NCBI GenBank assembly: GCA_017477245.1
Contig: JAFUWY010000018.1
Location: forward strand, 1 to 64,000
Length of the DNA: 64,000 nt
Origin: Bacteroidales bacterium
GTDB taxonomy: Bacteria; Bacteroidota; Bacteroidia; Bacteroidales; UBA932
Reading direction: 5' to 3'
The translations under genes and the position numbers were made by a program. Of the stretch, positions 1 through 64,000 are shown in pieces. Positions within the stretch are counted from its first letter, which is position 1; each line of letters opens with the position of its first letter. Below the pieces are notes generated by a model. It was not told where the DNA came from, ran no database searches, and saw only the letters and a list, made by a program, of their open reading frames with translations.

Positions 1-403
1 CCGGCTGTCCGGAAAGCGGCCTCGCGGCGGCGCTCCGGGAAGCGGGACGTCCGGCGGTCTGGTCCGCCGCGTCCGAGACCGTGCCGGCCGCCGGGACCTC
101 GGCCTGCGCCGGGTCCCCGGCAGCCTCGCCGGTCTGTGCAAGCATGGCTTGCTCCTGGTTATGAATAATGGTTGGAATAGAGTCCTGCGTGCCGCGGAAG
201 AAGACGCCCGCCGCAAGGGCTGCGGCCACGGCGAGGCCCAGCCCGGCCCACCGCATCCAGGCCCAGGGGGCGGCGACGGGGGCGGAGTCGGCATCGAGAC
301 GCGCGGACACGCCTTTCCAGACGCGGTGAGAAGGCTTCACCTCCGCGTCTGCCAGCATCGACCTCAGCCGGAGGTCGAACTCTTCTGTGTGCTTGTCCTG
401 CAT
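1..403 (-). CDS. membrane anti-sigma-like protein, C-terminus outside window
   Basis: Open frame starting at the ATG at 403 and still open at the window edge (about 134 residues visible). The start of the protein is cytoplasmic in character (EEFDLRLRSMLADAEVKPS, then VWKGVSARLD). One membrane segment follows at about residues 50-68, and then an Ala/Pro-rich linker begins. An acidic N-terminus followed by one TM helix matches Bacteroidota proteins encoded directly after ECF sigma genes, where the N-terminal part is thought to act as an anti-sigma domain; some of these carry a C-terminal barrel, which would lie outside this window. The start is one base after the sigma stop codon, so the two are translationally coupled. 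The anti-sigma role is inferred from position and shape, not from a strict motif. Confidence 0.6.
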   Translation of the reverse strand, partial: MQDKHTEEFDLRLRSMLADAEVKPSHRVWKGVSARLDADSAPVAAPWAWMRWAGLGLAVAAALAAGVFFRGTQDSIPTIIHNQEQAMLAQTGEAAGDPAQAEVPAAGTVSDAADQTAGRPASRSAAARPLSGQP

Positions 404-404
404 C

Positions 405-965
405 TTAATACCTTTCTTTGATCTTTGACTGCAAAAGTACGCGGGCTCGCTGGAGCTGCGAACGCGAGGTGGTCTCGGAAATGCCGAGCGCTTCCGCGAT
501 CTCCTTGTGTGAGAATCCTTCGATCACATACATGTTGAAGACCGTGCGGAAGCCCGGCGGGAGGGAGGCGATCATCTTCAGGAGGTCGTTGTAGCCGATC
601 TTCTGGATGGCGGAGGGGTCGTCGCTGGTGATGTCCCAGGCGGCGTCCACGTCCTCCGAGTTCTTGAGCGCATCCTTCTTTCTGAGGCTCATCAGGGCAG
701 TGTTCACAAAGATCTTGCGGGCCCAGCCTTCGAAAGAACCGTCTCCCGAGTAGCTGTCCAGTTTGGAGAAAAGGGTCACGAAACCATCCTGGAGGATGTC
801 CTCGGCGGCTTCCCGGTCGCCCATGTAGCGCAGGCATACTGCGAACATCTTGGCGGACAGGAGGTCGTAGATGGCTTTCTGGCTGCGGCGCTCGCCGCGC
901 CTGGCCCCTTCGATCCATTCTGCTTCCCGATTGTTAAGATGCTTTTTGTTTCCAAAAAGTTGCAT
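405..965 (-). CDS. ECF-type RNA polymerase sigma factor
   Basis: A 186-residue sigma-70 family protein of the ECF type. Region 2 covers about residues 30-100, with the core-binding pattern YMGDREAAEDILQDGF and the -10 recognition part GSFEGWARKIFVNTAL. Region 4 is near the C-terminus, with a helix-turn-helix in GFSHKEIAEALGISETT. There are no region 1 or 3 domains, as expected for ECF factors. It is followed immediately by a membrane protein that may be its anti-sigma factor. A weak -7 motif (TATTTTCG, minus strand, 999-992) lies upstream. The regulon cannot be deduced from this window. Confidence 0.93.
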   Translation of the reverse strand: MQLFGNKKHLNNREAEWIEGARRGERRSQKAIYDLLSAKMFAVCLRYMGDREAAEDILQDGFVTLFSKLDSYSGDGSFEGWARKIFVNTALMSLRKKDALKNSEDVDAAWDITSDDPSAIQKIGYNDLLKMIASLPPGFRTVFNMYVIEGFSHKEIAEALGISETTSRSQLQRARVLLQSKIKERY

Positions 966-1023
966 CCTGCTGCCGGAAATAATTTTTCATGCGAAAATAG
1001 CCAAATTTTCTCATAAAAATACA

Positions 1024-1031
1024 TAATTTTG
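1024..1031 (+). promoter_or_regulatory. Bacteroidota -7 promoter motif (TAATTTTG)
   Basis: Matches the TAnnTTTG -7 element of the primary Bacteroidota sigma factor. It ends 8 nt before the ATG at 1040, so the transcript would have almost no leader. It also overlaps a possible GTG start at 1031, which argues for the ATG at 1040. Confidence 0.55.
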
Positions 1032-1039
1032 TGTCCTGT

Positions 1040-2281
1040 ATGCGTAAGCCCGTACTCTATATCCTCCTCGTGACGCTCTGCTGTGCGCTGCATGCGCAGG
1101 CGCCTTCCGGTTCCGACCTTTTCCTGACCGCCGCCGCCGGTTACTCGGAGGGCAACTACGCGCAGGCGAAGGAAATTTTCGCGCAGCTGCACGAGCAGGA
1201 TCCCTCGGACGATGCCGTCAACTACTACCTGGGCCTCTGCGAGATGGCCCTGGGCCAGCTGGACCCGGCGGAGGAGCACCTGCTCTCCGCGGCGCAGCTG
1301 GACTCGGCCAATACCTGGTACATCTATGCCCTGGCCACGCTCTATGACGCGCGCCACAACCAGGTCCGGGCCGGCGAGTACCTCGAGAAGCTCGTCAGGA
1401 TGGAGCCCGCCCTGTACAACAACGCCAACACCCTCTCGATGGTGGCTGAATCCAAGGTGGTGGCCCGGCAGGACTCCCTGGCGCTCAGCTACTACGACCA
1501 GGCGCTGGAGCTGGAGCCCGGGTATGCGCCCGCGCAGCTCGGCCGCGTCGAGCTGCTCCGCCGCATGGGGCGCTACGTCCCTTTCTTCTCCGGCCTGGAG
1601 GAGTTCATCCGCAACGATGCCGTGCGGCCTGAGATCAAGAGCAACTACCTCACGGCCCTGATGGACAACATCGATTCGCCGTTCTACTGGGTCTGGGGCG
1701 ACACGATCAACCGCCTGGTGGACGTCGACCGGGAGATGCACCCCGACGACTACGGCATCCAGATGCTCAAGCTCCGGATGTGCTACATCAAGCAGGACTG
1801 GCAGGCCGTCCTCGACCAGTGCGACGTGCTGGTGCGGATGGGCCGGCAGGCCGGCAACAAGGACCAGGTGGCCGAAGCCCTGTCGATCGCCGGCGACGTC
1901 TGGTACCAGCAGCTGCAGGACAAGAAGAAGGCCTACGAGACCTACGAGGAGGCGCTCAAGGCCGATCCCGACCGGACCTCCGTTCTCAACAACTACGCCT
2001 ATTACCTCTCCCTGGAGGGCAAGTCGCTCCGCAAGGCGCTCAAGATGAGCCGCCGCACGGTCGAGCTCGAGCCCGACAACGCCACGTACCTCGACACGTA
2101 CGGCTGGCTGCTGTACCTGCTGAAGCGGCCCAAGGAGGCGAAGCCCTATTTCAAGCATGCGATGCTCTACGGCGGCAAGGACAGCGCCACGGTCCTGGAG
2201 CATTATTCCAAGGTCCTGGAAGCCCTCGGCGAGGACGACCTGGCCCTCTATTACAAGAATCTCGCTGAGCAGAAGAAATGA
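1040..2281 (+). CDS. secreted TPR-repeat protein
   Basis: A 413-residue protein with a signal peptide (MRKPVLYILLVTLCCALHAQ) followed by repeated 34-residue helical units of TPR type, for example AVNYYLGLCEMALGQLDPAE and TSVLNNYAYYLSLEGKSL. TPR arrays are protein-protein scaffolds; the signal peptide puts this one in the periplasm or at the envelope. The stop overlaps the start of the EnvC-like gene (ATGA, 2278-2281), so the two are co-translated and may act together in peptidoglycan remodelling. The ATG at 1040 was chosen over the GTG at 1031, which lies inside the promoter motif. The partner and exact role are unknown. Confidence 0.85.
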   Translation: MRKPVLYILLVTLCCALHAQAPSGSDLFLTAAAGYSEGNYAQAKEIFAQLHEQDPSDDAVNYYLGLCEMALGQLDPAEEHLLSAAQLDSANTWYIYALATLYDARHNQVRAGEYLEKLVRMEPALYNNANTLSMVAESKVVARQDSLALSYYDQALELEPGYAPAQLGRVELLRRMGRYVPFFSGLEEFIRNDAVRPEIKSNYLTALMDNIDSPFYWVWGDTINRLVDVDREMHPDDYGIQMLKLRMCYIKQDWQAVLDQCDVLVRMGRQAGNKDQVAEALSIAGDVWYQQLQDKKKAYETYEEALKADPDRTSVLNNYAYYLSLEGKSLRKALKMSRRTVELEPDNATYLDTYGWLLYLLKRPKEAKPYFKHAMLYGGKDSATVLEHYSKVLEALGEDDLALYYKNLAEQKK

Positions 2282-3531
2282 CGCGGTGGCTGCGCATACT
2301 GGCGGCCGCGGCCGTCCTGCTGGGCAGCGCGGGTGCGCTGCAGGCGCAGAATACGGCTGCGCAGGAGTCGCGCCGCGCCGCGCTCCAGAAGGAGATCGCC
2401 CAGCTGGAGCAGCAGCTCAAGGAGAATTCCGCCAAGAGCTCCAACGCCCTCAACGAACTGACCCTGGTCCGCAAGCAGATATCCACGCGGCGCAGCCTCG
2501 TGACGGAGAGCGAGGCGGAAGTGAAACGCATCGCGGACAGCATCGCCGTCCGGCAGGCCGAAGCGGACCGCATCCGCGCGCGCATCGGCACGATGGAGCA
2601 ATACTACCACCGCCTGGTCCGCAACGCCTACAAGAACCGCGACGCGCGCGTCTGGTACACCTACCTGTTCTCCAGCAAGGACCTGGGGCAGGCCTCGCGC
2701 CGCTTCGCCTACCTGCGGGACCTCTCCTCCCAGATGAACACGCAGGCGCGCAAGATGAAGGAGCTGCATGCCGAGCTGGACGCCGAGATGCAGCACCTCG
2801 ACACGCTCCGGCGCCAGGCCGAGGCGGTCAAGGCCGCCCATGAGCAGGAGCTGCAGGGACTGCGGCGCGAGGAGCTCCGCTCCGACCGCCTGGTGGCGAG
2901 CCTCAAGAAGGACAAGAACCTCTACCAGCGCCAGCTGAACACCAAACGCCAGCAGGTCGAGGCCCTGAACCGGGAGATCCAGCGCCTCATCGCCCAGGCG
3001 ATGGAGGAGGCGCGCAAGCAGGAAGAGGCCGCCCGCAACGCCGGCAAGCAGCAGGCGCAGGCCGGCAAGTCGTCCCAGACCCAGTCCAAGGCCAAGGCGG
3101 CCCCGGTCGACTACAAGCTCACGGGCGAGTTCGCCGCCAACAAGGGCAAGCTCCCCTGGCCGGCCGACGGGCCGGTCGTGGAGCGCTTCGGCAAGCACAA
3201 CCATCCTGTCTATACCTCCCTCGTGATGCCGGCCAACAACGGCGTCAACATCGGCCTGTCCCAGGGGGCGCCGGTCGCAGCCGTCTTCGACGGTGACGTG
3301 AAGCGGGTCATCGTGATGCCGGGCTACGGCCGCTGCGTGCTGGTCCAGCACGGCACCTATTTCACGTTCTACTGCAAGCTGGGCGAGGTGGGCGTCAAGG
3401 CCGGCGACAAGGTCAAGGCGGGCCAGACGCTGGGCCGCGTGGACACGATCGACGGCCAGACCCAGCTGCATTTCGAGGTCTGGAAAGAGAAGAATCCCGA
3501 GAATCCGGAACTGTGGCTCAGGCCACGGTAG
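2278..3531 (+). CDS. EnvC-like murein hydrolase activator with degenerate LytM domain
   Basis: A 417-residue protein. A signal peptide (about 1-23, ending LQAQ) is followed by a long coiled coil rich in Glu, Gln, Lys and Arg (about 30-260), a basic linker, and a C-terminal LytM/M23 fold (about 285-417). The fold is recognisable (GAPVAAVFDGDV, YGRCVLVQHGTYFTFYCKL, LHFEVW), but the zinc ligands are mostly gone: the usual HxxxD is NNGVN and the usual HLH is QLH. That is the pattern of EnvC-type proteins, which activate amidases and do not cut peptidoglycan themselves. Known for the family: control of septal peptidoglycan splitting. Inferred: this protein is an activator rather than an enzyme. 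Confidence 0.85.
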   Translation: MTRWLRILAAAAVLLGSAGALQAQNTAAQESRRAALQKEIAQLEQQLKENSAKSSNALNELTLVRKQISTRRSLVTESEAEVKRIADSIAVRQAEADRIRARIGTMEQYYHRLVRNAYKNRDARVWYTYLFSSKDLGQASRRFAYLRDLSSQMNTQARKMKELHAELDAEMQHLDTLRRQAEAVKAAHEQELQGLRREELRSDRLVASLKKDKNLYQRQLNTKRQQVEALNREIQRLIAQAMEEARKQEEAARNAGKQQAQAGKSSQTQSKAKAAPVDYKLTGEFAANKGKLPWPADGPVVERFGKHNHPVYTSLVMPANNGVNIGLSQGAPVAAVFDGDVKRVIVMPGYGRCVLVQHGTYFTFYCKLGEVGVKAGDKVKAGQTLGRVDTIDGQTQLHFEVWKEKNPENPELWLRPR

Positions 3532-3540
3532 GCGGCGGCA

Positions 3541-4191
3541 TCAGCCGACCACCCAGACGAGTACGTGCCTGTCGAAGGTGATGTACTGGAGGGACAGCTC
3601 CTCCTCGAATCCGTCCTTGTCGGTGAAGGTCGCTTCCAACTCGCCTTCGCCCCGCATCCGGAAATTCTCGATTTCGATCTGCTCGGCGAAGTCCACCTTG
3701 TACTGCGACATCTTCTTGTAGACGGCTTCCTTGGCGCACCAGTAGATGGCCAGCTGCTCGTTGCGCTGGTCCTCGTCGATCTCCTCGACTTCCTCGATCT
3801 CCTCCTCGGAGAGGGCCTTCTTCTTGACGGCCGAGAAGTCACGGTCGAGCGACTCGCAGTCGATGCCCACCTCGTCCGTGGGGTTGAGGATGACGGCGAC
3901 GTAGCGGTTGGTGTGCGTGATGCTGATATTCATCGCGGAGTTTTCGATGTACGGCTTGCCGTTGTCGTGGTGGCTGAGGTACACCTTCTCCTCGAAAAGC
4001 GCGTCCAGCAGCGCCCGGACGGCCAGTTTCTGCTTGCGCAGGGATTCGTTTCTGATGTAGGAGATCTCCTCCAGCTCGTCGGAGGGGATGGATGAGAGCG
4101 CGCGAAGTTCTTCTTCGGTCTCCGTAATCTGCCAGACGCCTACCCGCGAGTGGTAGTCGTCATCGAGATCTTTGATGAGATATAGGGCCAT
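3541..4191 (-). CDS. Sfp-type 4'-phosphopantetheinyl transferase
   Basis: A 216-residue protein that would move the 4'-phosphopantetheine arm of CoA onto a carrier-protein serine. Both family motifs are present: VGIDCE (residues 108-113, Mg2+ ligands Asp111 and Glu113) and WCAKEAVYK (151-159, with Glu155). The basic and CoA-contacting stretch NISITHTNRYVAV precedes the first motif. An ATG at 4206 would lengthen the protein by five residues but sits almost on the promoter (TATCTTTG, 4216-4209), so the ATG at 4191 is preferred. It converges with the EnvC-like gene, nine bases apart. No carrier-protein gene is visible nearby, so acyl carrier protein is the default substrate. Confidence 0.88.
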   Translation of the reverse strand: MALYLIKDLDDDYHSRVGVWQITETEEELRALSSIPSDELEEISYIRNESLRKQKLAVRALLDALFEEKVYLSHHDNGKPYIENSAMNISITHTNRYVAVILNPTDEVGIDCESLDRDFSAVKKKALSEEEIEEVEEIDEDQRNEQLAIYWCAKEAVYKKMSQYKVDFAEQIEIENFRMRGEGELEATFTDKDGFEEELSLQYITFDRHVLVWVVG

Positions 4192-4208
4192 AAATATTTT
4201 TAACATCG

Positions 4209-4235
4209 CAAAGATAATGATTTTTTGTATATTTG
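4209..4235. promoter_or_regulatory. divergent -7 motifs for the PPTase gene and mdh
   Basis: TATCTTTG reads on the minus strand (4216-4209) towards the phosphopantetheinyl transferase gene. TATATTTG reads on the plus strand (4228-4235) towards mdh. The two motifs sit 11 bases apart in an AT-rich gap, so the polymerase sites for the two genes overlap. Confidence 0.6.
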
Positions 4236-4272
4236 CGTGTTTTTTGAAAAAGACGACAATTTACAATCCAAT

Positions 4273-5259
4273 ATGAACTATCTTTCCAACGAAAAATTGG
4301 TCATCGTCGGTGCCGCGGGCATGATCGGCTCCAACATGGCCCAGACTGCCCTGATGCTTAAACTCACCCCGAACGTCTGCCTGTACGACGTGTACGAGCC
4401 GGGTCTGCGCGGCGTGGTCGCCGAGATGGACCACTGCGCCTTCGAGGGTGCCAACATCACCTGGACGACCGACCCCGCCGTCGCTTTCAAGGATGCCAAG
4501 TACATCATCTCCTCCGGCGGCGCTCCCCGCAAGGAAGGCATGACCCGCGAGGACCTGCTCAAGGGCAACTGCCAGATCGCCGAGGAGTTCGGCAAGAACG
4601 TGAAGACCTACTGCCCCGATGTCAAGCACATCGTGGTCATCTTCAACCCGGCGGACCTCACCGGTCTCGTGGTCCTGCTCCACTCCGGCGTGAAGCCCGA
4701 GTGCGTGACCACCCTCGCCGCCCTCGACTCCACCCGTCTCCAGGAGGCCCTCGCCCAGGAGTTCGGCGTGCAGCAGAGCAAGGTGACGGGCGCCTATACC
4801 TACGGCGGCCACGGCGAAGCGATGGCCGTGTTCGCCTCCAAGGCCCTCATCGACGGCACCCCGCTCAGCGAGAAGAACCTCCCCGCCGAGAAGTGGGCCG
4901 AGATCAAGCACAATACCATCCAGGGCGGTTCCAACATCATCAAGCTCCGCGGCCGCAGCTCCTTCCAGAGCCCGGCCTACAACGCCGTCAAGATGATCGA
5001 GGCCGCGATGGGCGGCGACAAGTTCACCTGGCCCGCCGGCTGCTACGTCAACAATACTGACTACCAGCACGTCATGATGGCCATGCCGTCCGTGATCGAC
5101 GAGAACGGCGCCCACTTCTGCGCCCCTGCCGGCACGGCCGAGGAACTCGCCGACCTCAAGGCTTCCTACGAACACCTCTGCAAGATGCGTGACGAGATCA
5201 TCGACCTCGGCATCATCCCGCCGGTGGCCGACTGGAAGAAGTGCAACCCGAACCTGTAA
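4273..5259 (+). CDS. mdh: malate dehydrogenase (NAD-dependent)
   Basis: A 328-residue member of the lactate/malate dehydrogenase family that interconverts malate and oxaloacetate with NAD. The nucleotide loop is GAAGMIG (residues 13-19). Arg86 in PRKEGMTR is in the position that selects malate over lactate, with Arg92 following. LDSTR (151-155) carries the catalytic aspartate and GGHGE (178-182) the catalytic His180. The start at 4273 leaves a leader of about 30 nt after the -7 motif. An upstream in-frame ATG at 4225 would overlap the promoter and is not favoured. It probably serves the fumarate/succinate branch of fermentation typical of Bacteroidales. It ends at a strong terminator. Confidence 0.93.
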   Translation: MNYLSNEKLVIVGAAGMIGSNMAQTALMLKLTPNVCLYDVYEPGLRGVVAEMDHCAFEGANITWTTDPAVAFKDAKYIISSGGAPRKEGMTREDLLKGNCQIAEEFGKNVKTYCPDVKHIVVIFNPADLTGLVVLLHSGVKPECVTTLAALDSTRLQEALAQEFGVQQSKVTGAYTYGGHGEAMAVFASKALIDGTPLSEKNLPAEKWAEIKHNTIQGGSNIIKLRGRSSFQSPAYNAVKMIEAAMGGDKFTWPAGCYVNNTDYQHVMMAMPSVIDENGAHFCAPAGTAEELADLKASYEHLCKMRDEIIDLGIIPPVADWKKCNPNL

Positions 5260-5276
5260 CCGGACTTCCGATACGG

Positions 5277-5311
5277 AAAAGGGGCCGCAACGTTGAGTTG
5301 CGGCCCCTTTT
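5277..5311. terminator. bidirectional intrinsic terminator between mdh and tRNA-Pro
   Basis: A perfect 10-bp stem (GGGGCCGCAA / TTGCGGCCCC) with a 7-nt loop, flanked by A4 on the left and T4 on the right. It can terminate mdh on the plus strand and the tRNA transcript on the minus strand. Confidence 0.85.
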
Positions 5312-5313
5312 CG

Positions 5314-5387
5314 TCGGGGTGAAAAGACTCGAACTTTCGACCCTCTGGTCCCAAACCAGATGCGCTAGCCAACTGCGCCACACCCCG
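5314..5387 (-). tRNA. tRNA-Pro (anticodon TGG)
   Basis: On the minus strand the 74-nt sequence folds as a full cloverleaf. The acceptor stem CGGGGTG pairs with CACCCCG, with A as the discriminator base. The D-arm holds GCGCAGTTGGCTAGCGC, the anticodon arm is CTGGT-TTGGGAC-CAG with anticodon TGG, and the T-arm contains the invariant GTTCGAGTC. The 3' CCA is not encoded. It sits alone between mdh and lolD, with the terminator just downstream. Confidence 0.95.
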
Positions 5388-5427
5388 ATTGTGTGCGCAA
5401 ATTTAGTGAATTCTCCCGAATAATTCC

Positions 5428-5435
5428 TATCTTTA
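5428..5435 (+). promoter_or_regulatory. -7 promoter motif (TATCTTTA) for lolD
   Basis: One mismatch to TAnnTTTG. It ends 8 nt before the ATG at 5444 and would give a leaderless or near-leaderless message. Confidence 0.45.
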
Positions 5436-5443
5436 TCCTTCGT

Positions 5444-6103
<660 letters not shown>

Positions 6104-6107
6104 GTAT

Positions 6108-7478
6108 ATGAAAAAGAGATTATTGCTTCTTGCCCTGGCGGCCTTGTCGCTGGCCCTGACAGCGCAGGCGCAGACCTGCCGGTTTGATTTCGGATCCGCC
6201 ACCGCCGCGGATGGCTACACCGCCGTCGGCTCCGCCGTGCTCTACAACGCGGAGCGCGGCTACGGATTCGAGCCCGGCTCCGAGCCGGAGTTCGTCGTCC
6301 GCAAGAAGGGCACGGCGCTGACCCGCGACTTCGTGACCTCGCCGGACCCTTTCCGCTTCTCGGTCAGGCTCCCGGAGGGCAACTATAAGGTGACGCTGAC
6401 GCTGGGGGATACCCAGGGCACGTCCCGCACGACGGTCAAGTCCGAGATCCGCCGCCTGCACGTCGAGAGCTTCGAGACAGGCAAGGGCGAGGTCAGGACC
6501 GTCTCCTTCAACGTGAATGTCCGGACGCCACGGCTCTCCAAGGGCAATGAGATCAAGCTCAACTCCCGCGAGCTGGACTACGTCACGGGCGAGGTCAAGA
6601 CCTTCACCTGGGACGACAAGCTGACGCTGCAGTTCCATGACAGCGCCCCGGCGGTCTGCGCCGTGGAGATCGAGCCGGCCGCCGACGATGTCGTGACCGT
6701 GTTCGTGATCGGCGACTCCACCGTCACCGACCAGCAGGGCGGCGGCACCTGGGGGCAGTACCTGCCCCGCTGGTTCGACGGCCGCGTGGTCGTGGCGAAC
6801 CACGCCGAGAGCGGCATGACCATCAAGGGATTCCGCTTCGGCCGCCGCTGGGACAAGATCATGGAGAGCTGCAAGCCCGGCGACTACCTGCTGATCCAGC
6901 TCGGCACCAACGACGAGAAGTCCCGCGGCCACGACCCGATGTGGGATTCCGAGGACCATGCCGGCGACTGGGTGCGCACGCACGCCGATCCGGAGAAAGA
7001 CTATGTCTGGGGCCTCGCCACGATGGCCCTGGAGGCCAAGCGCCACGGCGTCATCCCCGTGATCGTCTCGCCGATGACCAAGATCGACCGCCGCACGGCC
7101 ACGTCCACGGAGCTGATGACCCCCTACGGCATCAACGCTCGCCATGGTGCGGAACTCGCAGAATGCGCCTACATTGACCTCTGGGGCGCGAGCCGCGAGA
7201 TCGTGAAGGCCCTCGGGCAGGATGCCCTCGCGGCCTATTCCGACGGCACGCACACCGACAACTACGGCGCCTACCTGTTCTCGCTGGTGATCGCCCAGGG
7301 CCTGCGCGACAACGGCCTGGGCCTGAAGGATTACCTGCTCCCCGAGACGCCGGAGTTCGACCCGACGGCCCCGAAGCCGGCGTTGAAGGATTTCACCTGC
7401 CCGATCGAGCCGCGCCGTCCCGCGCAGCGGGCCCCGCAGCCCGTCGCAAACGGCCAGACCGAGTTCGGTCCGCTTTAG
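6108..7478 (+). CDS. secreted SGNH hydrolase, rhamnogalacturonan acetylesterase type
   Basis: A 456-residue protein with a signal peptide (about 1-21, ending LTAQAQ). An N-terminal beta domain (about 24-190) carries the RGYGFEPG pattern seen in bacterial pectin acetylesterases, and the SGNH catalytic domain follows (about 195-410). All four blocks are visible: GDSTVT (nucleophile Ser204), the oxyanion Gly in ESGMT (about 236), GTND (Asn268), and DGTH with Asp379 and His382. Family CE12 enzymes remove acetyl groups from rhamnogalacturonan. The tail is Pro/Arg-rich. Given the SusCD genes at the window end this fits plant-glycan use, but the two loci are far apart. Substrate is inferred. It overlaps mutY tail-to-tail by 4 bases. 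Confidence 0.85.
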   Translation: MKKRLLLLALAALSLALTAQAQTCRFDFGSATAADGYTAVGSAVLYNAERGYGFEPGSEPEFVVRKKGTALTRDFVTSPDPFRFSVRLPEGNYKVTLTLGDTQGTSRTTVKSEIRRLHVESFETGKGEVRTVSFNVNVRTPRLSKGNEIKLNSRELDYVTGEVKTFTWDDKLTLQFHDSAPAVCAVEIEPAADDVVTVFVIGDSTVTDQQGGGTWGQYLPRWFDGRVVVANHAESGMTIKGFRFGRRWDKIMESCKPGDYLLIQLGTNDEKSRGHDPMWDSEDHAGDWVRTHADPEKDYVWGLATMALEAKRHGVIPVIVSPMTKIDRRTATSTELMTPYGINARHGAELAECAYIDLWGASREIVKALGQDALAAYSDGTHTDNYGAYLFSLVIAQGLRDNGLGLKDYLLPETPEFDPTAPKPALKDFTCPIEPRRPAQRAPQPVANGQTEFGPL

Positions 7479-8590
7479 TCGGTAGGTAACTCTTTGAGCA
7501 GCAACTCAAACAAGCGGGGCTTGGCGTAGCGGTCAAGCTCCGCTTCTTCGATCCAGACGTAACCTTCCGGCAGGGCCGGTTCCGCGGCCGGCTCCCACAG
7601 GTAGAAATCCACGATCAGGGTCCGGTGGGTCAGCTGGTGCTTGACGCCGGATTTCAGCAGTTGGGGAGGAGGAGATTCCGGGTCAAGCCCGGAATGACGG
7701 CAATCGCAGGCATCGCCGGGGAGCCTTTGGTCGCAGGCAGTCGGAGCGGAGCGACCGAGGGGGTTTCGGGGGAAACCTCCCCCGTCATAGGCATCGCCGA
7801 TGAGCCGCTGGTCCGTGACCAGCGGCTCAAACAAGCCCTGCCAGATGTCGCCGGGACCGCGGCGGCGGATGGCGGTGCGGCCCTGATACCTTACGTAGAT
7901 ATAGTCGAAGCGGCGGACCTGGACTTCGGGGGCCTTCTGGCGGACCGGGAGCCGGTCGACCTGGCCCGTCGCCAGGGCGGCGCAGCCGTCCGCCAACGGA
8001 CAGAGCAGGCAGGCGGGCGAGACCGGCGTGCACTGCAGGGCGCCGAAATCCATCATCGCCTGGTTGAAGTCGCCCGGCCGGTCCGGGGGCAGCAGCGCCT
8101 GGGCCCGGGCGGTGAATTCCTTCCGGGCGGCGGTGGTGCCGACCGGCGTCGCGATGCCGTAATACCGGGCCAGCACGCGGTAGACGTTGCCGTCCACGAC
8201 GGCGGCCGGCAGTCCGAATGCGATTGAGCCGATGGCCGCCGCCGTGTAGTCGCCCACACCCTTGAGGGCACGGATGCCGTCGAGCGTGTCCGGGAACCCG
8301 CCGAGCGCGACGATCTGCCGCGCTGCGGCGTGCAGGTTGCGGGCGCGGCTGTAGTAGCCCAGCCCCTGCCAGAGCCGCAGCACCGCGTCCTCGGACGCGG
8401 CCGCCAGGCTCTCCACGTCCGGGAAAGCGGCCATGAAACGCTCCCAGTAGGCCTGCCCCTGGACGATCCGGGTCTGCTGGAGGATGATCTCGCTGAGCCA
8501 GATGGCATAGGGGTCGCGGGTGCGGCGCCACGGAAGGTCCCGTCCGTGGTCCGCGTACCAGGCGAGCAGGGTTTCGGTCAGGGAAAACAT
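7475..8590 (-). CDS. mutY: adenine DNA glycosylase MutY carrying an inserted repeat segment
   Basis: A 371-residue protein that removes adenine mispaired with 8-oxoguanine. Catalytic Glu34 is in LSEIILQQT, the helix-hairpin-helix is LKGVGDYTAAAI with the downstream Asp133 in VVDGNV, and the 4Fe-4S cysteines are 187, 194, 197 and 203 (C-x6-C-x2-C-x5-C). The C-terminal NUDIX-like 8-oxoG reader is present (TAIRRRGPGDIWQGLFEP, then VKHQLTHRTLIVDFYLWE). Between those two parts, about residues 260-307 are an Arg/Gly/Asp/Pro-rich insert encoded by a hairpin-rich repeat. It contains DQRLIGDAYD, then DQRLPGDACD, then RHSGLDPESP. The insert falls in a surface loop of the family, so the enzyme may still work. 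The promoter TATTTTTG is just upstream. Confidence 0.93.
   Translation of the reverse strand: MFSLTETLLAWYADHGRDLPWRRTRDPYAIWLSEIILQQTRIVQGQAYWERFMAAFPDVESLAAASEDAVLRLWQGLGYYSRARNLHAAARQIVALGGFPDTLDGIRALKGVGDYTAAAIGSIAFGLPAAVVDGNVYRVLARYYGIATPVGTTAARKEFTARAQALLPPDRPGDFNQAMMDFGALQCTPVSPACLLCPLADGCAALATGQVDRLPVRQKAPEVQVRRFDYIYVRYQGRTAIRRRGPGDIWQGLFEPLVTDQRLIGDAYDGGGFPRNPLGRSAPTACDQRLPGDACDCRHSGLDPESPPPQLLKSGVKHQLTHRTLIVDFYLWEPAAEPALPEGYVWIEEAELDRYAKPRLFELLLKELPTD
7675..7829. repeat. hairpin-rich repeat inserted in mutY
   Basis: A cluster of short perfect palindromes inside the mutY frame. 7675-7695 is ATTCCGGG-TCAAG-CCCGGAAT. 7762-7777 is GGTTTC-GGGG-GAAACC. 7801-7829 has a 12-bp stem, TGAGCCGCTGGT, with a 5-nt loop. 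It also holds a direct repeat: AGGCATCGCCG at 7708-7718 and again at 7789-7799, each followed by GAGCC and TGGTC. The first hairpin resembles the dispersed bacterial repeat that encodes RHSGLDPES when read through. The outer limits are estimates. Confidence 0.75.
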
Positions 8591-8594
8591 ATTA

Positions 8595-8640
8595 CAAAAA
8601 TAGTAAATTGTACTACATCTTCATTTTTTTCTTAATTTTG
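8595..8640. promoter_or_regulatory. divergent -7 motifs for mutY and the barrel-protein gene
   Basis: TATTTTTG on the minus strand (8602-8595) lies 4 bases ahead of the mutY ATG. TAATTTTG on the plus strand (8633-8640) leads to the GTG at 8683, giving that message a leader of roughly 35-40 nt. The gap between them is AT-rich. Confidence 0.55.
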
Positions 8641-8682
8641 CATGATAGACAAAAAGGACTAAACAATTAAATCAACCCAATC

Positions 8683-9297
8683 GTGAAAAAGATTCTTGTC
8701 ATCCTTCTTTCCGCGGCCGCGCTCCTTACCTGCGCGAATGCTTCCGCACAGTCCACCGAGTGGCGCGCCGGCATCGGCTACGCCAACGTCTCCTTCAACG
8801 GTGACGATTGCTCCGACTATCTCAAGGAGCACAGCCTGAGCGGTTTCTATATCGGTATCAACAAGGAGTTCTACTTCTCCACCATGGCCGGACTGACCTT
8901 CGAACCGGGCCTGTATTTCTACTATCACTCCGGCAAGAGCGGGTACACTACCGATCCCAAATTCATGAAGATGTCCTACCTGGCCGTGCCGCTGAACATC
9001 AAGTATACGTTCGAGGCTTCGCCGGAGCTCCTGTTCGGCCTGTACACCGGCCCGGTCCTCAATATCGGCGTGGGCGGCAACGTCTACTCGAAGGAGAAGT
9101 TCGTGACTAACACCGACATTACCGACCCGATGCACAAACTTACCCAGATGGGCATCCAGTGGGATTTCGGCGTGACGGCAGCCTTCTCCGAGGCCGTCCA
9201 GATCCGCCTGGGCTACGCCCTCGGCATGAGCCGCTTGGTCAAGGAGCGCGACGTCCACAGCAACACTTTCAACGTCGGCATCGCCTTTATGTTCTAG
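8683..9297 (+). CDS. outer-membrane beta-barrel protein (porin-like)
   Basis: A 204-residue protein starting at a GTG, which gives the normal signal peptide MKKILVILLSAAALLTCANA ending at Ala-Gln. The rest is alternating polar/aromatic strands, for example FYIGINKEFYFSTMAGLTFE and LYTGPVLNIGVGGNVYSK, ending in VGIAFMF with the C-terminal Phe typical of outer-membrane barrels. It matches the small porin-family/OmpW-like barrels common in Bacteroidota, probably with eight strands. Substrate or function is unknown. It is a single gene between its own promoter and an intrinsic terminator. Confidence 0.8.
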   Translation: MKKILVILLSAAALLTCANASAQSTEWRAGIGYANVSFNGDDCSDYLKEHSLSGFYIGINKEFYFSTMAGLTFEPGLYFYYHSGKSGYTTDPKFMKMSYLAVPLNIKYTFEASPELLFGLYTGPVLNIGVGGNVYSKEKFVTNTDITDPMHKLTQMGIQWDFGVTAAFSEAVQIRLGYALGMSRLVKERDVHSNTFNVGIAFMF

Positions 9298-9313
9298 GCA
9301 CGGCGGTCCGCAC

Positions 9314-9351
9314 GAAAAACCCGGAGTCCGAACACGGACCCCGGGTTTTTC
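9314..9351. terminator. intrinsic terminator after the barrel-protein gene
   Basis: GAAAAACCCGG and GTCCG pair with CGGAC and CGGGTTTTTC around a short AACA loop. Runs of A and T flank both sides, so it can act for both converging genes. Confidence 0.8.
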
Positions 9352-9369
9352 GTTGCCGGACGGAGGGAA

Positions 9370-9672
9370 CTAGGCTTCCTTCTCCTTCTTGCCGACGAAG
9401 TCCTGGACCTTCTCCTTGGCGTCGCCGTAGATGTCCTTCGCCTCTTCCTTGAGTTCGGCGTATTTCTCCTTGGCCTTGCCGGCCACCACGGCGGCTTCTT
9501 CCTTCAGTTCCGCGAACTCTTCCTTGGCTTCTTCGCCGAGTTCGTCGAGTTTGACCTTGGCCTTGCCGGCGATCTCGCCGGCCTTGTCCTTCGTGTACTG
9601 GATCGCTTCGTTGAGGGTCACCTTGCCGTCTCCGTCAAGGTCCATCGCTTTCTTTTTGGGTTCGTCGCTCAT
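9370..9672 (-). CDS. small EF-hand protein with amphipathic helical repeats
   Basis: A 100-residue, highly charged soluble protein. Residues about 11-22 form a single canonical EF-hand loop, DLDGDGKVTLNE, with acidic ligands at 1, 3, 5 and 12. The rest is a continuous Lys/Glu/Ala amphipathic helix with 11-residue-like repeats (KAKEKYAELKEEAKDIYGD is one unit), as in LEA or apolipoprotein-like stress proteins. There is no signal peptide and no cysteine. The -7 motif TACATTTG is upstream. I do not recognise a named family. Calcium binding is inferred from the loop. Possible roles are stress protection or membrane-surface binding. Confidence 0.75.
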   Translation of the reverse strand: MSDEPKKKAMDLDGDGKVTLNEAIQYTKDKAGEIAGKAKVKLDELGEEAKEEFAELKEEAAVVAGKAKEKYAELKEEAKDIYGDAKEKVQDFVGKKEKEA

Positions 9673-9699
9673 GAGAGATTGTTTTTAGTGTTGTTTCGG

Positions 9700-9754
9700 C
9701 AAATGTACAAAAAACTGCGGAATTGCAACGGTATACGGAATCTTTGTATCTTTA
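9700..9754. promoter_or_regulatory. divergent -7 motifs for the EF-hand gene and DUF456 gene
   Basis: TACATTTG on the minus strand (9707-9700) serves the small EF-hand gene. TATCTTTA on the plus strand (9747-9754) ends only 4 bases before the DUF456 ATG at 9759, so that message may be leaderless. Confidence 0.5.
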
Positions 9755-9758
9755 CAAT

Positions 9759-10235
9759 ATGAATACATTCATGATTATCCTGGCCGTCATCCTCGGCGTC
9801 GTGGGGATTGTCGGCAGCATCCTCCCCGGATTGCCCGGACCGCCGCTCAGCTGGATCGGCGTCCTGCTGATCTATTTCTTCGGCGGGGACCCGATGTCAC
9901 AGACCCTGCTCTTCGTGCTGCTGGCCGTGACGATCGTGGTGACGGTGGTGGATTATCTCGTGCCGGCCTGGTTCACCAAGGTGACGGGCGGCAGCAAGTA
10001 TGCTGCGTGGGGAGCCATCCTCGGCCTGCTCGCCGGGTTGATCTTCCCGCTGCCCGGCGGGATGATCGTCACCTCGCTCGCCGGGGCCTTCCTCGCGGAG
10101 GTCGTCCTGGGCGGCAAGGATGCGGGGGCCTCGCTCAAATCTTCGCTGGGGGCATTCCTGGGCTTCCTGTTCGGGACGGGCATCAAGCTCATCGCCTCGG
10201 CGGTGATGCTCTATTATATCATCGCGTACATCTAG
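9759..10235 (+). CDS. DUF456 family membrane protein
   Basis: A 158-residue integral membrane protein with about five hydrophobic helices. It has the Gly/Pro motifs of DUF456: GSILPGLPGPPLSWIG near residues 20-35, then YLVPAWFTKVTGGSKYAAWG, then LAGLIFPLPGGMI. The family's biochemical role is not established. The ATG at 9759 was chosen because it follows the -7 motif. It converges with the YqaA-like gene, the stops overlapping by 4 bases. Confidence 0.8.
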   Translation: MNTFMIILAVILGVVGIVGSILPGLPGPPLSWIGVLLIYFFGGDPMSQTLLFVLLAVTIVVTVVDYLVPAWFTKVTGGSKYAAWGAILGLLAGLIFPLPGGMIVTSLAGAFLAEVVLGGKDAGASLKSSLGAFLGFLFGTGIKLIASAVMLYYIIAYI

Positions 10236-10669
10236 AACAAGCCCACGACCACGTTCCAGAACAGATAGCGGATGGCCTTGCCGATCAGCAGCATGAGGAA
10301 GGTCCAGCCGCGCGGCGCCCTGTAGAAGCCGAGCGCCAGGACCGTCAGGTCGCCTACGATGGGTACCCAGCTGAAGAGCGCCAGCCATACGCCGTATTTC
10401 TGCACCTTCTCCTGCTGCTGCTCGAGTTTCTCGCGCGTGACCTTGAACCATTTCTCGATCCACTCCCACTTGCCGAGCCAGCCCAGGGAGAAGGTGAACA
10501 GGCTGCCCAGCCAGCTGCCGCTCGTCGCGGCCAGGAAGCAGCCGAGGTTCTGGCCCGTCGTGGCCAGGATGGCGATGTACAGCACGTCGGAGCTGAAAGG
10601 GACGATGGAAGCGGCCAGCGCGCTACCGAGGAACAGACCCAGCAGGCCGAGACTCTCGAGCCACTCCAT
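10232..10669 (-). CDS. YqaA-like membrane protein (DedA/VTT-related)
   Basis: A 145-residue protein with about four membrane segments. It has the short YqaA-type layout of the VTT/DedA superfamily: a re-entrant region near SIVPFSSDVLYIAIL, GSWLGSLFTFSLGWLGKW, and SWVPIVGDLTVLALGF with the conserved Pro and Asp. VTT relatives act in lipid scrambling or membrane homeostasis; the substrate is unknown here. Its ATG overlaps the stop of the ABC exporter by one base, so it is the last gene of the run that begins at tkt. Whether it works with the exporter is only inferred from position. Confidence 0.8.
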   Translation of the reverse strand: MEWLESLGLLGLFLGSALAASIVPFSSDVLYIAILATTGQNLGCFLAATSGSWLGSLFTFSLGWLGKWEWIEKWFKVTREKLEQQQEKVQKYGVWLALFSWVPIVGDLTVLALGFYRAPRGWTFLMLLIGKAIRYLFWNVVVGLF

Positions 10670-12303
10670 CAGCTGAAATGCAGGATCTGGTCGGCCCGGG
10701 CCGTGACGGCATCCCGGTGCGAGATGAAGAGAAGGGTCTTGCTGCCGCGGAAGCGGCTGAAGAGGCGGTCGAGCAACAGCTCCTCGGTCGCGGCGTCCAG
10801 TGCGGAGGTGGCCTCGTCGAGGATCAGGATCCCGCCGTCGCGCAGCAGGGCGCGGGCGATGGCGATGCGCTGGCACTGTCCCTCGCTCAGGCCCGTCCCT
10901 TCCTCGCCGCATGGCGTGTCAAGCCCCTGGGGCAGGTCGAAGACGAAGTCTGCGACGGCGGTGTGCAGGGCATCCCGCAACTGCTCGTCCGTGGCGTCGG
11001 CGCGGGCCAGCAGGAGATTCTCGCGGATGGTGCCGCTGAGCAGGGAATTCCCCTGCGGGACATAGAGGAAATTGTCGCGGACGGCCGGTCCGGCCTTATA
11101 GGTGCGCTCCGGCCCATAGATCTCGACCCGTCCGGCATCGGGACGGAGCAGGCCCAGGACCAGCCGGCTGAGCGTGCTCTTGCCGGCGCCCGTGGGGCCC
11201 ATGATCACCGTCATCGTGCCGGGCTCGAAGTCGTGGGAGAAATGGTCCAGGATGGTGTCCGGCCGGTCCGGATAGGCGTAGGTCACGTCCGTGAGGCGGA
11301 TGCCGGGCGCTCCGGCGAGCCGGACCGGCTCCTCGCGCGGCTCCTGCTCCAGGGCCTGGAGCTCCATCAGCCGCTCGACGGAGGTGGTGGCGTGGATGAA
11401 GGCGGGGATCTGCCGGGCCAGTTCGACGATCGGGCGCTGGACCTGGCCGACCAGTTGCAGGAAGGCGGTCATCATGCCGTAGGTCACGACGCCGTCGCGG
11501 ATGCCGATCACGCCCCAGAGGAAGGCGGCGGCGTAGCCGCCCATGAAGCCGAAGTGCATGAAGGCGCGGGCCACGGCGTTGTAGCGCAGGCGGAGGACGG
11601 TCTGGTCATAGACGTCCCGCTGCAGCCAGCCCAGGCGGTCCATGACGCGCTGCGTGCCGATCAGGGTCAGGACGACAATGCGTTTCTGGAGGCTCTCCTG
11701 CATCAGCTGCTGGATCTCCGCGTCCTGCTTGCGGATCCGTTCGGTGAGCCGGCGGAGCGCCCGGAAGAACAGGCGGGACCCCAGGATGGCGGCGATCATC
11801 AGGACCACCAGGACCCAGAGCAGGTTGGGGGCCATCAGCAGCAGGTACACCGAAGCGGCGACGAGCTGCACCAGGGTGATGACCATGTCGGGGAAGCGGG
11901 TGCACAGCAGGTCGGTGATCACGCGCACGTCCTCTTCGAGCCGGTTGACGGCATCGCCGCTGCGGAAGCGCTCGCGGCCGCTCCAGGCGCTGCGGAGCAC
12001 GGTGGAGAAGGTCTCGGCGCGCAGGTCGTTGCCGGTCTTGACGAGGTTGTAGCTCTCCCAGGCCGCAGCGCTCACCGAGCAGACCAGCCGCAGCAGCATG
12101 ATGCCGAGGAGGATGCCGATGTGCAGCCCGAGGGGTGCGTCGCTGACGCCCGTGGCGATGTCCACCAGGCGTTTGCAGATCCAGACGAATCCGAGCGATG
12201 CGGCGACCCGCACCAGCCCGATGACGATGCTGAGCAGCGTCCTCCCGCGGGAAGGACGCGCCATGGGGCGCAGGCCCCGGAGAATCTGCCGGACAGGAAT
12301 CAT
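10669..12303 (-). CDS. ABC exporter (fused permease and ATPase)
   Basis: A 544-residue half-transporter. A six-helix membrane domain (about 20-310) is followed by an ATPase with Walker A GPTGAGKST (369-377), Q-loop in VPQGNSLLSG, signature LSEGQ (472-476), Walker B ILILDEA (492-498) and switch His529. No C39 peptidase domain is fused to the front, so any leader cleavage must be done by another protein. The start overlaps the PqqD stop by 4 bases (ATGA). Type I exporters of this build move lipids, peptides or drugs. Next to PqqD-like, S26-like and HprK-like genes a peptide cargo is the best guess, as for lasso-peptide exporters, but this is inference. Confidence 0.88.
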   Translation of the reverse strand: MIPVRQILRGLRPMARPSRGRTLLSIVIGLVRVAASLGFVWICKRLVDIATGVSDAPLGLHIGILLGIMLLRLVCSVSAAAWESYNLVKTGNDLRAETFSTVLRSAWSGRERFRSGDAVNRLEEDVRVITDLLCTRFPDMVITLVQLVAASVYLLLMAPNLLWVLVVLMIAAILGSRLFFRALRRLTERIRKQDAEIQQLMQESLQKRIVVLTLIGTQRVMDRLGWLQRDVYDQTVLRLRYNAVARAFMHFGFMGGYAAAFLWGVIGIRDGVVTYGMMTAFLQLVGQVQRPIVELARQIPAFIHATTSVERLMELQALEQEPREEPVRLAGAPGIRLTDVTYAYPDRPDTILDHFSHDFEPGTMTVIMGPTGAGKSTLSRLVLGLLRPDAGRVEIYGPERTYKAGPAVRDNFLYVPQGNSLLSGTIRENLLLARADATDEQLRDALHTAVADFVFDLPQGLDTPCGEEGTGLSEGQCQRIAIARALLRDGGILILDEATSALDAATEELLLDRLFSRFRGSKTLLFISHRDAVTARADQILHFS

Positions 12304-12569
12304 TCGGCGAGCAGGCCGGCGTTGCGCCAGGTCTCCGTCAGGGTCCCGACATCGGTCCGGGCCTGCTCCTCGGTGACGTCGTAGCGTCCGGTCAGCAGGC
12401 GGGCGATGTCGTCCTCCGAGAATTCCTTGCCCTGCAGCTGCTCCCACAGCCAGGCGGCGGTGTCGTTCATGGAGATGATCTTGCTGAAATCCACCCGGGA
12501 GAGTCCGTCTCCCGTGATGATGTGCTGTCCGAGGAGCTCCCTCATGACAAATCCTTCCTTCAGTTTCAT
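12300..12569 (-). CDS. PqqD-like peptide-binding protein
   Basis: An 89-residue PqqD-family protein: an N-terminal beta-rich part (GFVMRELLGQHIITGDG), then the typical NDTAAWLWEQLQGKEFSEDDI helix pair, a DVTEEQARTDVGTL helix and a short C-terminal helix. PqqD domains bind the leader peptide of ribosomally made, modified peptides and hand it to the modifying enzyme; lasso-peptide clusters use a free-standing PqqD-like B1 protein. The start at 12569 overlaps the S26-peptidase stop (ATGA). No radical SAM partner is adjacent. Family assignment is good; the bound peptide is unknown. Confidence 0.85.
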   Translation of the reverse strand: MKLKEGFVMRELLGQHIITGDGLSRVDFSKIISMNDTAAWLWEQLQGKEFSEDDIARLLTGRYDVTEEQARTDVGTLTETWRNAGLLAE

Positions 12570-12988
12570 ATCAGTCGTCTGTAAATGCCTAAAATATAGC
12601 GTCTCAGCGGTTTGATGGCGCGCCAGAAGCGGCCCGGGCCGGGCTTTCGCGCGCGGCCGCCGGGACGCTGGATCTCGATGACGGTGCCGCACACGTCCTG
12701 CGTCGTGCAGCGCTCCGTGCCCTGCAGGTTGCCGTCTCCCATCAGCGTGAGCGCGTCGCCGTCCACGGCGATGACCCGGTGCAGGATGTAGCGGCCTCCG
12801 GTGCGGACGAGGACGATGTCGCCGTCGCGGACTTCCTCCAGCCTGCGCAGGGTGACACGGTCCCGGTCGCCGCGGATCGTAGGGAGCATGCTGCTGCCCT
12901 TGGGGATGATGACGGCGTCCCGGCCCTCGCGCAGCAGGGCCGTCACCTCGCCGAGGAGGATGTCGTTGGGCAGGACACGCTTATCCAT
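12566..12988 (-). CDS. S24/S26-type signal peptidase-like protein
   Basis: A 140-residue protein with the signal-peptidase/LexA beta fold. The nucleophile motif is KGSSMLPT (catalytic Ser probably residue 33), followed by RRLEEVRDGDIVLVR and then YILHRVIAVDGD. The second motif has His70 where bacterial leader peptidases have Lys, as in the S26B (SipW/eukaryotic-type) branch, and MGDGNLQG is the next conserved box. There is no N-terminal membrane anchor, which is odd for a signal peptidase. The C-terminus is Arg-rich. It overlaps the HprK-like gene by 8 bases. It could cleave a leader peptide before export; no substrate is seen. Confidence 0.78.
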   Translation of the reverse strand: MDKRVLPNDILLGEVTALLREGRDAVIIPKGSSMLPTIRGDRDRVTLRRLEEVRDGDIVLVRTGGRYILHRVIAVDGDALTLMGDGNLQGTERCTTQDVCGTVIEIQRPGGRARKPGPGRFWRAIKPLRRYILGIYRRLI

Positions 12989-13859
12989 CGACGGTGGTCT
13001 GGCAAAGTCGGGCAGCCGCTTCGTCCGGCAGGCAGTCCAGCAGGTAGCAGGGGATGTCCCGGGCGATGGCGGACAGGGTCTCGTGCTGGGCGTCGGTCAC
13101 TTCCCGGAAGGGGCGGAAGCCTGAGCAGGAAGACAGGACGGATGCGTAGGCCTGGACCATGCCGAGGCGGGAGATGGTGTTCTGCGGCGCCTGGCGGAGC
13201 CGGACGATGGCGCCGACGGGGACGTCCTTCGCCTTGTAGCAGGGGGTCTTGCCGCTCCAGGGCGTGCCGAAGACGCGCACCGTGCCGTCCACGATGCGCA
13301 GCACGGGGTTGTCGTCGTTGAGGAGTTCCGTGCCTTCGATGTACTTGAGCCACAGCGAGCTGTGCGTACTCTTGCCCGTACCGCTGCGGCCCAGGAACAG
13401 GAAGCCGCGTCCGCGGTGCATGACCACGGACGAGTGCATCTCCAGCGCGGAGCGGAAGGCCCCGGCGAAGGTGTACAGCAGCATCATGGCGTTGTTGACG
13501 GCGAAGGCCTGCGTCGCCGGTGCGCCCGGCGCGTAGAGGTATCCCTGGCGGAAATCCCGGCTGAAGTCGAGGACGCCGGCCACGGGGGTCTTGGGCATCG
13601 GGGCGAATTCAGCCCGGAAGCCTGCTTCGGTGCGAAGCAGGTTGACGACCGGCTCACCGGACTCCTGCGGGGCCCGGTACAGGACCTCGCCCGGCGTCGC
13701 CGGCGCTTCCGGCACGACGGTCAGCCGGAACAACAGCGGCTCCGCGCCCGGTCCCGGAATCCCGAAGGGATCGTAATTGTGCAGATGACCCGCTACCGGG
13801 TGTCCGTCCGGCAGGTCAAGGGCGATCGTCAGCCCGGCTACCTGGAGAAAGCGTGTCAT
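12981..13859 (-). CDS. HprK-related P-loop kinase
   Basis: A 292-residue protein. The N-terminal half has no motif I recognise. The C-terminal half has the HPr kinase/PEPCK-type nucleotide site: Walker A GRSGTGKST (157-165), the acidic stretch LLNDDNPVLRI (179-189), and GTPWSGK (198-204). It is not the standard HPr kinase: it lacks the usual N-terminal domain and sits away from any PTS gene. Relatives in lasso-peptide and PqqD-type clusters phosphorylate a precursor peptide. It starts 9 bases after the lepA stop and overlaps the peptidase gene. Substrate is inferred only from neighbours. Confidence 0.75.
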   Translation of the reverse strand: MTRFLQVAGLTIALDLPDGHPVAGHLHNYDPFGIPGPGAEPLLFRLTVVPEAPATPGEVLYRAPQESGEPVVNLLRTEAGFRAEFAPMPKTPVAGVLDFSRDFRQGYLYAPGAPATQAFAVNNAMMLLYTFAGAFRSALEMHSSVVMHRGRGFLFLGRSGTGKSTHSSLWLKYIEGTELLNDDNPVLRIVDGTVRVFGTPWSGKTPCYKAKDVPVGAIVRLRQAPQNTISRLGMVQAYASVLSSCSGFRPFREVTDAQHETLSAIARDIPCYLLDCLPDEAAARLCQTTVDG

Positions 13860-13868
13860 CCTGCGTGT

Positions 13869-15659
<1,791 letters not shown>

Positions 15660-15664
15660 CGGTC

Positions 15665-17686
15665 TCAGAAGAGCTTGTTCACCTGCTCGTAGACATTCTG
15701 GGCGGTGTAGCCGAGCTTCTCGTCGAGCACCTTGTAGGGAGCGGAGAAGCCGAAGGATTCCATGCCCCAGATGGTGCCCTCGGACTCAGGCACGAGGCCC
15801 TGCAGCGTGACAGGCAGGCCGGCGGTCATGCCGAACTTCTTCACGCCCGTGGGCAGGACGCTCTGCTGGTACTCCTTGGGCTGCTGGCGGAACAGCCCCT
15901 CGGACGGCACGCTGACCACGCGGACCTTCTTGCCGTCGGCGCGGAGCAGCTTGGCACCGGCCTCCAGGGTGGAGACTTCGGAGCCGGAGGCCACGAGGAT
16001 GACGTCCGGGTTCTCGTCGGAACCGGCCACGATGTAGCCGCCCTTGGCCACCTGGCTGTAGTCGTTGCCCTCGGGGAGGTTGGCGATGTTCTGGCGGGAG
16101 AACAATAGGGCCGTCGGGGTGGTGGTGTTCTCCATGGCGATCTTCCAGGCCTCGGTGGTCTCCTTGGCGTCGGCCGGGCGGAGCACCAGGACGGAATTCC
16201 TGCCGTGGTGGTTCTTGAGCTTCTCCATCAGGCGGATCTGGGCTTCCTGCTCGACGGGCTCGTGGGTCGGGCCGTCCTCGCCGACGCGGAAGGCGTCATG
16301 GGTCCAGATGAACTTGACGGGGATCTCCATGAGGGCGGCCATGCGCACGGCCGGCTTCATGTAGTCGGAGAACACGAAGAAGGTGCCGCAGGCGGGGATG
16401 ACGCCGCCGTGCAGGGCCATGCCCATGCAGCAGCAGGCCATCGTGAGTTCGGCGACGCCGGCCTGGAAGAAGGCGCCGGAGAAGTCGCCGGCCTGGAAGG
16501 CGTGGGTCTTCTTGAGGAAGCCGTCGGTCTTGTCGGAGTTGGACAGGTCGGCGGAGGCGCAGATCATGTTGGGCACCTGCTCCGCGAGGGCGGACAGGCA
16601 GGCGGCGGAAGCGCTGCGGGTGGAGTCATTGTCCTTCTGGACGACCTTGCTCCAGTCGATCTTCGGGGCCTTGCCGCTGAACCAGTCGGCGCACTGGGCC
16701 GCCTTGTCGGGGTTGGCGTCGGCCCAGGCCTTCTCCTCGGCCTTGCGCTCCGCGACGATGCCGGCAAGCTCTTCGGCACGCTTGGCGTAGAGCTCCTTGA
16801 CGTCATCGAAGATGGCGAACGGGTTCTCGGGGTCGCCGCCGAGGTTCTTGACGGTGTTGACGAAGGCGTCGCCGCCGAGCGGGGCGCCGTGGGTCTTGCA
16901 GTCGCGCTCGTAGGAGCTGCCGTCGGCCTTGAGGGCGCCCTTGCCCATGATGCACTTGCCGATGATCATCGTCGGCTTGCCCTGGACCTTCTGGGCGGCT
17001 TCGATGGCGCAGCGGATCTGCTCGACGTCGTTGCCGTTGATCTCGATGACCTCCCAGCCGAAGGCGCGGTACTTGGCGGCCGTGTCCTCGTTCAGCACGA
17101 CGTCGGTCGTAGTGGAGAGCTGGATGTCGTTGGAGTCGTAGAAGACGATGAGGTTGTCCAGGCCGAGCACGGAGGCGATGCGGGCACCGCCCTGGCTGAT
17201 CTCCTCCTCGATGCCGCCGTCGGAGATGTAGGCGTAGATGGTCTCCTTGGCGAAGGTCGGGTTGCCGGTGTGGGCTGCCAGGAACTTGGCGGCGATGGCG
17301 GCGCCGATGGCGAGGACGTGGCCCTGGCCGAGGGGGCCGGAGGTGTTCTCGATGCCGCGGGCGACATTGAGCTCGGGGTGTCCGGTGGTGGGGGAGTCCC
17401 ACTGGCGGAGGTTGGCGAGCTCGTCGAGGGTGAACTTGCCGGTGAGGCAGAGCTGGCTGTAGAGCATCGGAGCCATGTGGCCCGGATCGAGGAAGAAGCG
17501 GTCACGGCCGGCCCAGGAAGGATCCTTGGGGTCGTACTTGAGATACTCGGAGTAGAGCACGTTGATGAAGTCGGCTCCACCCATGGCACCGCCCGGGTGG
17601 CCGGACTTGGCCTTCTCGACGGAGGCTGCCGCCAGGATGCGGATGTTGTCTGCTGCGTGATTGAGGACGCTGATCGGATTGGACAT
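15665..17686 (-). CDS. tkt: transketolase
   Basis: A 673-residue thiamine diphosphate enzyme of the pentose phosphate pathway, of full family length. Visible features are [10 protein letters not shown] near residue 30, [14 protein letters not shown], the cofactor-binding stretch [10 protein letters not shown] followed by [10 protein letters not shown], and the C-terminal half with [19 protein letters not shown] and [10 protein letters not shown]. The cofactor motif reads SDGG...DSND rather than the textbook GDG...NN; I believe this is a group feature in Bacteroidota rather than damage. It is the first gene of the run that continues through lepA to the YqaA-like gene. The promoter is TAAATTTG at 17732-17725. 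Confidence 0.96.
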
Positions 17687-17724
17687 AATCTGTATGGTAT
17701 TAGTTAATAATTTGCAATAGTCTA

Positions 17725-17732
17725 CAAATTTA
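17725..17732 (-). promoter_or_regulatory. -7 promoter motif (TAAATTTG) for tkt
   Basis: A full match to TAnnTTTG on the minus strand, 39 bases before the tkt ATG. It lies in the AT-rich stretch between tkt and the GC-rich palindrome at 17779-17902. Confidence 0.6.
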
Positions 17733-17778
17733 GCAATTATTTTGGCTAAACCAGCCTTTCGGACCTTAGAAATGTATC

Positions 17779-17902
17779 CGTCCCAGACGGACCGTGCTCC
17801 GGCAAAAGCTCAGCCGCAGCAGGGTTCGTGGCGTCGAACCCGGTTCCCGCGCAGCGGGAAGCGAGGATGGAAGCCGAGCCGGGGCACGGTCCGCCTGGGA
17901 CG
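17779..17902. repeat. long GC-rich palindrome downstream of yidD
   Basis: The arms are 17779-17803 and 17878-17902, 25 nt each with two mismatches, starting CGTCCCAG. The interior holds a perfect 7-bp hairpin with a GCA loop (TTCCCGC-GCA-GCGGGAA, 17844-17860) and a smaller one (GGTTCG/CGAACC, 17823-17840). The cruciform-like build resembles the elements in trmB. It lies 7 bases after the yidD stop and could also act as a transcription barrier between yidD and tkt, but it has no U-run. Confidence 0.75.
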
Positions 17903-17909
17903 TGGGACG

Positions 17910-18149
17910 TTACGGCACAGGGTCGTAGCCGCTGCCGCCCCAGGGATGGCAGCGCAGGATCCGCTTGAGGCTCAGCCAGAAACCCTTGACCGGCCCGTAC
18001 TTGCGGAAGGCCTCGAGGGCGTACTGCGAGCAGGTGGGCGTGAAGCGGCAGGTCGGCGGCTTGAGCGGCGAGATGCACAGCTGGTAGAACTTGATCAGCA
18101 GGATGAACGGGGCCGAAAGCACCCGCCTGACGGCCTGGGCGAAGGTCAT
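17910..18149 (-). CDS. yidD: YidD membrane protein insertion efficiency factor
   Basis: A 79-residue protein with the conserved core [19 protein letters not shown] and the Cys-His-Pro-rich end [17 protein letters not shown] membrane-binding N-terminal helix ([19 protein letters not shown]) precedes the core. YidD assists YidC-dependent insertion of inner-membrane proteins. Its ATG overlaps the rnpA stop by 4 bases; rnpA-yidD is a classic pair. Confidence 0.95.
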
Positions 18150-18520
18150 TGGGCAGTGATTTTGCGGGTGATCCGGTCGAGGATTTCGCCGACTTCGGCG
18201 TAGAGGATCCTGAAATCGGCCACCTCCGCGTGGGAATAGGCGAGCATCAGGTCCACGCCCGTGGCGGCGAGCCGTTCCTTCTGGAGGCGGTACGACTCGC
18301 GCAGGCGGCGCTTGAGGAGGTTGCGCCGGACGGCGCGCTTGAAGAATTTCTTGGGCACCGAGACCATCAGGCGGTTGTGTCCGGTGTCCCGCCCGGCGGC
18401 CCAGCAGAAACGCAGGTGCTCCGTCGTCCCCCATTTCCCGTCGGAAATGAGTGCGGCGACGGTCGTCTTCCCGCACAGCCGCTCCTCCTTGGGGAGGGTA
18501 TGGCCTTGCGGAGAAGTCAT
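18146..18520 (-). CDS. rnpA: ribonuclease P protein component
   Basis: A 124-residue basic protein. It has the N-terminal [18 protein letters not shown] and the RNA-binding signature [17 protein letters not shown] (the RNR-type motif). It is the protein subunit of RNase P, which matures tRNA 5' ends. The RNA subunit is not seen in this window. The start is directly next to the hemD stop. Confidence 0.95.
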
Positions 18521-19255
18521 CTACTGCAGGGATTTGAGGTAGAGTTCGACGGCCTTGCTGATGGACGTGGCTTCCGGGGTCGGCGCCTGGAGGGCGATCT
18601 CGCAGCCGGCCTCTTCCAGCGAGCGCACGACGGCCTTGCCGAAAGAGATGATCTTGAGCGTACCCTGCTTGAAATCAGGGAAATTCTCCTTGAGCGACGC
18701 CACGTCGGCAGGGTTGCACATCACGGCGAGGTCGTAGGACGCAAGGTCGATGCCGTGCAGGTCCTGCGGGACGGGCTTGACCAGCACGCCCACGGTGTAG
18801 TCCAGCTTCGCGGCCGTGAAGAGGGTCGTGATCGGCGTGGTGTTGGAACCTTCGGTCGTGGTGATCAGGAACTTCTCCCCCTTGTGCTTCGCCGTGACGA
18901 GCGCGGCGATGGAGGCCGGCGTGCCGGTGCCGAAGAATATCTTGCGCTTGCGGTAGACGATATGTTTCTGGAGATACATCGCCACGGCTTCCGTGGAGCA
19001 GAAGTACTTCATGGTCTCGGGGACCTTGAAACGCATCTCCTCGCACAGCTTGAAGTAGGCGTCGATGGCGTGGCGGGACGAGAAGACGATGGCGGTATAG
19101 TCGGGGAGGTTGATGTGCTCTGCGCGGAATTCCCTGGCCGAGAGCGGCTCGATCAGGAAAAACGGATGGAAATCGAGCTCTGCGCCGAATTTTTCCTGCA
19201 GGATCTCGTAGGGTGCGAGATTGGACGGGACTTGCTGGGATATCAGGACCTTCAT
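18521..19255 (-). CDS. hemD: uroporphyrinogen-III synthase family protein
   Basis: A 244-residue two-domain protein of the HemD fold: [19 protein letters not shown], then [33 protein letters not shown] and the final [17 protein letters not shown]. The enzyme closes the tetrapyrrole ring with D-ring inversion. Catalytic residues are weakly conserved in this family. The position between DUF4271 and rnpA is where I would expect hemD in Bacteroidales. Transcription could start from its own -7 motif inside the upstream gene. Confidence 0.82.
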
Positions 19256-19270
19256 CTTGCGGCAAATTGA

Positions 19271-19981
19271 TCAAATAAACATAACAACTGCTACCAACAG
19301 GGCAGCCGGTATAATTTCAAGCCCGCAAAGATACAAAAATGTTGGGAATCCGATACCATGACCGGCCAAAAATTGACCGGACCGGACCCACGTAAAGAGC
19401 CAGACTGCTGCGATTTCCCACATCAGGACCGTCCGGACGGTCCCGTCGGGGACCCCGAAGACGGAGCAGGCTCCGGCCGTGAGCAGGGTTAGGGTCGCCA
19501 TCAGGATGAAGTAGTTGTAGGGCAGGTGCTTGAGCGTCGCGAACTCCTCGGAGCCGAGCCGCCGGGGGCGGAAAAGCGCATAGCACAGCAGGCGGACCAG
19601 CAGGAAGGCGGCGAGCAGGCCGAGGACGGCCGGCGCGCTCCAGGAGGCCGGGATGTGCTCCCAGAAACGGGGCCGGACCAGCGCGTAACGGTCCAGCAGC
19701 AGGCAGAAGGGAAGGGCGAAGGACAGGGCCGCCACGTTGCGCGTCCGCGCCGTGCCGAGGCTGTGCTCCAGCTCGACGGAGCCGCGGGAGCGGTCGAAGC
19801 TGTACAGCAGGTGCGGCACGAGCCGCAGCAGGTCCGGCAGGCTGAGGATCATCAGGCCCACGGCCACGACCGCCAGGATCCGGTTGACGGTCAGGTCTCC
19901 CCAGGCCCCGGCGCCCGCCAGGTCCGCCAGGGGAGTGGCGGACATCTCCAGCCGGCCGCTCTTGAAGACCTCCTCCAGCAT
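19271..19981 (-). CDS. DUF4271 family membrane protein
   Basis: A 236-residue protein with about six hydrophobic helices, starting MLEEVFKSGRLEMSATPLAD. It has the DUF4271 core: FRPRRLGSEEFATLKHLPYNYFILM is split between two helices and contains the conserved HLPYNYF. The family is largely restricted to Bacteroidota and usually sits next to hemD. Function is unknown. It follows the SUI1 gene by 3 bases. The end of the gene contains the -7 motif for hemD, 71-78 bases ahead of the hemD start. Confidence 0.78.
   Translation of the reverse strand: MLEEVFKSGRLEMSATPLADLAGAGAWGDLTVNRILAVVAVGLMILSLPDLLRLVPHLLYSFDRSRGSVELEHSLGTARTRNVAALSFALPFCLLLDRYALVRPRFWEHIPASWSAPAVLGLLAAFLLVRLLCYALFRPRRLGSEEFATLKHLPYNYFILMATLTLLTAGACSVFGVPDGTVRTVLMWEIAAVWLFTWVRSGQFLAGHGIGFPTFLYLCGLEIIPAALLVAVVMFI
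19326..19333 (-). promoter_or_regulatory. internal -7 motif (TATCTTTG) ahead of hemD
   Basis: A perfect TAnnTTTG on the minus strand inside the last codons of the DUF4271 gene. It lies in a locally AT-rich patch and would give hemD-rnpA-yidD a leader of about 65 nt. Confidence 0.5.
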
Positions 19982-19984
19982 CGC

Positions 19985-20332
19985 CTAGTTGCCCCGTTTG
20001 GCGTTGTAGCCCATGGCGGTCAGCAGCGCGACGAGCTTGTCGCGCAGGTCGCCCTGGATGGTGATCTCCCCGTCCTTGGCCGTGCCGCCCACGCCGCACT
20101 TGGCCTTGAGGGTCTTGGCCAGGGCGGCCAGGTCTTCGGACCGGCCGACGAATCCCTCGACGAGCGTGACCTGCTTGCCGGCGCGCTGGCGGCGGTCGAT
20201 GCGGACGATGAGCCGCTGCTTCTGCGGCGGCAGCGTGTCGGCTTCCGGCGCCGCCTGCTCCGTCCGGTACTGAAAGTCGGGGTTCGTGGAATAGACGACC
20301 CCCAGCCGGCTTTTCCAATCCTGTTGTGCCAT
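19985..20332 (-). CDS. SUI1/YciH-family translation factor
   Basis: A 115-residue protein. The C-terminal two-thirds is the eIF1/SUI1 fold: QRLIVRIDRRQRAGKQVTLV, LAKTLKAKCGVGGTAKDGEI and IQGDLRDKLVALLTAMGYNA. YciH-type proteins bind the small ribosomal subunit and affect start-codon selection; the bacterial role is not fully settled. It is the first gene of the minus-strand run through yidD. The promoter is TATCTTTG at 20357-20350. Confidence 0.88.
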   Translation of the reverse strand: MAQQDWKSRLGVVYSTNPDFQYRTEQAAPEADTLPPQKQRLIVRIDRRQRAGKQVTLVEGFVGRSEDLAALAKTLKAKCGVGGTAKDGEITIQGDLRDKLVALLTAMGYNAKRGN

Positions 20333-20349
20333 CGGTGGGATAATTTTTG

Positions 20350-20379
20350 CAAAGATAAGGATTTTTAATTGTACCTTTG
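20350..20379. promoter_or_regulatory. divergent -7 motifs for the SUI1 and DUF2723 genes
   Basis: TATCTTTG on the minus strand (20357-20350) faces the SUI1 gene. TACCTTTG on the plus strand (20372-20379) ends only 6 bases before the DUF2723 ATG at 20386, so that message would be leaderless or nearly so. Confidence 0.6.
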
Positions 20380-20385
20380 CAGGTT

Positions 20386-23300
20386 ATGAACGAGAAGAAA
20401 TTCACCCTCTGGAACCGGATCTGTGCGGCGGCGGCCTTCGTGGTCTCGACCGTCACCTATCTGTTGACCATCGAGCCCACCGCCTCCTTCTGGGACTGCG
20501 GCGAGTTCATCGCGTCTTCGTATAAACTCGAGGTGGGACACCCGCCGGGAAACCCCGTCTTCCAGCTTTTCGCCAGGATCTTCACCCTGTTCGGCGACAA
20601 CATGCACGCGGCCGTGCTCGTCAACGCGATGAGCGCGCTGTGCTCCGGCCTGACGATCTTCTTCCTGTACCTGACCATCGTCTGGCTCGCCAAGCGCCTG
20701 GTACGCCCGTCCGCAGACGGGACGTATACCGCCGGGCAGGCCGTCGCCATCTTCGGCTCCGGCCTGGTGGGCGCGCTGGTGTATTGCTTCTCGGATACGT
20801 TCTGGTTCTCCGCCGTGGAGGGTGAGGTCTATGCGATGTCCTCGCTGTTCACGGCCCTGGTGTTCTGGGTGATGACGCTGTGGTACGACCGCGCCGACGA
20901 GCCGCACGCGCTGCGCTGGATCGTGCTGATCGCCTTCCTGATGGGCCTGAGCATCGGCGTGCACCTGCTCAACCTGCTCGCCATCCCTGCCCTCGTGTTC
21001 ATGTACTACTACCGCCGGCGCGAGGACAAGCCCTTCACCTTCTGGGAGCTGGTCAAGATCCTGCTGGTCGGGGCGGTGATCCTGGGCCTGCTGGTGTTCC
21101 TGTTCATCCCGTACCTGCCCAAGCTGGCCGCCTACTGCGACCTCTTCTTCGTCAATGTCCTCGGCCTGCCGTACAACAGCGGCGCCGCCTTCTTCCTGCT
21201 CGCGCTCCTCGCGCTCTGCTTCTGGGGCCTGTTCCGGACCCTGAAGAAGGAGAAGGTCTTCCTCAACACGGCGCTGCTCTGCGTCACCACGATCGTGATC
21301 GGCTTCTCCGTGTTCAGCATCGACATCATCCGCTCGTGCGCCAAGACGCCGACCAACGAATACCAGCCCGACAACGCCTTCACGCTGGTGCGCTACCTCT
21401 CCCGCGAGCAGTACGGCTCCACGCCGCTCCTCTACGGACAGTACTATGGCGCCCCCTATGACCTCAAGACCACGCCCTACTGGGCGCCGGTGGACGGCAA
21501 GTACAAGAAGGTGGACGGCCCGGTCGACGCCAGGTATACCGCTTCCGGCAAGATGCTCTTCCCCCGCATGTGGAGCACCAGCCCGGACGGCAGCTACGAG
21601 CAGTTCTACGAGACCTACACCGGCGGCAAGGGCCACAAGATCCCCGGCGCCACGGTGCGCAAGCCCACGATGGGCGCCAACCTGCAGTACTTCTTCAACT
21701 ACCAGCTCAACTGGATGTACTGGCGCTACTTCATGTGGAACTTCGTCGGGCGCCAGAACCAGGTCCACGCCCCCAACCCGGGCGACATCTTCCATGGCAA
21801 CTGGGAGAGCGGCGTGAAGTTCATCGACGACCTCCGCCTGGGCGACCAGAGCGACGCCCCGGGCATCCTCGCGGACGACAAGGGCAAGAACCACTATTTC
21901 TTCCTGCCTCTGCTGCTGGGCCTGCTGGGCCTGTTCTTCCAGTTCGACCGCGACAAGCGCGGCTGCTGGCTGACCTTCCTGATGTTCTTCATGACGGGCA
22001 TCGCCATCGTGCTCTACCTCAACCAGCCGCCCTTCCAGGTGCGCGAGCGCGACTACGCGTATGCGGGATCCTTCTACTTCTTCAGCGTCTGGGCCGGCCT
22101 CGCCGTCGCGGCGCTGTACAGCTGGATCGACGCCGCCCGCAAGGGCCGCGGCAGCCTGCTGACCGCCGGCCTGGTGGCGGGCGCGTGCCTGCTCGTGCCG
22201 GTGCAGATGGCTGCCCAGAACTGGGACGACCACGACCGCTCCCACCGCTACACCGCGGTGGAGATGGCGCGCAACTACCTGAATTCCGTGGGGGAGAACG
22301 GCATCCTCGTGACCCACGGCGACAACGATACCTTCCCGCTCTGGTACGCCCAGGAGGTGGAGGACGTGCGCCGGGACGTCCGCATCTGCAACACCTCGCT
22401 GCTCGGCACCGACTGGCATATCGACCAGATGAAGTGGGCCGTCAACGAATCCGCCCCGCTTCCGCTCACGGTCGGCCAGGAGCAGTATCTCTACGGCACC
22501 AACGAGTGGATCCCGATCTACGACACCCAGGAGCGGGAGATGTCCATCCAGGACGTGATGGCCGTCTTCAAGCACCCCCAGATCAAGGCCCCGATGACCA
22601 GCGGCCGCAAGGTGGACTACATCCCTTCCCGCAAGATCGTGATCCCGGTGAACCGGGAGAACGTGATCAAGTACGGCATCATGGACGCGAAGTATGCGGA
22701 GCAGATCCCCGACTCGATCGTCTTCACGATCAGCAAGGACAAGGACTATCTCAGCAAGCCCGAGCTGTTCCTGCTCGACCTGCTCTCCGGCTACCAGTGG
22801 GACCGCCCGCTGCACCTGCTCAACATGGGCGGCGACCTCAACGTCGGCATCAAGGAGTACCTCGAGTTCTGCGGCTACTCCTTCAAGTTCGTGCCGGTCA
22901 AGAACAAGACCACGACCACGGAAGCCGGTTTCGTGGACACCGATGCGCTCTATCACCGGATGACGCAGGTCTACAAATGGGACGCGCTCGCGCGCGGAGA
23001 CTATTTCAGGGACTACCAGAACATGTACACGCATCTCGGCGTGATGTCCGTCCGCAGCCTGTTCGTCACCTGCGCCGACGCCTTCATGAAGGCCGGCGAG
23101 AACGACCGGGCCCTCGAGATGGTGGACAAGTGCTGCGAAGTGATGCAGCACTATCCGCTGGAGACGGTGCCCATCGGCTTCTCCGGCAACGACTACATGG
23201 TCGTCTCGCTGGTGGAGCATTACTACAAGCTCGGCCAGCCCGACAAGGCGCGCCGGCTCGCCGCGCAGATGGGGGCCGAGCTGCTCGAGAGCGCCCGGTT

Positions 23301-23472
23301 CTACATCGAGTTCTACGACTGGGCCAAGGACGAGTTCGAACTGGTGGGCCAGTACATCTACTTCCTCGCCGACGTGATGAAGCAGGGGGGCGACGCCGAA
23401 CTGGCGAAGAAGCTCACCGAAGGCCTCACGTCCATGGTGGACCTGGCCGGAGAGGCCGCTGAAGCGTCCTGA
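20386..23472 (+). CDS. DUF2723 integral membrane protein, glycosyltransferase-like
   Basis: A 1,028-residue protein. The first 280 residues contain DUF2723, with TIEPTASFWDCGEFIASSYKLEVGHPPGNP split over the first loop (Asp and Glu in FWDCGEF, as in GT-C catalytic loops). About a dozen membrane helices follow to residue 620. A large soluble C-terminal region then begins with THGDNDTFPLWYAQE and ends in helical repeats. The architecture is that of GT-C family membrane transferases such as protein O-mannosyltransferases; the substrate in Bacteroidota is not something I can read here. An in-frame TTG at 20377 lies inside the promoter motif and is rejected as the start. Confidence 0.85.
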   Translation: MNEKKFTLWNRICAAAAFVVSTVTYLLTIEPTASFWDCGEFIASSYKLEVGHPPGNPVFQLFARIFTLFGDNMHAAVLVNAMSALCSGLTIFFLYLTIVWLAKRLVRPSADGTYTAGQAVAIFGSGLVGALVYCFSDTFWFSAVEGEVYAMSSLFTALVFWVMTLWYDRADEPHALRWIVLIAFLMGLSIGVHLLNLLAIPALVFMYYYRRREDKPFTFWELVKILLVGAVILGLLVFLFIPYLPKLAAYCDLFFVNVLGLPYNSGAAFFLLALLALCFWGLFRTLKKEKVFLNTALLCVTTIVIGFSVFSIDIIRSCAKTPTNEYQPDNAFTLVRYLSREQYGSTPLLYGQYYGAPYDLKTTPYWAPVDGKYKKVDGPVDARYTASGKMLFPRMWSTSPDGSYEQFYETYTGGKGHKIPGATVRKPTMGANLQYFFNYQLNWMYWRYFMWNFVGRQNQVHAPNPGDIFHGNWESGVKFIDDLRLGDQSDAPGILADDKGKNHYFFLPLLLGLLGLFFQFDRDKRGCWLTFLMFFMTGIAIVLYLNQPPFQVRERDYAYAGSFYFFSVWAGLAVAALYSWIDAARKGRGSLLTAGLVAGACLLVPVQMAAQNWDDHDRSHRYTAVEMARNYLNSVGENGILVTHGDNDTFPLWYAQEVEDVRRDVRICNTSLLGTDWHIDQMKWAVNESAPLPLTVGQEQYLYGTNEWIPIYDTQEREMSIQDVMAVFKHPQIKAPMTSGRKVDYIPSRKIVIPVNRENVIKYGIMDAKYAEQIPDSIVFTISKDKDYLSKPELFLLDLLSGYQWDRPLHLLNMGGDLNVGIKEYLEFCGYSFKFVPVKNKTTTTEAGFVDTDALYHRMTQVYKWDALARGDYFRDYQNMYTHLGVMSVRSLFVTCADAFMKAGENDRALEMVDKCCEVMQHYPLETVPIGFSGNDYMVVSLVEHYYKLGQPDKARRLAAQMGAELLESARFYIEFYDWAKDEFELVGQYIYFLADVMKQGGDAELAKKLTEGLTSMVDLAGEAAEAS

Positions 23473-23485
23473 AATACCGATTGAC

Positions 23486-24388
23486 ATGGCAGAATACCCT
23501 TCAGCTTCCTGGAAAGATTACGAACTGCTCGACAGCGGTGCGGGCGAGAAACTGGAGCGCTTCGGCGCCTACGTGCTGGCGCGCCCCGAGCCCAAGGCGC
23601 TCTGGGGTAAGTCGTTGTCCGAGACGGAGTGGCGCCGGCTGGCGCACACGAGCTTCACACCCGGTGCCGGATTCGGCAAGGCCGGCAAGGAGGACAGCGG
23701 CACCTGGAACCGCCTCCGCAAGATGGATGACCAGTGGCACATCGGCTATGCCAATGCTGACGGGCTGAAGATGGACCTTCGTCTCGGGCTCACTTCCTTC
23801 AAGCATGTCGGCGTGTTCCCGGAGCAGGCCCCGAACTGGGACTATATCTACCGGCAGACGACGGCGCTCCGCGAGCGGCTGGGCCGCACCCCGCGCGTGC
23901 TCAACCTGTTTGCCTATACCGGGGCCGCCTCGCTCGCAGCCAAGGCCGCCGGGGCGGACGTGACGCACCTGGACTCCGTCCGGCAGGTGGTCACCTGGGC
24001 CCGCGGCAACATGGAGAACAGCGGGATGGACGGCATCCGCTGGATCGTGGAGGATGCGATGAAGTTCGCCCGCCGCGAGGAGCGGCGCGGCAACCGCTAC
24101 GACGGCATCATCCTCGATCCGCCGGCCTACGGGCATGGCCCGGACGGCGAGAAGTGGAAGCTCGACGAGTGCCTCTTCGACATGCTTTGCACCGTGGGGA
24201 AGATCCTTTCCCCGGCGGACGCGTTCCTCGTCCTGAACCTCTATTCCAACGGCTACTCCGCCCTGCTGGGCGAGACGGTGGTCCGCCAGGCGATGTCCGC
24301 CGGCGCCCTCGAGAGCGGCGAGCTGGCCCTGAACGACCGCTTCGGCAAGGCGCTGCCGCTGTCCATCGTCGTCCGGATGACGCGTTGA
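23486..24388 (+). CDS. class I SAM-dependent methyltransferase, RlmI/RlmK-like
   Basis: A 300-residue protein. The SAM loop is NLFAYTGAASLAAKAAGA (about 145-162), the acidic motif is THLDSVRQVVTWARGN, and the catalytic-region motif is DGIILDPPAYGHGPDG, of the DPPxxG type used by rRNA cytosine/guanine methyltransferases. No PUA domain is present at the front, unlike RlmI. It starts 14 bases after the DUF2723 stop. An rRNA target is inferred from the family; it could act on another RNA. Confidence 0.8.
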   Translation: MAEYPSASWKDYELLDSGAGEKLERFGAYVLARPEPKALWGKSLSETEWRRLAHTSFTPGAGFGKAGKEDSGTWNRLRKMDDQWHIGYANADGLKMDLRLGLTSFKHVGVFPEQAPNWDYIYRQTTALRERLGRTPRVLNLFAYTGAASLAAKAAGADVTHLDSVRQVVTWARGNMENSGMDGIRWIVEDAMKFARREERRGNRYDGIILDPPAYGHGPDGEKWKLDECLFDMLCTVGKILSPADAFLVLNLYSNGYSALLGETVVRQAMSAGALESGELALNDRFGKALPLSIVVRMTR

Positions 24389-24415
24389 GGTGCTATGAGT
24401 TACGGAAAATATTGC

Positions 24416-24423
24416 TAAATTTG
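24416..24423 (+). promoter_or_regulatory. -7 promoter motif (TAAATTTG) for pgk
   Basis: A full match to TAnnTTTG, 38 bases before the pgk ATG at 24462, in an AT-rich gap. Confidence 0.6.
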
Positions 24424-24461
24424 CAGCTCGATCCAGATTATCGTTAAATTACTTATATCTT

Positions 24462-25715
24462 ATGCAGCAACACATCGATTCCTACGATTTCGCCGGCAAG
24501 AAGGCAATCGTGCGCGTGGACTTCAACGTTCCGCTCAACGAGAACTTCGAGATCACCGACGACACCCGCATCCGCCGCGCCATGCCGACCCTCAAGAAGG
24601 TCCTCGCCGGCGGCGGCTCTCTCATCATCATGTCCCACCTCGGACGTCCGAAGGGCGTGACGGACAAGTTCTCCCTCAAGCACATCGTGGATCACGTGGC
24701 CGAGTGCCTCGGCGCTCCGGTGAAGTTCGCCCCTGACTGCCAGAAGGCCCAGGCCGAAGTGGCCGCCCTCAAGCCGGGCGAGGCCCTGCTGCTCGAGAAC
24801 CTCCGCTTCTATGCCGAGGAGGAAGGCAAGCCCCGCGGACTCGCCGAGGATGCCTCCGACGAGGAGAAGAAGGCCGCCAAGAAGGCCGTCAAGGAGAGCC
24901 AGAAGGACTTCGTGAAGACCCTCGCCTCCTACGCCGACTGCTATATCAACGACGCCTTCGGCACGGCCCACCGCGCCCACGGCTCCACCGCCCTCATCGC
25001 CGACTACTTCCCCAACGACAAGATGTTCGGCTACCTGATGGAAGGCGAGATCAAGGCCATCGACAACGTCCTCAAGAATGCCCAGCACCCCTTCACCGCG
25101 ATCATCGGCGGCTCCAAGGTCTCCTCGAAGCTCGCCGTGCTCGAGAACATGCTCGAGAAGGTGGACAACCTGATCATCGGCGGCGGCATGGGCTATACCT
25201 TCATCAAGGCCCAGGGCGGCCGGATCGGCAAGTCCCTGCACGAGGACGACCTCATCCCGCAGGCGCTCGAGATCCTCGCCAAGGCCAAGGAGAAGGGTGT
25301 CAACATCTACCTCTCCACCGAGACCGTGGTGGCCGACGACTTCAGCAACGAAGCCAACACCAAGACCGTCCCGTCCGACGCCATCCCCGAAGATTGGGAG
25401 GGCATGGACGCCGGCGCCGGTTCGCTCAAGACCTGGAAGGACGTCATCCTCGGCTCCAAGACCATCCTCTGGAACGGTCCCGTGGGCGTGTTCGAGATGC
25501 CGACCTTCGCCAAGGGTACGCTCCAGATCGCCGAAGACCTCGCCGAGGCCACGGCCCAGGGTGCCTACACGCTCGTGGGTGGCGGCGACTCCGTCGCAGC
25601 CGTCACGCAGATGGGCTACGCCGACAAGGTGAGCTACGTGTCCACCGGCGGTGGCGCCATGCTCGAGGCCCTCGAAGGCAAGGAACTGCCGGGTATCGCC
25701 GCCATCCGCGGCTAA
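24462..25715 (+). CDS. pgk: phosphoglycerate kinase
   Basis: A 417-residue glycolytic enzyme of full length. The N-terminal signature is [15 protein letters not shown] (16-30), the substrate site includes HLGRPKG, and [14 protein letters not shown] follows. The nucleotide domain carries [17 protein letters not shown] and the glycine-rich GGGDSVAAV near the C-terminus. It converts 1,3-bisphosphoglycerate and ADP to 3-phosphoglycerate and ATP. Confidence 0.97.
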
Positions 25716-25728
25716 AATCCGCCTTGCA

Positions 25729-27036
25729 GTGAGAAGATTGCTCCGTATCGGGCTGGTGGCATTGCTGCTGCCGGCCCTTTTCGGCTGCCAGCGCCAGAAA
25801 CCCGTCCGGATCGAATGGGCGGAAGGGGAGCGGGCGGCCGTCGCCTTCCTGGGCTACTACGACTCCTTCGGCGCCTTCTCGGCCGCTCCTTCGTTCATCC
25901 GGCTGAGCCGGGCGTTCCCCCAGGTCGTCGAGGCCGACCAGGTCGAGGCCGGGGCGGGCCGCGAGATCTATCTCGTGGTCCCGCGCGATCCGCAGGCCCG
26001 GCTGTCGGTCTACGTGGACGACCAACCGGGCTCCGACGATGGCCCGCGGCTCTGCCATGACGGCGAGCCCGGGGCGCCCCTGCTGGTCTACGGCAACTAT
26101 TACGACCCGGACATGCAGGTCGTGTGCCGGGATGCCGACGGGAAGGAAGTCTCGTTCGTGCCGCGCGTCGACGGGCGCGGTGCCGTGGTGCTGACGGCCG
26201 GCGGCGGCGTGCGCGACATCTCCCTGCCGTTCCCGGAGCCGATGGAGGGCTACACGGCCTTCAGCTACGCCGACGTCTTCGAAGGACGGGACCTCGGGAT
26301 CGGCGTCCGCCTCGAGGCGGGCCGTCCCGTGCTGACGGTCCACGCGGAGCCGCTGGAGGAGATCGGATTCGCGGCGGAAGAATTCGCCCTGGCCGAAGGC
26401 CGGAACGAGTTCTCCGGCATCAACGGCCTGTGCAAGGGCGTGTTCCTCGGCACGTACGGCCAGGACTACAACCCCGTGGTGTACGTGGTGATGGAGAACG
26501 GCGACCTCAAGAAATGCACGGTCTTCTATAGCGTGCTGCACGGCGGACCGGAGCTCAGCGAGCCGCTCCCCGACTTCAAGGATGTGGTCGGCTTCGAGCG
26601 CGTCGTCGCGGACGGCGAGTCGGTCTGCGCGCTGGATGCGCGCGGCGACCGGAAGGAGGTCCCGCAGTTCAGCGAATACGGCTTGTTCCTGGCCCAGGAC
26701 GGCGAGGACGCCCTCGAGGCGGAGCTGACGCCCGACTGGCGCTTCGTTCTGAGCCGCTACAACACGGACGGATCGCTGGAGGAATATTTCACCGGATCGT
26801 TCTCCAATATGGAGCGCGGGGACGGCCTGGACCGGTTCCGGTTCGCGGTCAACCGCTCCCTGCATCGGGTGGAGGATTTCGTGGTCGACGAGCGGGTCCG
26901 CAAGGGGCGTTTCTCGGCCCGCGAGGTAGGCCTGTCCTACGAAGTGACGCTCTCCGGCGCCGACTTCTTCAAGTCCGGCACGGAGTTCCGCGACTCCCGC
27001 CTCGTGGGGGCGGAAGAGAACATCGAATACGATTAG
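25729..27036 (+). CDS. predicted lipoprotein of unknown family
   Basis: A 435-residue protein that I do not recognise. The GTG at 25729 gives a clean lipoprotein signal (MRRLLRIGLVALLLPALFGC, acylated Cys at residue 20) 13 bases after the pgk stop. The mature part is acidic and beta-rich, with Gly/Asp/Tyr-rich strands such as YGNYYDPDMQVVCRDADGK and FLGTYGQDYNPVVYVVMENG, and a C-terminal region like RFAVNRSLHRVEDFVVDE. No enzyme motif is visible. An outer- or inner-membrane surface protein is likely. It converges with lgt, one base apart. Confidence 0.7.
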   Translation: MRRLLRIGLVALLLPALFGCQRQKPVRIEWAEGERAAVAFLGYYDSFGAFSAAPSFIRLSRAFPQVVEADQVEAGAGREIYLVVPRDPQARLSVYVDDQPGSDDGPRLCHDGEPGAPLLVYGNYYDPDMQVVCRDADGKEVSFVPRVDGRGAVVLTAGGGVRDISLPFPEPMEGYTAFSYADVFEGRDLGIGVRLEAGRPVLTVHAEPLEEIGFAAEEFALAEGRNEFSGINGLCKGVFLGTYGQDYNPVVYVVMENGDLKKCTVFYSVLHGGPELSEPLPDFKDVVGFERVVADGESVCALDARGDRKEVPQFSEYGLFLAQDGEDALEAELTPDWRFVLSRYNTDGSLEEYFTGSFSNMERGDGLDRFRFAVNRSLHRVEDFVVDERVRKGRFSAREVGLSYEVTLSGADFFKSGTEFRDSRLVGAEENIEYD

Positions 27037-27037
27037 A

Positions 27038-27919
27038 TCAGTTGAGCGGACGCGCGAAGTGCGTCTCCTCTTTCTTTTTGACCGGCTGCTGGTGGACCAC
27101 CGCGGCCGGTTTTTTCGCCTTGGCGGCATAGACGAGCAGGCACACGCCGGCGATCACGAAGGGGATGGAGAGGATCTGGCCCATGTCGAGGGCCATCGTG
27201 CGCTCGAAGTCCACCTGCGGCTCCTTGATGAACTCGATCAGGAAGCGGCTGCCGAAGCATCCGATCAGGAAGAGCCCGAAGAAGAAGCCCCGGTGCACCT
27301 TGTCGAGCTTGTATTTGTAGACCCAGACCAGCACCAGGCCGAGGATGAGGTACGAGAGCGCCTCGTAGAGCTGGGTCGGGTGCTTGGGCTCGGTCTCGCC
27401 CCGCAGCTCGAAGATGAAGCCCCAGGGGAGGGTGGTGACGTCGCCGTAGATCTCGGAGTTGAAGAGGTTGCCCAGGCGGATCATGCAGCCGGCGAAGGCC
27501 ACGGTGATGCACAGGCGGTCCATGATCCAGAGGAAGTCGAAATCATTCTTCCGGCCGTAGTGCGCGGCGAACCACCACATCGCCAGCAGCAGGGCGATGG
27601 CGCCGCCGTGGCTGGCAAGGCCGCCCTTCCAGGGCATGAAGATCTCCCAGAATCCCTGCCAGGAGCCGAAGTAGTAGTCCGGCTGGTAGAAGATGCAGTG
27701 GCCGAGCCGGGCGCCCACGATCGTGGCAATCAGCAGGGTGTAGAGCAGGGGGTCCATCAGCTTGGTGTCCACCTTCTCGCGGGTGAAGAACCACTTGAAG
27801 AGATACCAGCCGATCACGAATCCCGAGACGAACAGCAGGCCGTACCAGCGGACCTCCAGGGACCCGATGTGGAAGAGTATGGGATTGACGTGCCAGTGCA
27901 CGTAGAGCAGATTCAGCAT
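27038..27919 (-). CDS. lgt: prolipoprotein diacylglyceryl transferase
   Basis: A 293-residue polytopic enzyme that transfers diacylglycerol from phosphatidylglycerol to the lipobox cysteine. It shows the conserved PWKGGLASHGGAIA, the Lgt signature GCMIRLGNLFNSEIYG and HPTQLYEA, spread over about seven membrane helices. The ATG at 27919 was chosen because the longer frame to 27991 runs through the -7 motif TATATTTG (27947-27940). A Lys/Pro-rich cytoplasmic tail ends the protein. Confidence 0.94.
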   Translation of the reverse strand: MLNLLYVHWHVNPILFHIGSLEVRWYGLLFVSGFVIGWYLFKWFFTREKVDTKLMDPLLYTLLIATIVGARLGHCIFYQPDYYFGSWQGFWEIFMPWKGGLASHGGAIALLLAMWWFAAHYGRKNDFDFLWIMDRLCITVAFAGCMIRLGNLFNSEIYGDVTTLPWGFIFELRGETEPKHPTQLYEALSYLILGLVLVWVYKYKLDKVHRGFFFGLFLIGCFGSRFLIEFIKEPQVDFERTMALDMGQILSIPFVIAGVCLLVYAAKAKKPAAVVHQQPVKKKEETHFARPLN

Positions 27920-27939
27920 AAATAATTCCTTTATCCGGG

Positions 27940-27998
27940 CAAATATACGAATTAATGCTGACAGACTGCCTGAATGGTGCAAAATTTGCATATCTTTG
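27940..27998. promoter_or_regulatory. divergent -7 motifs for lgt and the RND efflux operon
   Basis: TATATTTG on the minus strand (27947-27940) faces lgt. TATCTTTG on the plus strand (27991-27998) faces the TolC-like gene, 17 bases before its ATG at 28016. No operator-like palindrome stood out and no regulator gene is adjacent. Confidence 0.6.
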
Positions 27999-28015
27999 CG
28001 CGCGTTTTTAGTAGT

Positions 28016-29515
28016 ATGAAAAGATCGATATCGTTAGTAGTTTCTATCTTCCTTCCCCTGATCGCGCTTGCGCAGGCCGCGGACACGACCGCCGCCCCGA
28101 CCCTCCTGTCCCTGGAGGACGCGATCCGCGTGGCGCTGAGCGAGAACGCCTCCGTCAAAGTGGCGGACAAGGAAGTCGAACGGACCGGCTACGCCCGCAA
28201 GGGCTCCTATGCCGCCCTTTTCCCGCAGATCAACGGCTCCGCCTCCTACCAGCGTACCATCAAGAAACAGGTGATGTACATGGACGGCGGCGGATTCGAC
28301 ATGTCCAGCATGATGGCCGAGACCATGGCCACCTACCTGCTGCCGCTCTACGCCCAGCATCCGGACGTCCCGTACCCTACGCCCGCCAAGCCTGACGAAG
28401 GTGAATCCTCTTCCTCGTCCAACGAAGGCTTCTCCGTGGGCCGCTGGAACTCCTGGTCGGCCGGCCTCAATGCCGCGATGCCCCTGGTCAACGCCCAGCT
28501 CTGGGAGAGCATCCGCCTGTCCGGGCAGAACGTCGAGCTCGCCGTCGAGAAGGCGCGCAGCTCGCGCCTGGAGACGGTGAACCAGGTCAAGCAGGCCTAT
28601 TTCGCCTGCCTGCTCGCCCGCGAGGCCTTCGCCGTCTACAAGTCCGCCTACGAGAACGCGCTGGAGAATTTCAACCAGATCCAGCGCCGCTACAACGCCC
28701 AGAAGGCGTCCGAGCTGGACCTCACGCGCGCCAAGACGACCCTGGCCGCCGCCATCCCCAACGTCTACGACGCCGAGAGCTCGGTCATCCTGTCGCTCTG
28801 GCAGCTCAAGGCCGTGATGGGCGTGAACCTGGACGAGAACATCGACGTGTCCGGCTCGCTGGACGATTACGCGAAGCACATGCTCTACGACCTGGGCGAG
28901 AGCAGCGGACTGTCGCTGGAGAACAATTCCACGATGCGCCAGCTCGCCATCCAGGCCGAGCAGCTGGCCTCGGCCGTGCGCTCGCAGCAGTACGCCTTCC
29001 TGCCGACCCTGTCGCTGAGCTTCAACTACAGCATCAACGCGATGACCAACGACTTCAAGTTCAGCGAGTACAAGTGGTCACCGTATTCCTTCGTGGGCCT
29101 GAGCCTGTCGGTGCCGGTCTTCTCCGGCGGACAGCGGCTCAACGCCGTGCGCCAGGCCCGCGTGCAAGCCGACGAGCTGGACATCCAGCGGACCAATACC
29201 GAGCGCCAGCTCAAGATCTCCATCCGCCAGTACCTCAACCAGATGGAGACGGCCATGAAGAGCTACAGCTCCGCGGAAAGCGCCGCCGAGACGGCCCGGA
29301 AGGCCTACGACATCGCCTCCAAGTCCTACAACGTGGGCCGCAGCACGCTGACCGACCTCAACGACGCGCAGCTAGCCCTGACCCAGTCGCGGCTCGGCGT
29401 CTACCAGGCCGTCTACAACTTCGTGACCGCCAAGGCGAACCTTGAGAATACCCTCGGCGCCGACTTCATCGACGCCGACGGCAACGTCCAACTGAATAAA
29501 ACGTATACCCGATGA
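28016..29515 (+). CDS. TolC-family outer-membrane efflux protein
   Basis: A 499-residue protein with a signal peptide (about 1-21, ending ALAQA). Two TolC-type repeats follow, built of long helices and barrel strands: LSLEDAIRVALSENASVKVA, then LETVNQVKQAYFACLLAREA, and again LKISIRQYLNQMETAMKSY and SKSYNVGRSTLTDLNDAQLA. A Met/Ser-rich insert lies at about 90-145. It forms the outer-membrane duct of the tripartite pump encoded with the next two genes. The stop overlaps the next start (ATGA). Confidence 0.92.
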   Translation: MKRSISLVVSIFLPLIALAQAADTTAAPTLLSLEDAIRVALSENASVKVADKEVERTGYARKGSYAALFPQINGSASYQRTIKKQVMYMDGGGFDMSSMMAETMATYLLPLYAQHPDVPYPTPAKPDEGESSSSSNEGFSVGRWNSWSAGLNAAMPLVNAQLWESIRLSGQNVELAVEKARSSRLETVNQVKQAYFACLLAREAFAVYKSAYENALENFNQIQRRYNAQKASELDLTRAKTTLAAAIPNVYDAESSVILSLWQLKAVMGVNLDENIDVSGSLDDYAKHMLYDLGESSGLSLENNSTMRQLAIQAEQLASAVRSQQYAFLPTLSLSFNYSINAMTNDFKFSEYKWSPYSFVGLSLSVPVFSGGQRLNAVRQARVQADELDIQRTNTERQLKISIRQYLNQMETAMKSYSSAESAAETARKAYDIASKSYNVGRSTLTDLNDAQLALTQSRLGVYQAVYNFVTAKANLENTLGADFIDADGNVQLNKTYTR

Positions 29516-30546
29516 ATAAGCAAGTATTGATGGGATTGGCCCTCGGCGCGCTCCTGCTGTGCGCCTGCGGCCAGCAGAAGACCTCCGAGACCGCCGTCGA
29601 CCCGATGATGGCCGCCATGAACGCGACGCCGGTCGTGTCCGTGACCGCGGCCGTGCGGCAGCAGGTTCCGCAGGATGCCGTGTATTCCTCCACGGTCCAG
29701 GCCAACGTGGTCAACAACATCGCCCCGCAGAGCGGCGGGCGCATCCAGAAACTCAACGTCGAGGTCGGTGACTTCGTCGCCGCCGGCCAGGTCCTCGCCG
29801 AGATGGATCGCGTCCAGCTCGACCAAGCGGCCCTCAAGCTCAAGAACGACGAGACCGAGCTCGCCCGCGTGAAGCAGCTGCTCGACGAGGGCGGCGTGTC
29901 CCAGTCGGACTACGAGGCCCTCGAACTGGCCTTCAACGTGTCCAAGACCAGCTATGCCAACCTGCTGGAGAACACCATCCTGCGCGCCCCCGTGGGCGGC
30001 GTCGTGTCGGCCCGCAACTACGACCGTGGCGACATGTACGCGATGGCCCAGCCCATCTACACGGTCCAGCAGATCACCCCGGTCAAGCTCCTCGTGCCCA
30101 TCTCCGAGAAGGACTACACCCACGTCAAGCGCGGCGACAAGGTCAGCCTGACGGTCGACGCCCTGCCGGGCAAGACCTTCACGGGCTCGATCGTCCGCCT
30201 GTACCCGACGATGGATGCCGCGACGCATACCTTCAACGCGGAGGTCCGCGTGCCCAATGCGGACCGTCAGCTGCGCCCCGGCATGTACGCCCGCGTGACC
30301 GTGGACTTCGGCGCCAGCGACAGCATCGTCATCCCGGACGCCGCCGTGATCAAGCAGCAGGGCTCCGGCCAGCGCATCGTCTACGTGCTGGGCGCCGACA
30401 ACACCGTGTCCATCCGCATGGTGGAGCCCGGCCGCCATTTCGGCACGAACTACGAGATCCTTTCCGGCCTGGAAGAAGGCGAGCAGGTGCTGACCGGCGG
30501 CCACACCAACCTCAAGTCCGGCGATAAAGTGGAGGTCCGGCAATGA
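29512..30546 (+). CDS. RND efflux periplasmic adaptor (membrane fusion) lipoprotein
   Basis: A 344-residue HlyD/AcrA-type adaptor. The lipoprotein signal is MGLALGALLLCAC, and the lipoyl half-motif GGRIQKLNVEVGDFVAAGQV is followed by an unusually short coiled-coil hairpin (about 95-130). The second lipoyl half is NTILRAPVGGVVSARNYDRG, and beta-barrel and membrane-proximal domains follow (GDKVSLTVDALPGKTFTGSI). It links the RND pump to the TolC-like duct. It overlaps both neighbours by 4 bases, showing tight coupling. Confidence 0.93.
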   Translation: MNKQVLMGLALGALLLCACGQQKTSETAVDPMMAAMNATPVVSVTAAVRQQVPQDAVYSSTVQANVVNNIAPQSGGRIQKLNVEVGDFVAAGQVLAEMDRVQLDQAALKLKNDETELARVKQLLDEGGVSQSDYEALELAFNVSKTSYANLLENTILRAPVGGVVSARNYDRGDMYAMAQPIYTVQQITPVKLLVPISEKDYTHVKRGDKVSLTVDALPGKTFTGSIVRLYPTMDAATHTFNAEVRVPNADRQLRPGMYARVTVDFGASDSIVIPDAAVIKQQGSGQRIVYVLGADNTVSIRMVEPGRHFGTNYEILSGLEEGEQVLTGGHTNLKSGDKVEVRQ

Positions 30547-33500
30547 GCATCTACCGTTCCGCGGTCGAGCATCCCGTCACGACCTCCCTGCTCTTCATCG
30601 CCCTGGCGATCCTGGGTCTGTATTCGCTGACCCAGACGTCGATCGCGCAGTTCCCGGAGTTCGACTCCAACACGATCATGGTGATGTCCTCCTACCAGGG
30701 AGCCAACGCACAGGATATCGAGACCAACCTCACCAAGGTCCTGGAGAACGCCCTCAACGGCGTCGAGGACCTCAAGGAGCTGAACTCCCAGTCCAAGGAG
30801 AACATCTCCCTGCTGACCCTGACCTTCAACTACGGCGTGGACATCGAAGCGGCGACCAACAGCGTCCGCGACAAGCTGGACATGGTGAACTCCGTGCTTC
30901 CGGACGGCGTGTCGATGCCGGTCATCTTCAAGTTCAGCGCCTCCGACATGCCGATCATGATGCTCTCCGCCACGGCGGAGGAGAGCCTCGCGGGCCTGGA
31001 CAAGATCCTCGACGACAAGGTCGCGACGCCCCTGGCGCGCGTGCCCGGCGTGGGCACGGTGTCCGTGAGCGGTGCGCCCAGCCGCGAGATCCAGGTCTAC
31101 TGCGACCCCAGCAAGCTCCAGGCATACGGCCTGAGCATCAGCTCCATAGCCGCCGTCATCGGTGCGGAGAACCGCAACCTCCCCTCGGGCAACATCGACA
31201 TCGGTTCCGAGACCTACACGCTCCGCGTGCAGAAGGAGTTCTCCGACCCGTCCGAGCTGCTGGACGTGGTGGTCGGCGCGGCGAACGGCCGGGCCGTCTA
31301 CCTGCGTGACGTCGCGTCCGTGACCGACGGCCAGCAGGAGCGCGAGCAGGAGTCCTACACCAACGGCAGCCGCGCCGCGCGGATCGTCATCCAGCGCCAG
31401 AGCGGCGCCAATACGGTCAACGTCATCCGCGGCATCAAGAAGCAGATGGCCCAGATCGAGAAGACCCTCCCGTCCGACGTGAAGATCACGACGATCGTGG
31501 ACGGGTCCCGGGAGATCATCAACACGATCCACACCCTGATCGAGACCATCATCATCACCTTCCTGGTGGTGATGCTCGTGGTGTTCCTGTTCCTCGGCAA
31601 CTGGAAGTCCACCATCATCATCGTCCTGTCCATCCCGCTGGCCCTGCTGGCCTCGCTGATGTATCTCTACGCCACCGGCAACACGTTGAACATCATCTCG
31701 ATGTCGGCACTCGCCATTGCCATCGGCATGGTCGTGGACGACGCCATCGTGGTCCTGGAAAACATATCCACGCACATTGCGCGCGGGGAGAAGCCCAAGG
31801 AAGCGGCCGTGCACGGCACGGGCGAGGTGGGCATCTCGGTCATCGCATCCACGCTGACCATGCTCTGCGTGTTCCTGCCCCTGACGATGATCCGCGGCAT
31901 GGCGGGCATCATGTTCAAGCAGCTGGGCTGGATCGTCTCGATCATCATGATCGTCTCGACGACCGCCGCCCTGACCTTCGTGCCGATGCTCTGCTCGCGC
32001 TTGCTCAAGCGCGACGTGAAGCACGGAAAGCTGTACAACGCCATCTTCGTGCCGATCAACAAGGCGATCGACAAGGTCTCCCGCGGCTACGCCCACGTGA
32101 TCCACTGGGCCACCAAGCGCCGCCGGATCGTGATCCTGGGCTTCGCCGGCGTGTTCGTGCTCTCGATGGTCCTGCTCACGCCGGGCCTCAAGACCGAGTA
32201 CTTCCCGCGCGGCGACTCCGAGCGCCTCACGGTTACGATCAACCTGCCGATGGGCACGGCCCAGGATGTGACGCGCAGCCTCTACGAGCGGGTCTATGCC
32301 GACATCCGCGAGGCCGTCCCGGAGATCCAGGTGCTCAACGCCACCTTCGGCCAGGCCGACACCGACAATACCTTCGCGAGCATGCAGAGCAACGGCACGC
32401 ACATCCTCTCGATGAACATCAACATCGGCACGTCCAGCACGCGCAAGCGCACGGCGGCCGAGATCGCGGACGTGGTGCGCGGCATCTGCGCGAAGTATCC
32501 GGAGATCCGCCAGGCCATGGTCACGGAAGGCGGCGGCATGGGCGGTGCCTCCACCGTGGAGGTGGAGGTGTACGGCTATGATTTCGCCGAGACCGACCGC
32601 GTGGCGCAGGTCCTCCGCCAGAAGATGCTGGAGGATCCGGCCTACACGCAGGTGACCGTCAGCCGCGAGGAGTACACCCCGGAGCTCCGGATGGACTTCG
32701 ACCGCACCAAGCTGGCCCTGCACGGGCTGAATTCGACTACGGCCGCCTCGGCCTTCAGCGCCGCGATGAGCGGCACCGTGGCCTCGCTCTACCGCGAGGA
32801 CGGCGAGGAATACAACATCCGCGTGCGCTACGCGCCGCAGTTCCGCACCAGCGTCGAGGACATGGAGAACATCGCCGTGGCCACGCCGACGGGCGGCACC
32901 GTCATGATGAAGGAGCTCGGTGAGGTGGTCGAGGGCCTGGTCCCGCCGACCATCGAGCGCAAGGACCGTTCCCGCCTGATCACCGTCACGGGCATCGTGG
33001 CCAAGGGCGCCGCGCTGAGCGACGCAGTCGCAGCCGCGCAGCGCATCATCGACACGACGGAGATCCCGTCCACGCTGTCGACGGTGATCGCGGGCGACTT
33101 CGAGGACCAGCAGGAGATGTTCAGCCAGATGCTGATGCTGATCATCCTGATGATCCTGCTCGTCTACATGGTGATGGCCTCGCAGTTCGAGTCGCTGATG
33201 GCGCCGTTCGTGATCATGTTCTCCGTGCCGTTCGCCCTGGTGGGCGTGCTGCTCGGCCTGCGCATCCACGGCCTGGCGCTCGGCGTGATGTCCATCATCG
33301 GCATCATCATCCTGATCGGTATCGTGGTGAAGAACGGTATCGTGCTGATCGACTACACGATCCTCTGCCGCGAGCGCGGCATGAACATCCGCGACGCTTC
33401 CACGACGGCGGCCAAGAGCCGTCTGCGCCCGATCCTCATGACGACGCTCACCACGGTCCTCGGCATGCTGCCGATGGCCATCGGCACGGGCGAGGGCTCG

Positions 33501-33632
33501 GAGATGTGGCGCTCGCTGGGTATCACGGTGTGCTGGGGCCTGACCGTCTCCACGCTCATCACCCTCGTGCTCATCCCGACGGTCTACTGCGCATTCACAA
33601 CCCGCATGGAAAGAAGGAGGAACAAGAAATGA
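30543..33632 (+). CDS. RND (HAE1-type) multidrug efflux pump
   Basis: A 1,029-residue inner-membrane proton-driven pump. The N-terminus is of AcrB type (EHPVTTSLLFIALAILG). The proton-relay aspartates are in AIGMVVDDAIVVLENI. Twelve membrane helices and two large periplasmic loops follow the AcrB plan, with helix 1 repeated as VYMVMASQFESLMAPFVIMF. The transported drug or metabolite cannot be read from sequence. It is last of the three pump genes, with a small PII-like gene overlapping its stop. Confidence 0.93.
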   Translation: MSIYRSAVEHPVTTSLLFIALAILGLYSLTQTSIAQFPEFDSNTIMVMSSYQGANAQDIETNLTKVLENALNGVEDLKELNSQSKENISLLTLTFNYGVDIEAATNSVRDKLDMVNSVLPDGVSMPVIFKFSASDMPIMMLSATAEESLAGLDKILDDKVATPLARVPGVGTVSVSGAPSREIQVYCDPSKLQAYGLSISSIAAVIGAENRNLPSGNIDIGSETYTLRVQKEFSDPSELLDVVVGAANGRAVYLRDVASVTDGQQEREQESYTNGSRAARIVIQRQSGANTVNVIRGIKKQMAQIEKTLPSDVKITTIVDGSREIINTIHTLIETIIITFLVVMLVVFLFLGNWKSTIIIVLSIPLALLASLMYLYATGNTLNIISMSALAIAIGMVVDDAIVVLENISTHIARGEKPKEAAVHGTGEVGISVIASTLTMLCVFLPLTMIRGMAGIMFKQLGWIVSIIMIVSTTAALTFVPMLCSRLLKRDVKHGKLYNAIFVPINKAIDKVSRGYAHVIHWATKRRRIVILGFAGVFVLSMVLLTPGLKTEYFPRGDSERLTVTINLPMGTAQDVTRSLYERVYADIREAVPEIQVLNATFGQADTDNTFASMQSNGTHILSMNINIGTSSTRKRTAAEIADVVRGICAKYPEIRQAMVTEGGGMGGASTVEVEVYGYDFAETDRVAQVLRQKMLEDPAYTQVTVSREEYTPELRMDFDRTKLALHGLNSTTAASAFSAAMSGTVASLYREDGEEYNIRVRYAPQFRTSVEDMENIAVATPTGGTVMMKELGEVVEGLVPPTIERKDRSRLITVTGIVAKGAALSDAVAAAQRIIDTTEIPSTLSTVIAGDFEDQQEMFSQMLMLIILMILLVYMVMASQFESLMAPFVIMFSVPFALVGVLLGLRIHGLALGVMSIIGIIILIGIVVKNGIVLIDYTILCRERGMNIRDASTTAAKSRLRPILMTTLTTVLGMLPMAIGTGEGSEMWRSLGITVCWGLTVSTLITLVLIPTVYCAFTTRMERRRNKK

Positions 33633-33922
33633 AAGCCATGTTCATCGCCTACAACCAGGCATACAACGAAGAGATCGTAGAGCTGCTGGCCGCCCAGGGC
33701 CAGCGGGGGTTCACCCGCTGGGAGGGCGTCGAGGGCAAGGGAGACTTCAACGGATTCCCGCGTTTCGGCAACCACGCGTGGCCGGAGATGAACCACGCCC
33801 TGCTCGTGATGATGAAGGATGACAAGGTGGCCCCGCTGCTCGAAGCCCTCAAGGCCAAGGACGAGGAGGCGCCGGACCTGGGGCTCCGCGCTTTCGTCTG
33901 GGGTATTGAAACTTTCTATTAA
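33629..33922 (+). CDS. small PII-like protein at the end of the RND operon
   Basis: A 97-residue soluble protein with an alternating beta-alpha-beta pattern: KAMFIAYNQAYNEEIVELLA, then WPEMNHALLVMMKDDKVAPL, then LGLRAFVWGIETFY. It resembles the GlnB-fold proteins (DUF3240 type) found after RND pumps. The AAGGAGG ribosome-binding site at 33614-33620 is 8 bases before the ATG, and the start overlaps the pump stop (ATGA). A sensing or modulating role for the pump is inferred from position. There are no Cys or clustered His residues suggesting metal binding. Confidence 0.65.
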   Translation: MKAMFIAYNQAYNEEIVELLAAQGQRGFTRWEGVEGKGDFNGFPRFGNHAWPEMNHALLVMMKDDKVAPLLEALKAKDEEAPDLGLRAFVWGIETFY

Positions 33923-33927
33923 TTTCT

Positions 33928-33935
33928 TATCTTTG
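33928..33935 (+). promoter_or_regulatory. -7 promoter motif (TATCTTTG) for trxA
   Basis: A full TAnnTTTG match 47 bases before the thioredoxin ATG. It probably drives the whole plus-strand run from trxA towards trmB. Confidence 0.6.
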
Positions 33936-33982
33936 TAGTTGCCGAAAAATGTACCCGGCACGCATAATTAAAGACAAACCGT

Positions 33983-34297
33983 ATGGAAATCGTAATCAGT
34001 GAGAACAATATCGGAGAGGTGCTGGCATCGCCCGTGCCTGTCCTGATCGACTTCTGGGCTACCTGGTGCGGCCCCTGCCGCATCCTTTCCCCGACCGTGG
34101 ACGAGGTGGCCGCCGAACTCGACGGCAAGGCCGTCGTGGCCAAGTGCAACGTGGATGACTGCGAGGACATCGCCGTGCAGTACGGCATCCGCAACATCCC
34201 GACCCTGCTCTATTTCAAGGACGGCCAGCTGGCCGACCGCTCCGTCGGAGTCATCTCCAAGCAGGAGATCATCTCCCGTCTCGAGAACCTCATGTAA
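33983..34297 (+). CDS. trxA: thioredoxin
   Basis: A 104-residue cytosolic thioredoxin with the active site WATWCGPCR (Cys32 and Cys35 by the usual numbering), the buried Asp in LIDFWA, and the cis-proline loop IRNIPTLLYF. It is a general disulfide reductant. There is no signal peptide. It is followed 15 bases later by a barrel-protein gene. Confidence 0.95.
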   Translation: MEIVISENNIGEVLASPVPVLIDFWATWCGPCRILSPTVDEVAAELDGKAVVAKCNVDDCEDIAVQYGIRNIPTLLYFKDGQLADRSVGVISKQEIISRLENLM

Positions 34298-34312
34298 CCC
34301 AACGCGTCCGAT

Positions 34313-34924
34313 ATGAAGAAACTCCTTGTCATCGTCGCTTCCCTGCTGATCGCAGTGAGTGCGCATGCCCAGTTCGGCGTGATCGCCGGCATCACCTCGT
34401 CCTCCTCCACCATCGAGGCGGCGGCCGCCGATATCGAGAACATCAGCCAGTACCACGCCGGTCTGACCTACAAGATCGGCTTCGGCAACGTGTTCGCCAT
34501 CCAGCCTTCCCTGATCTACAACATGAAGGGCACGAAGATCGCGGACATCGCCAACACCTCGGCGGAGCTGGACTACAAGACCGGCTACCTCGAGCTGCCC
34601 GTCCAGCTGCAGCTGGGCCTGGGCATCGGCAATGCCTTCCGTGTCTATGGCTTTGCGGAGCCGTTCGTGGGATACGCCATCTCCAACCAGGTCACCGGCG
34701 GTACGTCCAAGACGGTCGAGCAGACCTGGGACAACGTCAAGACCCGTGCGGAATACGGCTTCAGCCTGGGCGCCGGCCTCGAACTGATCAAGCACGTGCA
34801 GGTCTCCGTCAAGTACTTCTGGAACCTGGGCAACATCTACGGTACGCAGGTCAAGCTGGCCGACATCAACATCGGCGAGGGCACCTGCAACGGCATCGCT
34901 GCGTCCGTCGCCATCCTCTTCTAA
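34313..34924 (+). CDS. outer-membrane beta-barrel protein
   Basis: A 203-residue protein with a signal peptide (MKKLLVIVASLLIAVSAHAQ). Short amphipathic strands alternate with turns: YKIGFGNVFAIQPSLIYNMK, LELPVQLQLGLGIGNAFRVY, SLGAGLELIKHVQVSVKYFW. It ends VAASVAILF-type with a terminal Phe. It matches the porin-family barrels (outer membrane protein beta-barrel domain) of Bacteroidota. Function is unknown. Confidence 0.8.
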   Translation: MKKLLVIVASLLIAVSAHAQFGVIAGITSSSSTIEAAAADIENISQYHAGLTYKIGFGNVFAIQPSLIYNMKGTKIADIANTSAELDYKTGYLELPVQLQLGLGIGNAFRVYGFAEPFVGYAISNQVTGGTSKTVEQTWDNVKTRAEYGFSLGAGLELIKHVQVSVKYFWNLGNIYGTQVKLADINIGEGTCNGIAASVAILF

Positions 34925-34927
34925 GGT

Positions 34928-35458
34928 ATGCCGGACAAGCGGGCTGTCATCTATTGTTCCGCCAGTCACGACATCGACCCGGCCTACAACGAAGCTGCGC
35001 GGCAGATAGTCCGCGCAGCTTGTTTAGCTGGATACGATATCGTCTCGGGCGGCTCCTGGCGCGGTACGATGGGCCACATCTGCGATGAGGCCCTGCAGTA
35101 CGGCGTGAAAGTGATCGGCGTGCTGCCCCGTTTCATGCAGGGCCTGGAGCATCCCGGCCTGACGGAGTGCATCTGGACGGACAGGATGTCCGAACGCAAG
35201 GATGCGATGCGCGAGGGCACCTGCCTCGCCATCGCCCTCCCGGGCGGGATCGGGACCCTGGACGAAGTGGCCGAGACCTATTGCCTCGCCAAGCTCGGAC
35301 GCTATCCCGGACGGGTGATCGTATTCAACATGGACGGCTTCTACGAACCGTTGCGCCAACAGCTGGACCTCTACGTGGAGAAGGGCATGCTGGACCCGGT
35401 GTCCCGCGGCCTGATCCAGTTCCCGGACACGGTCGAATCCTTGATCGGACTATTGTGA
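34928..35458 (+). CDS. LOG family nucleotide 5'-monophosphate nucleosidase
   Basis: A 176-residue Rossmann-fold protein. Both LOG motifs are present: GGSWRGTMGHICDEAL (the GGGxxGxMG loop) and LPGGIGTLDEVAE (PGGxGTxxE). Family members hydrolyse nucleoside monophosphates to base and ribose 5-phosphate, including cytokinin activation in plants and in a few bacteria; in most bacteria the physiological substrate is unclear. The start is 4 bases after the upstream stop, and the stop overlaps the GTG start of the prenyl synthase gene. Confidence 0.88.
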   Translation: MPDKRAVIYCSASHDIDPAYNEAARQIVRAACLAGYDIVSGGSWRGTMGHICDEALQYGVKVIGVLPRFMQGLEHPGLTECIWTDRMSERKDAMREGTCLAIALPGGIGTLDEVAETYCLAKLGRYPGRVIVFNMDGFYEPLRQQLDLYVEKGMLDPVSRGLIQFPDTVESLIGLL

Positions 35459-36423
35459 GCAGGCAGGAGATACTGGAATTCCTCGGTGCAGATTGGGACC
35501 GCACGCAGGCCCTGATCCGGGAGCACCTGCATTCCGACGTCTCCCTGCTGGAGGAGACCAACGGCCGGATCCTGGCGAATTCCGGCAAGCTTCTCCGCCC
35601 GATGATCGCGCTGCTGGTGGCCCGGGCGATCGCCGCCCCGAACGACGACAGCATCCGCTACGCCGCGGCGACGGAGCTGCTCCACAATGCCACCCTGCTG
35701 CATGACGACGTGGCCGACGGGAGCGCCGAGCGCCGCGGGCGGCCCACCGTCGCCGCGCTGCTGGGGCCTTCCGCCGCCGTGCTCGTGGGCGACTACTGGC
35801 TGGCCCGGGCCGTTGACCTCGTGTTCGGGTCGGGCCACATGGAGAAGGCCGTCCGCCTGTTCTCCAAGACCCTGACGGACCTGGCCGAAGGAGAGATGCT
35901 CCAGATGGAGAAGGCCTCCTCGGCCGATACCGGCGAGCAGGACTACCTGCGCATCATCCACTGCAAGACGGCGTCCCTCTTCTGTGCCGCGGCACAGGCC
36001 GCGGCCGTCTCCGTGGACGCCACGCCGGAGCAGGAAGCCGCCGCGCGCACCTTTGCCGACGCCTTCGGCACGGCCTTCCAGATCCAGGACGACATCCTGG
36101 ACTATGCCGGCACGGACCTGCTCGGCAAGCCCGTGGGCGTGGACCTGCGGGAGCGCAAGATCACGCTGCCGCTGCTGGGCGCCCTGGAGGGCTCCCCGCG
36201 CGAGGCGGAGATCCGGGCGATGGTGCGGGCGATCCCCGACCATCCGGAATATTGTGAACAGATCCGCCTTTTTGTGGCGGAGCGGGGCGGGATCCGGTAT
36301 GCATCCCGCCGGCTGGAGGAATGGGTGGCGCGGGCCGAGCAGGCCCTCGACGCATTCAACCCCGGTCCGGCGAAGGAGGCGCTCCGGACCATCGCCCGTT
36401 ATACGATCAGCAGGCAGGTATGA
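35455..36423 (+). CDS. polyprenyl diphosphate synthase
   Basis: A 322-residue all-alpha prenyltransferase. The first Asp-rich motif is LLHDDVADGSAERRG and the second QIQDDILDYAG, with GKLLRPMIALL near the N-terminus. The enzyme extends allylic diphosphates with isopentenyl diphosphate, making the long quinone side chain (octaprenyl/IspB type) by analogy. The GTG at 35455 overlaps the LOG stop (GTGA) and is the best start. Chain length cannot be fixed with confidence from sequence. Confidence 0.9.
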   Translation: MSRQEILEFLGADWDRTQALIREHLHSDVSLLEETNGRILANSGKLLRPMIALLVARAIAAPNDDSIRYAAATELLHNATLLHDDVADGSAERRGRPTVAALLGPSAAVLVGDYWLARAVDLVFGSGHMEKAVRLFSKTLTDLAEGEMLQMEKASSADTGEQDYLRIIHCKTASLFCAAAQAAAVSVDATPEQEAAARTFADAFGTAFQIQDDILDYAGTDLLGKPVGVDLRERKITLPLLGALEGSPREAEIRAMVRAIPDHPEYCEQIRLFVAERGGIRYASRRLEEWVARAEQALDAFNPGPAKEALRTIARYTISRQV

Positions 36424-37403
36424 CGTTCGCGCAGGTGCAGGGGAATACCGAGGTCAAGAAGGCGCTCACCGGGATGGTGGACGCCGGCCGCGTGCCGCAC
36501 GCCATCCTCTTCCACGAGGACGACGGCGGGGGAGCCTTCCCGATGGCCCTGGCCTTCCTGCAGTACCTGTATTGCCGCGAGCGCAGCGGAGGCGATTCCT
36601 GCGGACGCTGCCCTTCGTGCGGCAAGATCGGCCGGCTCATCCATCCCGATGTGCATTTCGTCTTCCCGACGGCCGCGGGCGTGCTCTCCGAGCAGTACAT
36701 GGAGCCGCTCCGCCGGCTGGTGGCGGAGAACCCTTCCTTCCGCGAGGCGGACCTGATGGAGGCGCTGGGCATCGAGGGCAAGAACTCGATCATCGCCGTG
36801 TCGGAGTCGCGCCGGCTGCTGGAGAAGCTGTCCCTGAGCGCCCTGGAGGGCGGCTACAGGGCCGTGGTGATCTACCTGCCCGAGCGGATGAACGCCGAGG
36901 CGGCCAACCGGCTGCTCAAGATGATCGAGGAGCCCCCGCAGCAGACGCAGTTCCTGCTGATCGCGCACCAGCTGGAGAAGGTGCTGACCACGATCTCGTC
37001 GCGCTGCCAGCGCATCCGCATCCAGCCGGCCGGCCCGGCCGCCGGAGCGGTGTTCTCCGACGCGCAGCTGCTGGACGACCTGATGGACGCCCTGCTGGGC
37101 AAGGACCTCCTGGGCGCCCTGGAGGTGGCGGAGCGGATCGCCGCCCTGCCTTCGCGCGAAAGTGCCAAGGCTTTTTGTATCTTTGCAGCGGACAGGCTGC
37201 GCCAGGTGTTCCTCTGCCAGCAGGGGATCGAAGGGGCCGGGGAGATCTCCCCGCAGGCCCGCCGCTGGGCCGCCGCCTGCCGCAAAACCTTCCCGCGCCA
37301 GGCCCTGGAGGTGCTGGACCGGGCCCAGACCCTGATCGGCCGCAATGTCAACCTGAAGATCCTCTTCGCCGACATGGCCGACCGCATGTTTTTATTGATA
37401 TGA
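36420..37403 (+). CDS. holB: DNA polymerase III delta' subunit
   Basis: A 327-residue clamp-loader subunit. The N-terminal AAA+ fold starts TFAQVQGNTEVKKALTGM, and a zinc module CRERSGGDSCGRCPSCGKI contains four cysteines. The Walker A region reads HEDDGGGAFPMALA and lacks the GK(S/T) lysine, as expected for a delta' subunit that does not bind ATP. The sensor-like NRLLKMIEEPPQQTQFLLIA is present. It overlaps both neighbours by 4 bases. Confidence 0.9.
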   Translation: MTFAQVQGNTEVKKALTGMVDAGRVPHAILFHEDDGGGAFPMALAFLQYLYCRERSGGDSCGRCPSCGKIGRLIHPDVHFVFPTAAGVLSEQYMEPLRRLVAENPSFREADLMEALGIEGKNSIIAVSESRRLLEKLSLSALEGGYRAVVIYLPERMNAEAANRLLKMIEEPPQQTQFLLIAHQLEKVLTTISSRCQRIRIQPAGPAAGAVFSDAQLLDDLMDALLGKDLLGALEVAERIAALPSRESAKAFCIFAADRLRQVFLCQQGIEGAGEISPQARRWAAACRKTFPRQALEVLDRAQTLIGRNVNLKILFADMADRMFLLI

Positions 37404-38635
37404 CGACGAACGAAACCATCCAATACGACTGTTCACGCGGCTGCGTGGTCACGCACGAGGAGCAGACGGGCGAGACCCGCTGCACCTACCGGGCGGGCTG
37501 CTGCAAGCTCGGGGACTACAACTGGCTCAAGGATGCCGGCGACGGCACCTTCCGCAACCTCTTCGAAGTGCGTTTCAAGAACACCCGCAAGGGGTTCTAC
37601 ATCAACGACTCCCCGCAGAACATCCGCCTTGGCGACCTGGTGGTGGTCGAGGCCGTGACCGGCCAGGACCTCGGCATCGTGACGCTCGAGGGCCCCATCG
37701 TGGGGCGCCAGATGCGCAGCCGCGGGATCGATCCCGAGACCACGCAGTTCAAGAAGATCTACCGCAAGGCCCGCCAGAGCGACATCGAGAAGTGGCAGGA
37801 GGCCATTGCGCGTGAGCAGGACACGATGATCAAGGCCCGCCGGATCGCGGCGGAGATGGGCCTGGAGATGAAGATCGGGGACGTGGAGTTCCAGGGAGAC
37901 GGTTCCAAGGCCATCTTCTACTACATCGCCGACGGGCGCGTGGATTTCCGCCAGCTGATCAAGGTGTTCGCCGAGGAGTTCCGCATCCGCATCGAGATGA
38001 AGCAGATCGGCGCGCGGCAGGAGGCCGGCCTCATCGGCGGCCTCGGCATCTGCGGCCGCGAGCTGTGCTGCGCCAACTACATCTCTTCCTTCCAGAGCAT
38101 CTCCACGGCCGCCGCCCGTTGCCAGGACCTCTCGCTGAATCCGCAGAAACTGGCCGGCCAGTGCGGCAAGCTCAAGTGCTGCCTCAACTACGAGGTTGCC
38201 AATTACCTGGATGCGCAGTCGCGCATCCCCAAGCTCAGCGAGCCGCTCGCCTTCGAGGACGGCCTGGCGTACCTGCGCAAGACGGACATCCTGCGCGAGG
38301 TGATGTATTTCTCCTACGACAAGTCTTCCGATGCGCAGCTCTATCCGCTCGACGCCGCCGAGGTCTGGGACATCATCGAGATGAACCGCAACGGCGAGAA
38401 GCCGGAGTCGCTGCGCAGCGAGCCGGAGCCTTACGTGCCGGAGTTCGTGACGGCGGTCGGCGACGACAGCATCAGCCGTTTCGATGCGCCGAAGCGCAAG
38501 CGTTCCCGCGCCAAGAACCGAGCCCAGGCCCAGAAGCCTGCACAGGGTGCCGGCCAGGGCCGCGGACGCAACCGCCAGGGCGGCCGCGGCGGACAGCGGC
38601 CGCCGAAGCAGCAGAAACCTTCTTCCGGTCAGTGA
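37400..38635 (+). CDS. PSP1-domain protein, RicT-like
   Basis: A 411-residue protein. The PSP1 C-terminal domain is marked by QIGARQEAGLIGGLGICGRE and the cysteine-rich cluster ELCCANY with LAGQCGKLKCCLNYE, which in RicT binds Fe-S clusters. An N-terminal Cys pair lies near residues 10 and 32-33. The last 40 residues are a low-complexity Arg/Gln/Gly/Lys tail that may bind nucleic acid. In Firmicutes RicT acts with RicA/F in RNA maturation; the Bacteroidota role is not established. The order holB-ricT-gldH is what I expect in Bacteroidales. Confidence 0.88.
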   Translation: MTTNETIQYDCSRGCVVTHEEQTGETRCTYRAGCCKLGDYNWLKDAGDGTFRNLFEVRFKNTRKGFYINDSPQNIRLGDLVVVEAVTGQDLGIVTLEGPIVGRQMRSRGIDPETTQFKKIYRKARQSDIEKWQEAIAREQDTMIKARRIAAEMGLEMKIGDVEFQGDGSKAIFYYIADGRVDFRQLIKVFAEEFRIRIEMKQIGARQEAGLIGGLGICGRELCCANYISSFQSISTAAARCQDLSLNPQKLAGQCGKLKCCLNYEVANYLDAQSRIPKLSEPLAFEDGLAYLRKTDILREVMYFSYDKSSDAQLYPLDAAEVWDIIEMNRNGEKPESLRSEPEPYVPEFVTAVGDDSISRFDAPKRKRSRAKNRAQAQKPAQGAGQGRGRNRQGGRGGQRPPKQQKPSSGQ

Positions 38636-39069
38636 TGGGGCGCCGCTCCTTCCGTGGGTTTGCCTTGCTGGCCGCGCTGGCCTGCGGGTGGGCGCTGGCC
38701 GGCTGTTCGGAGCCGGACGGATACGAGGTGTTCGTGCGCCGCGATGCGGCCCGGGACGGCGTGTATGTGTATTCGTTGCCGCTGACGGATACCACGGCGG
38801 CTTATGATTTCTGGTTTTACAGCCGGGTGGATAGTCGCCCGGTCGAGAATCTCCAACTCAACGTGCAGTGGCTGGCGCCTTCGGGCAACGGTTTTTCCGA
38901 GACGGTCTACATGCGTCGCGTGGATCCGCGCGGGTCGCGGGAGCTGTACCGTAGCGGGATGGTGCCTGCCGAGGCGGGGGATTGGCAGCTGAGCGTGCGT
39001 CCGGTGGGCGTGGATGCCGGTTTCCAGGGGTTGGGGGTTGTTTGCAAGAGACAAGATGGGACACGATAA
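38635..39069 (+). CDS. gldH: GldH-like lipoprotein
   Basis: A 144-residue lipoprotein with signal FRGFALLAALACGWALAGC (lipobox LAGC). The mature part is beta-rich: VYVYSLPLTDTTAAYDFWFY, LQLNVQWLAPSGNGFSETVY and WQLSVRPVGV, which follow the GldH plan. GldH was named for gliding motility but is also widespread in non-gliding Bacteroidales. The ATG overlaps the RicT stop by one base, and the end overlaps trmB by 14 bases. It is a little shorter than usual, and the call rests partly on gene order. Confidence 0.72.
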   Translation: MGRRSFRGFALLAALACGWALAGCSEPDGYEVFVRRDAARDGVYVYSLPLTDTTAAYDFWFYSRVDSRPVENLQLNVQWLAPSGNGFSETVYMRRVDPRGSRELYRSGMVPAEAGDWQLSVRPVGVDAGFQGLGVVCKRQDGTR

Positions 39070-40225
39070 GCTTCGCAAGTTCGCGGAGAACGAGACGTTC
39101 TCCTGCCTGCTTCAGCCTTCGGCGCAGGAGCTCCTGGCCGACGGTTATTTCAATCTTCGCGATCATGCCGTCAAGGGGCATTGGAATCGGTTTTTCGATT
39201 CCTTGGCGGGGGCAGGGTCTCCCCTGCAGGACTTCGCGCTGCGCGCTCATCCCTCCCAACCTGACGGTTGGGCCCCTCCCGTTCACGAGGCCACGGGCGG
39301 CCACGGTCCTGCAGGGGAGACCCTGCCCCCGCCCGTACAGGAATCGAAAATAGATGATATCGATTCCTGCTCGCGGATTGCTGCCGTTGCCGGTGCCAGG
39401 ACGGATATCGTCCTGGAACTGGGCTGCGGAAAGGGGGAGTACACGATCGCATTGGCGGAGCGGCATCCGGAGCGGGATTATATCGGGGTGGATATCAAGG
39501 GAGCGCGTCTGTGGAAGGGTGCGAAGTATGCGACGGAGCACCGGCTGCCCAACGTGGCGTTCCTGCGGACGCGGGTGGAGTTCATCACGGCGTTCTTCGC
39601 CCCGGGCGAGGTGTCCGAGGTCTGGCTGACCTTCTCGGACCCGCAGTTCCGCAGCGAGAACTCGCGGCTGTCTTCGCCGCTCTTCCTGGAGCGTTACCGC
39701 AGTTTCATGAAGCCCGGCGGCGTCGTCCACCTCAAGACCGATTCGCGTTTCCTGCACGAGTATACCCGCGCCGTCTGCGAACTCAACGGCCTGCGCATCC
39801 TCGCCTGCACGATTGACCTGTACGGGATGTCCGCCGGAGATCAAGCCGACAGGCAGTCCCCTCCCGCGGACTGTGCCACCCTCGGCATCATAAGAGGGGG
39901 GACCGCAAGCGAAGCGCAGCGGTGGGGTCCGGCGCAGCCGGACGTCTGCGGGAGGGGACTGCCTGTCGGCTCTCCGGCAGAGATCCCGGAGGAAGTGCGG
40001 TCGGTGCAGACGTTCTATGAGAAGTTGTTCCTGGAGCAAGGTTACCCGATCACGTACCTGTCGTTCGTGATCGACCACGACGGACCGTACCGCAGTCCGG
40101 TCGAGGCGGGGACCTTCGACACGGACTACTGGCGGAGCGTCGAGGGGCCGCGCCTGCTCTTCGGCCACGACTCCGCCGAGACCCGCCGGCAGAAATTGAA
40201 GGAAGCGGCGGCGCGTGATGAGTAA
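39056..40225 (+). CDS. trmB: tRNA (guanine-N7)-methyltransferase with two in-frame palindromic inserts
   Basis: A 389-residue protein, far longer than the 220-260 usual for TrmB. The family parts are intact: LRKFAENETF and AVKGHWNRFF at the front, the SAM loop VLELGCGKGEYTIAL, FIGVD-type YIGVDIKGARLW, then VWLTFSDPQFRSENSRL and VHLKTDSRFLHEYT, and finally VRSVQTFYEKLFLEQG. Between GHWNRFFDS and the SAM motif lies an insert of about 55 codons made of a long palindrome (39192-39350). Between IDLYG and EEVRSVQTFYE lies a second (39823-39988). Both keep the frame and fall where family members have loops. The enzyme forms m7G46 in tRNA; whether this version is active is open. Confidence 0.9.
   Translation: MGHDKLRKFAENETFSCLLQPSAQELLADGYFNLRDHAVKGHWNRFFDSLAGAGSPLQDFALRAHPSQPDGWAPPVHEATGGHGPAGETLPPPVQESKIDDIDSCSRIAAVAGARTDIVLELGCGKGEYTIALAERHPERDYIGVDIKGARLWKGAKYATEHRLPNVAFLRTRVEFITAFFAPGEVSEVWLTFSDPQFRSENSRLSSPLFLERYRSFMKPGGVVHLKTDSRFLHEYTRAVCELNGLRILACTIDLYGMSAGDQADRQSPPADCATLGIIRGGTASEAQRWGPAQPDVCGRGLPVGSPAEIPEEVRSVQTFYEKLFLEQGYPITYLSFVIDHDGPYRSPVEAGTFDTDYWRSVEGPRLLFGHDSAETRRQKLKEAAARDE
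39192..39350. repeat. long palindromic element in trmB (first)
   Basis: The core arms 39205-39231 and 39307-39333 are perfectly complementary over 27 nt (beginning GGCGGGGGCAGG). Outer arms 39192-39203 and 39339-39350 add a further perfect 12 bp (TTTTCGATTCCT). Inside is a hairpin, CCCAACC-TGAC-GGTTGGG. The 9-mer TCGATTCCT occurs directly repeated at 39195-39203 and 39360-39368. Taking that as a target duplication, the inserted unit is 39204-39359, 156 bp or 52 codons. Confidence 0.9.
39823..39988. repeat. long palindromic element in trmB (second)
   Basis: The core arms 39845-39867 and 39948-39970 are perfectly complementary over 23 nt (starting GCCGACAGGCAG). Outer arms continue through GCCGGAGA/TCTCCGGC (39833-39840 with 39971-39978) and more weakly to 39823 and 39988. 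The interior has a perfect 7-bp hairpin with a GCA loop (GTCCGGC-GCA-GCCGGAC, 39927-39943). The core resembles the first trmB element (GGCAG followed by CCCCT). I found no convincing target duplication. Confidence 0.88.
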
Positions 40226-40250
40226 AATGTTGATAATGAGTAATTAAAGA

Positions 40251-40285
40251 AAATCTCTGGTATCTAAATTAAATACCAGAGATTT
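40251..40285. terminator. bidirectional terminator between trmB and the aldo/keto reductase gene
   Basis: A perfect 13-bp stem (AAATCTCTGGTAT / ATACCAGAGATTT) around a 9-nt AT-rich loop. It lies between two converging genes. The stem is AT-rich and lacks a long U-run, so efficiency is uncertain. Confidence 0.65.
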
Positions 40286-40321
40286 CAGTTTTCGTTGATT
40301 CTCAGCAGGTTGCTGATCACG

Positions 40322-41662
40322 CTATTCGATCGTCTCGCGCTTCAGGCTCTCGATGTAACGGTCGATGCGCCGCAGCTGGTCCGGGATGCGGATGTTCTGC
40401 GGACACTCCTTCTCGCACTTGCGGCAGGCGATGCAGTGGTCGGCCTGGCGGACCGTCGGGATGGCTTCGTTGTAGGCCAGCAGGTAGCGGCGGCGCGCCC
40501 GGGCGTAGTCCTTCTGCTCCTTGCTCTCCACGTAGGTGCCGGCGGTGACGTTGTCGTTGTAGAACTTGAAGATGCCCGGGATGTTGATGCCGTAGGGGCA
40601 GGGCATGCAGTACTGGCAGGCCGTGCAGGGCACCAGCGGGTAGTTCTCCCAGCGGTCGGCGATGTCCCAGAGCAGCTGCTTCTCCTCGTCGGTCAGCGGC
40701 TCGAAATCCAGGAAGTTCTCGAGGTTGTCCTGCAGGTGCTCCATGTAGGTCATGCCGCTCAGCGCGCACATCACGCGGGGGAAGCTGCCGACGTAGCGGA
40801 ATGCCCAGGAGGCGATGGAACGCTGGGGCTCGCGGGCCTTGAGCCGGTCGGCGAGGTCGGCCGGGATGTTGGCGAGACGGCCGCCGCGCAGCGGCTCCAT
40901 GATCACGATGGGGATGCCACGCTTGTCCAGCTCCTCATAGAGGTAGTCGGCGCGGGTGTTGCGTCCGGACGGATGCAGCCAGTCGACGTAGTTCATCTGG
41001 ATCTGCACGAAGTCCCAATGGTACTTGTCGTGCAGGGCCATCATGGCGTCGAACCCTTCCTTGTGGCCGTGGAAGGAGAAGCCGAGGTTCTTGATGCGGC
41101 CGGCCTCCCGCTCCTTTACCAGGAAGTCGGTGACGCCGTTGTCGCCGAAACGTCCGTTGAAGTCGTTGATGTCCTTGATGGAGTGCAGCAGGTAGTAGTC
41201 GATGTAGTCCGTCTGGAAGATCTCGAACGACCGCTTGTACATCTTGATGCAGTTCTCGAAGCTGTTGGGGCTCATGATGGAGAGCTTGGTCGCCAGCTTC
41301 CAGCTGTCGCGCGGGTGGCGGTTGAGGGCCTCGGCGGTGGCGCGTTCGCTGTCGCCGCCCAGGTACACCGGGGAGGTGTCGAAATAGTTGACCCCATGCT
41401 CGAGGGCGAAGTCCACCAGGCGGTTGACCTCCTCCTGGTCGATGACATTGCGCCCGTTGGCGTCTTTCTTCATCGGCCAGCGCATGCAGCCGTAGCCGAG
41501 CGTGCCGATGCCCGGGTAGTTCTGGAGCATCGCTCCCTTGAGTTCCTTGTTGCCTTGGAAGTCGGAGGCGACCGCTTGTTCGGCAGCCTTGGGGGCGCAG
41601 GCGGCAACACCGAGCGCCGCGGCGCCCATGCCTGCAGATTTCAAAAAGTCTCTTCTGTCCAT
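40322..41662 (-). CDS. Tat-exported aldo/keto reductase with C-terminal ferredoxin domain
   Basis: A 446-residue protein. The N-terminus has a twin-arginine signal, MDRRDFLKSAGMGAAALG, ending in a lipobox-like VAAC. The aldo/keto reductase barrel follows, with tetrad residues in VNYFDTSPVYLGG (Asp, Tyr), ATKLSI (Lys) and YYLLHSI (His). The C-terminal ferredoxin has CTACQYCMPCPYG and CIACRKCEKECPQ, i.e. two 4Fe-4S sites. The start at 41662 is 5 bases after the stop of the polyferredoxin gene, so they are co-transcribed and probably exchange electrons. The substrate is unknown. The longer frame upstream overlaps the polyferredoxin gene and is rejected. Confidence 0.88.
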   Translation of the reverse strand: MDRRDFLKSAGMGAAALGVAACAPKAAEQAVASDFQGNKELKGAMLQNYPGIGTLGYGCMRWPMKKDANGRNVIDQEEVNRLVDFALEHGVNYFDTSPVYLGGDSERATAEALNRHPRDSWKLATKLSIMSPNSFENCIKMYKRSFEIFQTDYIDYYLLHSIKDINDFNGRFGDNGVTDFLVKEREAGRIKNLGFSFHGHKEGFDAMMALHDKYHWDFVQIQMNYVDWLHPSGRNTRADYLYEELDKRGIPIVIMEPLRGGRLANIPADLADRLKAREPQRSIASWAFRYVGSFPRVMCALSGMTYMEHLQDNLENFLDFEPLTDEEKQLLWDIADRWENYPLVPCTACQYCMPCPYGINIPGIFKFYNDNVTAGTYVESKEQKDYARARRRYLLAYNEAIPTVRQADHCIACRKCEKECPQNIRIPDQLRRIDRYIESLKRETIE

Positions 41663-41667
41663 AGGGC

Positions 41668-43167
41668 TTACGCGTTTTGGGTGTGGTGTACGGAGATGCC
41701 GCGCACGGTGATGGCGCTGATCGGTCGGGACGGACACAGGTTCTCGCAGGCGCCGCAGCCGATGCACTGGGCCTCGGCGACGGTCGGGACGGGGAACTGT
41801 GCGCCCTCGGTCTTGACCATCCGGATGGCGCCGGACGGGCAGTGGTAGGCGCAGTTGCCGCAACTCTCCTTGCCCTGGGCGGCGAAGCAGAGTTCGAGGT
41901 TGACGTGGGCCAGGCCGATCTGGATCGTCTGTTTCTGGTCCTCGGTCACGGGGAGGATGGCGCCCGCCGGGCAGACCTGGCTGCAGGCGGTGCACTCCGG
42001 GCGGCAGTAACCCTTCTCGTAGCCCATCTCGGGCTGCAGGAAGTGGGAGAAGTCGGACGAGGGGCGGAGCACGCCGTTGGGACAGGCGCTCACGCACAGC
42101 TGGCAGGCGGTGCAGTGGTCGTAGAAAGACTTCACGCTGCCGGCGCCGAACGGCACCAGGCGCGTGCCGCGCTCGGGATTCTGCTTGTCGATGACCGTGG
42201 CGAATCCGCCGTGCATGTGGTCCTCCTGGGCCTTGGCGGCGAGGGCCGTGCCCACGAACGCCGTCGTGGCGAGGAAAGCCCGGCGTCCGCCGTCAGACTT
42301 CGGAGCGGCGGGAGACGCGGGGGCGGCCTCGATCCGGGCGCCCTTGAACCCCACGAAACGGTACTTCAGCGCACCTTCCGTGCAGTTGTCCAGGCAGTCG
42401 AAGCAGTCCACGCAGCGGGAGTAGTCGATCCTGTGGTTCTGCGTGTCGATGCAGGAAGCCTTGCAGCCCCGGCCGCAACGCCCGCAGTTGGTGCACTTCG
42501 ACAGGTCGATGGTCGGGCGGAACAGGGAGAAGCGGCTCACCAGGCCCAGGGTCGTGCCCACGGGGCAGATGGTGTTGCAGTACTCCCGGCCCCAGAGCCA
42601 GGCGCAGCAGAAGATCACCACCAGCGTCACCAGGCCCGTGATGAGCAGGGCCGGCACGACGGAGCCGGAGGCGGCGCCGAAGACGCTCCGCACGATGCGC
42701 CCGTAGGCGCTGTACGGCGCGATCAGCGCGATCAGCATCTGGCCGCTGACGAAAATCGAGACGAGGGAGAGCACGAGCACGCCGTAGCGCACCCATTTGT
42801 GTTCCGGCACATAGCTGAAGCGCTTGAGGTACTGCTTCACCACGGGTTTCTCCGTGGATCCGCTCTCCTTGAGCTTCTTCAGGCGGCGGGTCTGGGCGTC
42901 CTGCATCCATTTGCCGCCGGTGCGGCGGATCCACAGGACCACGTCCTGGAACACGCCCATCGGGCAGATGACGGAGCAATACAGGCGGCCGAAGACGAAC
43001 GTGAGCAGCAGGATGCCTGCGATCACGGCGAAATTGAGGGCCAGGGCCGAAGGGAGGAACTGGAGCTTGGCCATCCATCCCCACCACTCCTGGCCGATGC
43101 CCACGAAGAGCAGCGTGATCCCCACGAAGAAGACCGCTGCCAGGGCGATTCGGATTTTGCGTAGCAT
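41668..43167 (-). CDS. membrane polyferredoxin resembling a NapH-NapG fusion
   Basis: A 499-residue protein. The first half (1-210) is a NapH/CcoG-like membrane part with four to five helices and two CxxxCP motifs (YCSVICPMG at 63-71, YCNTICPVG at 197-204). A ferredoxin pair (CTNCGRCGRGC, CVDCFDCLDNC) follows at 225-262. At 295-312 an internal twin-arginine-like hydrophobic segment, GGRRAFLATTAFVGTALA, precedes a NapG-like set of further CxxCxxC clusters. The layout looks like a membrane quinol-oxidising ferredoxin fused to a periplasmic one. The ATG at 43167 was chosen because the longer frame enters the -7 motif (43204-43197). It is paired with the ferredoxin-type reductase gene. Confidence 0.85.
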   Translation of the reverse strand: MLRKIRIALAAVFFVGITLLFVGIGQEWWGWMAKLQFLPSALALNFAVIAGILLLTFVFGRLYCSVICPMGVFQDVVLWIRRTGGKWMQDAQTRRLKKLKESGSTEKPVVKQYLKRFSYVPEHKWVRYGVLVLSLVSIFVSGQMLIALIAPYSAYGRIVRSVFGAASGSVVPALLITGLVTLVVIFCCAWLWGREYCNTICPVGTTLGLVSRFSLFRPTIDLSKCTNCGRCGRGCKASCIDTQNHRIDYSRCVDCFDCLDNCTEGALKYRFVGFKGARIEAAPASPAAPKSDGGRRAFLATTAFVGTALAAKAQEDHMHGGFATVIDKQNPERGTRLVPFGAGSVKSFYDHCTACQLCVSACPNGVLRPSSDFSHFLQPEMGYEKGYCRPECTACSQVCPAGAILPVTEDQKQTIQIGLAHVNLELCFAAQGKESCGNCAYHCPSGAIRMVKTEGAQFPVPTVAEAQCIGCGACENLCPSRPISAITVRGISVHHTQNA

Positions 43168-43196
43168 ATTCGGATAAAAACGGTGTGTAATGGGCA

Positions 43197-43204
43197 CAAA
43201 TATA
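43197..43204 (-). promoter_or_regulatory. -7 promoter motif (TATATTTG) for the polyferredoxin gene
   Basis: A full match on the minus strand, 29 bases ahead of the ATG at 43167, in an AT-rich gap that starts 83 bases after the end of the fusion gene upstream. Confidence 0.55.
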
Positions 43205-43286
43205 CGGCAATTCTACGAAAAATCCTTTGCAGATTTTTCGGTTTCATTTACCAATTTTACGTTTTTTGCCCGTTCCGGGGCGGAGG

Positions 43287-45686
43287 CTATGCGGCGCGCC
43301 AGGATTCCGGCTCGCGCCAGCCCTTGAGGAAGTCGGCGGCGGCCATGCGTTTCTTGCCGGCGAGCTGCAGGTCGGTGACCTCCAGGGCGCCGTCGGCCGT
43401 GGCGATGGCGAGGTAGGACTTGCCGTCGGAGAGGACCGTGCCCGGGGCGGCGTGCAGGTCGGGCCGCTTCTCCGTCCGGTAAATCTTCAGGGTCGTCGTC
43501 TCTTCATCCCGCTGGAGCGTAGTGAAAGCGGCCGGGTATGGCGAGAGGCCGCGGATGAGGTTGTAAATCTCGTCCGTGCGGCGGGTCCAGTCGATGTGGC
43601 AGAGCTCCTTGGTAAGTTTCGGGGCCGGTTTGAGCTCCTCGGACCCCTGGATGAAGGAGCGCTGGACGCGCAGCTCGACGTTGCGCTGGATCAGGCCCTC
43701 GACCGTCTGCAGTACCAGGTCGGAGCCGATCTCCATGAGCTCGTCGTGCAGCTCGCCGGCCGTCTCGTCCGGGCGGATCCTGCACTCCTGGCGCAGGATG
43801 ATGCCGCCGGTATCGATGTCCTTGTCGATCATGAAGGTGGTGACGCCCGTCATCTTCTCTCCGTTGATCACGGCCCAGTTGATCGGGGCGGCGCCTCGGT
43901 ACTGCGGCAGCAGCGCCGCGTGGAGGTTGAAGGTGCCGAGCTTCGGCATCGACCAGACCTCCTCGGGGAGCATCCGGAAGGCCACGACGACGAACAGGTC
44001 GGCCTTCCAGGCGGCCAGGGCCTGGAGGAACTCCGGATCCTTGAGCTTCACCGGCTGCAGGACGGGGATGCCGTGGGCCACGGCATACTGCTTGACGGCG
44101 CTCTCATTGACCTTGAGGCCGCGTCCGCTGGGCTTGTCGGCCACCGTGACCACGCCGACGACCTTGTAGCCGGCCTTGACGAGGGTGTCGAGCGGCTTCA
44201 CCGCGAATTCGGGCGTACCCATGTAGACGATGCGCGTAGGGCGGAACAGGCGCTGGATCTTGCTGAAGACCCTCCGGCGCCAGATCTTGAATTGGTCCAT
44301 GTTGAAGAGTTCGGAGTCCCGGAGCGCCTTCCAGGTGAAGAAGGCGCCGATGGGTGCGATCACGGCACAGGCGATGAAGACGCCGACCGGGGTCTCCACG
44401 GCCCCGTCGCGCGCCAGCTTGTTGCCGGAGATGTTGATGACGTAATAGATGACGAAGAAGAAGACGGAGATGATGAGGCCCACGCCGAGCCCGCCGTTCT
44501 TGCTGCGCACGAGCGAGCCCATCGGCGCCCCGATGAAGAAGAGCAGGAAGCAGGAGAGCCCCGCCGCGTATTTCTCCAGGTAGGACAGCCCGGACTGCCG
44601 GAGGTTGTAGCTCTGGTCGTAGGTCTCGAACTTGTAGTTGTTGATCTCGCTCGAGAGTTTCAGCGCGTTCTCACCGGCCTGCGTGTAGGCGCGGGCTTCC
44701 TCGCCCGCGTTCGCCCAGGTCAGGTAGTCCGGATTGTCGTAGAACGGGCGGGCCGGATTGCGGGTCGCCGTGTCCAGCTGCTTGAGCAGGATCAGCGTCG
44801 GGTTCTTGCGGACCAACTCGTAGTGCATGTCGTGCAGGGAGTCCATGTAGTGGCCGAGCGAATCCTGCATGTGGAGCAGCTCGCCCATCTGCTTGGTCTT
44901 GACCTGGTCGTCGAACCGGGCGGAGTCGGACTTCTCGAAGCTGTAGTTCTTGAGCGGGATCAGCAGGTCCTGCCGGACGAAGTCGATGTGCTGGAGGACC
45001 AGGGACGTGTCGTTGTAGCGCAGCGTGTTGTCCTCGAGGTAGGTGGAGCCGTTGTGCAGCGTGAAGGTCAGGTAGTCCTTGGTCTTGGCCATCTTGATGA
45101 CGGCGGAGTCGGCCAGGGTCACGGAGATGTTGCCCTTGCGGGCCGTGTGGTCGTAGACCTGCACGTCATAGAGCATCTTGCTCTCCTTGTCCTGGTCGCC
45201 GACCCGGAGGATGTAGCCGTCGATGCCGTCGTAGAAGGTCCCCGGCGGGATCTTGATCTCGTCCTTGGTGCGCGCGATGTCGTCGCGCAGGGTGTAGATC
45301 TGGTTGTAGGCGTAGGGAACCAGCTTGGCGCAGACCAGGAAGGTGCCGCCGGCGATCAGCGCCGCGGCCACGGCAAGCGGGGCGATGACCCGGCCGAAGG
45401 AGATGCCTGACGCGCGGATGGCCATCAGCTCGCTGTGTTCGGCGAGCTGCCCGATGGTCATCGTGGCGGCGAGCAGGGTGGCGAGCGGCAGGGCCAGGGG
45501 CAGGGCCAGGCTGCATACGCCCCAGAACAGGAATTCCAGGACGGTGCGGATGCCGAGCCCCTTGCCTACCAGCTCGTCGATGTAGAGCCAGAGGGTCTGC
45601 ATCATCAGGATGAAGACCACGACCATCAGGATCGCGACGAACGGTCCGATGAACGCTTTCAATATGAAGCGGTCGAGTTTCTTCAT
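43287..45686 (-). CDS. fusion of LptF/LptG-type permease and methionyl-tRNA formyltransferase
   Basis: One uninterrupted 799-residue frame. Residues 1-about 470 are an LptF/G (YjgP/YjgQ) permease: helices at 10-35, 50-75, 90-115, a beta-rich periplasmic region, then three helices from about 360 (LSCFLLFFIGAPMGSLVR). Residues about 485-799 are Fmt: RIVYMGTPEFAVKPLDTLVK at the start, then FNLHAALLPQYRGAAPINW (the Asn and His of the active site), MIDKDIDTGG (the catalytic Asp), and the C-terminal tRNA-binding domain. No stop or frame change separates the parts. A Met near residue 464 could allow internal initiation. Known roles: LPS transport at the inner membrane, and formylation of initiator Met-tRNA. 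Joining them is unexpected. Confidence 0.92.
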   Translation of the reverse strand: MKKLDRFILKAFIGPFVAILMVVVFILMMQTLWLYIDELVGKGLGIRTVLEFLFWGVCSLALPLALPLATLLAATMTIGQLAEHSELMAIRASGISFGRVIAPLAVAAALIAGGTFLVCAKLVPYAYNQIYTLRDDIARTKDEIKIPPGTFYDGIDGYILRVGDQDKESKMLYDVQVYDHTARKGNISVTLADSAVIKMAKTKDYLTFTLHNGSTYLEDNTLRYNDTSLVLQHIDFVRQDLLIPLKNYSFEKSDSARFDDQVKTKQMGELLHMQDSLGHYMDSLHDMHYELVRKNPTLILLKQLDTATRNPARPFYDNPDYLTWANAGEEARAYTQAGENALKLSSEINNYKFETYDQSYNLRQSGLSYLEKYAAGLSCFLLFFIGAPMGSLVRSKNGGLGVGLIISVFFFVIYYVINISGNKLARDGAVETPVGVFIACAVIAPIGAFFTWKALRDSELFNMDQFKIWRRRVFSKIQRLFRPTRIVYMGTPEFAVKPLDTLVKAGYKVVGVVTVADKPSGRGLKVNESAVKQYAVAHGIPVLQPVKLKDPEFLQALAAWKADLFVVVAFRMLPEEVWSMPKLGTFNLHAALLPQYRGAAPINWAVINGEKMTGVTTFMIDKDIDTGGIILRQECRIRPDETAGELHDELMEIGSDLVLQTVEGLIQRNVELRVQRSFIQGSEELKPAPKLTKELCHIDWTRRTDEIYNLIRGLSPYPAAFTTLQRDEETTTLKIYRTEKRPDLHAAPGTVLSDGKSYLAIATADGALEVTDLQLAGKKRMAAADFLKGWREPESWRAA

Positions 45687-45704
45687 CCCTGCGGCGTGTG
45701 GGGG

Positions 45705-48350
45705 TTATTGGCGCGTGGCGGTCTCGACGAGGGCGTCGAAGGCCTGCTTCAGGCCGTCGGCGTTCTTGCCGCCGGCGGTGGCGAGGCCGGGCTGGCCGCC
45801 ACCGCCGCCCTGGATGAAGCGGGCGGCGTCGCGGATGTCCTTGCCGGCGTTGCGGCCGGCGGCCACGAGGTCGTCGGAGTACATCAGCAGGAGCTGGGGC
45901 TTGCCCTCATGGGCATAGGCGGCCACGAGGGCCGTGCCCGTGAGCTGCTTCTGCAGGGCAAGGGCGGCGCCTCGCATCATGGCGGGATCGGCGCCCTGCA
46001 CGCCGGAGCGGTCGACGGCGATGAGCTTGATGCCGTTCACCTCCGTGGCCTTGTCGGTGAGGATGCGGGCGAGCTCGGCGGCCTTCTGCTTGGCGAACTC
46101 CTCCGCCTGCTTCTTGAAGGCGGCGTTGTCCTCGACCATCTTCTGGATGGCGCCGGCGAGGTCCGGGACGTTGTTGAAGAAGGAGCGGGCCGTCTTGAGC
46201 AGCGCCTGCATCCCGAGGACGAGCTCCTCGGCCTGCTCGCCGGTCACGGCCTCGATGCGGCGGATGCCGGCCGCGATGGCCGACTCGCCGACGATCTTGA
46301 ACAGGCCGATGTTGCCGGTGGCGGAAGTGTGGCAGCCGCCGCAGAGCTCGACGCTCGGTCCGAAACGGACCACGCGCACGCGGTCGCCGTACTTCTCGCC
46401 GAACAGGGCCATGGCGCCCATGGCCTGGGCTTCTTCCATGGTGGCGTCGCGCTTCTCAGCGAGCGGGAAGTTGCTGCGGATCAGTTCATTGACGCGCTTC
46501 TCGACCTGGGCGACCTGCTCGTCGGAGAGCTTCTCGAAGTGCGAGAAATCGAAGCGGAAACCCTTGTCGTTGACGAAGGATCCCTTCTGCTCCACGTGGG
46601 TGCCGAGGATCTCGCGCAGGGCCCGGTGCATGAGGTGGGTGCAGCTGTGGTTGTTGGCGATGCGCTGGCGGCGCGCCGCGTCGACGCTGAGGCGGAAGGC
46701 GCCGGTGCAGTCCTGCGGCAGGCGCTCGGCGATGTGGATCGTGAGGTTGTTCTCCTTGACGGTGTCGAGGATGCGGACCTGCTCGCCGTCGGCGGCGGTG
46801 ATGGTGCCGGTGTCGCCGACCTCGCCGCCCATCTCGCCGTAGAACGGTGTGCGGTCGAAGACCAGCTGGAGCATCTCCTTGTTCTTCTGGACGACGGTGC
46901 GGCTCTTGAGCAGCAGGGCGCCTTCGACCTCGGTGGTGTCGAAGCCCAGGAACGCGACGTCCTCGCCCTCATGGTAGACCGTCCAGTCGCCGAAGGTGTT
47001 GGCGGTGGCGTTGCGGGCGCGGTCCTTCTGCTGCTTAAGCTCGGCCTGGAAGCCTGCCTGGTCCACGGTGAAGCCGTTCTCGGCGGCGATGAGCTCGGTC
47101 AGGTCGATCGGGAAACCGTAGGTATCGTAGAGTTTGAAGGCGTCGGCGCCGGAGATGACCTTGGCCTGCTTGCTGCGCTCCATGCACTCGTCCATCAGGC
47201 GGATGCCGCGGTCGAGGGTACGCAGGAAGGCAAGCTCCTCCTCACGGATGACGCTCTCGATGAATTTCTGCTGTTTGGCGATCTCGGGATAGGCCTCGCC
47301 CATGTCGTCCACGAGCTGCTGGACGAGCTGGCAGAGGAAGGGCTCGGTGAGGCCGAGGAAGGTGTAGCCGTAACGGACGGCGCGGCGCAGGATGCGGCGG
47401 ATGACGTAGCCGGCCTTGACGTTGGAGGGGAGCTGGCCGTCGGCGATGCTGAAGCTGATCGCGCGGATGTGGTCCGCGATCACGCGCATCGCCACGTCCG
47501 TCTTGTCGCTCTCGCCGTATTTGTGGCCGGAGAGGGCGCCGATGCGGGCGAGCATGCCCGTGAAGACGTCAGAGTCATAGTTGCTGTTCTTGCCCTGGAG
47601 CACGGCGCAGAGGCGCTCGAAGCCCATGCCCGTGTCGATGTTGCGGGCGGGAAGGGGCTCGAGGTGGCCGTCGGCCATGCGCTGGTACTGCATGAACACG
47701 AGGTTCCAGATCTCGATGACGTGCGGGTCGCTCTGGTTGACGAGGTCGCGGCCGGGGATGCCGCTCGCCGCCTTCTCCTCCGCGGTGCGGATGTCGATGT
47801 GGATCTCGGAGCAGGGACCGCAGGGGCCGGTCTCGCCCATCTCCCAGAAGTTGTCGTGCTTGTTGCCGAGCAGGATGTGGTCTTCGGGGAGGTATTTGCG
47901 CCAGGCCTGCTGCGCCTCGGTGTCGAGGGTGGTGCCGTCCTCGGCGGAGCCTTCGAACACGGTGGCGTAGAGGAGGTTCTTGTCGATCTTGTATACTTCG
48001 GTCAGGAGTTCCCAGGCCCAGTTGATGGCTTCGGTCTTGAAGTAGTCGCCGAAGCTCCAGTTGCCGAGCATCTCGAACATCGTGTGGTGGTAGGTGTCGT
48101 GTCCGACTTCCTCCAGGTCGTTGTGCTTGCCGCTCACGCGGAGGCACTTCTGGGAGTCGGCGGCCCGCAGGTAGGGGGCCTTGGCATTGCCCAGGAAGAT
48201 GTCCTTGAACTGGTTCATGCCGGCGTTGGTGAACATCAGGGTCGGGTCGTTCTTGACGACCATCGGTGCGGAGGGCACCACGGTGTGGCCCTTGGATGCA
48301 AAGAATTCGAGGAACTTCTGTCTGATTTCCTTTGAGGTCATGGTCTGCAT
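45705..48350 (-). CDS. alaS: alanyl-tRNA synthetase
   Basis: An 881-residue class II synthetase with all domains. The catalytic core contains [15 protein letters not shown] and [19 protein letters not shown]. The editing domain has [15 protein letters not shown] and [16 protein letters not shown] (zinc-type Cys/His). The C-terminal oligomerisation region ends with the Gly-rich [18 protein letters not shown]. It lies 18 bases upstream of the LptF/G-Fmt gene on the same strand. An ATG five codons in is an alternative start; the first one is taken. The promoter TACTTTTG is at 48393-48386. Confidence 0.96.
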
Positions 48351-48385
48351 ATAAAACTCTGCAATATAATTTTGTAAACGAACCG

Positions 48386-48510
48386 CAAAAGTAGCAATTT
48401 TCCGCCAAATAATGAAACGCGCGGGCGCGGGTACTTCCGGTAGCCATGCATAATGGCGTGCTGTTGAGGGGGATAGAATTTGTTATTTAAAGCGGGAAAT
48501 GCTACCTTTG
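48386..48510. promoter_or_regulatory. divergent -7 motifs for alaS and the M23 peptidase genes
   Basis: TACTTTTG on the minus strand (48393-48386) faces alaS. TACCTTTG on the plus strand (48503-48510) ends 7 bases before the M23 ATG at 48518, so that message would be nearly leaderless. Between them is a GC-rich patch (CGCGCGGGCGCG, 48418-48429) of no recognised role. Confidence 0.55.
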
Positions 48511-48517
48511 CACAGTT

Positions 48518-49540
48518 ATGCCCAAGTACAGCCTCAATCCCGGGACCTTGATGGATGAGACCCGGAACGAACCCCGGGGCCGGCGGATCCTGCACATCTC
48601 CCTGGCGGTCCTGCTGGCCGCCGGCTTCGTGATCCTGTACTTCTGGATCTACACCTCTGTGCTGAAGTGGGACCTGCCGCGCACGGCCATGCTCAAGCGC
48701 GAGGCCGCGGCCTGGGAGGCGCGGATCGAGGTGCTGGACAGCCGGTTGCAGCTGTATGAGCGCACCCTCTCCGGTATCGAGCAGCGCGACGACGAGGTCT
48801 ACCGCTCGATCTACGGCCTGGGCGCCATCCCGGACGAAGTCAAGCATGCCGGCCTCGGAGGCGTGAACCGCTATGCGGCGTTCGACGCCCTGGGCGGGCA
48901 CTCCTCGCTGGGCTGGTCGGTCCGCCGGCTGGACGACCTCACCAAGCGCGCCTACATCCAGAGCAAGGCCCTGGACGAGGTGGGGCAGCTCGCCCGCGAG
49001 GCAGGCGACATGATCGCCTGCGTGCCGAGCGTGCCGCCGCTGCTCCCGGACGCCTCCAAGGTCCATCTGTCCAGCGGTTTCGGCCTGCGCGAGGACCCTG
49101 TCTACGGCGGCGGCGAACACCACGGCGGACAGGACTTCGCCACGGCCACGGGCACGCCGGTCTACGCCACCGGCGACGGCGTCGTCGTGTCCGCGAGCTT
49201 CCAGTTCAGCGGCTACGGCAACGAAGTGGTGATCGACCACGGCTTCGGCTACCAGACCCGCTACGCGCACCTCCATACGATCATCATCAACGAGGGGATG
49301 AAGGTCAAGCGTGGCGAGCAGATCGGCACCGTGGGCGCCACCGGCAAGGTGACGGGCGCCCACCTGCACTACGAGGTCATCTACCAGGGCAACCGGGTCA
49401 ACCCGATGAATTTCATGGATTTCAACATGCCGCTCGACGAATACCGCGCCATGATAGACAAGCGCCGGGAGGATTCTCCCGTCGGCAAGCGGTCCAGCAC
49501 GACGGAGCTGCTCCGCCGGAGGAGGAACGGCAATGGCTAG
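48518..49540 (+). CDS. membrane-anchored M23 peptidase (first of a pair)
   Basis: A 340-residue protein. One membrane helix (about 28-48), a coiled-coil stalk (about 50-100), then a LytM/M23 domain at about 185-310 with full zinc ligands: HHGGQD and AHLHYEV, plus YAHLHT. It should therefore be an active peptidoglycan endopeptidase in the periplasm, unlike the EnvC-like protein at 2278. A disordered Arg-rich tail follows. It overlaps the next gene by 8 bases. Confidence 0.9.
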   Translation: MPKYSLNPGTLMDETRNEPRGRRILHISLAVLLAAGFVILYFWIYTSVLKWDLPRTAMLKREAAAWEARIEVLDSRLQLYERTLSGIEQRDDEVYRSIYGLGAIPDEVKHAGLGGVNRYAAFDALGGHSSLGWSVRRLDDLTKRAYIQSKALDEVGQLAREAGDMIACVPSVPPLLPDASKVHLSSGFGLREDPVYGGGEHHGGQDFATATGTPVYATGDGVVVSASFQFSGYGNEVVIDHGFGYQTRYAHLHTIIINEGMKVKRGEQIGTVGATGKVTGAHLHYEVIYQGNRVNPMNFMDFNMPLDEYRAMIDKRREDSPVGKRSSTTELLRRRRNGNG

Positions 49541-50483
49541 GCGCAGGCGCATCCCCGATACCGGGAGCCACGCTCTCGGCGCCGCCCCCCGCAAGGTCGG
49601 GCGGGCGCTGCTGATGCTGCTCATCTACATGCTGCTGACCCTCACGCTCACCGTGCTGACCTACCTGGCCTTCACGCTGCTCTACCGCACGGACACCGAG
49701 CGGCGCCTGCGCCGGGAGATCCGCCTCTACGAGCGCCTCTACCCGGAGCTGGAGGAGCGCAGCGAGCTGCTCGGCGACGCCATCGCGAACCTGCAGCACA
49801 AGGACGACGAGATCTACAACCAGGTGTTCCATGCCAGCGCGCCCGGCCTGGACCCGATGGAGGCGCTGGCGCCCCTGAGCGCGGCGGACACCATCCCCGT
49901 CCGGGAACTGGTCGGTTACACGGCGCGCAAGGCGGACAGCCTGCAGCGCCGCAGCGCCGCCGTGGAAGCCTCGTTCGCCCGGATCTTCGGCACCTTGTCC
50001 GATCCGGACGTGGCCGTGCCGCCGATGGTCCTGCCCATCCGGGACATCACCTATCCGCAGGTCGGTGCCTCCACGGGCCGCAAGCTCAACCCTTTCTACA
50101 AGGCCTATGTCTACCACGAGGGGCTGGACCTGATCGTCGCGCGCGGCACGCCCGTGCTCGCCACGGCGGACGGCACGGTGGAGGCCGCCTCCTCGTCCCG
50201 GACCACCGGCAATACGGTCCGGATCCGCCACGACGGCGGCTACCAGACCGTGTATGCGCACCTGGAAAGCATGAAGGTGCGCGCCGGCCAGCGCGTGCGC
50301 GCCGGCCAGCAGATCGGCACCGTGGGCATGTCCGGGCAGGCCGTGGCCCCGCACCTCCACTACGAGGTGCGCAAGGACGGCGCCGCCCTCAACCCGGTGG
50401 GCTGCTTCTTCGCCTCCGTCTCGCCGGACGAGTTCGCGAACATGCTGTACATGTCCGTCAACACCATGCAATCAATGGATTAA
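49533..50483 (+). CDS. membrane-anchored M23 peptidase (second of a pair)
   Basis: A 316-residue relative of the previous gene with the same plan. A membrane helix at about 24-46 (LLIYMLLTLTLTVLTYLAF) is followed by a stalk with KDDEIYNQVFHA, then an M23 domain with intact ligands in YHEGLDL, YAHLES and PHLHYEV. The two look like a tandem duplication. The stalk sequences differ, which may allow a heteromer. The MerR-type regulator starts 5 bases after the stop. Confidence 0.9.
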   Translation: MARRRRIPDTGSHALGAAPRKVGRALLMLLIYMLLTLTLTVLTYLAFTLLYRTDTERRLRREIRLYERLYPELEERSELLGDAIANLQHKDDEIYNQVFHASAPGLDPMEALAPLSAADTIPVRELVGYTARKADSLQRRSAAVEASFARIFGTLSDPDVAVPPMVLPIRDITYPQVGASTGRKLNPFYKAYVYHEGLDLIVARGTPVLATADGTVEAASSSRTTGNTVRIRHDGGYQTVYAHLESMKVRAGQRVRAGQQIGTVGMSGQAVAPHLHYEVRKDGAALNPVGCFFASVSPDEFANMLYMSVNTMQSMD

Positions 50484-50488
50484 TCGAT

Positions 50489-50809
50489 ATGGAAAAGCTG
50501 TATTACTCGATCGGCGAAGTAGCCGGGATCCTGGGCGAGTCCGTCTCGCTGGTGCGCTTCTGGTCCAATTCGTTCCCCAAGTTCATCAAGCCCCAGCGCA
50601 ATGCCAAGGGGAACCGCCAGTTCTCCGCCGCGGACGTGGAGACCTTCAAGCAGATCCACCATCTGGTCAAGGACCGCGGCCTGACCCTGGAGGGCGCCGC
50701 GCTCCAGCTGGCCGCCGACCGCCGGCCCGTGGACCGCAGCGTCCGGGCCATCGATTCCCTGAAGCAAATCCGCGCCCAACTTATGGAGATTAAGAAAAAT
50801 ATTTCCTAA
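50489..50809 (+). CDS. MerR-family transcriptional regulator
   Basis: A 106-residue protein with the MerR winged helix at the N-terminus (LYYSIGEVAGILGESVSLVR, then WSNSFPKFIKPQRNAKGNRQ with the wing). A short dimerisation helix follows (LKQIRAQLMEIKKNIS). There is no C-terminal effector domain and no Cys cluster, so it does not look like a metal sensor. MerR genes next to M23/alaS are common in Bacteroidales; the target is unknown. Confidence 0.85.
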   Translation: MEKLYYSIGEVAGILGESVSLVRFWSNSFPKFIKPQRNAKGNRQFSAADVETFKQIHHLVKDRGLTLEGAALQLAADRRPVDRSVRAIDSLKQIRAQLMEIKKNIS

Positions 50810-50814
50810 CTTTG
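50807..50814 (+). promoter_or_regulatory. -7 promoter motif (TAACTTTG) for the zinc-ribbon gene
   Basis: A full TAnnTTTG match whose first three bases are the MerR-gene stop codon. It lies 52 bases before the ATG at 50867. Confidence 0.55.
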
Positions 50815-50866
50815 CAGTTCGTATCCATTGTGGAGAACGTTGAATATAAATATCTAGATATCATAT

Positions 50867-51700
50867 ATGGCTACCACCAAGAAAAACACGAAAGTGCAGA
50901 CGCCTGTCGACGAGCGTGAAACCTTCGTCTCCCTGCAGAAGACCTTCGCTGAGTCCGAGCAGAGCACCCAGGAAAAACTCAAGACCCTCTACGAACTCCA
51001 GGAGGCGGACAACGCCATCGACGACCTGGTCCACCTGCGCGGCGAACTGCCCGCCGAGGTCGCCATCCTCGAGGAGGAGCTCGCCGGGCTGCACGCCAAG
51101 TCCGAGCGCATCGGCCAGCTGATCGAAGGCTACAACCAGAGCATCGACGCCGCCAACAAGCAGATCGTCGAGCTGGACGGCGAGATCGAGAAATACCGCG
51201 CCCAGCTGGAGAACATCTCCAACAGCCGCGAGTTCGACTCCATCAACAAGGAGCTCGAGAACCAGGGCCTGCTGCGCGCCATCGCCGAGAAGAACATCCG
51301 CGAAGCCCGCGAGGCGATCGAGGACCGCAAGGCCGACCGCGAGCGCATCGCCGACCGCATCCTCATCCGCGAGGAGGACCTGAAGGCCAAGAAGGAGGAG
51401 CTCGCCGTGATCGTGGAGTCCACCGCCAAGGAGGAGAAGGCCCTCCAGGCCAAGCGCGAAGCCTGCGCCGCCAAGATCGACGAGCGGACGCTGAGCGCCT
51501 ACGAGCGCATCCGCGGCAACGCCCACAACCACCTCGCCGTGGTGACCCTCTTCCCGAAGAATGAGGACGGTACCTACGGCGACGCCTGCGGCGGCTGCTT
51601 CCACACCATCACCCCGCAGCGCATCATCGACATCGCGTCCGGACGCAAGCTCGTCATCTGCGAGCACTGCGGACGCATCATCGTCAACCCTGACATCTAG
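50867..51700 (+). CDS. coiled-coil protein with C-terminal C4 zinc ribbon
   Basis: A 277-residue protein. The first 200 residues are two long antiparallel helices (KLKTLYELQEADNAIDDLVH, then many EL/EEL heptads). A C4 zinc ribbon follows: CGGCFHTITPQ and CEHCGRIIV give the two Cys pairs. This is the architecture of the zf-RING_7/CdsZ-type proteins. Similar proteins have been linked to tethering RNA or to type III systems; the role in this group is not established. It is followed 6 bases later by dnaB. Confidence 0.85.
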   Translation: MATTKKNTKVQTPVDERETFVSLQKTFAESEQSTQEKLKTLYELQEADNAIDDLVHLRGELPAEVAILEEELAGLHAKSERIGQLIEGYNQSIDAANKQIVELDGEIEKYRAQLENISNSREFDSINKELENQGLLRAIAEKNIREAREAIEDRKADRERIADRILIREEDLKAKKEELAVIVESTAKEEKALQAKREACAAKIDERTLSAYERIRGNAHNHLAVVTLFPKNEDGTYGDACGGCFHTITPQRIIDIASGRKLVICEHCGRIIVNPDI

Positions 51701-51706
51701 TCCGGG

Positions 51707-53179
51707 ATGCCTGCGCAGCGCCCCGGCAATTCCCGCAAGAAGGACCAGGCGGTCAACCTGGAGTCCCTCGGCCTGGAGATCGGCAACAAGCCGCCCCAGG
51801 CCCCGGACGTCGAAGAGGCCGTCCTGGGTGCGATGTTGCTGGAGCCCGCCTGCGTGGACCTGGCCATGGAGGAGCTCACGCCCTCCTGTTTCTACGATCC
51901 GCGGCACCGGATGATCTTCGAGGCGATGTCCCGCCTCGTGACGGACCACACCTCGGTCGACATCATCACGGTCAGCAGCGAGCTCAAGGCCCAGGGCAAC
52001 CTGGAGGCCGTGGGCGGCACGGTCGTGCTGGCGAACCTCTCCGAGAAGGTCGGTTCGGCCGCGCACATCGAGTACTACATCAAAATCCTCAAGCAGAAGA
52101 CGATCCAGCGCGACCTGATCTCCGCTTCCTACGACATCCTGCGGGATTCGTTCGACGACTCGATCAAGGTCGACGACCTGATCGACAAGGCGCAGAGCAA
52201 GGTCTACGACGCGATCCAGAGCAACGTCCGCCGCGAGGTCCAGGACATCGGCAGCCTGATCAACATGGCCATGTCCGACATCCAGGAGATGCAGGGCAAC
52301 ACCGGCGTCAACGGCGTGCCCTCGGGATTCGCGAGTATCGACCGCATCACGATGGGCTGGCAGAAGTCCGACCTGATCATCCTGGCCGCGCGTCCTTCCG
52401 TCGGTAAGACGGCCTTCTCGCTCAACCTGGCGCGCAACGCCGCCGTGGACCACCACATGGCCGTGGCGTTCTTCTCCCTGGAGATGTCCGCCATCCAGCT
52501 GGTCAAGCGCCTGATCACCTCCGAGTCCGGCCTGTCCGCCGACAAGATCAAGGGCGGCGTCCGGCTCGAGGACTACGAGTGGGAGCAGCTGGAGTACAAG
52601 CTCAAGGCCCTGTCCAAGGCTCCGCTCTACATCGACGACACGCCGGGCCTCCCGCTGATGGAGTTCCGCACCAAGGCCAAGAACCTCGTGAAGAACAAGG
52701 GCGTGCGCCTCATCTTCGTGGACTACCTCCAGCTGATGCAGGGACCCGCCGAGCTGAAGGGCATGCGCGAGCAGGAAGTGGCTGCGATCTCCCGTACGCT
52801 CAAGGCCACGGCCAAGGAGCTGGACGTCCCGATCATCGCCCTCTCGCAGCTCTCCCGCCAGGCCGTCCAGCGCCAGGGAGGCGGCGGCAAGCCGCAGCTG
52901 TCCGACCTGCGCGAGTCCGGCTCCATCGAGCAGGACGCCGACATGGTCCTGTTCATCCACCGGCCCGACTTCGTGGGGCTCAGCGAGAATCCCGAGGACA
53001 AGGAGAAGACGCAGATCATCATCGCCAAGCACCGCAACGGCGAGACCTGCGACATAGACATGCTCTTCAAGAGCGAGCAGATCAAGTTCGTCGAACTCGA
53101 CGACGCCCTCGACATGCGGGCGGAGTCGATGACCATTGATTCTGCGATGAATACCATGATCAACAATGAGTTCCAGTAG
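51707..53179 (+). CDS. dnaB: replicative DNA helicase
   Basis: A 490-residue DnaB. The N-terminal helical domain begins PPQAPDVEEAVLGAMLLEPA, and the RecA-type core has Walker A AARPSVGKTAFSLN, Walker B RLIFVDYLQLM, then IALSQLSRQAVQRQG and SDLRESGSIEQDADMV. It is the hexameric 5'-3' helicase of the replisome. No intein or truncation is seen. An in-frame ATG at 51707 follows the zinc-ribbon stop by 6 bases. The end overlaps rseC by 14 bases. Confidence 0.96.
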   Translation: MPAQRPGNSRKKDQAVNLESLGLEIGNKPPQAPDVEEAVLGAMLLEPACVDLAMEELTPSCFYDPRHRMIFEAMSRLVTDHTSVDIITVSSELKAQGNLEAVGGTVVLANLSEKVGSAAHIEYYIKILKQKTIQRDLISASYDILRDSFDDSIKVDDLIDKAQSKVYDAIQSNVRREVQDIGSLINMAMSDIQEMQGNTGVNGVPSGFASIDRITMGWQKSDLIILAARPSVGKTAFSLNLARNAAVDHHMAVAFFSLEMSAIQLVKRLITSESGLSADKIKGGVRLEDYEWEQLEYKLKALSKAPLYIDDTPGLPLMEFRTKAKNLVKNKGVRLIFVDYLQLMQGPAELKGMREQEVAAISRTLKATAKELDVPIIALSQLSRQAVQRQGGGGKPQLSDLRESGSIEQDADMVLFIHRPDFVGLSENPEDKEKTQIIIAKHRNGETCDIDMLFKSEQIKFVELDDALDMRAESMTIDSAMNTMINNEFQ

Positions 53180-53585
53180 CGAAATCAGCCATCGCGGGCG
53201 GATCGTCTCGATCACGCCGGAGGTCACGACCGTGCAGATCGTGTCCGAGTCCGCGTGCAGTGCCTGCCACGCCAAGGGCCTGTGCAGCCTCGGCGACAGC
53301 ACGGTCAAGGAGGTCGAACTCCCGACGCGCGGGTGGGACAACTACCAGGTCGGGGACGAGGTGTCCGTGGTCCTGCAGGCCTCGATGGGCCACAAGGCCG
53401 TCTGGCTCGCCTATGTGCTGCCGCTGGTCCTGATGGCCGCGGCCCTGCTCGTCACGCTCTCCGCAGGCGGCTCCGAGCTGCTGGCCGGCGGCGTCGCCAT
53501 CGCCGCCGTGGCCCTTTGGTACGCCGTGCTCTGGCTGCTGCGCGACCGGCTCAGGAATGAATATATATTTAACATCAAAGCATAA
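53166..53585 (+). CDS. rseC: RseC/MucC-family protein
   Basis: A 139-residue inner-membrane protein. The soluble N-terminal domain has the four-cysteine motif in SACSACHAKGLCSLGD, two membrane helices follow (about 80-100 and 104-125), and it ends with a short cytoplasmic tail. RseC is often encoded directly before rnf genes and linked to the SoxR-reducing system in Proteobacteria. Here it overlaps rnfB by one base, suggesting a role in assembly or redox control of the Rnf complex. Confidence 0.88.
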   Translation: MSSSSEISHRGRIVSITPEVTTVQIVSESACSACHAKGLCSLGDSTVKEVELPTRGWDNYQVGDEVSVVLQASMGHKAVWLAYVLPLVLMAAALLVTLSAGGSELLAGGVAIAAVALWYAVLWLLRDRLRNEYIFNIKA

Positions 53586-54604
53586 TGACACAAACTATTA
53601 TCTGGACCGTCGCGATCCTGACCGTCCTGGGCCTGCTGCTCGCGCTCATCCTCTTCTGGGTGGCGCGCAAGTTCCGGGTTGAGGAAGATCCGCGGATCGA
53701 CGAAGTGGAGAAGGTGATGCCGGGCGCCAACTGCGGCGGCTGCGGCTTCGCCGGATGCCGCGCCTTCGCCGATGCGGCGGTCAAAGCCCCCAATCTGGAC
53801 AACCAGTACTGTCCGGTGGGCGGCGACGAGGTGATGCAGAAGGTGGCTTCCATCCTCGGCTTCACCGTGGCCAAGAAGGCCCCGCAGGTCGCCGTCGTCC
53901 GCTGCAACGGTACCTGTGCCAACCGTCCCCGTACCAACGAATACGACGGCGTGCAGTCCTGCCGGGTCAAAGCCGCGCTCTACAGCGGTGACACCGCCTG
54001 TGCGTTCGGCTGCCTGGGCTGCGGCGACTGCGTGGCCGCCTGCCAGTTCGGTGCCCTCTCGATGGACCCGCAGACGGGTCTTCCTGTCGTCGACGAGGAG
54101 AAGTGCACCGCCTGCGGCGCCTGCACCAAGGCCTGCCCGAAGCACATCATCGAGCTGCGCGCCAAGGGTCCGCGCGGGATGCGCATGTACGTGTCCTGCG
54201 TCAACAAGGACAAGGGCCCCGTGGCCAAGAAGGCCTGCGCCGCGGCCTGCATCGGCTGCGGACTCTGTGCCAAGACCTGCCAGCACGGCGCCATCACCGT
54301 GACGGACAACGTTGCCTACATCGATTTCACGAAGTGCAAGCTCTGCCGCGAATGCGAGGCGGTCTGCCCGACCGGCGCGATCCACGGCGTGAACTTCCCG
54401 AAGGAGCTCGACAAGGATGCCGTCAAGAAGCGTATTGCAGATAGGAAAGCGAAGGCTGCTGCCGCTCAGGCCTCGAGCGAAGCGAAGTCGGCATCAGCCG
54501 ACCGGCCGACCCCGGGACTTCGCGAGAGCGAAGTCGGAAAGGGGGTTATGGACGCAGGGGTCAGGGGCGGAGCCCCTGTAAAAAAGGAGGTTGCAAATGG
54601 GTAA
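53585..54604 (+). CDS. rnfB: Rnf complex subunit B (ferredoxin-type) with repeat-derived tail
   Basis: A 339-residue electron-transfer subunit. There is one membrane helix (1-25), the RnfB Fe-S domain EKVMPGANCGGCGFAGCRAF with CPVGG, then several ferredoxin clusters (CLGCGDCVAACQ, CTACGACTKACPK, CIGCGLCAKTCQ, CKLCRECEAVCP). It accepts electrons from reduced ferredoxin. The last 45 residues (after DRKAKAAAAQASS) are low-complexity and encoded by a run of small palindromes (54482-54578), so the tail appears to be acquired. The end overlaps rnfC by 8 bases. Confidence 0.94.
   Translation: MTQTIIWTVAILTVLGLLLALILFWVARKFRVEEDPRIDEVEKVMPGANCGGCGFAGCRAFADAAVKAPNLDNQYCPVGGDEVMQKVASILGFTVAKKAPQVAVVRCNGTCANRPRTNEYDGVQSCRVKAALYSGDTACAFGCLGCGDCVAACQFGALSMDPQTGLPVVDEEKCTACGACTKACPKHIIELRAKGPRGMRMYVSCVNKDKGPVAKKACAAACIGCGLCAKTCQHGAITVTDNVAYIDFTKCKLCRECEAVCPTGAIHGVNFPKELDKDAVKKRIADRKAKAAAAQASSEAKSASADRPTPGLRESEVGKGVMDAGVRGGAPVKKEVANG
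54482..54578. repeat. cluster of small palindromes in the rnfB tail
   Basis: GTCGGC-ATCA-GCCGAC at 54487-54502. GACTTCGC-GAGA-GCGAAGTC at 54516-54535, whose arm also pairs with GCGAAGTC at 54482-54489. CAGGGGC-GGA-GCCCCTG at 54562-54578. The 9-mer AGCGAAGCG at 54476-54484 also occurs in the second trmB element (39908-39916). The cluster lies inside the final codons of rnfB. Confidence 0.7.
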
Positions 54605-55994
54605 ACTGACATTCTCCATGGGCGGTGTCCACCCCCATGACAGCAAATATGCACGCGAGTGCGCCATCGAGGAGCTGCCGCTCCCGCAGACCGTCTGGGT
54701 CTCGATGGCCCAGCACCTGGGCGCCCCGGCCAAGCCGGTGGTCGCCGTGGGCGACACCGTCAAGGTGGGCCAGGTGATCGCGGAGCCGGGCGGGTTCATC
54801 TCCGCCTTCGTCCATTCGCCGGTCTCCGGCACGGTCAAGTCCATCGCACCCCGCAAGGACCTCGCCGGCAATCCCGTGATGCATGTGGAGATCGCCGTCG
54901 AGGGTGACGAGTGGGATCCCGCGATCGACCGTTCCAAGACCCTGGTGACCGCCATCCCCGATGACAAGGCGGCGATCCTCGACCGGATCAAGGCCTGCGG
55001 CGTCGTGGGTCTGGGCGGTGCGACCTTCCCCACGCACGTCAAGCTCAACCCGGCCCCCGGCAAGGTGGCCGAGTGCCTGATCATCAACGGCGCCGAGTGC
55101 GAGCCGTTCCTGACCAGCGACTACCGCATCATGATCGAGCGTCCGAAGGAGATCGTCATCGGCGCCGCCATCATGCAGAAGGTGCTGGGCGGCTGCAAGT
55201 GCGTGATCGGCATCGAGGAGAACAAACCCGAGGCCATCCGCGCGATGGGCGCGGCCGTCGCCGAGCTCGGCTATCCCGGCATCACCGTCCAGGAGCTCAG
55301 GAAGCGCTACCCGCAGGGCGGTGAGAAGCAGCTGATCGACGCCGTGATGAAGCGCCAGGTCAAGTCCGGCGGCCTGCCGATCGACGTCGGCGCCGTCGTG
55401 CAGAACGTCGCCACCTCGCTGGCGGTCTACGAAGCCGTCCAGAAGAACAAGCCGCTGATCACCAACGTGCTGACCATCACCGGCGACCATATCCCCGGCA
55501 ACCTCCAGCACAACTACCTCTTCCGCATCGGCGTGCCGCTCTCGTTCATCGTGGAGCAGGCCGGCGGCATCCCGCAGACGGCTGCCAAGCTGGTCAGCGG
55601 CGGCCCGATGATGGGCAAGGCCATCAGCAACCTCGACGCCACCACGGTCAAGGGTTCCTCTTCCGTGCTGTACCTCAGCGAGGCTGCCACCCGCCGCCAT
55701 CCGGAGACGAACTGCATCCGCTGCGGCAAATGCGCGGACGCCTGCCCGATGGGCCTGGAGCCGTTCCTGCTCAACCGCCTCTACAAGGCGGGCGACATCG
55801 AAGCGCTCGAGAAGAATGCGGCCCAGGATTGTATCGAATGCGGCTGCTGCCTGTACAGCTGCCCGGCCCACCTCCCGCTGCTGGACAACATCCGCCAGGC
55901 CAAAGGCCAGGTGATGGGTGTCATCCGCGCCCGCGCCGCGGCTGCGAAGGCGGCCGCCGAGGCCGCGAAAGCCGCCCAGCAACCCCAAAAGTAA
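54597..55994 (+). CDS. rnfC: Rnf complex subunit C (NADH-binding flavoprotein)
   Basis: A 465-residue subunit. It has the HPHDSK region at the front, a Gly-rich FMN/NADH site (KACGVVGLGGATFPTHVKLN), the quinone oxidoreductase-like fold, then two ferredoxin clusters (CIRCGKCADACPMG, CIECGCCLYSCPAH), ending in an Ala/Lys-rich tail. It passes electrons to NAD+. A strong Shine-Dalgarno, AGGAGG at 54585-54590, lies 6 bases before the ATG. A TTG six bases upstream is not needed. Confidence 0.95.
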   Translation: MGKLTFSMGGVHPHDSKYARECAIEELPLPQTVWVSMAQHLGAPAKPVVAVGDTVKVGQVIAEPGGFISAFVHSPVSGTVKSIAPRKDLAGNPVMHVEIAVEGDEWDPAIDRSKTLVTAIPDDKAAILDRIKACGVVGLGGATFPTHVKLNPAPGKVAECLIINGAECEPFLTSDYRIMIERPKEIVIGAAIMQKVLGGCKCVIGIEENKPEAIRAMGAAVAELGYPGITVQELRKRYPQGGEKQLIDAVMKRQVKSGGLPIDVGAVVQNVATSLAVYEAVQKNKPLITNVLTITGDHIPGNLQHNYLFRIGVPLSFIVEQAGGIPQTAAKLVSGGPMMGKAISNLDATTVKGSSSVLYLSEAATRRHPETNCIRCGKCADACPMGLEPFLLNRLYKAGDIEALEKNAAQDCIECGCCLYSCPAHLPLLDNIRQAKGQVMGVIRARAAAAKAAAEAAKAAQQPQK

Positions 55995-56000
55995 TCGCGT

Positions 56001-56987
56001 ATGGACAAGAAGTATATCGTATCTCCTTCTCCGCACATCCACGCGGACATCTCCACGACCTCGATCATGCGGGATGTCATCATCGCGCTGTGCCCTGCCA
56101 TCCTGGTCTCCGTCCTGGCCTACGGCTGGGCCGAACTGCTGGTCCTGCTCGTCAGCGTCGCCTCGTGCGTGCTGCTGGAGTGGGCCGTCACCAAATGGAT
56201 GCTGAAGAAACCGTCCACGGTCGGCGACCTGTCGGCCGTCGTCACCGGACTCCTGCTGGCGATGAACCTGCCGTCCGCGATTCCCCTGTGGATCGTGTTC
56301 ATCGGTGCGGTGGTCGCCATCTGCGTGGCCAAGCTGCCCTTCGGCGGCATCGGCCAGAACGTCTTCAACCCGGCCATCACCGGCCGCGTGTTCCTGCTGG
56401 TTTCCTTCCCCGCCCAGATGACCAACTGGACGCCGACGCCGGGCTTCGTCGCTTTGCCCGACGCCGTCTCCGGAGCTACGCCGCTGGGTGCGCTCAAGGA
56501 AGCCATCAAGTCCGGCTCCACCATCCCCCAGTTCATGGCGGCCAACAACTATGACCTGGCCTCCTTCCTGTGGGATGCCGGTGCGTCCGCGGGTGAGATC
56601 TCTGCCGGCGCCCTGCTGATCGGCTTCGCCTACCTGCTGATCCGCCGCGTCGTGAAGCCTTGGATCCCGCTCAGCGTGCTGGGCACGATGGCCCTGATCG
56701 CCCTGATCTTCCACGGGATCAACCCGGATGTCTATACCGGCGTGCCGTTCAACCTGCTGACCGGCGGTGCGATGCTCGGCGCCCTGTTCATGGCGACGGA
56801 CTACGTCACCTCGCCGATGAGCACCCTGGGCGGCGTCATCTACGGTATCGGCATCGGCCTCATCTGTATGATGATCCGCTACTTCGGCTCCTACCCGGAG
56901 GGCATGTCGTTCGCCATCCTGCTGATGAACTGCGCCGTGCCGCTCCTCAACATGTGGTTCCACCAGAAAAAATACGGGAGGGCATAA
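56001..56987 (+). CDS. rnfD: Rnf complex subunit D
   Basis: A 328-residue membrane subunit with about nine helices. The covalent-FMN threonine motif is DAVSGATPLGALKEA near residue 155. It shows the RnfD/NqrB pattern FGGIGQNVFNPAITGRVFLL, then FMATDYVTSPMSTLGGVIYG. It is part of the ion-translocating core. It lies 6 bases after rnfC and is followed one base later by rnfG. Confidence 0.95.
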   Translation: MDKKYIVSPSPHIHADISTTSIMRDVIIALCPAILVSVLAYGWAELLVLLVSVASCVLLEWAVTKWMLKKPSTVGDLSAVVTGLLLAMNLPSAIPLWIVFIGAVVAICVAKLPFGGIGQNVFNPAITGRVFLLVSFPAQMTNWTPTPGFVALPDAVSGATPLGALKEAIKSGSTIPQFMAANNYDLASFLWDAGASAGEISAGALLIGFAYLLIRRVVKPWIPLSVLGTMALIALIFHGINPDVYTGVPFNLLTGGAMLGALFMATDYVTSPMSTLGGVIYGIGIGLICMMIRYFGSYPEGMSFAILLMNCAVPLLNMWFHQKKYGRA

Positions 56988-56988
56988 T

Positions 56989-57552
56989 ATGGCAGCTGAA
57001 TCTACACTCAAGAACATGGTCCTCTGCCTTTCGGCAGTCTGCCTGATCTGTGCGGCCGTGGTCGGCGGCGCCTACGCCATGACCAAGGAGCCGATCGACG
57101 AGGCCGCCCGCGCCAAGACCACGGCTTCCATCGCTGCCGTGCTGCCGGAGTTCGCCGGCACGCCGGAGCAGGCGAGCGTCAACGTGGACGGCACGGACTA
57201 TACCTACTACAAGACGGATTCCGGTTGTGCCGTCATCTCCTCGACGTCCGGCTTCGGCGGCGCGCTGACCCTGATGGTCGGCATCGCCTCCGACGGCACG
57301 GTCCACAACACCACGGTCCTCTCGCACACCGAGACGCCGGGCCTGGGTGCCAAGTGCACGACGGACGAGCACTTCATCGGCCAGTTCCAGGGCTTCGACC
57401 CGAAGCAGAAGAGCCTGACCGTCAAGAAGGACGGCGGCGACCTGGATGCCATCACGGCTTCCACGATCACTTCCCGCGCCTATGCGCTGGCGGTCTCCAA
57501 TGCCGTCAAGGTGTTCAACAAACTTAACGAGGGAGGACAGGGCAATGAGTAA
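56989..57552 (+). CDS. rnfG: Rnf complex subunit G
   Basis: A 187-residue protein with one N-terminal membrane helix (MVLCLSAVCLICAAVVGGAY) and a periplasmic FMN domain. The flavin attachment site is DAITASTITSRAYA, with the Thr of the S/T-A-S-T type site near residue 160. HTETPGLGAKCT is also conserved in RnfG. A strong GGGAGGG lies at 56976-56982 before the ATG. It overlaps rnfE by 8 bases. Confidence 0.94.
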   Translation: MAAESTLKNMVLCLSAVCLICAAVVGGAYAMTKEPIDEAARAKTTASIAAVLPEFAGTPEQASVNVDGTDYTYYKTDSGCAVISSTSGFGGALTLMVGIASDGTVHNTTVLSHTETPGLGAKCTTDEHFIGQFQGFDPKQKSLTVKKDGGDLDAITASTITSRAYALAVSNAVKVFNKLNEGGQGNE

Positions 57553-58129
57553 ATGGCATTTCGTGACTGACGGGTTCGTCAAGAACAACCCGACCTTCGT
57601 GCTGGTGCTCGGCATGTGTCCGACCCTGGCCACCACGACCTCCGCGATGAACGGCCTGGAGATGGGCCTCGCGACGATGTTCGTGCTGATCCTCAGCAAT
57701 ATCGTGATCTCCCTGATCGCTCCGATGGTGCCCGACAAGGTTCGCATCCCGGTCTACATCACCGTGATCGCCACCTTCGTGACGGTGCTCCAGCTGCTTA
57801 TGCAGGCCTTCACCCCTTCGGTCTACGAAACCCTCGGCCTGTTCATCCCGCTGATCGTCGTCAACTGCATCGTCCTCGGCCGCGCCGAGGGATTCGCCAA
57901 CAAGCACAGCGTGGGCGAATCCGCCCTCGACGGACTCGGCGTGGGCCTCGGTTTCACCGCTTCGCTGACGGTCATCGGCATCGTGCGCGAGATCCTCGGC
58001 AGCGGTTCGCTCTTCGGCTGGAAGTTCATCGCCGGCGACGGCATCCTGGCCTTTGTGATGGCCCCGGGCGCCTTCCTCGTGCTGGGCTTCCTGATGGTCC
58101 TGTTCAACAAGTATCTCGCTAAAAAGTAG
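57545..58129 (+). CDS. rnfE: Rnf complex subunit E
   Basis: A 194-residue six-helix membrane protein. NNPTFVLVLGMCPTLATTT near residue 14 and NCIVLGRAEGFANKH near 110 each carry the cysteine of the RnfA/E Fe-S site. ESALDGLGVGLGFTASL follows. The Shine-Dalgarno GGGAGGA (57531-57537) lies 7 bases before the ATG. It pairs with RnfA. Confidence 0.95.
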   Translation: MSKWHFVTDGFVKNNPTFVLVLGMCPTLATTTSAMNGLEMGLATMFVLILSNIVISLIAPMVPDKVRIPVYITVIATFVTVLQLLMQAFTPSVYETLGLFIPLIVVNCIVLGRAEGFANKHSVGESALDGLGVGLGFTASLTVIGIVREILGSGSLFGWKFIAGDGILAFVMAPGAFLVLGFLMVLFNKYLAKK

Positions 58130-58134
58130 GTCGT

Positions 58135-58737
58135 ATGGAATACTTTCTGATCATTGTTTCGGCGATCTTCGTCAACAACATCCTGCTGGCCCAGTTCCTC
58201 GGCATCTGTCCGTTCCTGGGCGTGTCGAACAAGCTTTCCACGGCCACGGGCATGTCCGGAGCGGTCTGCTTCGTGATCACGCTCGCCACCGTCGTGACCT
58301 ACCTGCTGAACCAGTACCTGCTGGTCCCCTTCGGCCTGGAGTTCCTGCAGACCATCTCCTTCATCCTCGTGATCGCCGCCCTCGTGCAGATGGTGGAGAT
58401 CGTGCTGAAGAAGATCAGTCCCTCGCTCTACCAGGCGCTGGGTATCTTCCTGCCCTTGATCACCACCAACTGCGCCGTGCTCGGCGTGGCCATCACCGTG
58501 GTGACCAAGGAGTTCGCCTTCGGCGGCAGTGCTCCCCACATGCTCAACCTCGGCCAGGCGACGGTCTATGCGATCGCCACCTCGCTCGGCTACGGCCTGG
58601 CGATGTGCCTGTTCGCCGGCCTGCGCGAGCACCTGGCTGGCAACGACGTCCCCAAGGCTTTCAAGGGCCTTCCGATCGCGCTCATCACCGTGGGCATCAT
58701 GGCGATGGCGTTCCTCGGATTCTCCGGTATCGTATAA
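58135..58737 (+). CDS. rnfA: Rnf complex subunit A
   Basis: A 200-residue six-helix subunit homologous to RnfE in inverted topology. VNNILLAQFLGICPFLGVS (Cys near residue 23) and ITTNCAVLGVAITV (Cys near 108) provide the Fe-S cysteines. The gene order B-C-D-G-E-A is the usual one. With RseC this is the complete complex for ferredoxin:NAD+ oxidoreduction coupled to Na+ or H+ export. Confidence 0.96.
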   Translation: MEYFLIIVSAIFVNNILLAQFLGICPFLGVSNKLSTATGMSGAVCFVITLATVVTYLLNQYLLVPFGLEFLQTISFILVIAALVQMVEIVLKKISPSLYQALGIFLPLITTNCAVLGVAITVVTKEFAFGGSAPHMLNLGQATVYAIATSLGYGLAMCLFAGLREHLAGNDVPKAFKGLPIALITVGIMAMAFLGFSGIV

Positions 58738-58758
58738 CCCTTTAAATATTTTATAGAA

Positions 58759-59196
58759 ATGAAAAGGTTTATTGTTGTTGTACTTTCAGTACTCGCGTTC
58801 GCCGCTGTGGCTTCCGCCCAGCCGCGCGCACTCGGTCTCCGCGCCGGTTACGGCGGGGAACTCTCCTATCAGCATGGCGGCAGCGCCGGTTTCCTCGAGG
58901 CTGACCTCGGATTCCTCGGCAGCGGCCACGGTTTCTATGTGACCGGCGTGTATGATTTCATCTTCGCCAACGCCGGCATCGCCAACTTCTACGTAGGTCC
59001 TGGTGTGCAGCTCGGTTTCTACAATTACAGCGGTGACCAGGGCTTCAACGCCGGTATCGCCGGACAGCTGGGTGTGGAGTTCGAGATCCCTTCCGTGCCT
59101 CTCAACATCTCCCTGGACTGGAGGCCGGTCTACTACTTCAACTACGGCGGCTTCGGCTGGCAGGGCGTCGCCCTCGGCATCCGCTACCGCTTCTAG
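58759..59196 (+). CDS. small outer-membrane beta-barrel protein
   Basis: A 145-residue protein with a signal peptide (MKRFIVVVLSVLAFAAVASA). Strands such as LGLRAGYGGELSYQHG, FYVTGVYDFIFANAGIANFY and LDWRPVYYFNYGGFGWQGVA follow, ending GIRYRF with the terminal Phe. It is probably an eight-stranded barrel. It sits 22 bases after rnfA and before a strong terminator, so it may be the last gene of the rnf run. Function is unknown. Confidence 0.8.
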   Translation: MKRFIVVVLSVLAFAAVASAQPRALGLRAGYGGELSYQHGGSAGFLEADLGFLGSGHGFYVTGVYDFIFANAGIANFYVGPGVQLGFYNYSGDQGFNAGIAGQLGVEFEIPSVPLNISLDWRPVYYFNYGGFGWQGVALGIRYRF

Positions 59197-59218
59197 GTCT
59201 TTCCGGACCTGACCCTGA

Positions 59219-59246
59219 GCCCGGCAGTGATGCCGGGCTTTTTTTT
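59219..59246 (+). terminator. intrinsic terminator after the small barrel-protein gene
   Basis: A perfect 8-bp stem GCCCGGCA/TGCCGGGC with a GTGA loop followed by eight T residues. It separates the rnf region from the SusC gene. Confidence 0.92.
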
Positions 59247-59305
59247 GTGGCTGGTTCCTTGTGACAAATCCCGGACAAACTGCATCTATTATTCAGTATA
59301 ATTGC

Positions 59306-59313
59306 TAACTTTA
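59306..59313 (+). promoter_or_regulatory. -7 promoter motif (TAACTTTA) for the SusC/SusD genes
   Basis: One mismatch to TAnnTTTG. It leaves an AT-rich leader of about 50 nt before the susC ATG at 59368. No anti-sigma or hybrid two-component regulator lies beside it, so control is not visible here. Confidence 0.5.
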
Positions 59314-59367
59314 CACTAATTAATAAAACTATTAACCATTTTTATTCAGTTTAACCAAAAATCTATT

Positions 59368-62300
59368 ATGATGAAAAGTCATCTTCGAATGGCGATCGCA
59401 TCACTGATCCTCCTGCTGGGGACGGTGTCCGCGTTTGCCCAGCAGCAGATTTCGGGAACTGTCAAGGACCAGGCGGGCGAGCCGATCATCGGCGCCTCCG
59501 TCGTTGTGCCCGGCACCACCAACGGTGTGATCACGGACGTCAACGGCGCATTCTCCATCCGCGTGGCCCCCGGCACGAACCTCGAGATCTCGTGTATCGG
59601 TTATGTCACCCAGCGCGTGACGGCTGCCCCCAACCTGGCCATCACCCTGCAGGACGACAGCCTGCTCCTGGAAGAAGCCGTGGCCGTGGGTTACGGTTCC
59701 ATCACCAAGCGTTCGGTCTCGACGGCCATCTCCACGGTCAAGGGCAACAAGATCGCTGAGATGCCGAACTCGACCATGGCCCAGTCCCTGGCGGGTATGT
59801 CTTCTGGTATCACGCTGCAGCAGGTCAACGGCGAGCCGGGTGCGGCTCCCGCGATCCGCATCCGCGGTAACGGTTCCGTCAACAGCGGCAACGACCCGCT
59901 CTACGTCATCGACGGCTACCCGACCACGGACGCCCAGCTGTTCAACAACCTCAACCCGATCGACATCGAGGACATCCAGATCATGAAGGATGCCGCCTCC
60001 TCCGCCATCTATGGTTCCAAGGCCGGTAACGGCGTCATCATCATCACGACCAAGCAAGGCAGGGAAGGCAAGCCGAAGGTGAATTTCTCCACCCAGGTGG
60101 GTATCAGCCAGGCGCAGAACTTCGTGGACGTGCTGAACGCCGACGACTTCCTCGACATGATCATCGAGGCCCGCACCAACAGCGGAACCATCGGGCAGTT
60201 CCAGAACCTCGTAGACCTGCGCAAGAGCGGCAATTACCCCAACACGAACTGGCAGGACGAGGTGTTCCGCAACGCGCTCAACGCCCGCGCCAACCTCAGC
60301 GTGACGGGCGGCAGCGAGCGCGTGCGCTACAACTTCTCCGTGGGCTACCAGAATGAAGACGGTATCCTGCTCAACTCCTTCTTCAAGAAGGTGACGGTCA
60401 AGGGCGGTTTCGAGGCCAAGCTGACCGACTGGCTCAAGTTCGGCGCCAGCTTCTCCCCGACCTACAGCTACCGCCGCAGCCAGTCCCCCTCGGGCGGTAA
60501 TACCGAAGACCATACCGGTGTGATCGCCGAGGTGCTGACCGGTGCCCCGATCCTGCCGGTCTACCAGCCCAACGGTGATTATACCCAGACCCAGCAGCAC
60601 TACCCGACCTATGGCCTGAACAACCAGTGGCGCAACCCGGTGGCGAACCTGCTGGAGAACAATGACGATACGTTCACCATCCGCACGGTCAACAGCGGCT
60701 TCATTGAGGCGACTCCTGTCAAGGGCCTGACCCTCCGATCCACGCTCAATTTCTCCACGAACTCCGTCCGCCGCGAGTACTACCAGAGCGCCTATATGCT
60801 CGGTGGTGCCTATACCGGCAACAAGTCCACGCCGTACCTCAATGTCATCGACGCCTACCGGCGCTCGGACTTCGGCTACAACCTCTACTGGTCCACGACG
60901 GCGACCTACAAGTGGGACATCGCCGACCTGCACCACTTCAATGCGGTGGCCGGTTACGACTACGAGTACAACAGCGGCTTCTGGGTGCGCCAGGATGACC
61001 GTACCGACGCCGACAACCCGGTGGCCTACAACAACACGACCATCACCAATGTCAACGGTGCTACCCTGTGGAACGGTTCCTCCTCCTTCAGCGAGTACCT
61101 GTTCGATGCCATCTTCGGCCGTCTGATCTACGACTACGACAACAAGTACATCCTCTCGGCCTCTGTCCGCCGCGACCGCTCCTCGAAGTTCGGTCCGGAC
61201 AACCGTGCGGGTATCTTCTGGTCCGTGTCCGGCGCCTGGAACCTCTCCGAAGAGGCTTTCTTGAAAGACGTGAGCTGGCTGAACATCGCCAAGATCCGCG
61301 CCAGCTACGGTGTGACCGGTAATGACCAGATCGGCAACAACTACGCCTGGATCAGCGAACTGAACAAGAACCACGATGTCGTGTTCGGCACGACCGCCGT
61401 GAAGGGTTACTATCCGAGTGCCTATTCGAACCGTATGCTGGGCTGGGAGAAGAACAACCAGGTCGACCTCGGTTTCGACCTCGGCGTCATCGACCGCATC
61501 AACCTGACGGTCGACCTCTACCGCCGTGTCAGTGACATCGTGATGCCGGCCAGCATCCCCAACTTCAACGGTATCGCAAGCAGCATCAACATGAACTCCG
61601 GCCAGATCGAGAACAAGGGTATCGAGATCCAGTTGACGGCCCGTCCGTTCACGGGTGACTTCCAATGGGAGACCACCCTCAACTGGTCGCTGAACCGCAA
61701 CAAGATCCTTTCGCTTGCCGACGGCCAGGACCAGCTGTCGAACCAGCGCGCCGGTACCAAGTGGAGCAACGTCATCCGCAACTACGTGGGCCGTCCGATG
61801 GGCGACATGTACATGTACAAGGTGATCGGCACGTTCAATACCGAAGCCGACCTGCAGAAGGCCCGCAAGGGCACCCAGGCCCTCGGCGACCTGATGTTCG
61901 AGGACTACAGCGGCCCGCAGGGCACCCCTGACGGCGTAATCAATACCTACGACATGCAGCTGGTGGGCAACTACCAGCCGAAGTTCACCTACGGCTGGAA
62001 CAACACCTTTGCCTACAAGAACTTCGACCTGGCGATGACGATCGACGGCCAGGTGGGCGGCAACGTCATCTACGCAGCGGCCCGCGCCTTCACGCTCAAC
62101 CGCTACGACGACAACGTGCTCGCCGAGTCCGGCCTCGGCCGCTGGAAGTCCCCGACCGACACCGGCAACGGCATGTCCCACAAGGCGGGTACGGCCAACT
62201 TGGGCTCCAACATTGATGCGAGCACCCGCTACCTCTATGATGCCAGCTACCTGCGTATCCGCAACCTGTCCCTCGGCTATACGCTCCCGAAGCGTATCTG

Positions 62301-62487
62301 CCAGAAGATCGGCATGGAGGGCATCCGCCTGAGCGCGAATGTCCAGAACCTCTGGACCTTCGACAGGTATCCGGGCTACACCGTGGAGGCCAACTACAAC
62401 GGCAACTCCGCGACCAACAACGGCGTTGACTTCGGCGGCTATCCGCTGAACCGTACGATGACCTTCGGCGTGAATATCAACTTCTAA
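59368..62487 (+). CDS. SusC/RagA-type TonB-dependent outer-membrane transporter
   Basis: A 1,039-residue protein with a signal peptide (about 1-24, ending AFAQ). A CarboxypepD-like domain (about 28-105, ISGTVKDQAGEPIIGASVVV) precedes a TonB-box-like EEAVAVGYGSITKR and the plug with the SusC signature IEDIQIMKDAASSAIYGSK. A 22-strand barrel ends in NRTMTFGVNINF. There is no N-terminal STN domain, so it is not an obvious sigma-signalling transducer. The start could equally be the second ATG at 59371. It imports an oligosaccharide or peptide with its SusD partner; the substrate is not readable, as no glycoside hydrolase is visible before the window ends. Confidence 0.95.
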   Translation: MMKSHLRMAIASLILLLGTVSAFAQQQISGTVKDQAGEPIIGASVVVPGTTNGVITDVNGAFSIRVAPGTNLEISCIGYVTQRVTAAPNLAITLQDDSLLLEEAVAVGYGSITKRSVSTAISTVKGNKIAEMPNSTMAQSLAGMSSGITLQQVNGEPGAAPAIRIRGNGSVNSGNDPLYVIDGYPTTDAQLFNNLNPIDIEDIQIMKDAASSAIYGSKAGNGVIIITTKQGREGKPKVNFSTQVGISQAQNFVDVLNADDFLDMIIEARTNSGTIGQFQNLVDLRKSGNYPNTNWQDEVFRNALNARANLSVTGGSERVRYNFSVGYQNEDGILLNSFFKKVTVKGGFEAKLTDWLKFGASFSPTYSYRRSQSPSGGNTEDHTGVIAEVLTGAPILPVYQPNGDYTQTQQHYPTYGLNNQWRNPVANLLENNDDTFTIRTVNSGFIEATPVKGLTLRSTLNFSTNSVRREYYQSAYMLGGAYTGNKSTPYLNVIDAYRRSDFGYNLYWSTTATYKWDIADLHHFNAVAGYDYEYNSGFWVRQDDRTDADNPVAYNNTTITNVNGATLWNGSSSFSEYLFDAIFGRLIYDYDNKYILSASVRRDRSSKFGPDNRAGIFWSVSGAWNLSEEAFLKDVSWLNIAKIRASYGVTGNDQIGNNYAWISELNKNHDVVFGTTAVKGYYPSAYSNRMLGWEKNNQVDLGFDLGVIDRINLTVDLYRRVSDIVMPASIPNFNGIASSINMNSGQIENKGIEIQLTARPFTGDFQWETTLNWSLNRNKILSLADGQDQLSNQRAGTKWSNVIRNYVGRPMGDMYMYKVIGTFNTEADLQKARKGTQALGDLMFEDYSGPQGTPDGVINTYDMQLVGNYQPKFTYGWNNTFAYKNFDLAMTIDGQVGGNVIYAAARAFTLNRYDDNVLAESGLGRWKSPTDTGNGMSHKAGTANLGSNIDASTRYLYDASYLRIRNLSLGYTLPKRICQKIGMEGIRLSANVQNLWTFDRYPGYTVEANYNGNSATNNGVDFGGYPLNRTMTFGVNINF

Positions 62488-62505
62488 GCTATGGGAGGAC
62501 ATAAT

Positions 62506-64000
62506 ATGAAGACCATCAACAAAATATCCATCCTTGTGCTGGGCCTGGCGGCCCTGACGGCCACCTCCTGCAGCGACAAGGCATTCGACAAGTATCCGAC
62601 GGACTCGATGCAGATGGAGACCTACGTGAAGAACGACTCCGAAGCATTGAACATCCTCTATGATGCATACTACTACCTGCGTTCGATCTCTTCCAGCATC
62701 ATCACCATCAACGGTGTCGGTACGGACGAGGCCTACAACGGCAAGCGCAACAACGGCGTCGACGCCATTGCCTTGAACGAGTGCACCTGGGACGCCACCT
62801 TCGGCATCTCCAGTTCGGTGTGGTCCAACAGCTACTACATGATCAACCGCTGCAACACGGTGACGGACCATGATGCTGACCTGAACGACAAGAGCCTGGT
62901 GGCGGAAGCGAAGTTCCTTCGCGCCTATGCCTACTTCAACCTGGTCCGCCTGTTCGGCGCCTGCCCGCTGACGACGAGCGTGATCGGCAACTACAAGGAC
63001 CTCTACGACTTCGACCGCGATTCCGTGGAGGACATCTACAGCCAGATCGAGAGCGACCTGGCGGCCGCCATCTCGGGCCTGCCTGAGAGCCGCACCGCGG
63101 CCGCCGAGCAGGGCCGTGCGACCAAGATCGCTGCCTGGACCCTCCTCGGCGAGGTGCAGATGACCCGCGGCAACTACAGCGCTGCGAAGACCACGCTGGA
63201 GAACGTGATCAACTACGCGAACGCCAATCCTTCCAAGCTCGGCCTCGAGGAGCACGTGGCCCGCATCTACGATTCCACCAACCCGAACGGCAAGGAGATC
63301 ATCTTCGCCGCCCAGTTCAACAACGGTGCGACCGTGGTGGCCAACGGCTTTATGAGCTCCTGCTACATCAACGGCGGTATGCCGGGCACCCAGCCCATCT
63401 ACATCTACCCGGACGGCACCAAGTTCACCATCACGATCGGTGGTGGCGGCGGCGGCCTGCTGATGACCTGGGAGCTTTGGAACAAGCTGCGCGAGAATCC
63501 GGAGGACGAGCGTCTCACCAAGCTGGTCTATTCCGGCACGTATGACACCCAGGCGGTCGATACGGCCTCCGACGAGGTGACGGTCTACACGGATCCGACC
63601 ACGGGCGGTACCCACGCCAACATTCCCAACACGCTGAAGTACTTCGACTTCCAGAACCAGGGCCTGTCGACCTGCCGTTCCAGCTGCGACAACATCATCT
63701 ACCGCTACGGCGGTGTGCTGCTGATGTATGCCGAGTGCCTCAACGAGACGGGCGGCGACGCGCTGAAGTACATCAACATGATCCGCACCCGTGCCGGCAT
63801 CGACGAGATCTCGGTCTCCGGCAAGGATGCCGTCAAGCAGGCACTCGAGGATGAGTCCTTCCGCGAGCTGTGCTTCGAGGGTCACCGCTGGTTCGACCTG
63901 CTCCGCAACAAGCGGCTGAAGGCCGTGATGACGGCGCACTTCAACCACCGCACCCCGGGCCTGTCCCCGCTGCATCAGGGTAGTGACAACGGCATGGTCG
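62506..64000 (+). CDS. SusD/RagB-type surface lipoprotein, C-terminus outside window
   Basis: At least 498 residues are visible and the frame is open at the window end. The lipoprotein signal is KISILVLGLAALTATSC (residues 6-22, Cys22). The SusD core has helical TPR units: VAEAKFLRAYAYFNLVRLFG, then WTLLGEVQMTRGNYSAAKTT, and the C-terminal signature YRYGGVLLMYAECLNE with FRELCFEGHRWFDLLR. It binds the ligand over the SusC barrel. GGGAGGA (62493-62499) lies 6 bases before the ATG, 18 bases after the susC stop. An upstream in-frame ATG at 62491 overlaps that Shine-Dalgarno and is not favoured. Confidence 0.93.
   Translation, partial: MKTINKISILVLGLAALTATSCSDKAFDKYPTDSMQMETYVKNDSEALNILYDAYYYLRSISSSIITINGVGTDEAYNGKRNNGVDAIALNECTWDATFGISSSVWSNSYYMINRCNTVTDHDADLNDKSLVAEAKFLRAYAYFNLVRLFGACPLTTSVIGNYKDLYDFDRDSVEDIYSQIESDLAAAISGLPESRTAAAEQGRATKIAAWTLLGEVQMTRGNYSAAKTTLENVINYANANPSKLGLEEHVARIYDSTNPNGKEIIFAAQFNNGATVVANGFMSSCYINGGMPGTQPIYIYPDGTKFTITIGGGGGGLLMTWELWNKLRENPEDERLTKLVYSGTYDTQAVDTASDEVTVYTDPTTGGTHANIPNTLKYFDFQNQGLSTCRSSCDNIIYRYGGVLLMYAECLNETGGDALKYINMIRTRAGIDEISVSGKDAVKQALEDESFRELCFEGHRWFDLLRNKRLKAVMTAHFNHRTPGLSPLHQGSDNGMV

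Follow-up and report, generated by a model that had tools for sequence, protein, structure and literature searches.

Two palindromic sequences in frame within one trmB gene, here named E1 and E2, are best explained as instances of a repeated palindrome that is non-autonomous, measures roughly 110–160 bp, has been mobile in evolution, and lives in frame in genes. We give this reading a probability of about 0.8; the figure applies to the element and its residence in frame within genes, whereas the proposed mechanism is less certain. Both copies lie in the window, the 64,000-nt stretch of DNA analyzed, which belongs to a 2.38 Mb genome in 48 contigs whose genus is probably Candidatus Cryptobacteroides. 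A first-pass annotation of this DNA had proposed that E1 is a mobile palindromic element, a proposal borne out by many copies in the genome, in-frame positions in coding DNA, and empty sites in relatives. The conserved core with complementary arms and the opposite orientation of copies at one site are further direct support.

The open reading frame spanning 39014–40225 stays open throughout E1, in agreement with the earlier claim of a palindrome in frame in trmB. E2, absent from that earlier finding although in the same gene, lies in antisense orientation; in an alignment of 50 relatives, trmB is conserved to the left and right of each insert. The arms of E1 are perfectly complementary as annotated, but are 28 nt rather than 27 bp long. 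The further perfect 12-bp match reported outside them was recovered and belongs to a 19-nt, 84% repeat, the right copy of which probably arose later, when the left flank was copied in inverted form. Both copies of the 9-mer TCGATTCCT are likewise present, spaced 165 apart. The E1 strand has a folding energy z of −10 relative to 200 shuffles, with 0/200 shuffles as good. The family covariance model, which was built partly from E1, matches it at E = 1e-19, and across that match two plus and two minus frames are free of stops, consistent with the earlier count of at least two on each strand.

Table 1 Features of the trmB gene and its two palindromic elements in the window.
Feature	Position	Strand	Basis
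trmB (tRNA guanine-N7 methyltransferase); homologous start MGHDK at 39056; E1 and E2 in frame	39056..40225	+	Pfam Methyltransf_4, open frame, 80 related loci
Element E1, site 1 of trmB	39192..39350	+ (sense)	DNA search, covariance model, repeat analysis
E1 outer inverted repeat, left copy; trmB-derived sequence	39192..39203	+	Relatives' loci, repeat analysis
9-mer TCGATTCCT, first copy	39195..39203	+	Repeat analysis
E1 left arm, 28 nt, 100% complementary to right arm	39205..39232	+	Repeat analysis
E1 conserved core, with hairpins A and B followed by helices S1 and S2, which overlap	39231..39307	+	Own-genome HMM, alignment
E1 right arm, 28 nt	39306..39333	+	Repeat analysis
E1 outer inverted repeat, right copy	39339..39350	+	Relatives' loci, repeat analysis
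9-mer TCGATTCCT, second copy; not supported as target-site duplication	39360..39368	+	Flank-repeat test
Element E2, site 2 of trmB	39844..39971	- (antisense)	DNA search, covariance model, repeat analysis
E2 arms, 28 nt, 96%	39844..39871 and 39944..39971	-	Repeat analysis
E2 conserved core	39870..39945	-	Own-genome HMM

Plain DNA searches of the own genome returned other copies of the element. With E1 as the query there were 46 matches at E <= 10, many of them weak, of which three besides E1 itself fell below E 1e-15; E2 gave 19 matches at E <= 1, partly at places also matched by E1. An HMM built from 16 own-genome cores produced 76 hits in the collected loci, corresponding to 43 distinct rows, of which 39 were aligned and four dropped as disrupted or near-duplicate. 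The covariance model made from this 39-row alignment (R1) detects 21 strong and two weak copies in the own genome, with E1 and E2 the only ones in the window. Each element consists of a conserved core of ~77 bp between complementary arms of 20–28 bp that are hypervariable between copies; among 20 own-genome copies mean identity is 0.69 for cores and 0.40 for right arms.

The family is widespread in one genus. In a survey that scored at most 45 candidates per genome, and so gives minimum copy counts, R1 matched 44 of the 49 genomes of this genus, counting the own one, and 1 of 32 others. A draw of 295 Bacteroidales genomes, with 12 candidates scored per genome and negatives accordingly soft, gave five matches: the own genome, G186 from the same family, and G075, G238, and G268 from other families. 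Carriers outside the genus thus number 4 of ~293 other Bacteroidales (the genus count is a reading of the sorted list), and the same-genus genome G093 had no match in this draw. Five copies in G075 (L251, L255, L259, L262, L265) have one left flank common to all, and three of these are at the very start of contigs C10, C13, and C23; in that genome the pattern suggests that the element is part of a larger repeated unit. One exact 29-base pattern searched against viral contigs and one search of phage records returned no match. Among the titles listed from the open-licence literature, none reported such an element in Cryptobacteroides, Bacteroidales, or Bacteroidetes, which is not proof of absence.

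Most copies in the own genome reside within genes. Sixteen of the 21 strong copies are in frame in 13 Pfam-recognized genes, several of whose names are our reading of Pfam families. Genes for an FAD-dependent oxidoreductase, DsbD, DnaX, PolA, TldD/PmbA, an RlmI-like methyltransferase, a YgiQ-type radical SAM protein, an aminotransferase, UvrD, and RsmF carry one copy each, while those for a Xer-type recombinase, SpoU, and TrmB carry two. Pfam matches flank or span the element in eight of the 13 (FAD, PolA, Xer, SpoU, TldD, YgiQ, UvrD, RsmF). Two further strong copies occur in a pair of similar open reading frames that have no Pfam match, and three (L167, L176, L184) lie outside recognized genes. 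The 18 in-gene copies are oriented sense (12) or antisense (6) and use five of the six frames. In the Xer-type recombinase gene (G000:C5:28373-28648) and the SpoU gene (G000:C44:99563-99822) one plus and one minus copy are found together, 40 bp and 28 bp apart, respectively.

From the copies listed for eight other genomes we picked 40; by a codon-usage score, 18 of these lie in frame inside coding DNA (G008 5/5, G015 4/5, G019 4/10, G066 2/5, G016 0/4, G023 1/4, G068 1/6, G071 1/1). This score undercounts, finding 10 of 21 in the own genome versus 16 by Pfam. Most sampled copies nonetheless look intergenic in several other species, and on these per-genome values the intragenic habit is pronounced among close kin of the window and less so elsewhere. 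We dropped a first coding-frame classifier that called 17/61 copies 'in-frame open' against 255/742 random control places, as it was confused by neighboring elements and gene ends. The first-pass annotation had also proposed adaptation to coding DNA. In a set of 61 copies, 3.6 of the six frames are open in the elements versus 3.0 in flanking DNA, which agrees with the idea, but the elements are also richer in G+C (68% versus 59% in flanks) and often intergenic in other genomes, and such adaptation is therefore weakly shown.

Relatives preserve a history of filled and empty sites. Site 1 of trmB, where an empty site was sought, is empty in four loci (L054, L055, L058, L063), while other in-frame inserts there carry the core (L056, L057, L136) or lack it (L059). 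In L056 and L057 the element has the same orientation as E1 and, by eye, no 9-mer repeat. The repeat is therefore probably a later change in the window lineage, arising, for example, through a strand switch that copied the left flank inverted. Common descent of the site-1 elements of the window, L056, and L057 is likely, short of proof. Core identities at this site are 0.95 for window–L057, 0.71 for window–L056, 0.70 for L057–L056, and 0.56 for window–L136, a range compatible with one old insertion followed by replacement or with several insertions.

Site 2 is occupied more often. In 80 trmB loci of relatives (341 kb), R1 made 21 matches, 19 of them inside trmB: 16 at site 2, two at site 1, and one at a third place (L127), with the remaining two just upstream of trmB (L127) and elsewhere (L074). 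R1 was trained partly on these loci; the HMM built from own-genome cores made 19 matches in them, 17 in trmB. Nine of the 16 site-2 copies belong to one clade, in a tree with few columns and many unresolved forks. Within one trmB clade, arms at site 2 differ between copies yet are matched within each copy. Eight site-2 pairs from the clade have cores 0.92–1.0 identical despite identity at host third codon positions of 0.48–0.63 in seven pairs and 0.85 in one, so simple vertical decay is no explanation. The site-2 core may be constrained, refreshed by conversion, or repeatedly newly inserted. Between L121 and L117 the core at site 2 lies in opposite orientation, with arms 0.95/1.0 and core 0.99 identical and the element still in frame; because the arms are palindromic, a flip confined to the core looks the same as one of the entire hairpin. 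Likely remnants of the element were seen by eye in L151 and L088. In L130 an unrelated hairpin is nested in the element core at site 2, where the frame remains open. A second small repeat with a CCCCCTCGAGGGGGCGCAGGGGG end was found at L016:845 and L016:1610 (own genome, C7), L053:1435, and L057:2484, and is in frame in a relative's trmB (L057, site 2).

The polA linker also differs between genomes. The own genome and G008 both have a sense copy there, that of G008 belonging to another subtype; the G090 copy is antisense, and G015 lacks the core (L229). The polA linker of G006 (L224) is expanded by tandem 21-nt GATGTCATTCCGACC-type units and a REP-like hairpin. A further reading is that the element homes to particular conserved linkers, rather than inserting at random and being filtered by selection. 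The concentration of matches in trmB, which makes up ~1/5 of the sequence searched (an ORF-length estimate), was seen with R1 and with the HMM and agrees with homing, as does the occupation of the polA linker in three species with differing orientation or subtype. However, the trmB loci were chosen because the window's trmB is occupied, the nine copies from one clade inflate the count through shared ancestry, and the own-genome copies are spread over 13 different genes. Selection for tolerant linkers would give an identical pattern, and we consider homing unlikely.

Evidence for movement comes from copies in different places. Two copies in different genes, L002 (minus) and L011, have right arms 0.90 and cores 0.97 identical, and subsets of copies within G238 and within G186 have arms in common (by eye). 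Arms and core common to copies in different genes suggest that the hairpin may move as a unit. The first-pass annotation had suggested a possible 9-bp target duplication at E1, which is not supported: L056 and L057 lack the repeat, and a test of flanks 22–80 nt from the core in 39 copies revealed no excess of direct repeats. In that test the longest averaged 5.67 versus 5.58 for mismatched flanks, and repeats >=7 nt occurred in 6/39 copies versus 15.6% of mismatched flanks, although repeats <22 nt from the core would be missed. E1 is the sole copy of the 39 with a flank repeat >=9, a length found in 1.0% of mismatched pairs. Site-specific outer inverted repeats (score >=8) were found in 17/39 copies versus 3.3% of mismatched flanks, part of these being outer arm. 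MITEs such as ERIC, RUP, and Nemis/Correia are described in the cited passages as small, non-autonomous, repeated, and able to form in-frame fusions (PMC2229807), features this element has as well. Unlike several MITEs, which have conserved terminal repeats and target duplications, its center is conserved, its ends vary, and no duplication was detected in the 39 copies.

A transposase partner is another explanation to weigh, in which the copies would be REP/REPIN elements mobilized by a host RAYT-type Y1 transposase. The own genome contains four RAYT-like Y1_Tnp genes (L031, L032, L033, L034), Y1 and element counts correlate across the 49 same-genus genomes (Spearman 0.51, p = 1.7e-4), and the inverted copy pairs in two genes and hairpin units are reminiscent of REPIN/RAYT systems. 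The correlation may, however, stem from how complete each genome is or from its overall burden of mobile elements. According to the portion of the source cited (PMC2817692), REPs always flank RAYT genes, whereas no core copy was found at the four Y1 loci (0/4) in the 1.5 kb to either side (1.3 kb to one side of L034). Each of these genes instead lies near private hairpins of differing sequence. At E <= 0.001 a Y1 match is missing from twelve of the 49 genomes, eight of which hold 1–16 element copies, and the carriers outside the genus have none either (0/4), though a divergent Y1 could fall below threshold. On these grounds a RAYT partner was rejected as a requirement, and mobilization of this kind appears improbable. 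GTAG/CGTC-tagged REPs are described in excerpt as 20–40 bp long, with an unpaired tag, a 5–13 bp stem, and a short loop; CGTC repeats in Bacteroidetes occur without a dedicated transposase, and some REPs lie inside replication and repair genes (PMC3733652). They are similarly palindromic and multi-copy with intragenic cases. Identity with CGTC REPs as so described was nevertheless rejected on alignment inspection: the ~77-bp core and 20–28 bp arms are too long, and CGTC is found in part of the copies, where it is paired.

The core contains two hairpins (A and B) and two helices (S1 and S2) whose overlap makes a pseudoknot or two alternative hairpins. S1 and S2 would hardly both form in full because one base separates them. 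Across the 39 aligned rows, the share of paired cells is 100% for S1 and 87.7% for S2, with 26 and 20 double changes, respectively, although the S2 pair 103-118 is unpaired in 27/38 sequences. For the whole structure (B, S1, S2), four of five covariation measures beat all 500 shuffles, while the fifth, further pair types, was equaled in 100/500; all five beat slid controls. These values are biased toward the structure, since it was drawn from the sequences on which it was tested.

Arms are matched within each copy: a copy's own left and right arms have a median alignment score of 44, versus 14 for mismatched copies (39 copies). Of 715 aligned arm pairs in 36 copies, 691 match, with mismatches divided into G.T (9), A.C (9), and others (6); on the mRNA strand the counts are G.T 10 and A.C 8. 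This set omits 7/43 rows for unknown host strand or disruption, and its local alignments trim ragged ends. With 40-nt flanks included, arm pairing shows 14 G.T and 20 A.C. S1 and S2 together are Watson–Crick in 383/384 pairs (pair 103-118 omitted). RNA-level selection should favor G.T on one strand, and the missing G-U excess in arms, S1, and S2 therefore points to pairing that may be kept mainly at the DNA level. RNA-level pairing of the arms found no support in this mismatch test, with hairpin B pointing the opposite way through some wobble excess (G.T 12 versus A.C 6, pair 65-84 omitted).

Strong covariation, two overlapping helices, a core conserved far above the arms, and the wobble in hairpin B would all fit a conserved functional RNA (riboswitch, ribozyme, or small RNA) that happens to sit in genes. 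Nothing near gathering score was found in Rfam for 38900–40300 of the window or for 14 loci, the best match being MIR918 (E = 6.6e-4, 34 bits versus a gathering score of 268). Copies moreover take both orientations relative to the host gene, the hosts are unrelated, and arms and S1/S2 have no G-U preference, making a functional RNA very improbable. Ordinary fast-evolving linkers, palindromic by chance or by local strand-switch mutation with no mobile unit, would agree with the unrelated hairpins seen by eye in the polA linker of other species, but are refuted for the core, which recurs in other genera and, within one genome, in 13 genes unrelated to each other, leaving this account almost no credence. 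As a description of how the arms evolve, it may well be right. In Nematomorpha mitochondria, coding palindromes are described in the passages cited as keeping complementary arms, with strand switching as the proposed cause (PMC6649704). Matched arms in coding DNA are common to both cases; their arms, as described there, encode conserved protein parts, with no dispersed core mentioned, whereas here one core is dispersed across unrelated genes.

For the mobile element itself, we hypothesize that the spreading form would be a single-stranded DNA folded into a hairpin, and that an enzyme or errors of replication would bring about the spread. Survivors would mostly be frame-keeping insertions in flexible linkers, translated as a linker of about 40–55 residues. 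Strand switching during replication may keep the arms complementary, and could extend the palindrome into flanking host DNA, producing the outer 12-mer of E1. Recombination or strand switching across the arms might invert the core or whole hairpin, and the element would be lost by deletion, leaving short scars.

The closest parallel is the Rickettsia palindromic element (RPE), described in the available text as a long stem-loop of 105–146 or about 150 bp, with tens of copies that lie between genes as well as, in frame, within unrelated ones (PMC10969869, PMC2229807). In Rickettsia gmk, the RPE insert is reported there to be translated and the protein active (PMC2229807). The element described here is likewise a repeated palindrome of ~100–150 bp in one genome, in frame in unrelated protein genes, with insert-free orthologues seen for trmB and polA. 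Relative to RPEs as the cited portions portray them, it occurs in another phylum and combines a conserved center with hypervariable, co-varying arms. RPEs have a conserved encoded peptide (PMC10969869), whereas the 18 in-gene copies, spread over five of six frames and both orientations in one genome, have no single conserved peptide, and close relatives are flipped at one site. RPEs are also reported to lose repeat identity over time (PMC6649704), while arms here remain complementary. The element thus appears to work like an RPE yet be built differently.

What is new relative to known elements is the combination of a conserved center with variable matched arms, both orientations, five frames, same-site flips, and a wide presence in one gut genus. 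A speculative extension, to which we assign less than even odds, is that this is an invertible, orientation-blind coding element whose center is copied or refreshed among sites while diverging arms are re-matched at the DNA level, with trmB and polA linkers repeatedly occupied, flipped, and rewritten across species. If true, the family would keep generating new protein linkers in frame, with DNA structure rather than protein selection as the driver, and would perhaps home to certain linkers. In practical terms, gene models and alignments are disturbed when core genes gain insertions of ~50 residues. Rickettsia is the best-known source of in-frame palindromic elements, and here a large family occurs in gut Bacteroidales across dozens of genomes. 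Filled, empty, flipped, and scarred sites in the housekeeping genes trmB and polA form a natural series, one that makes persistence in coding DNA, arm matching, and the origin of new protein segments testable.
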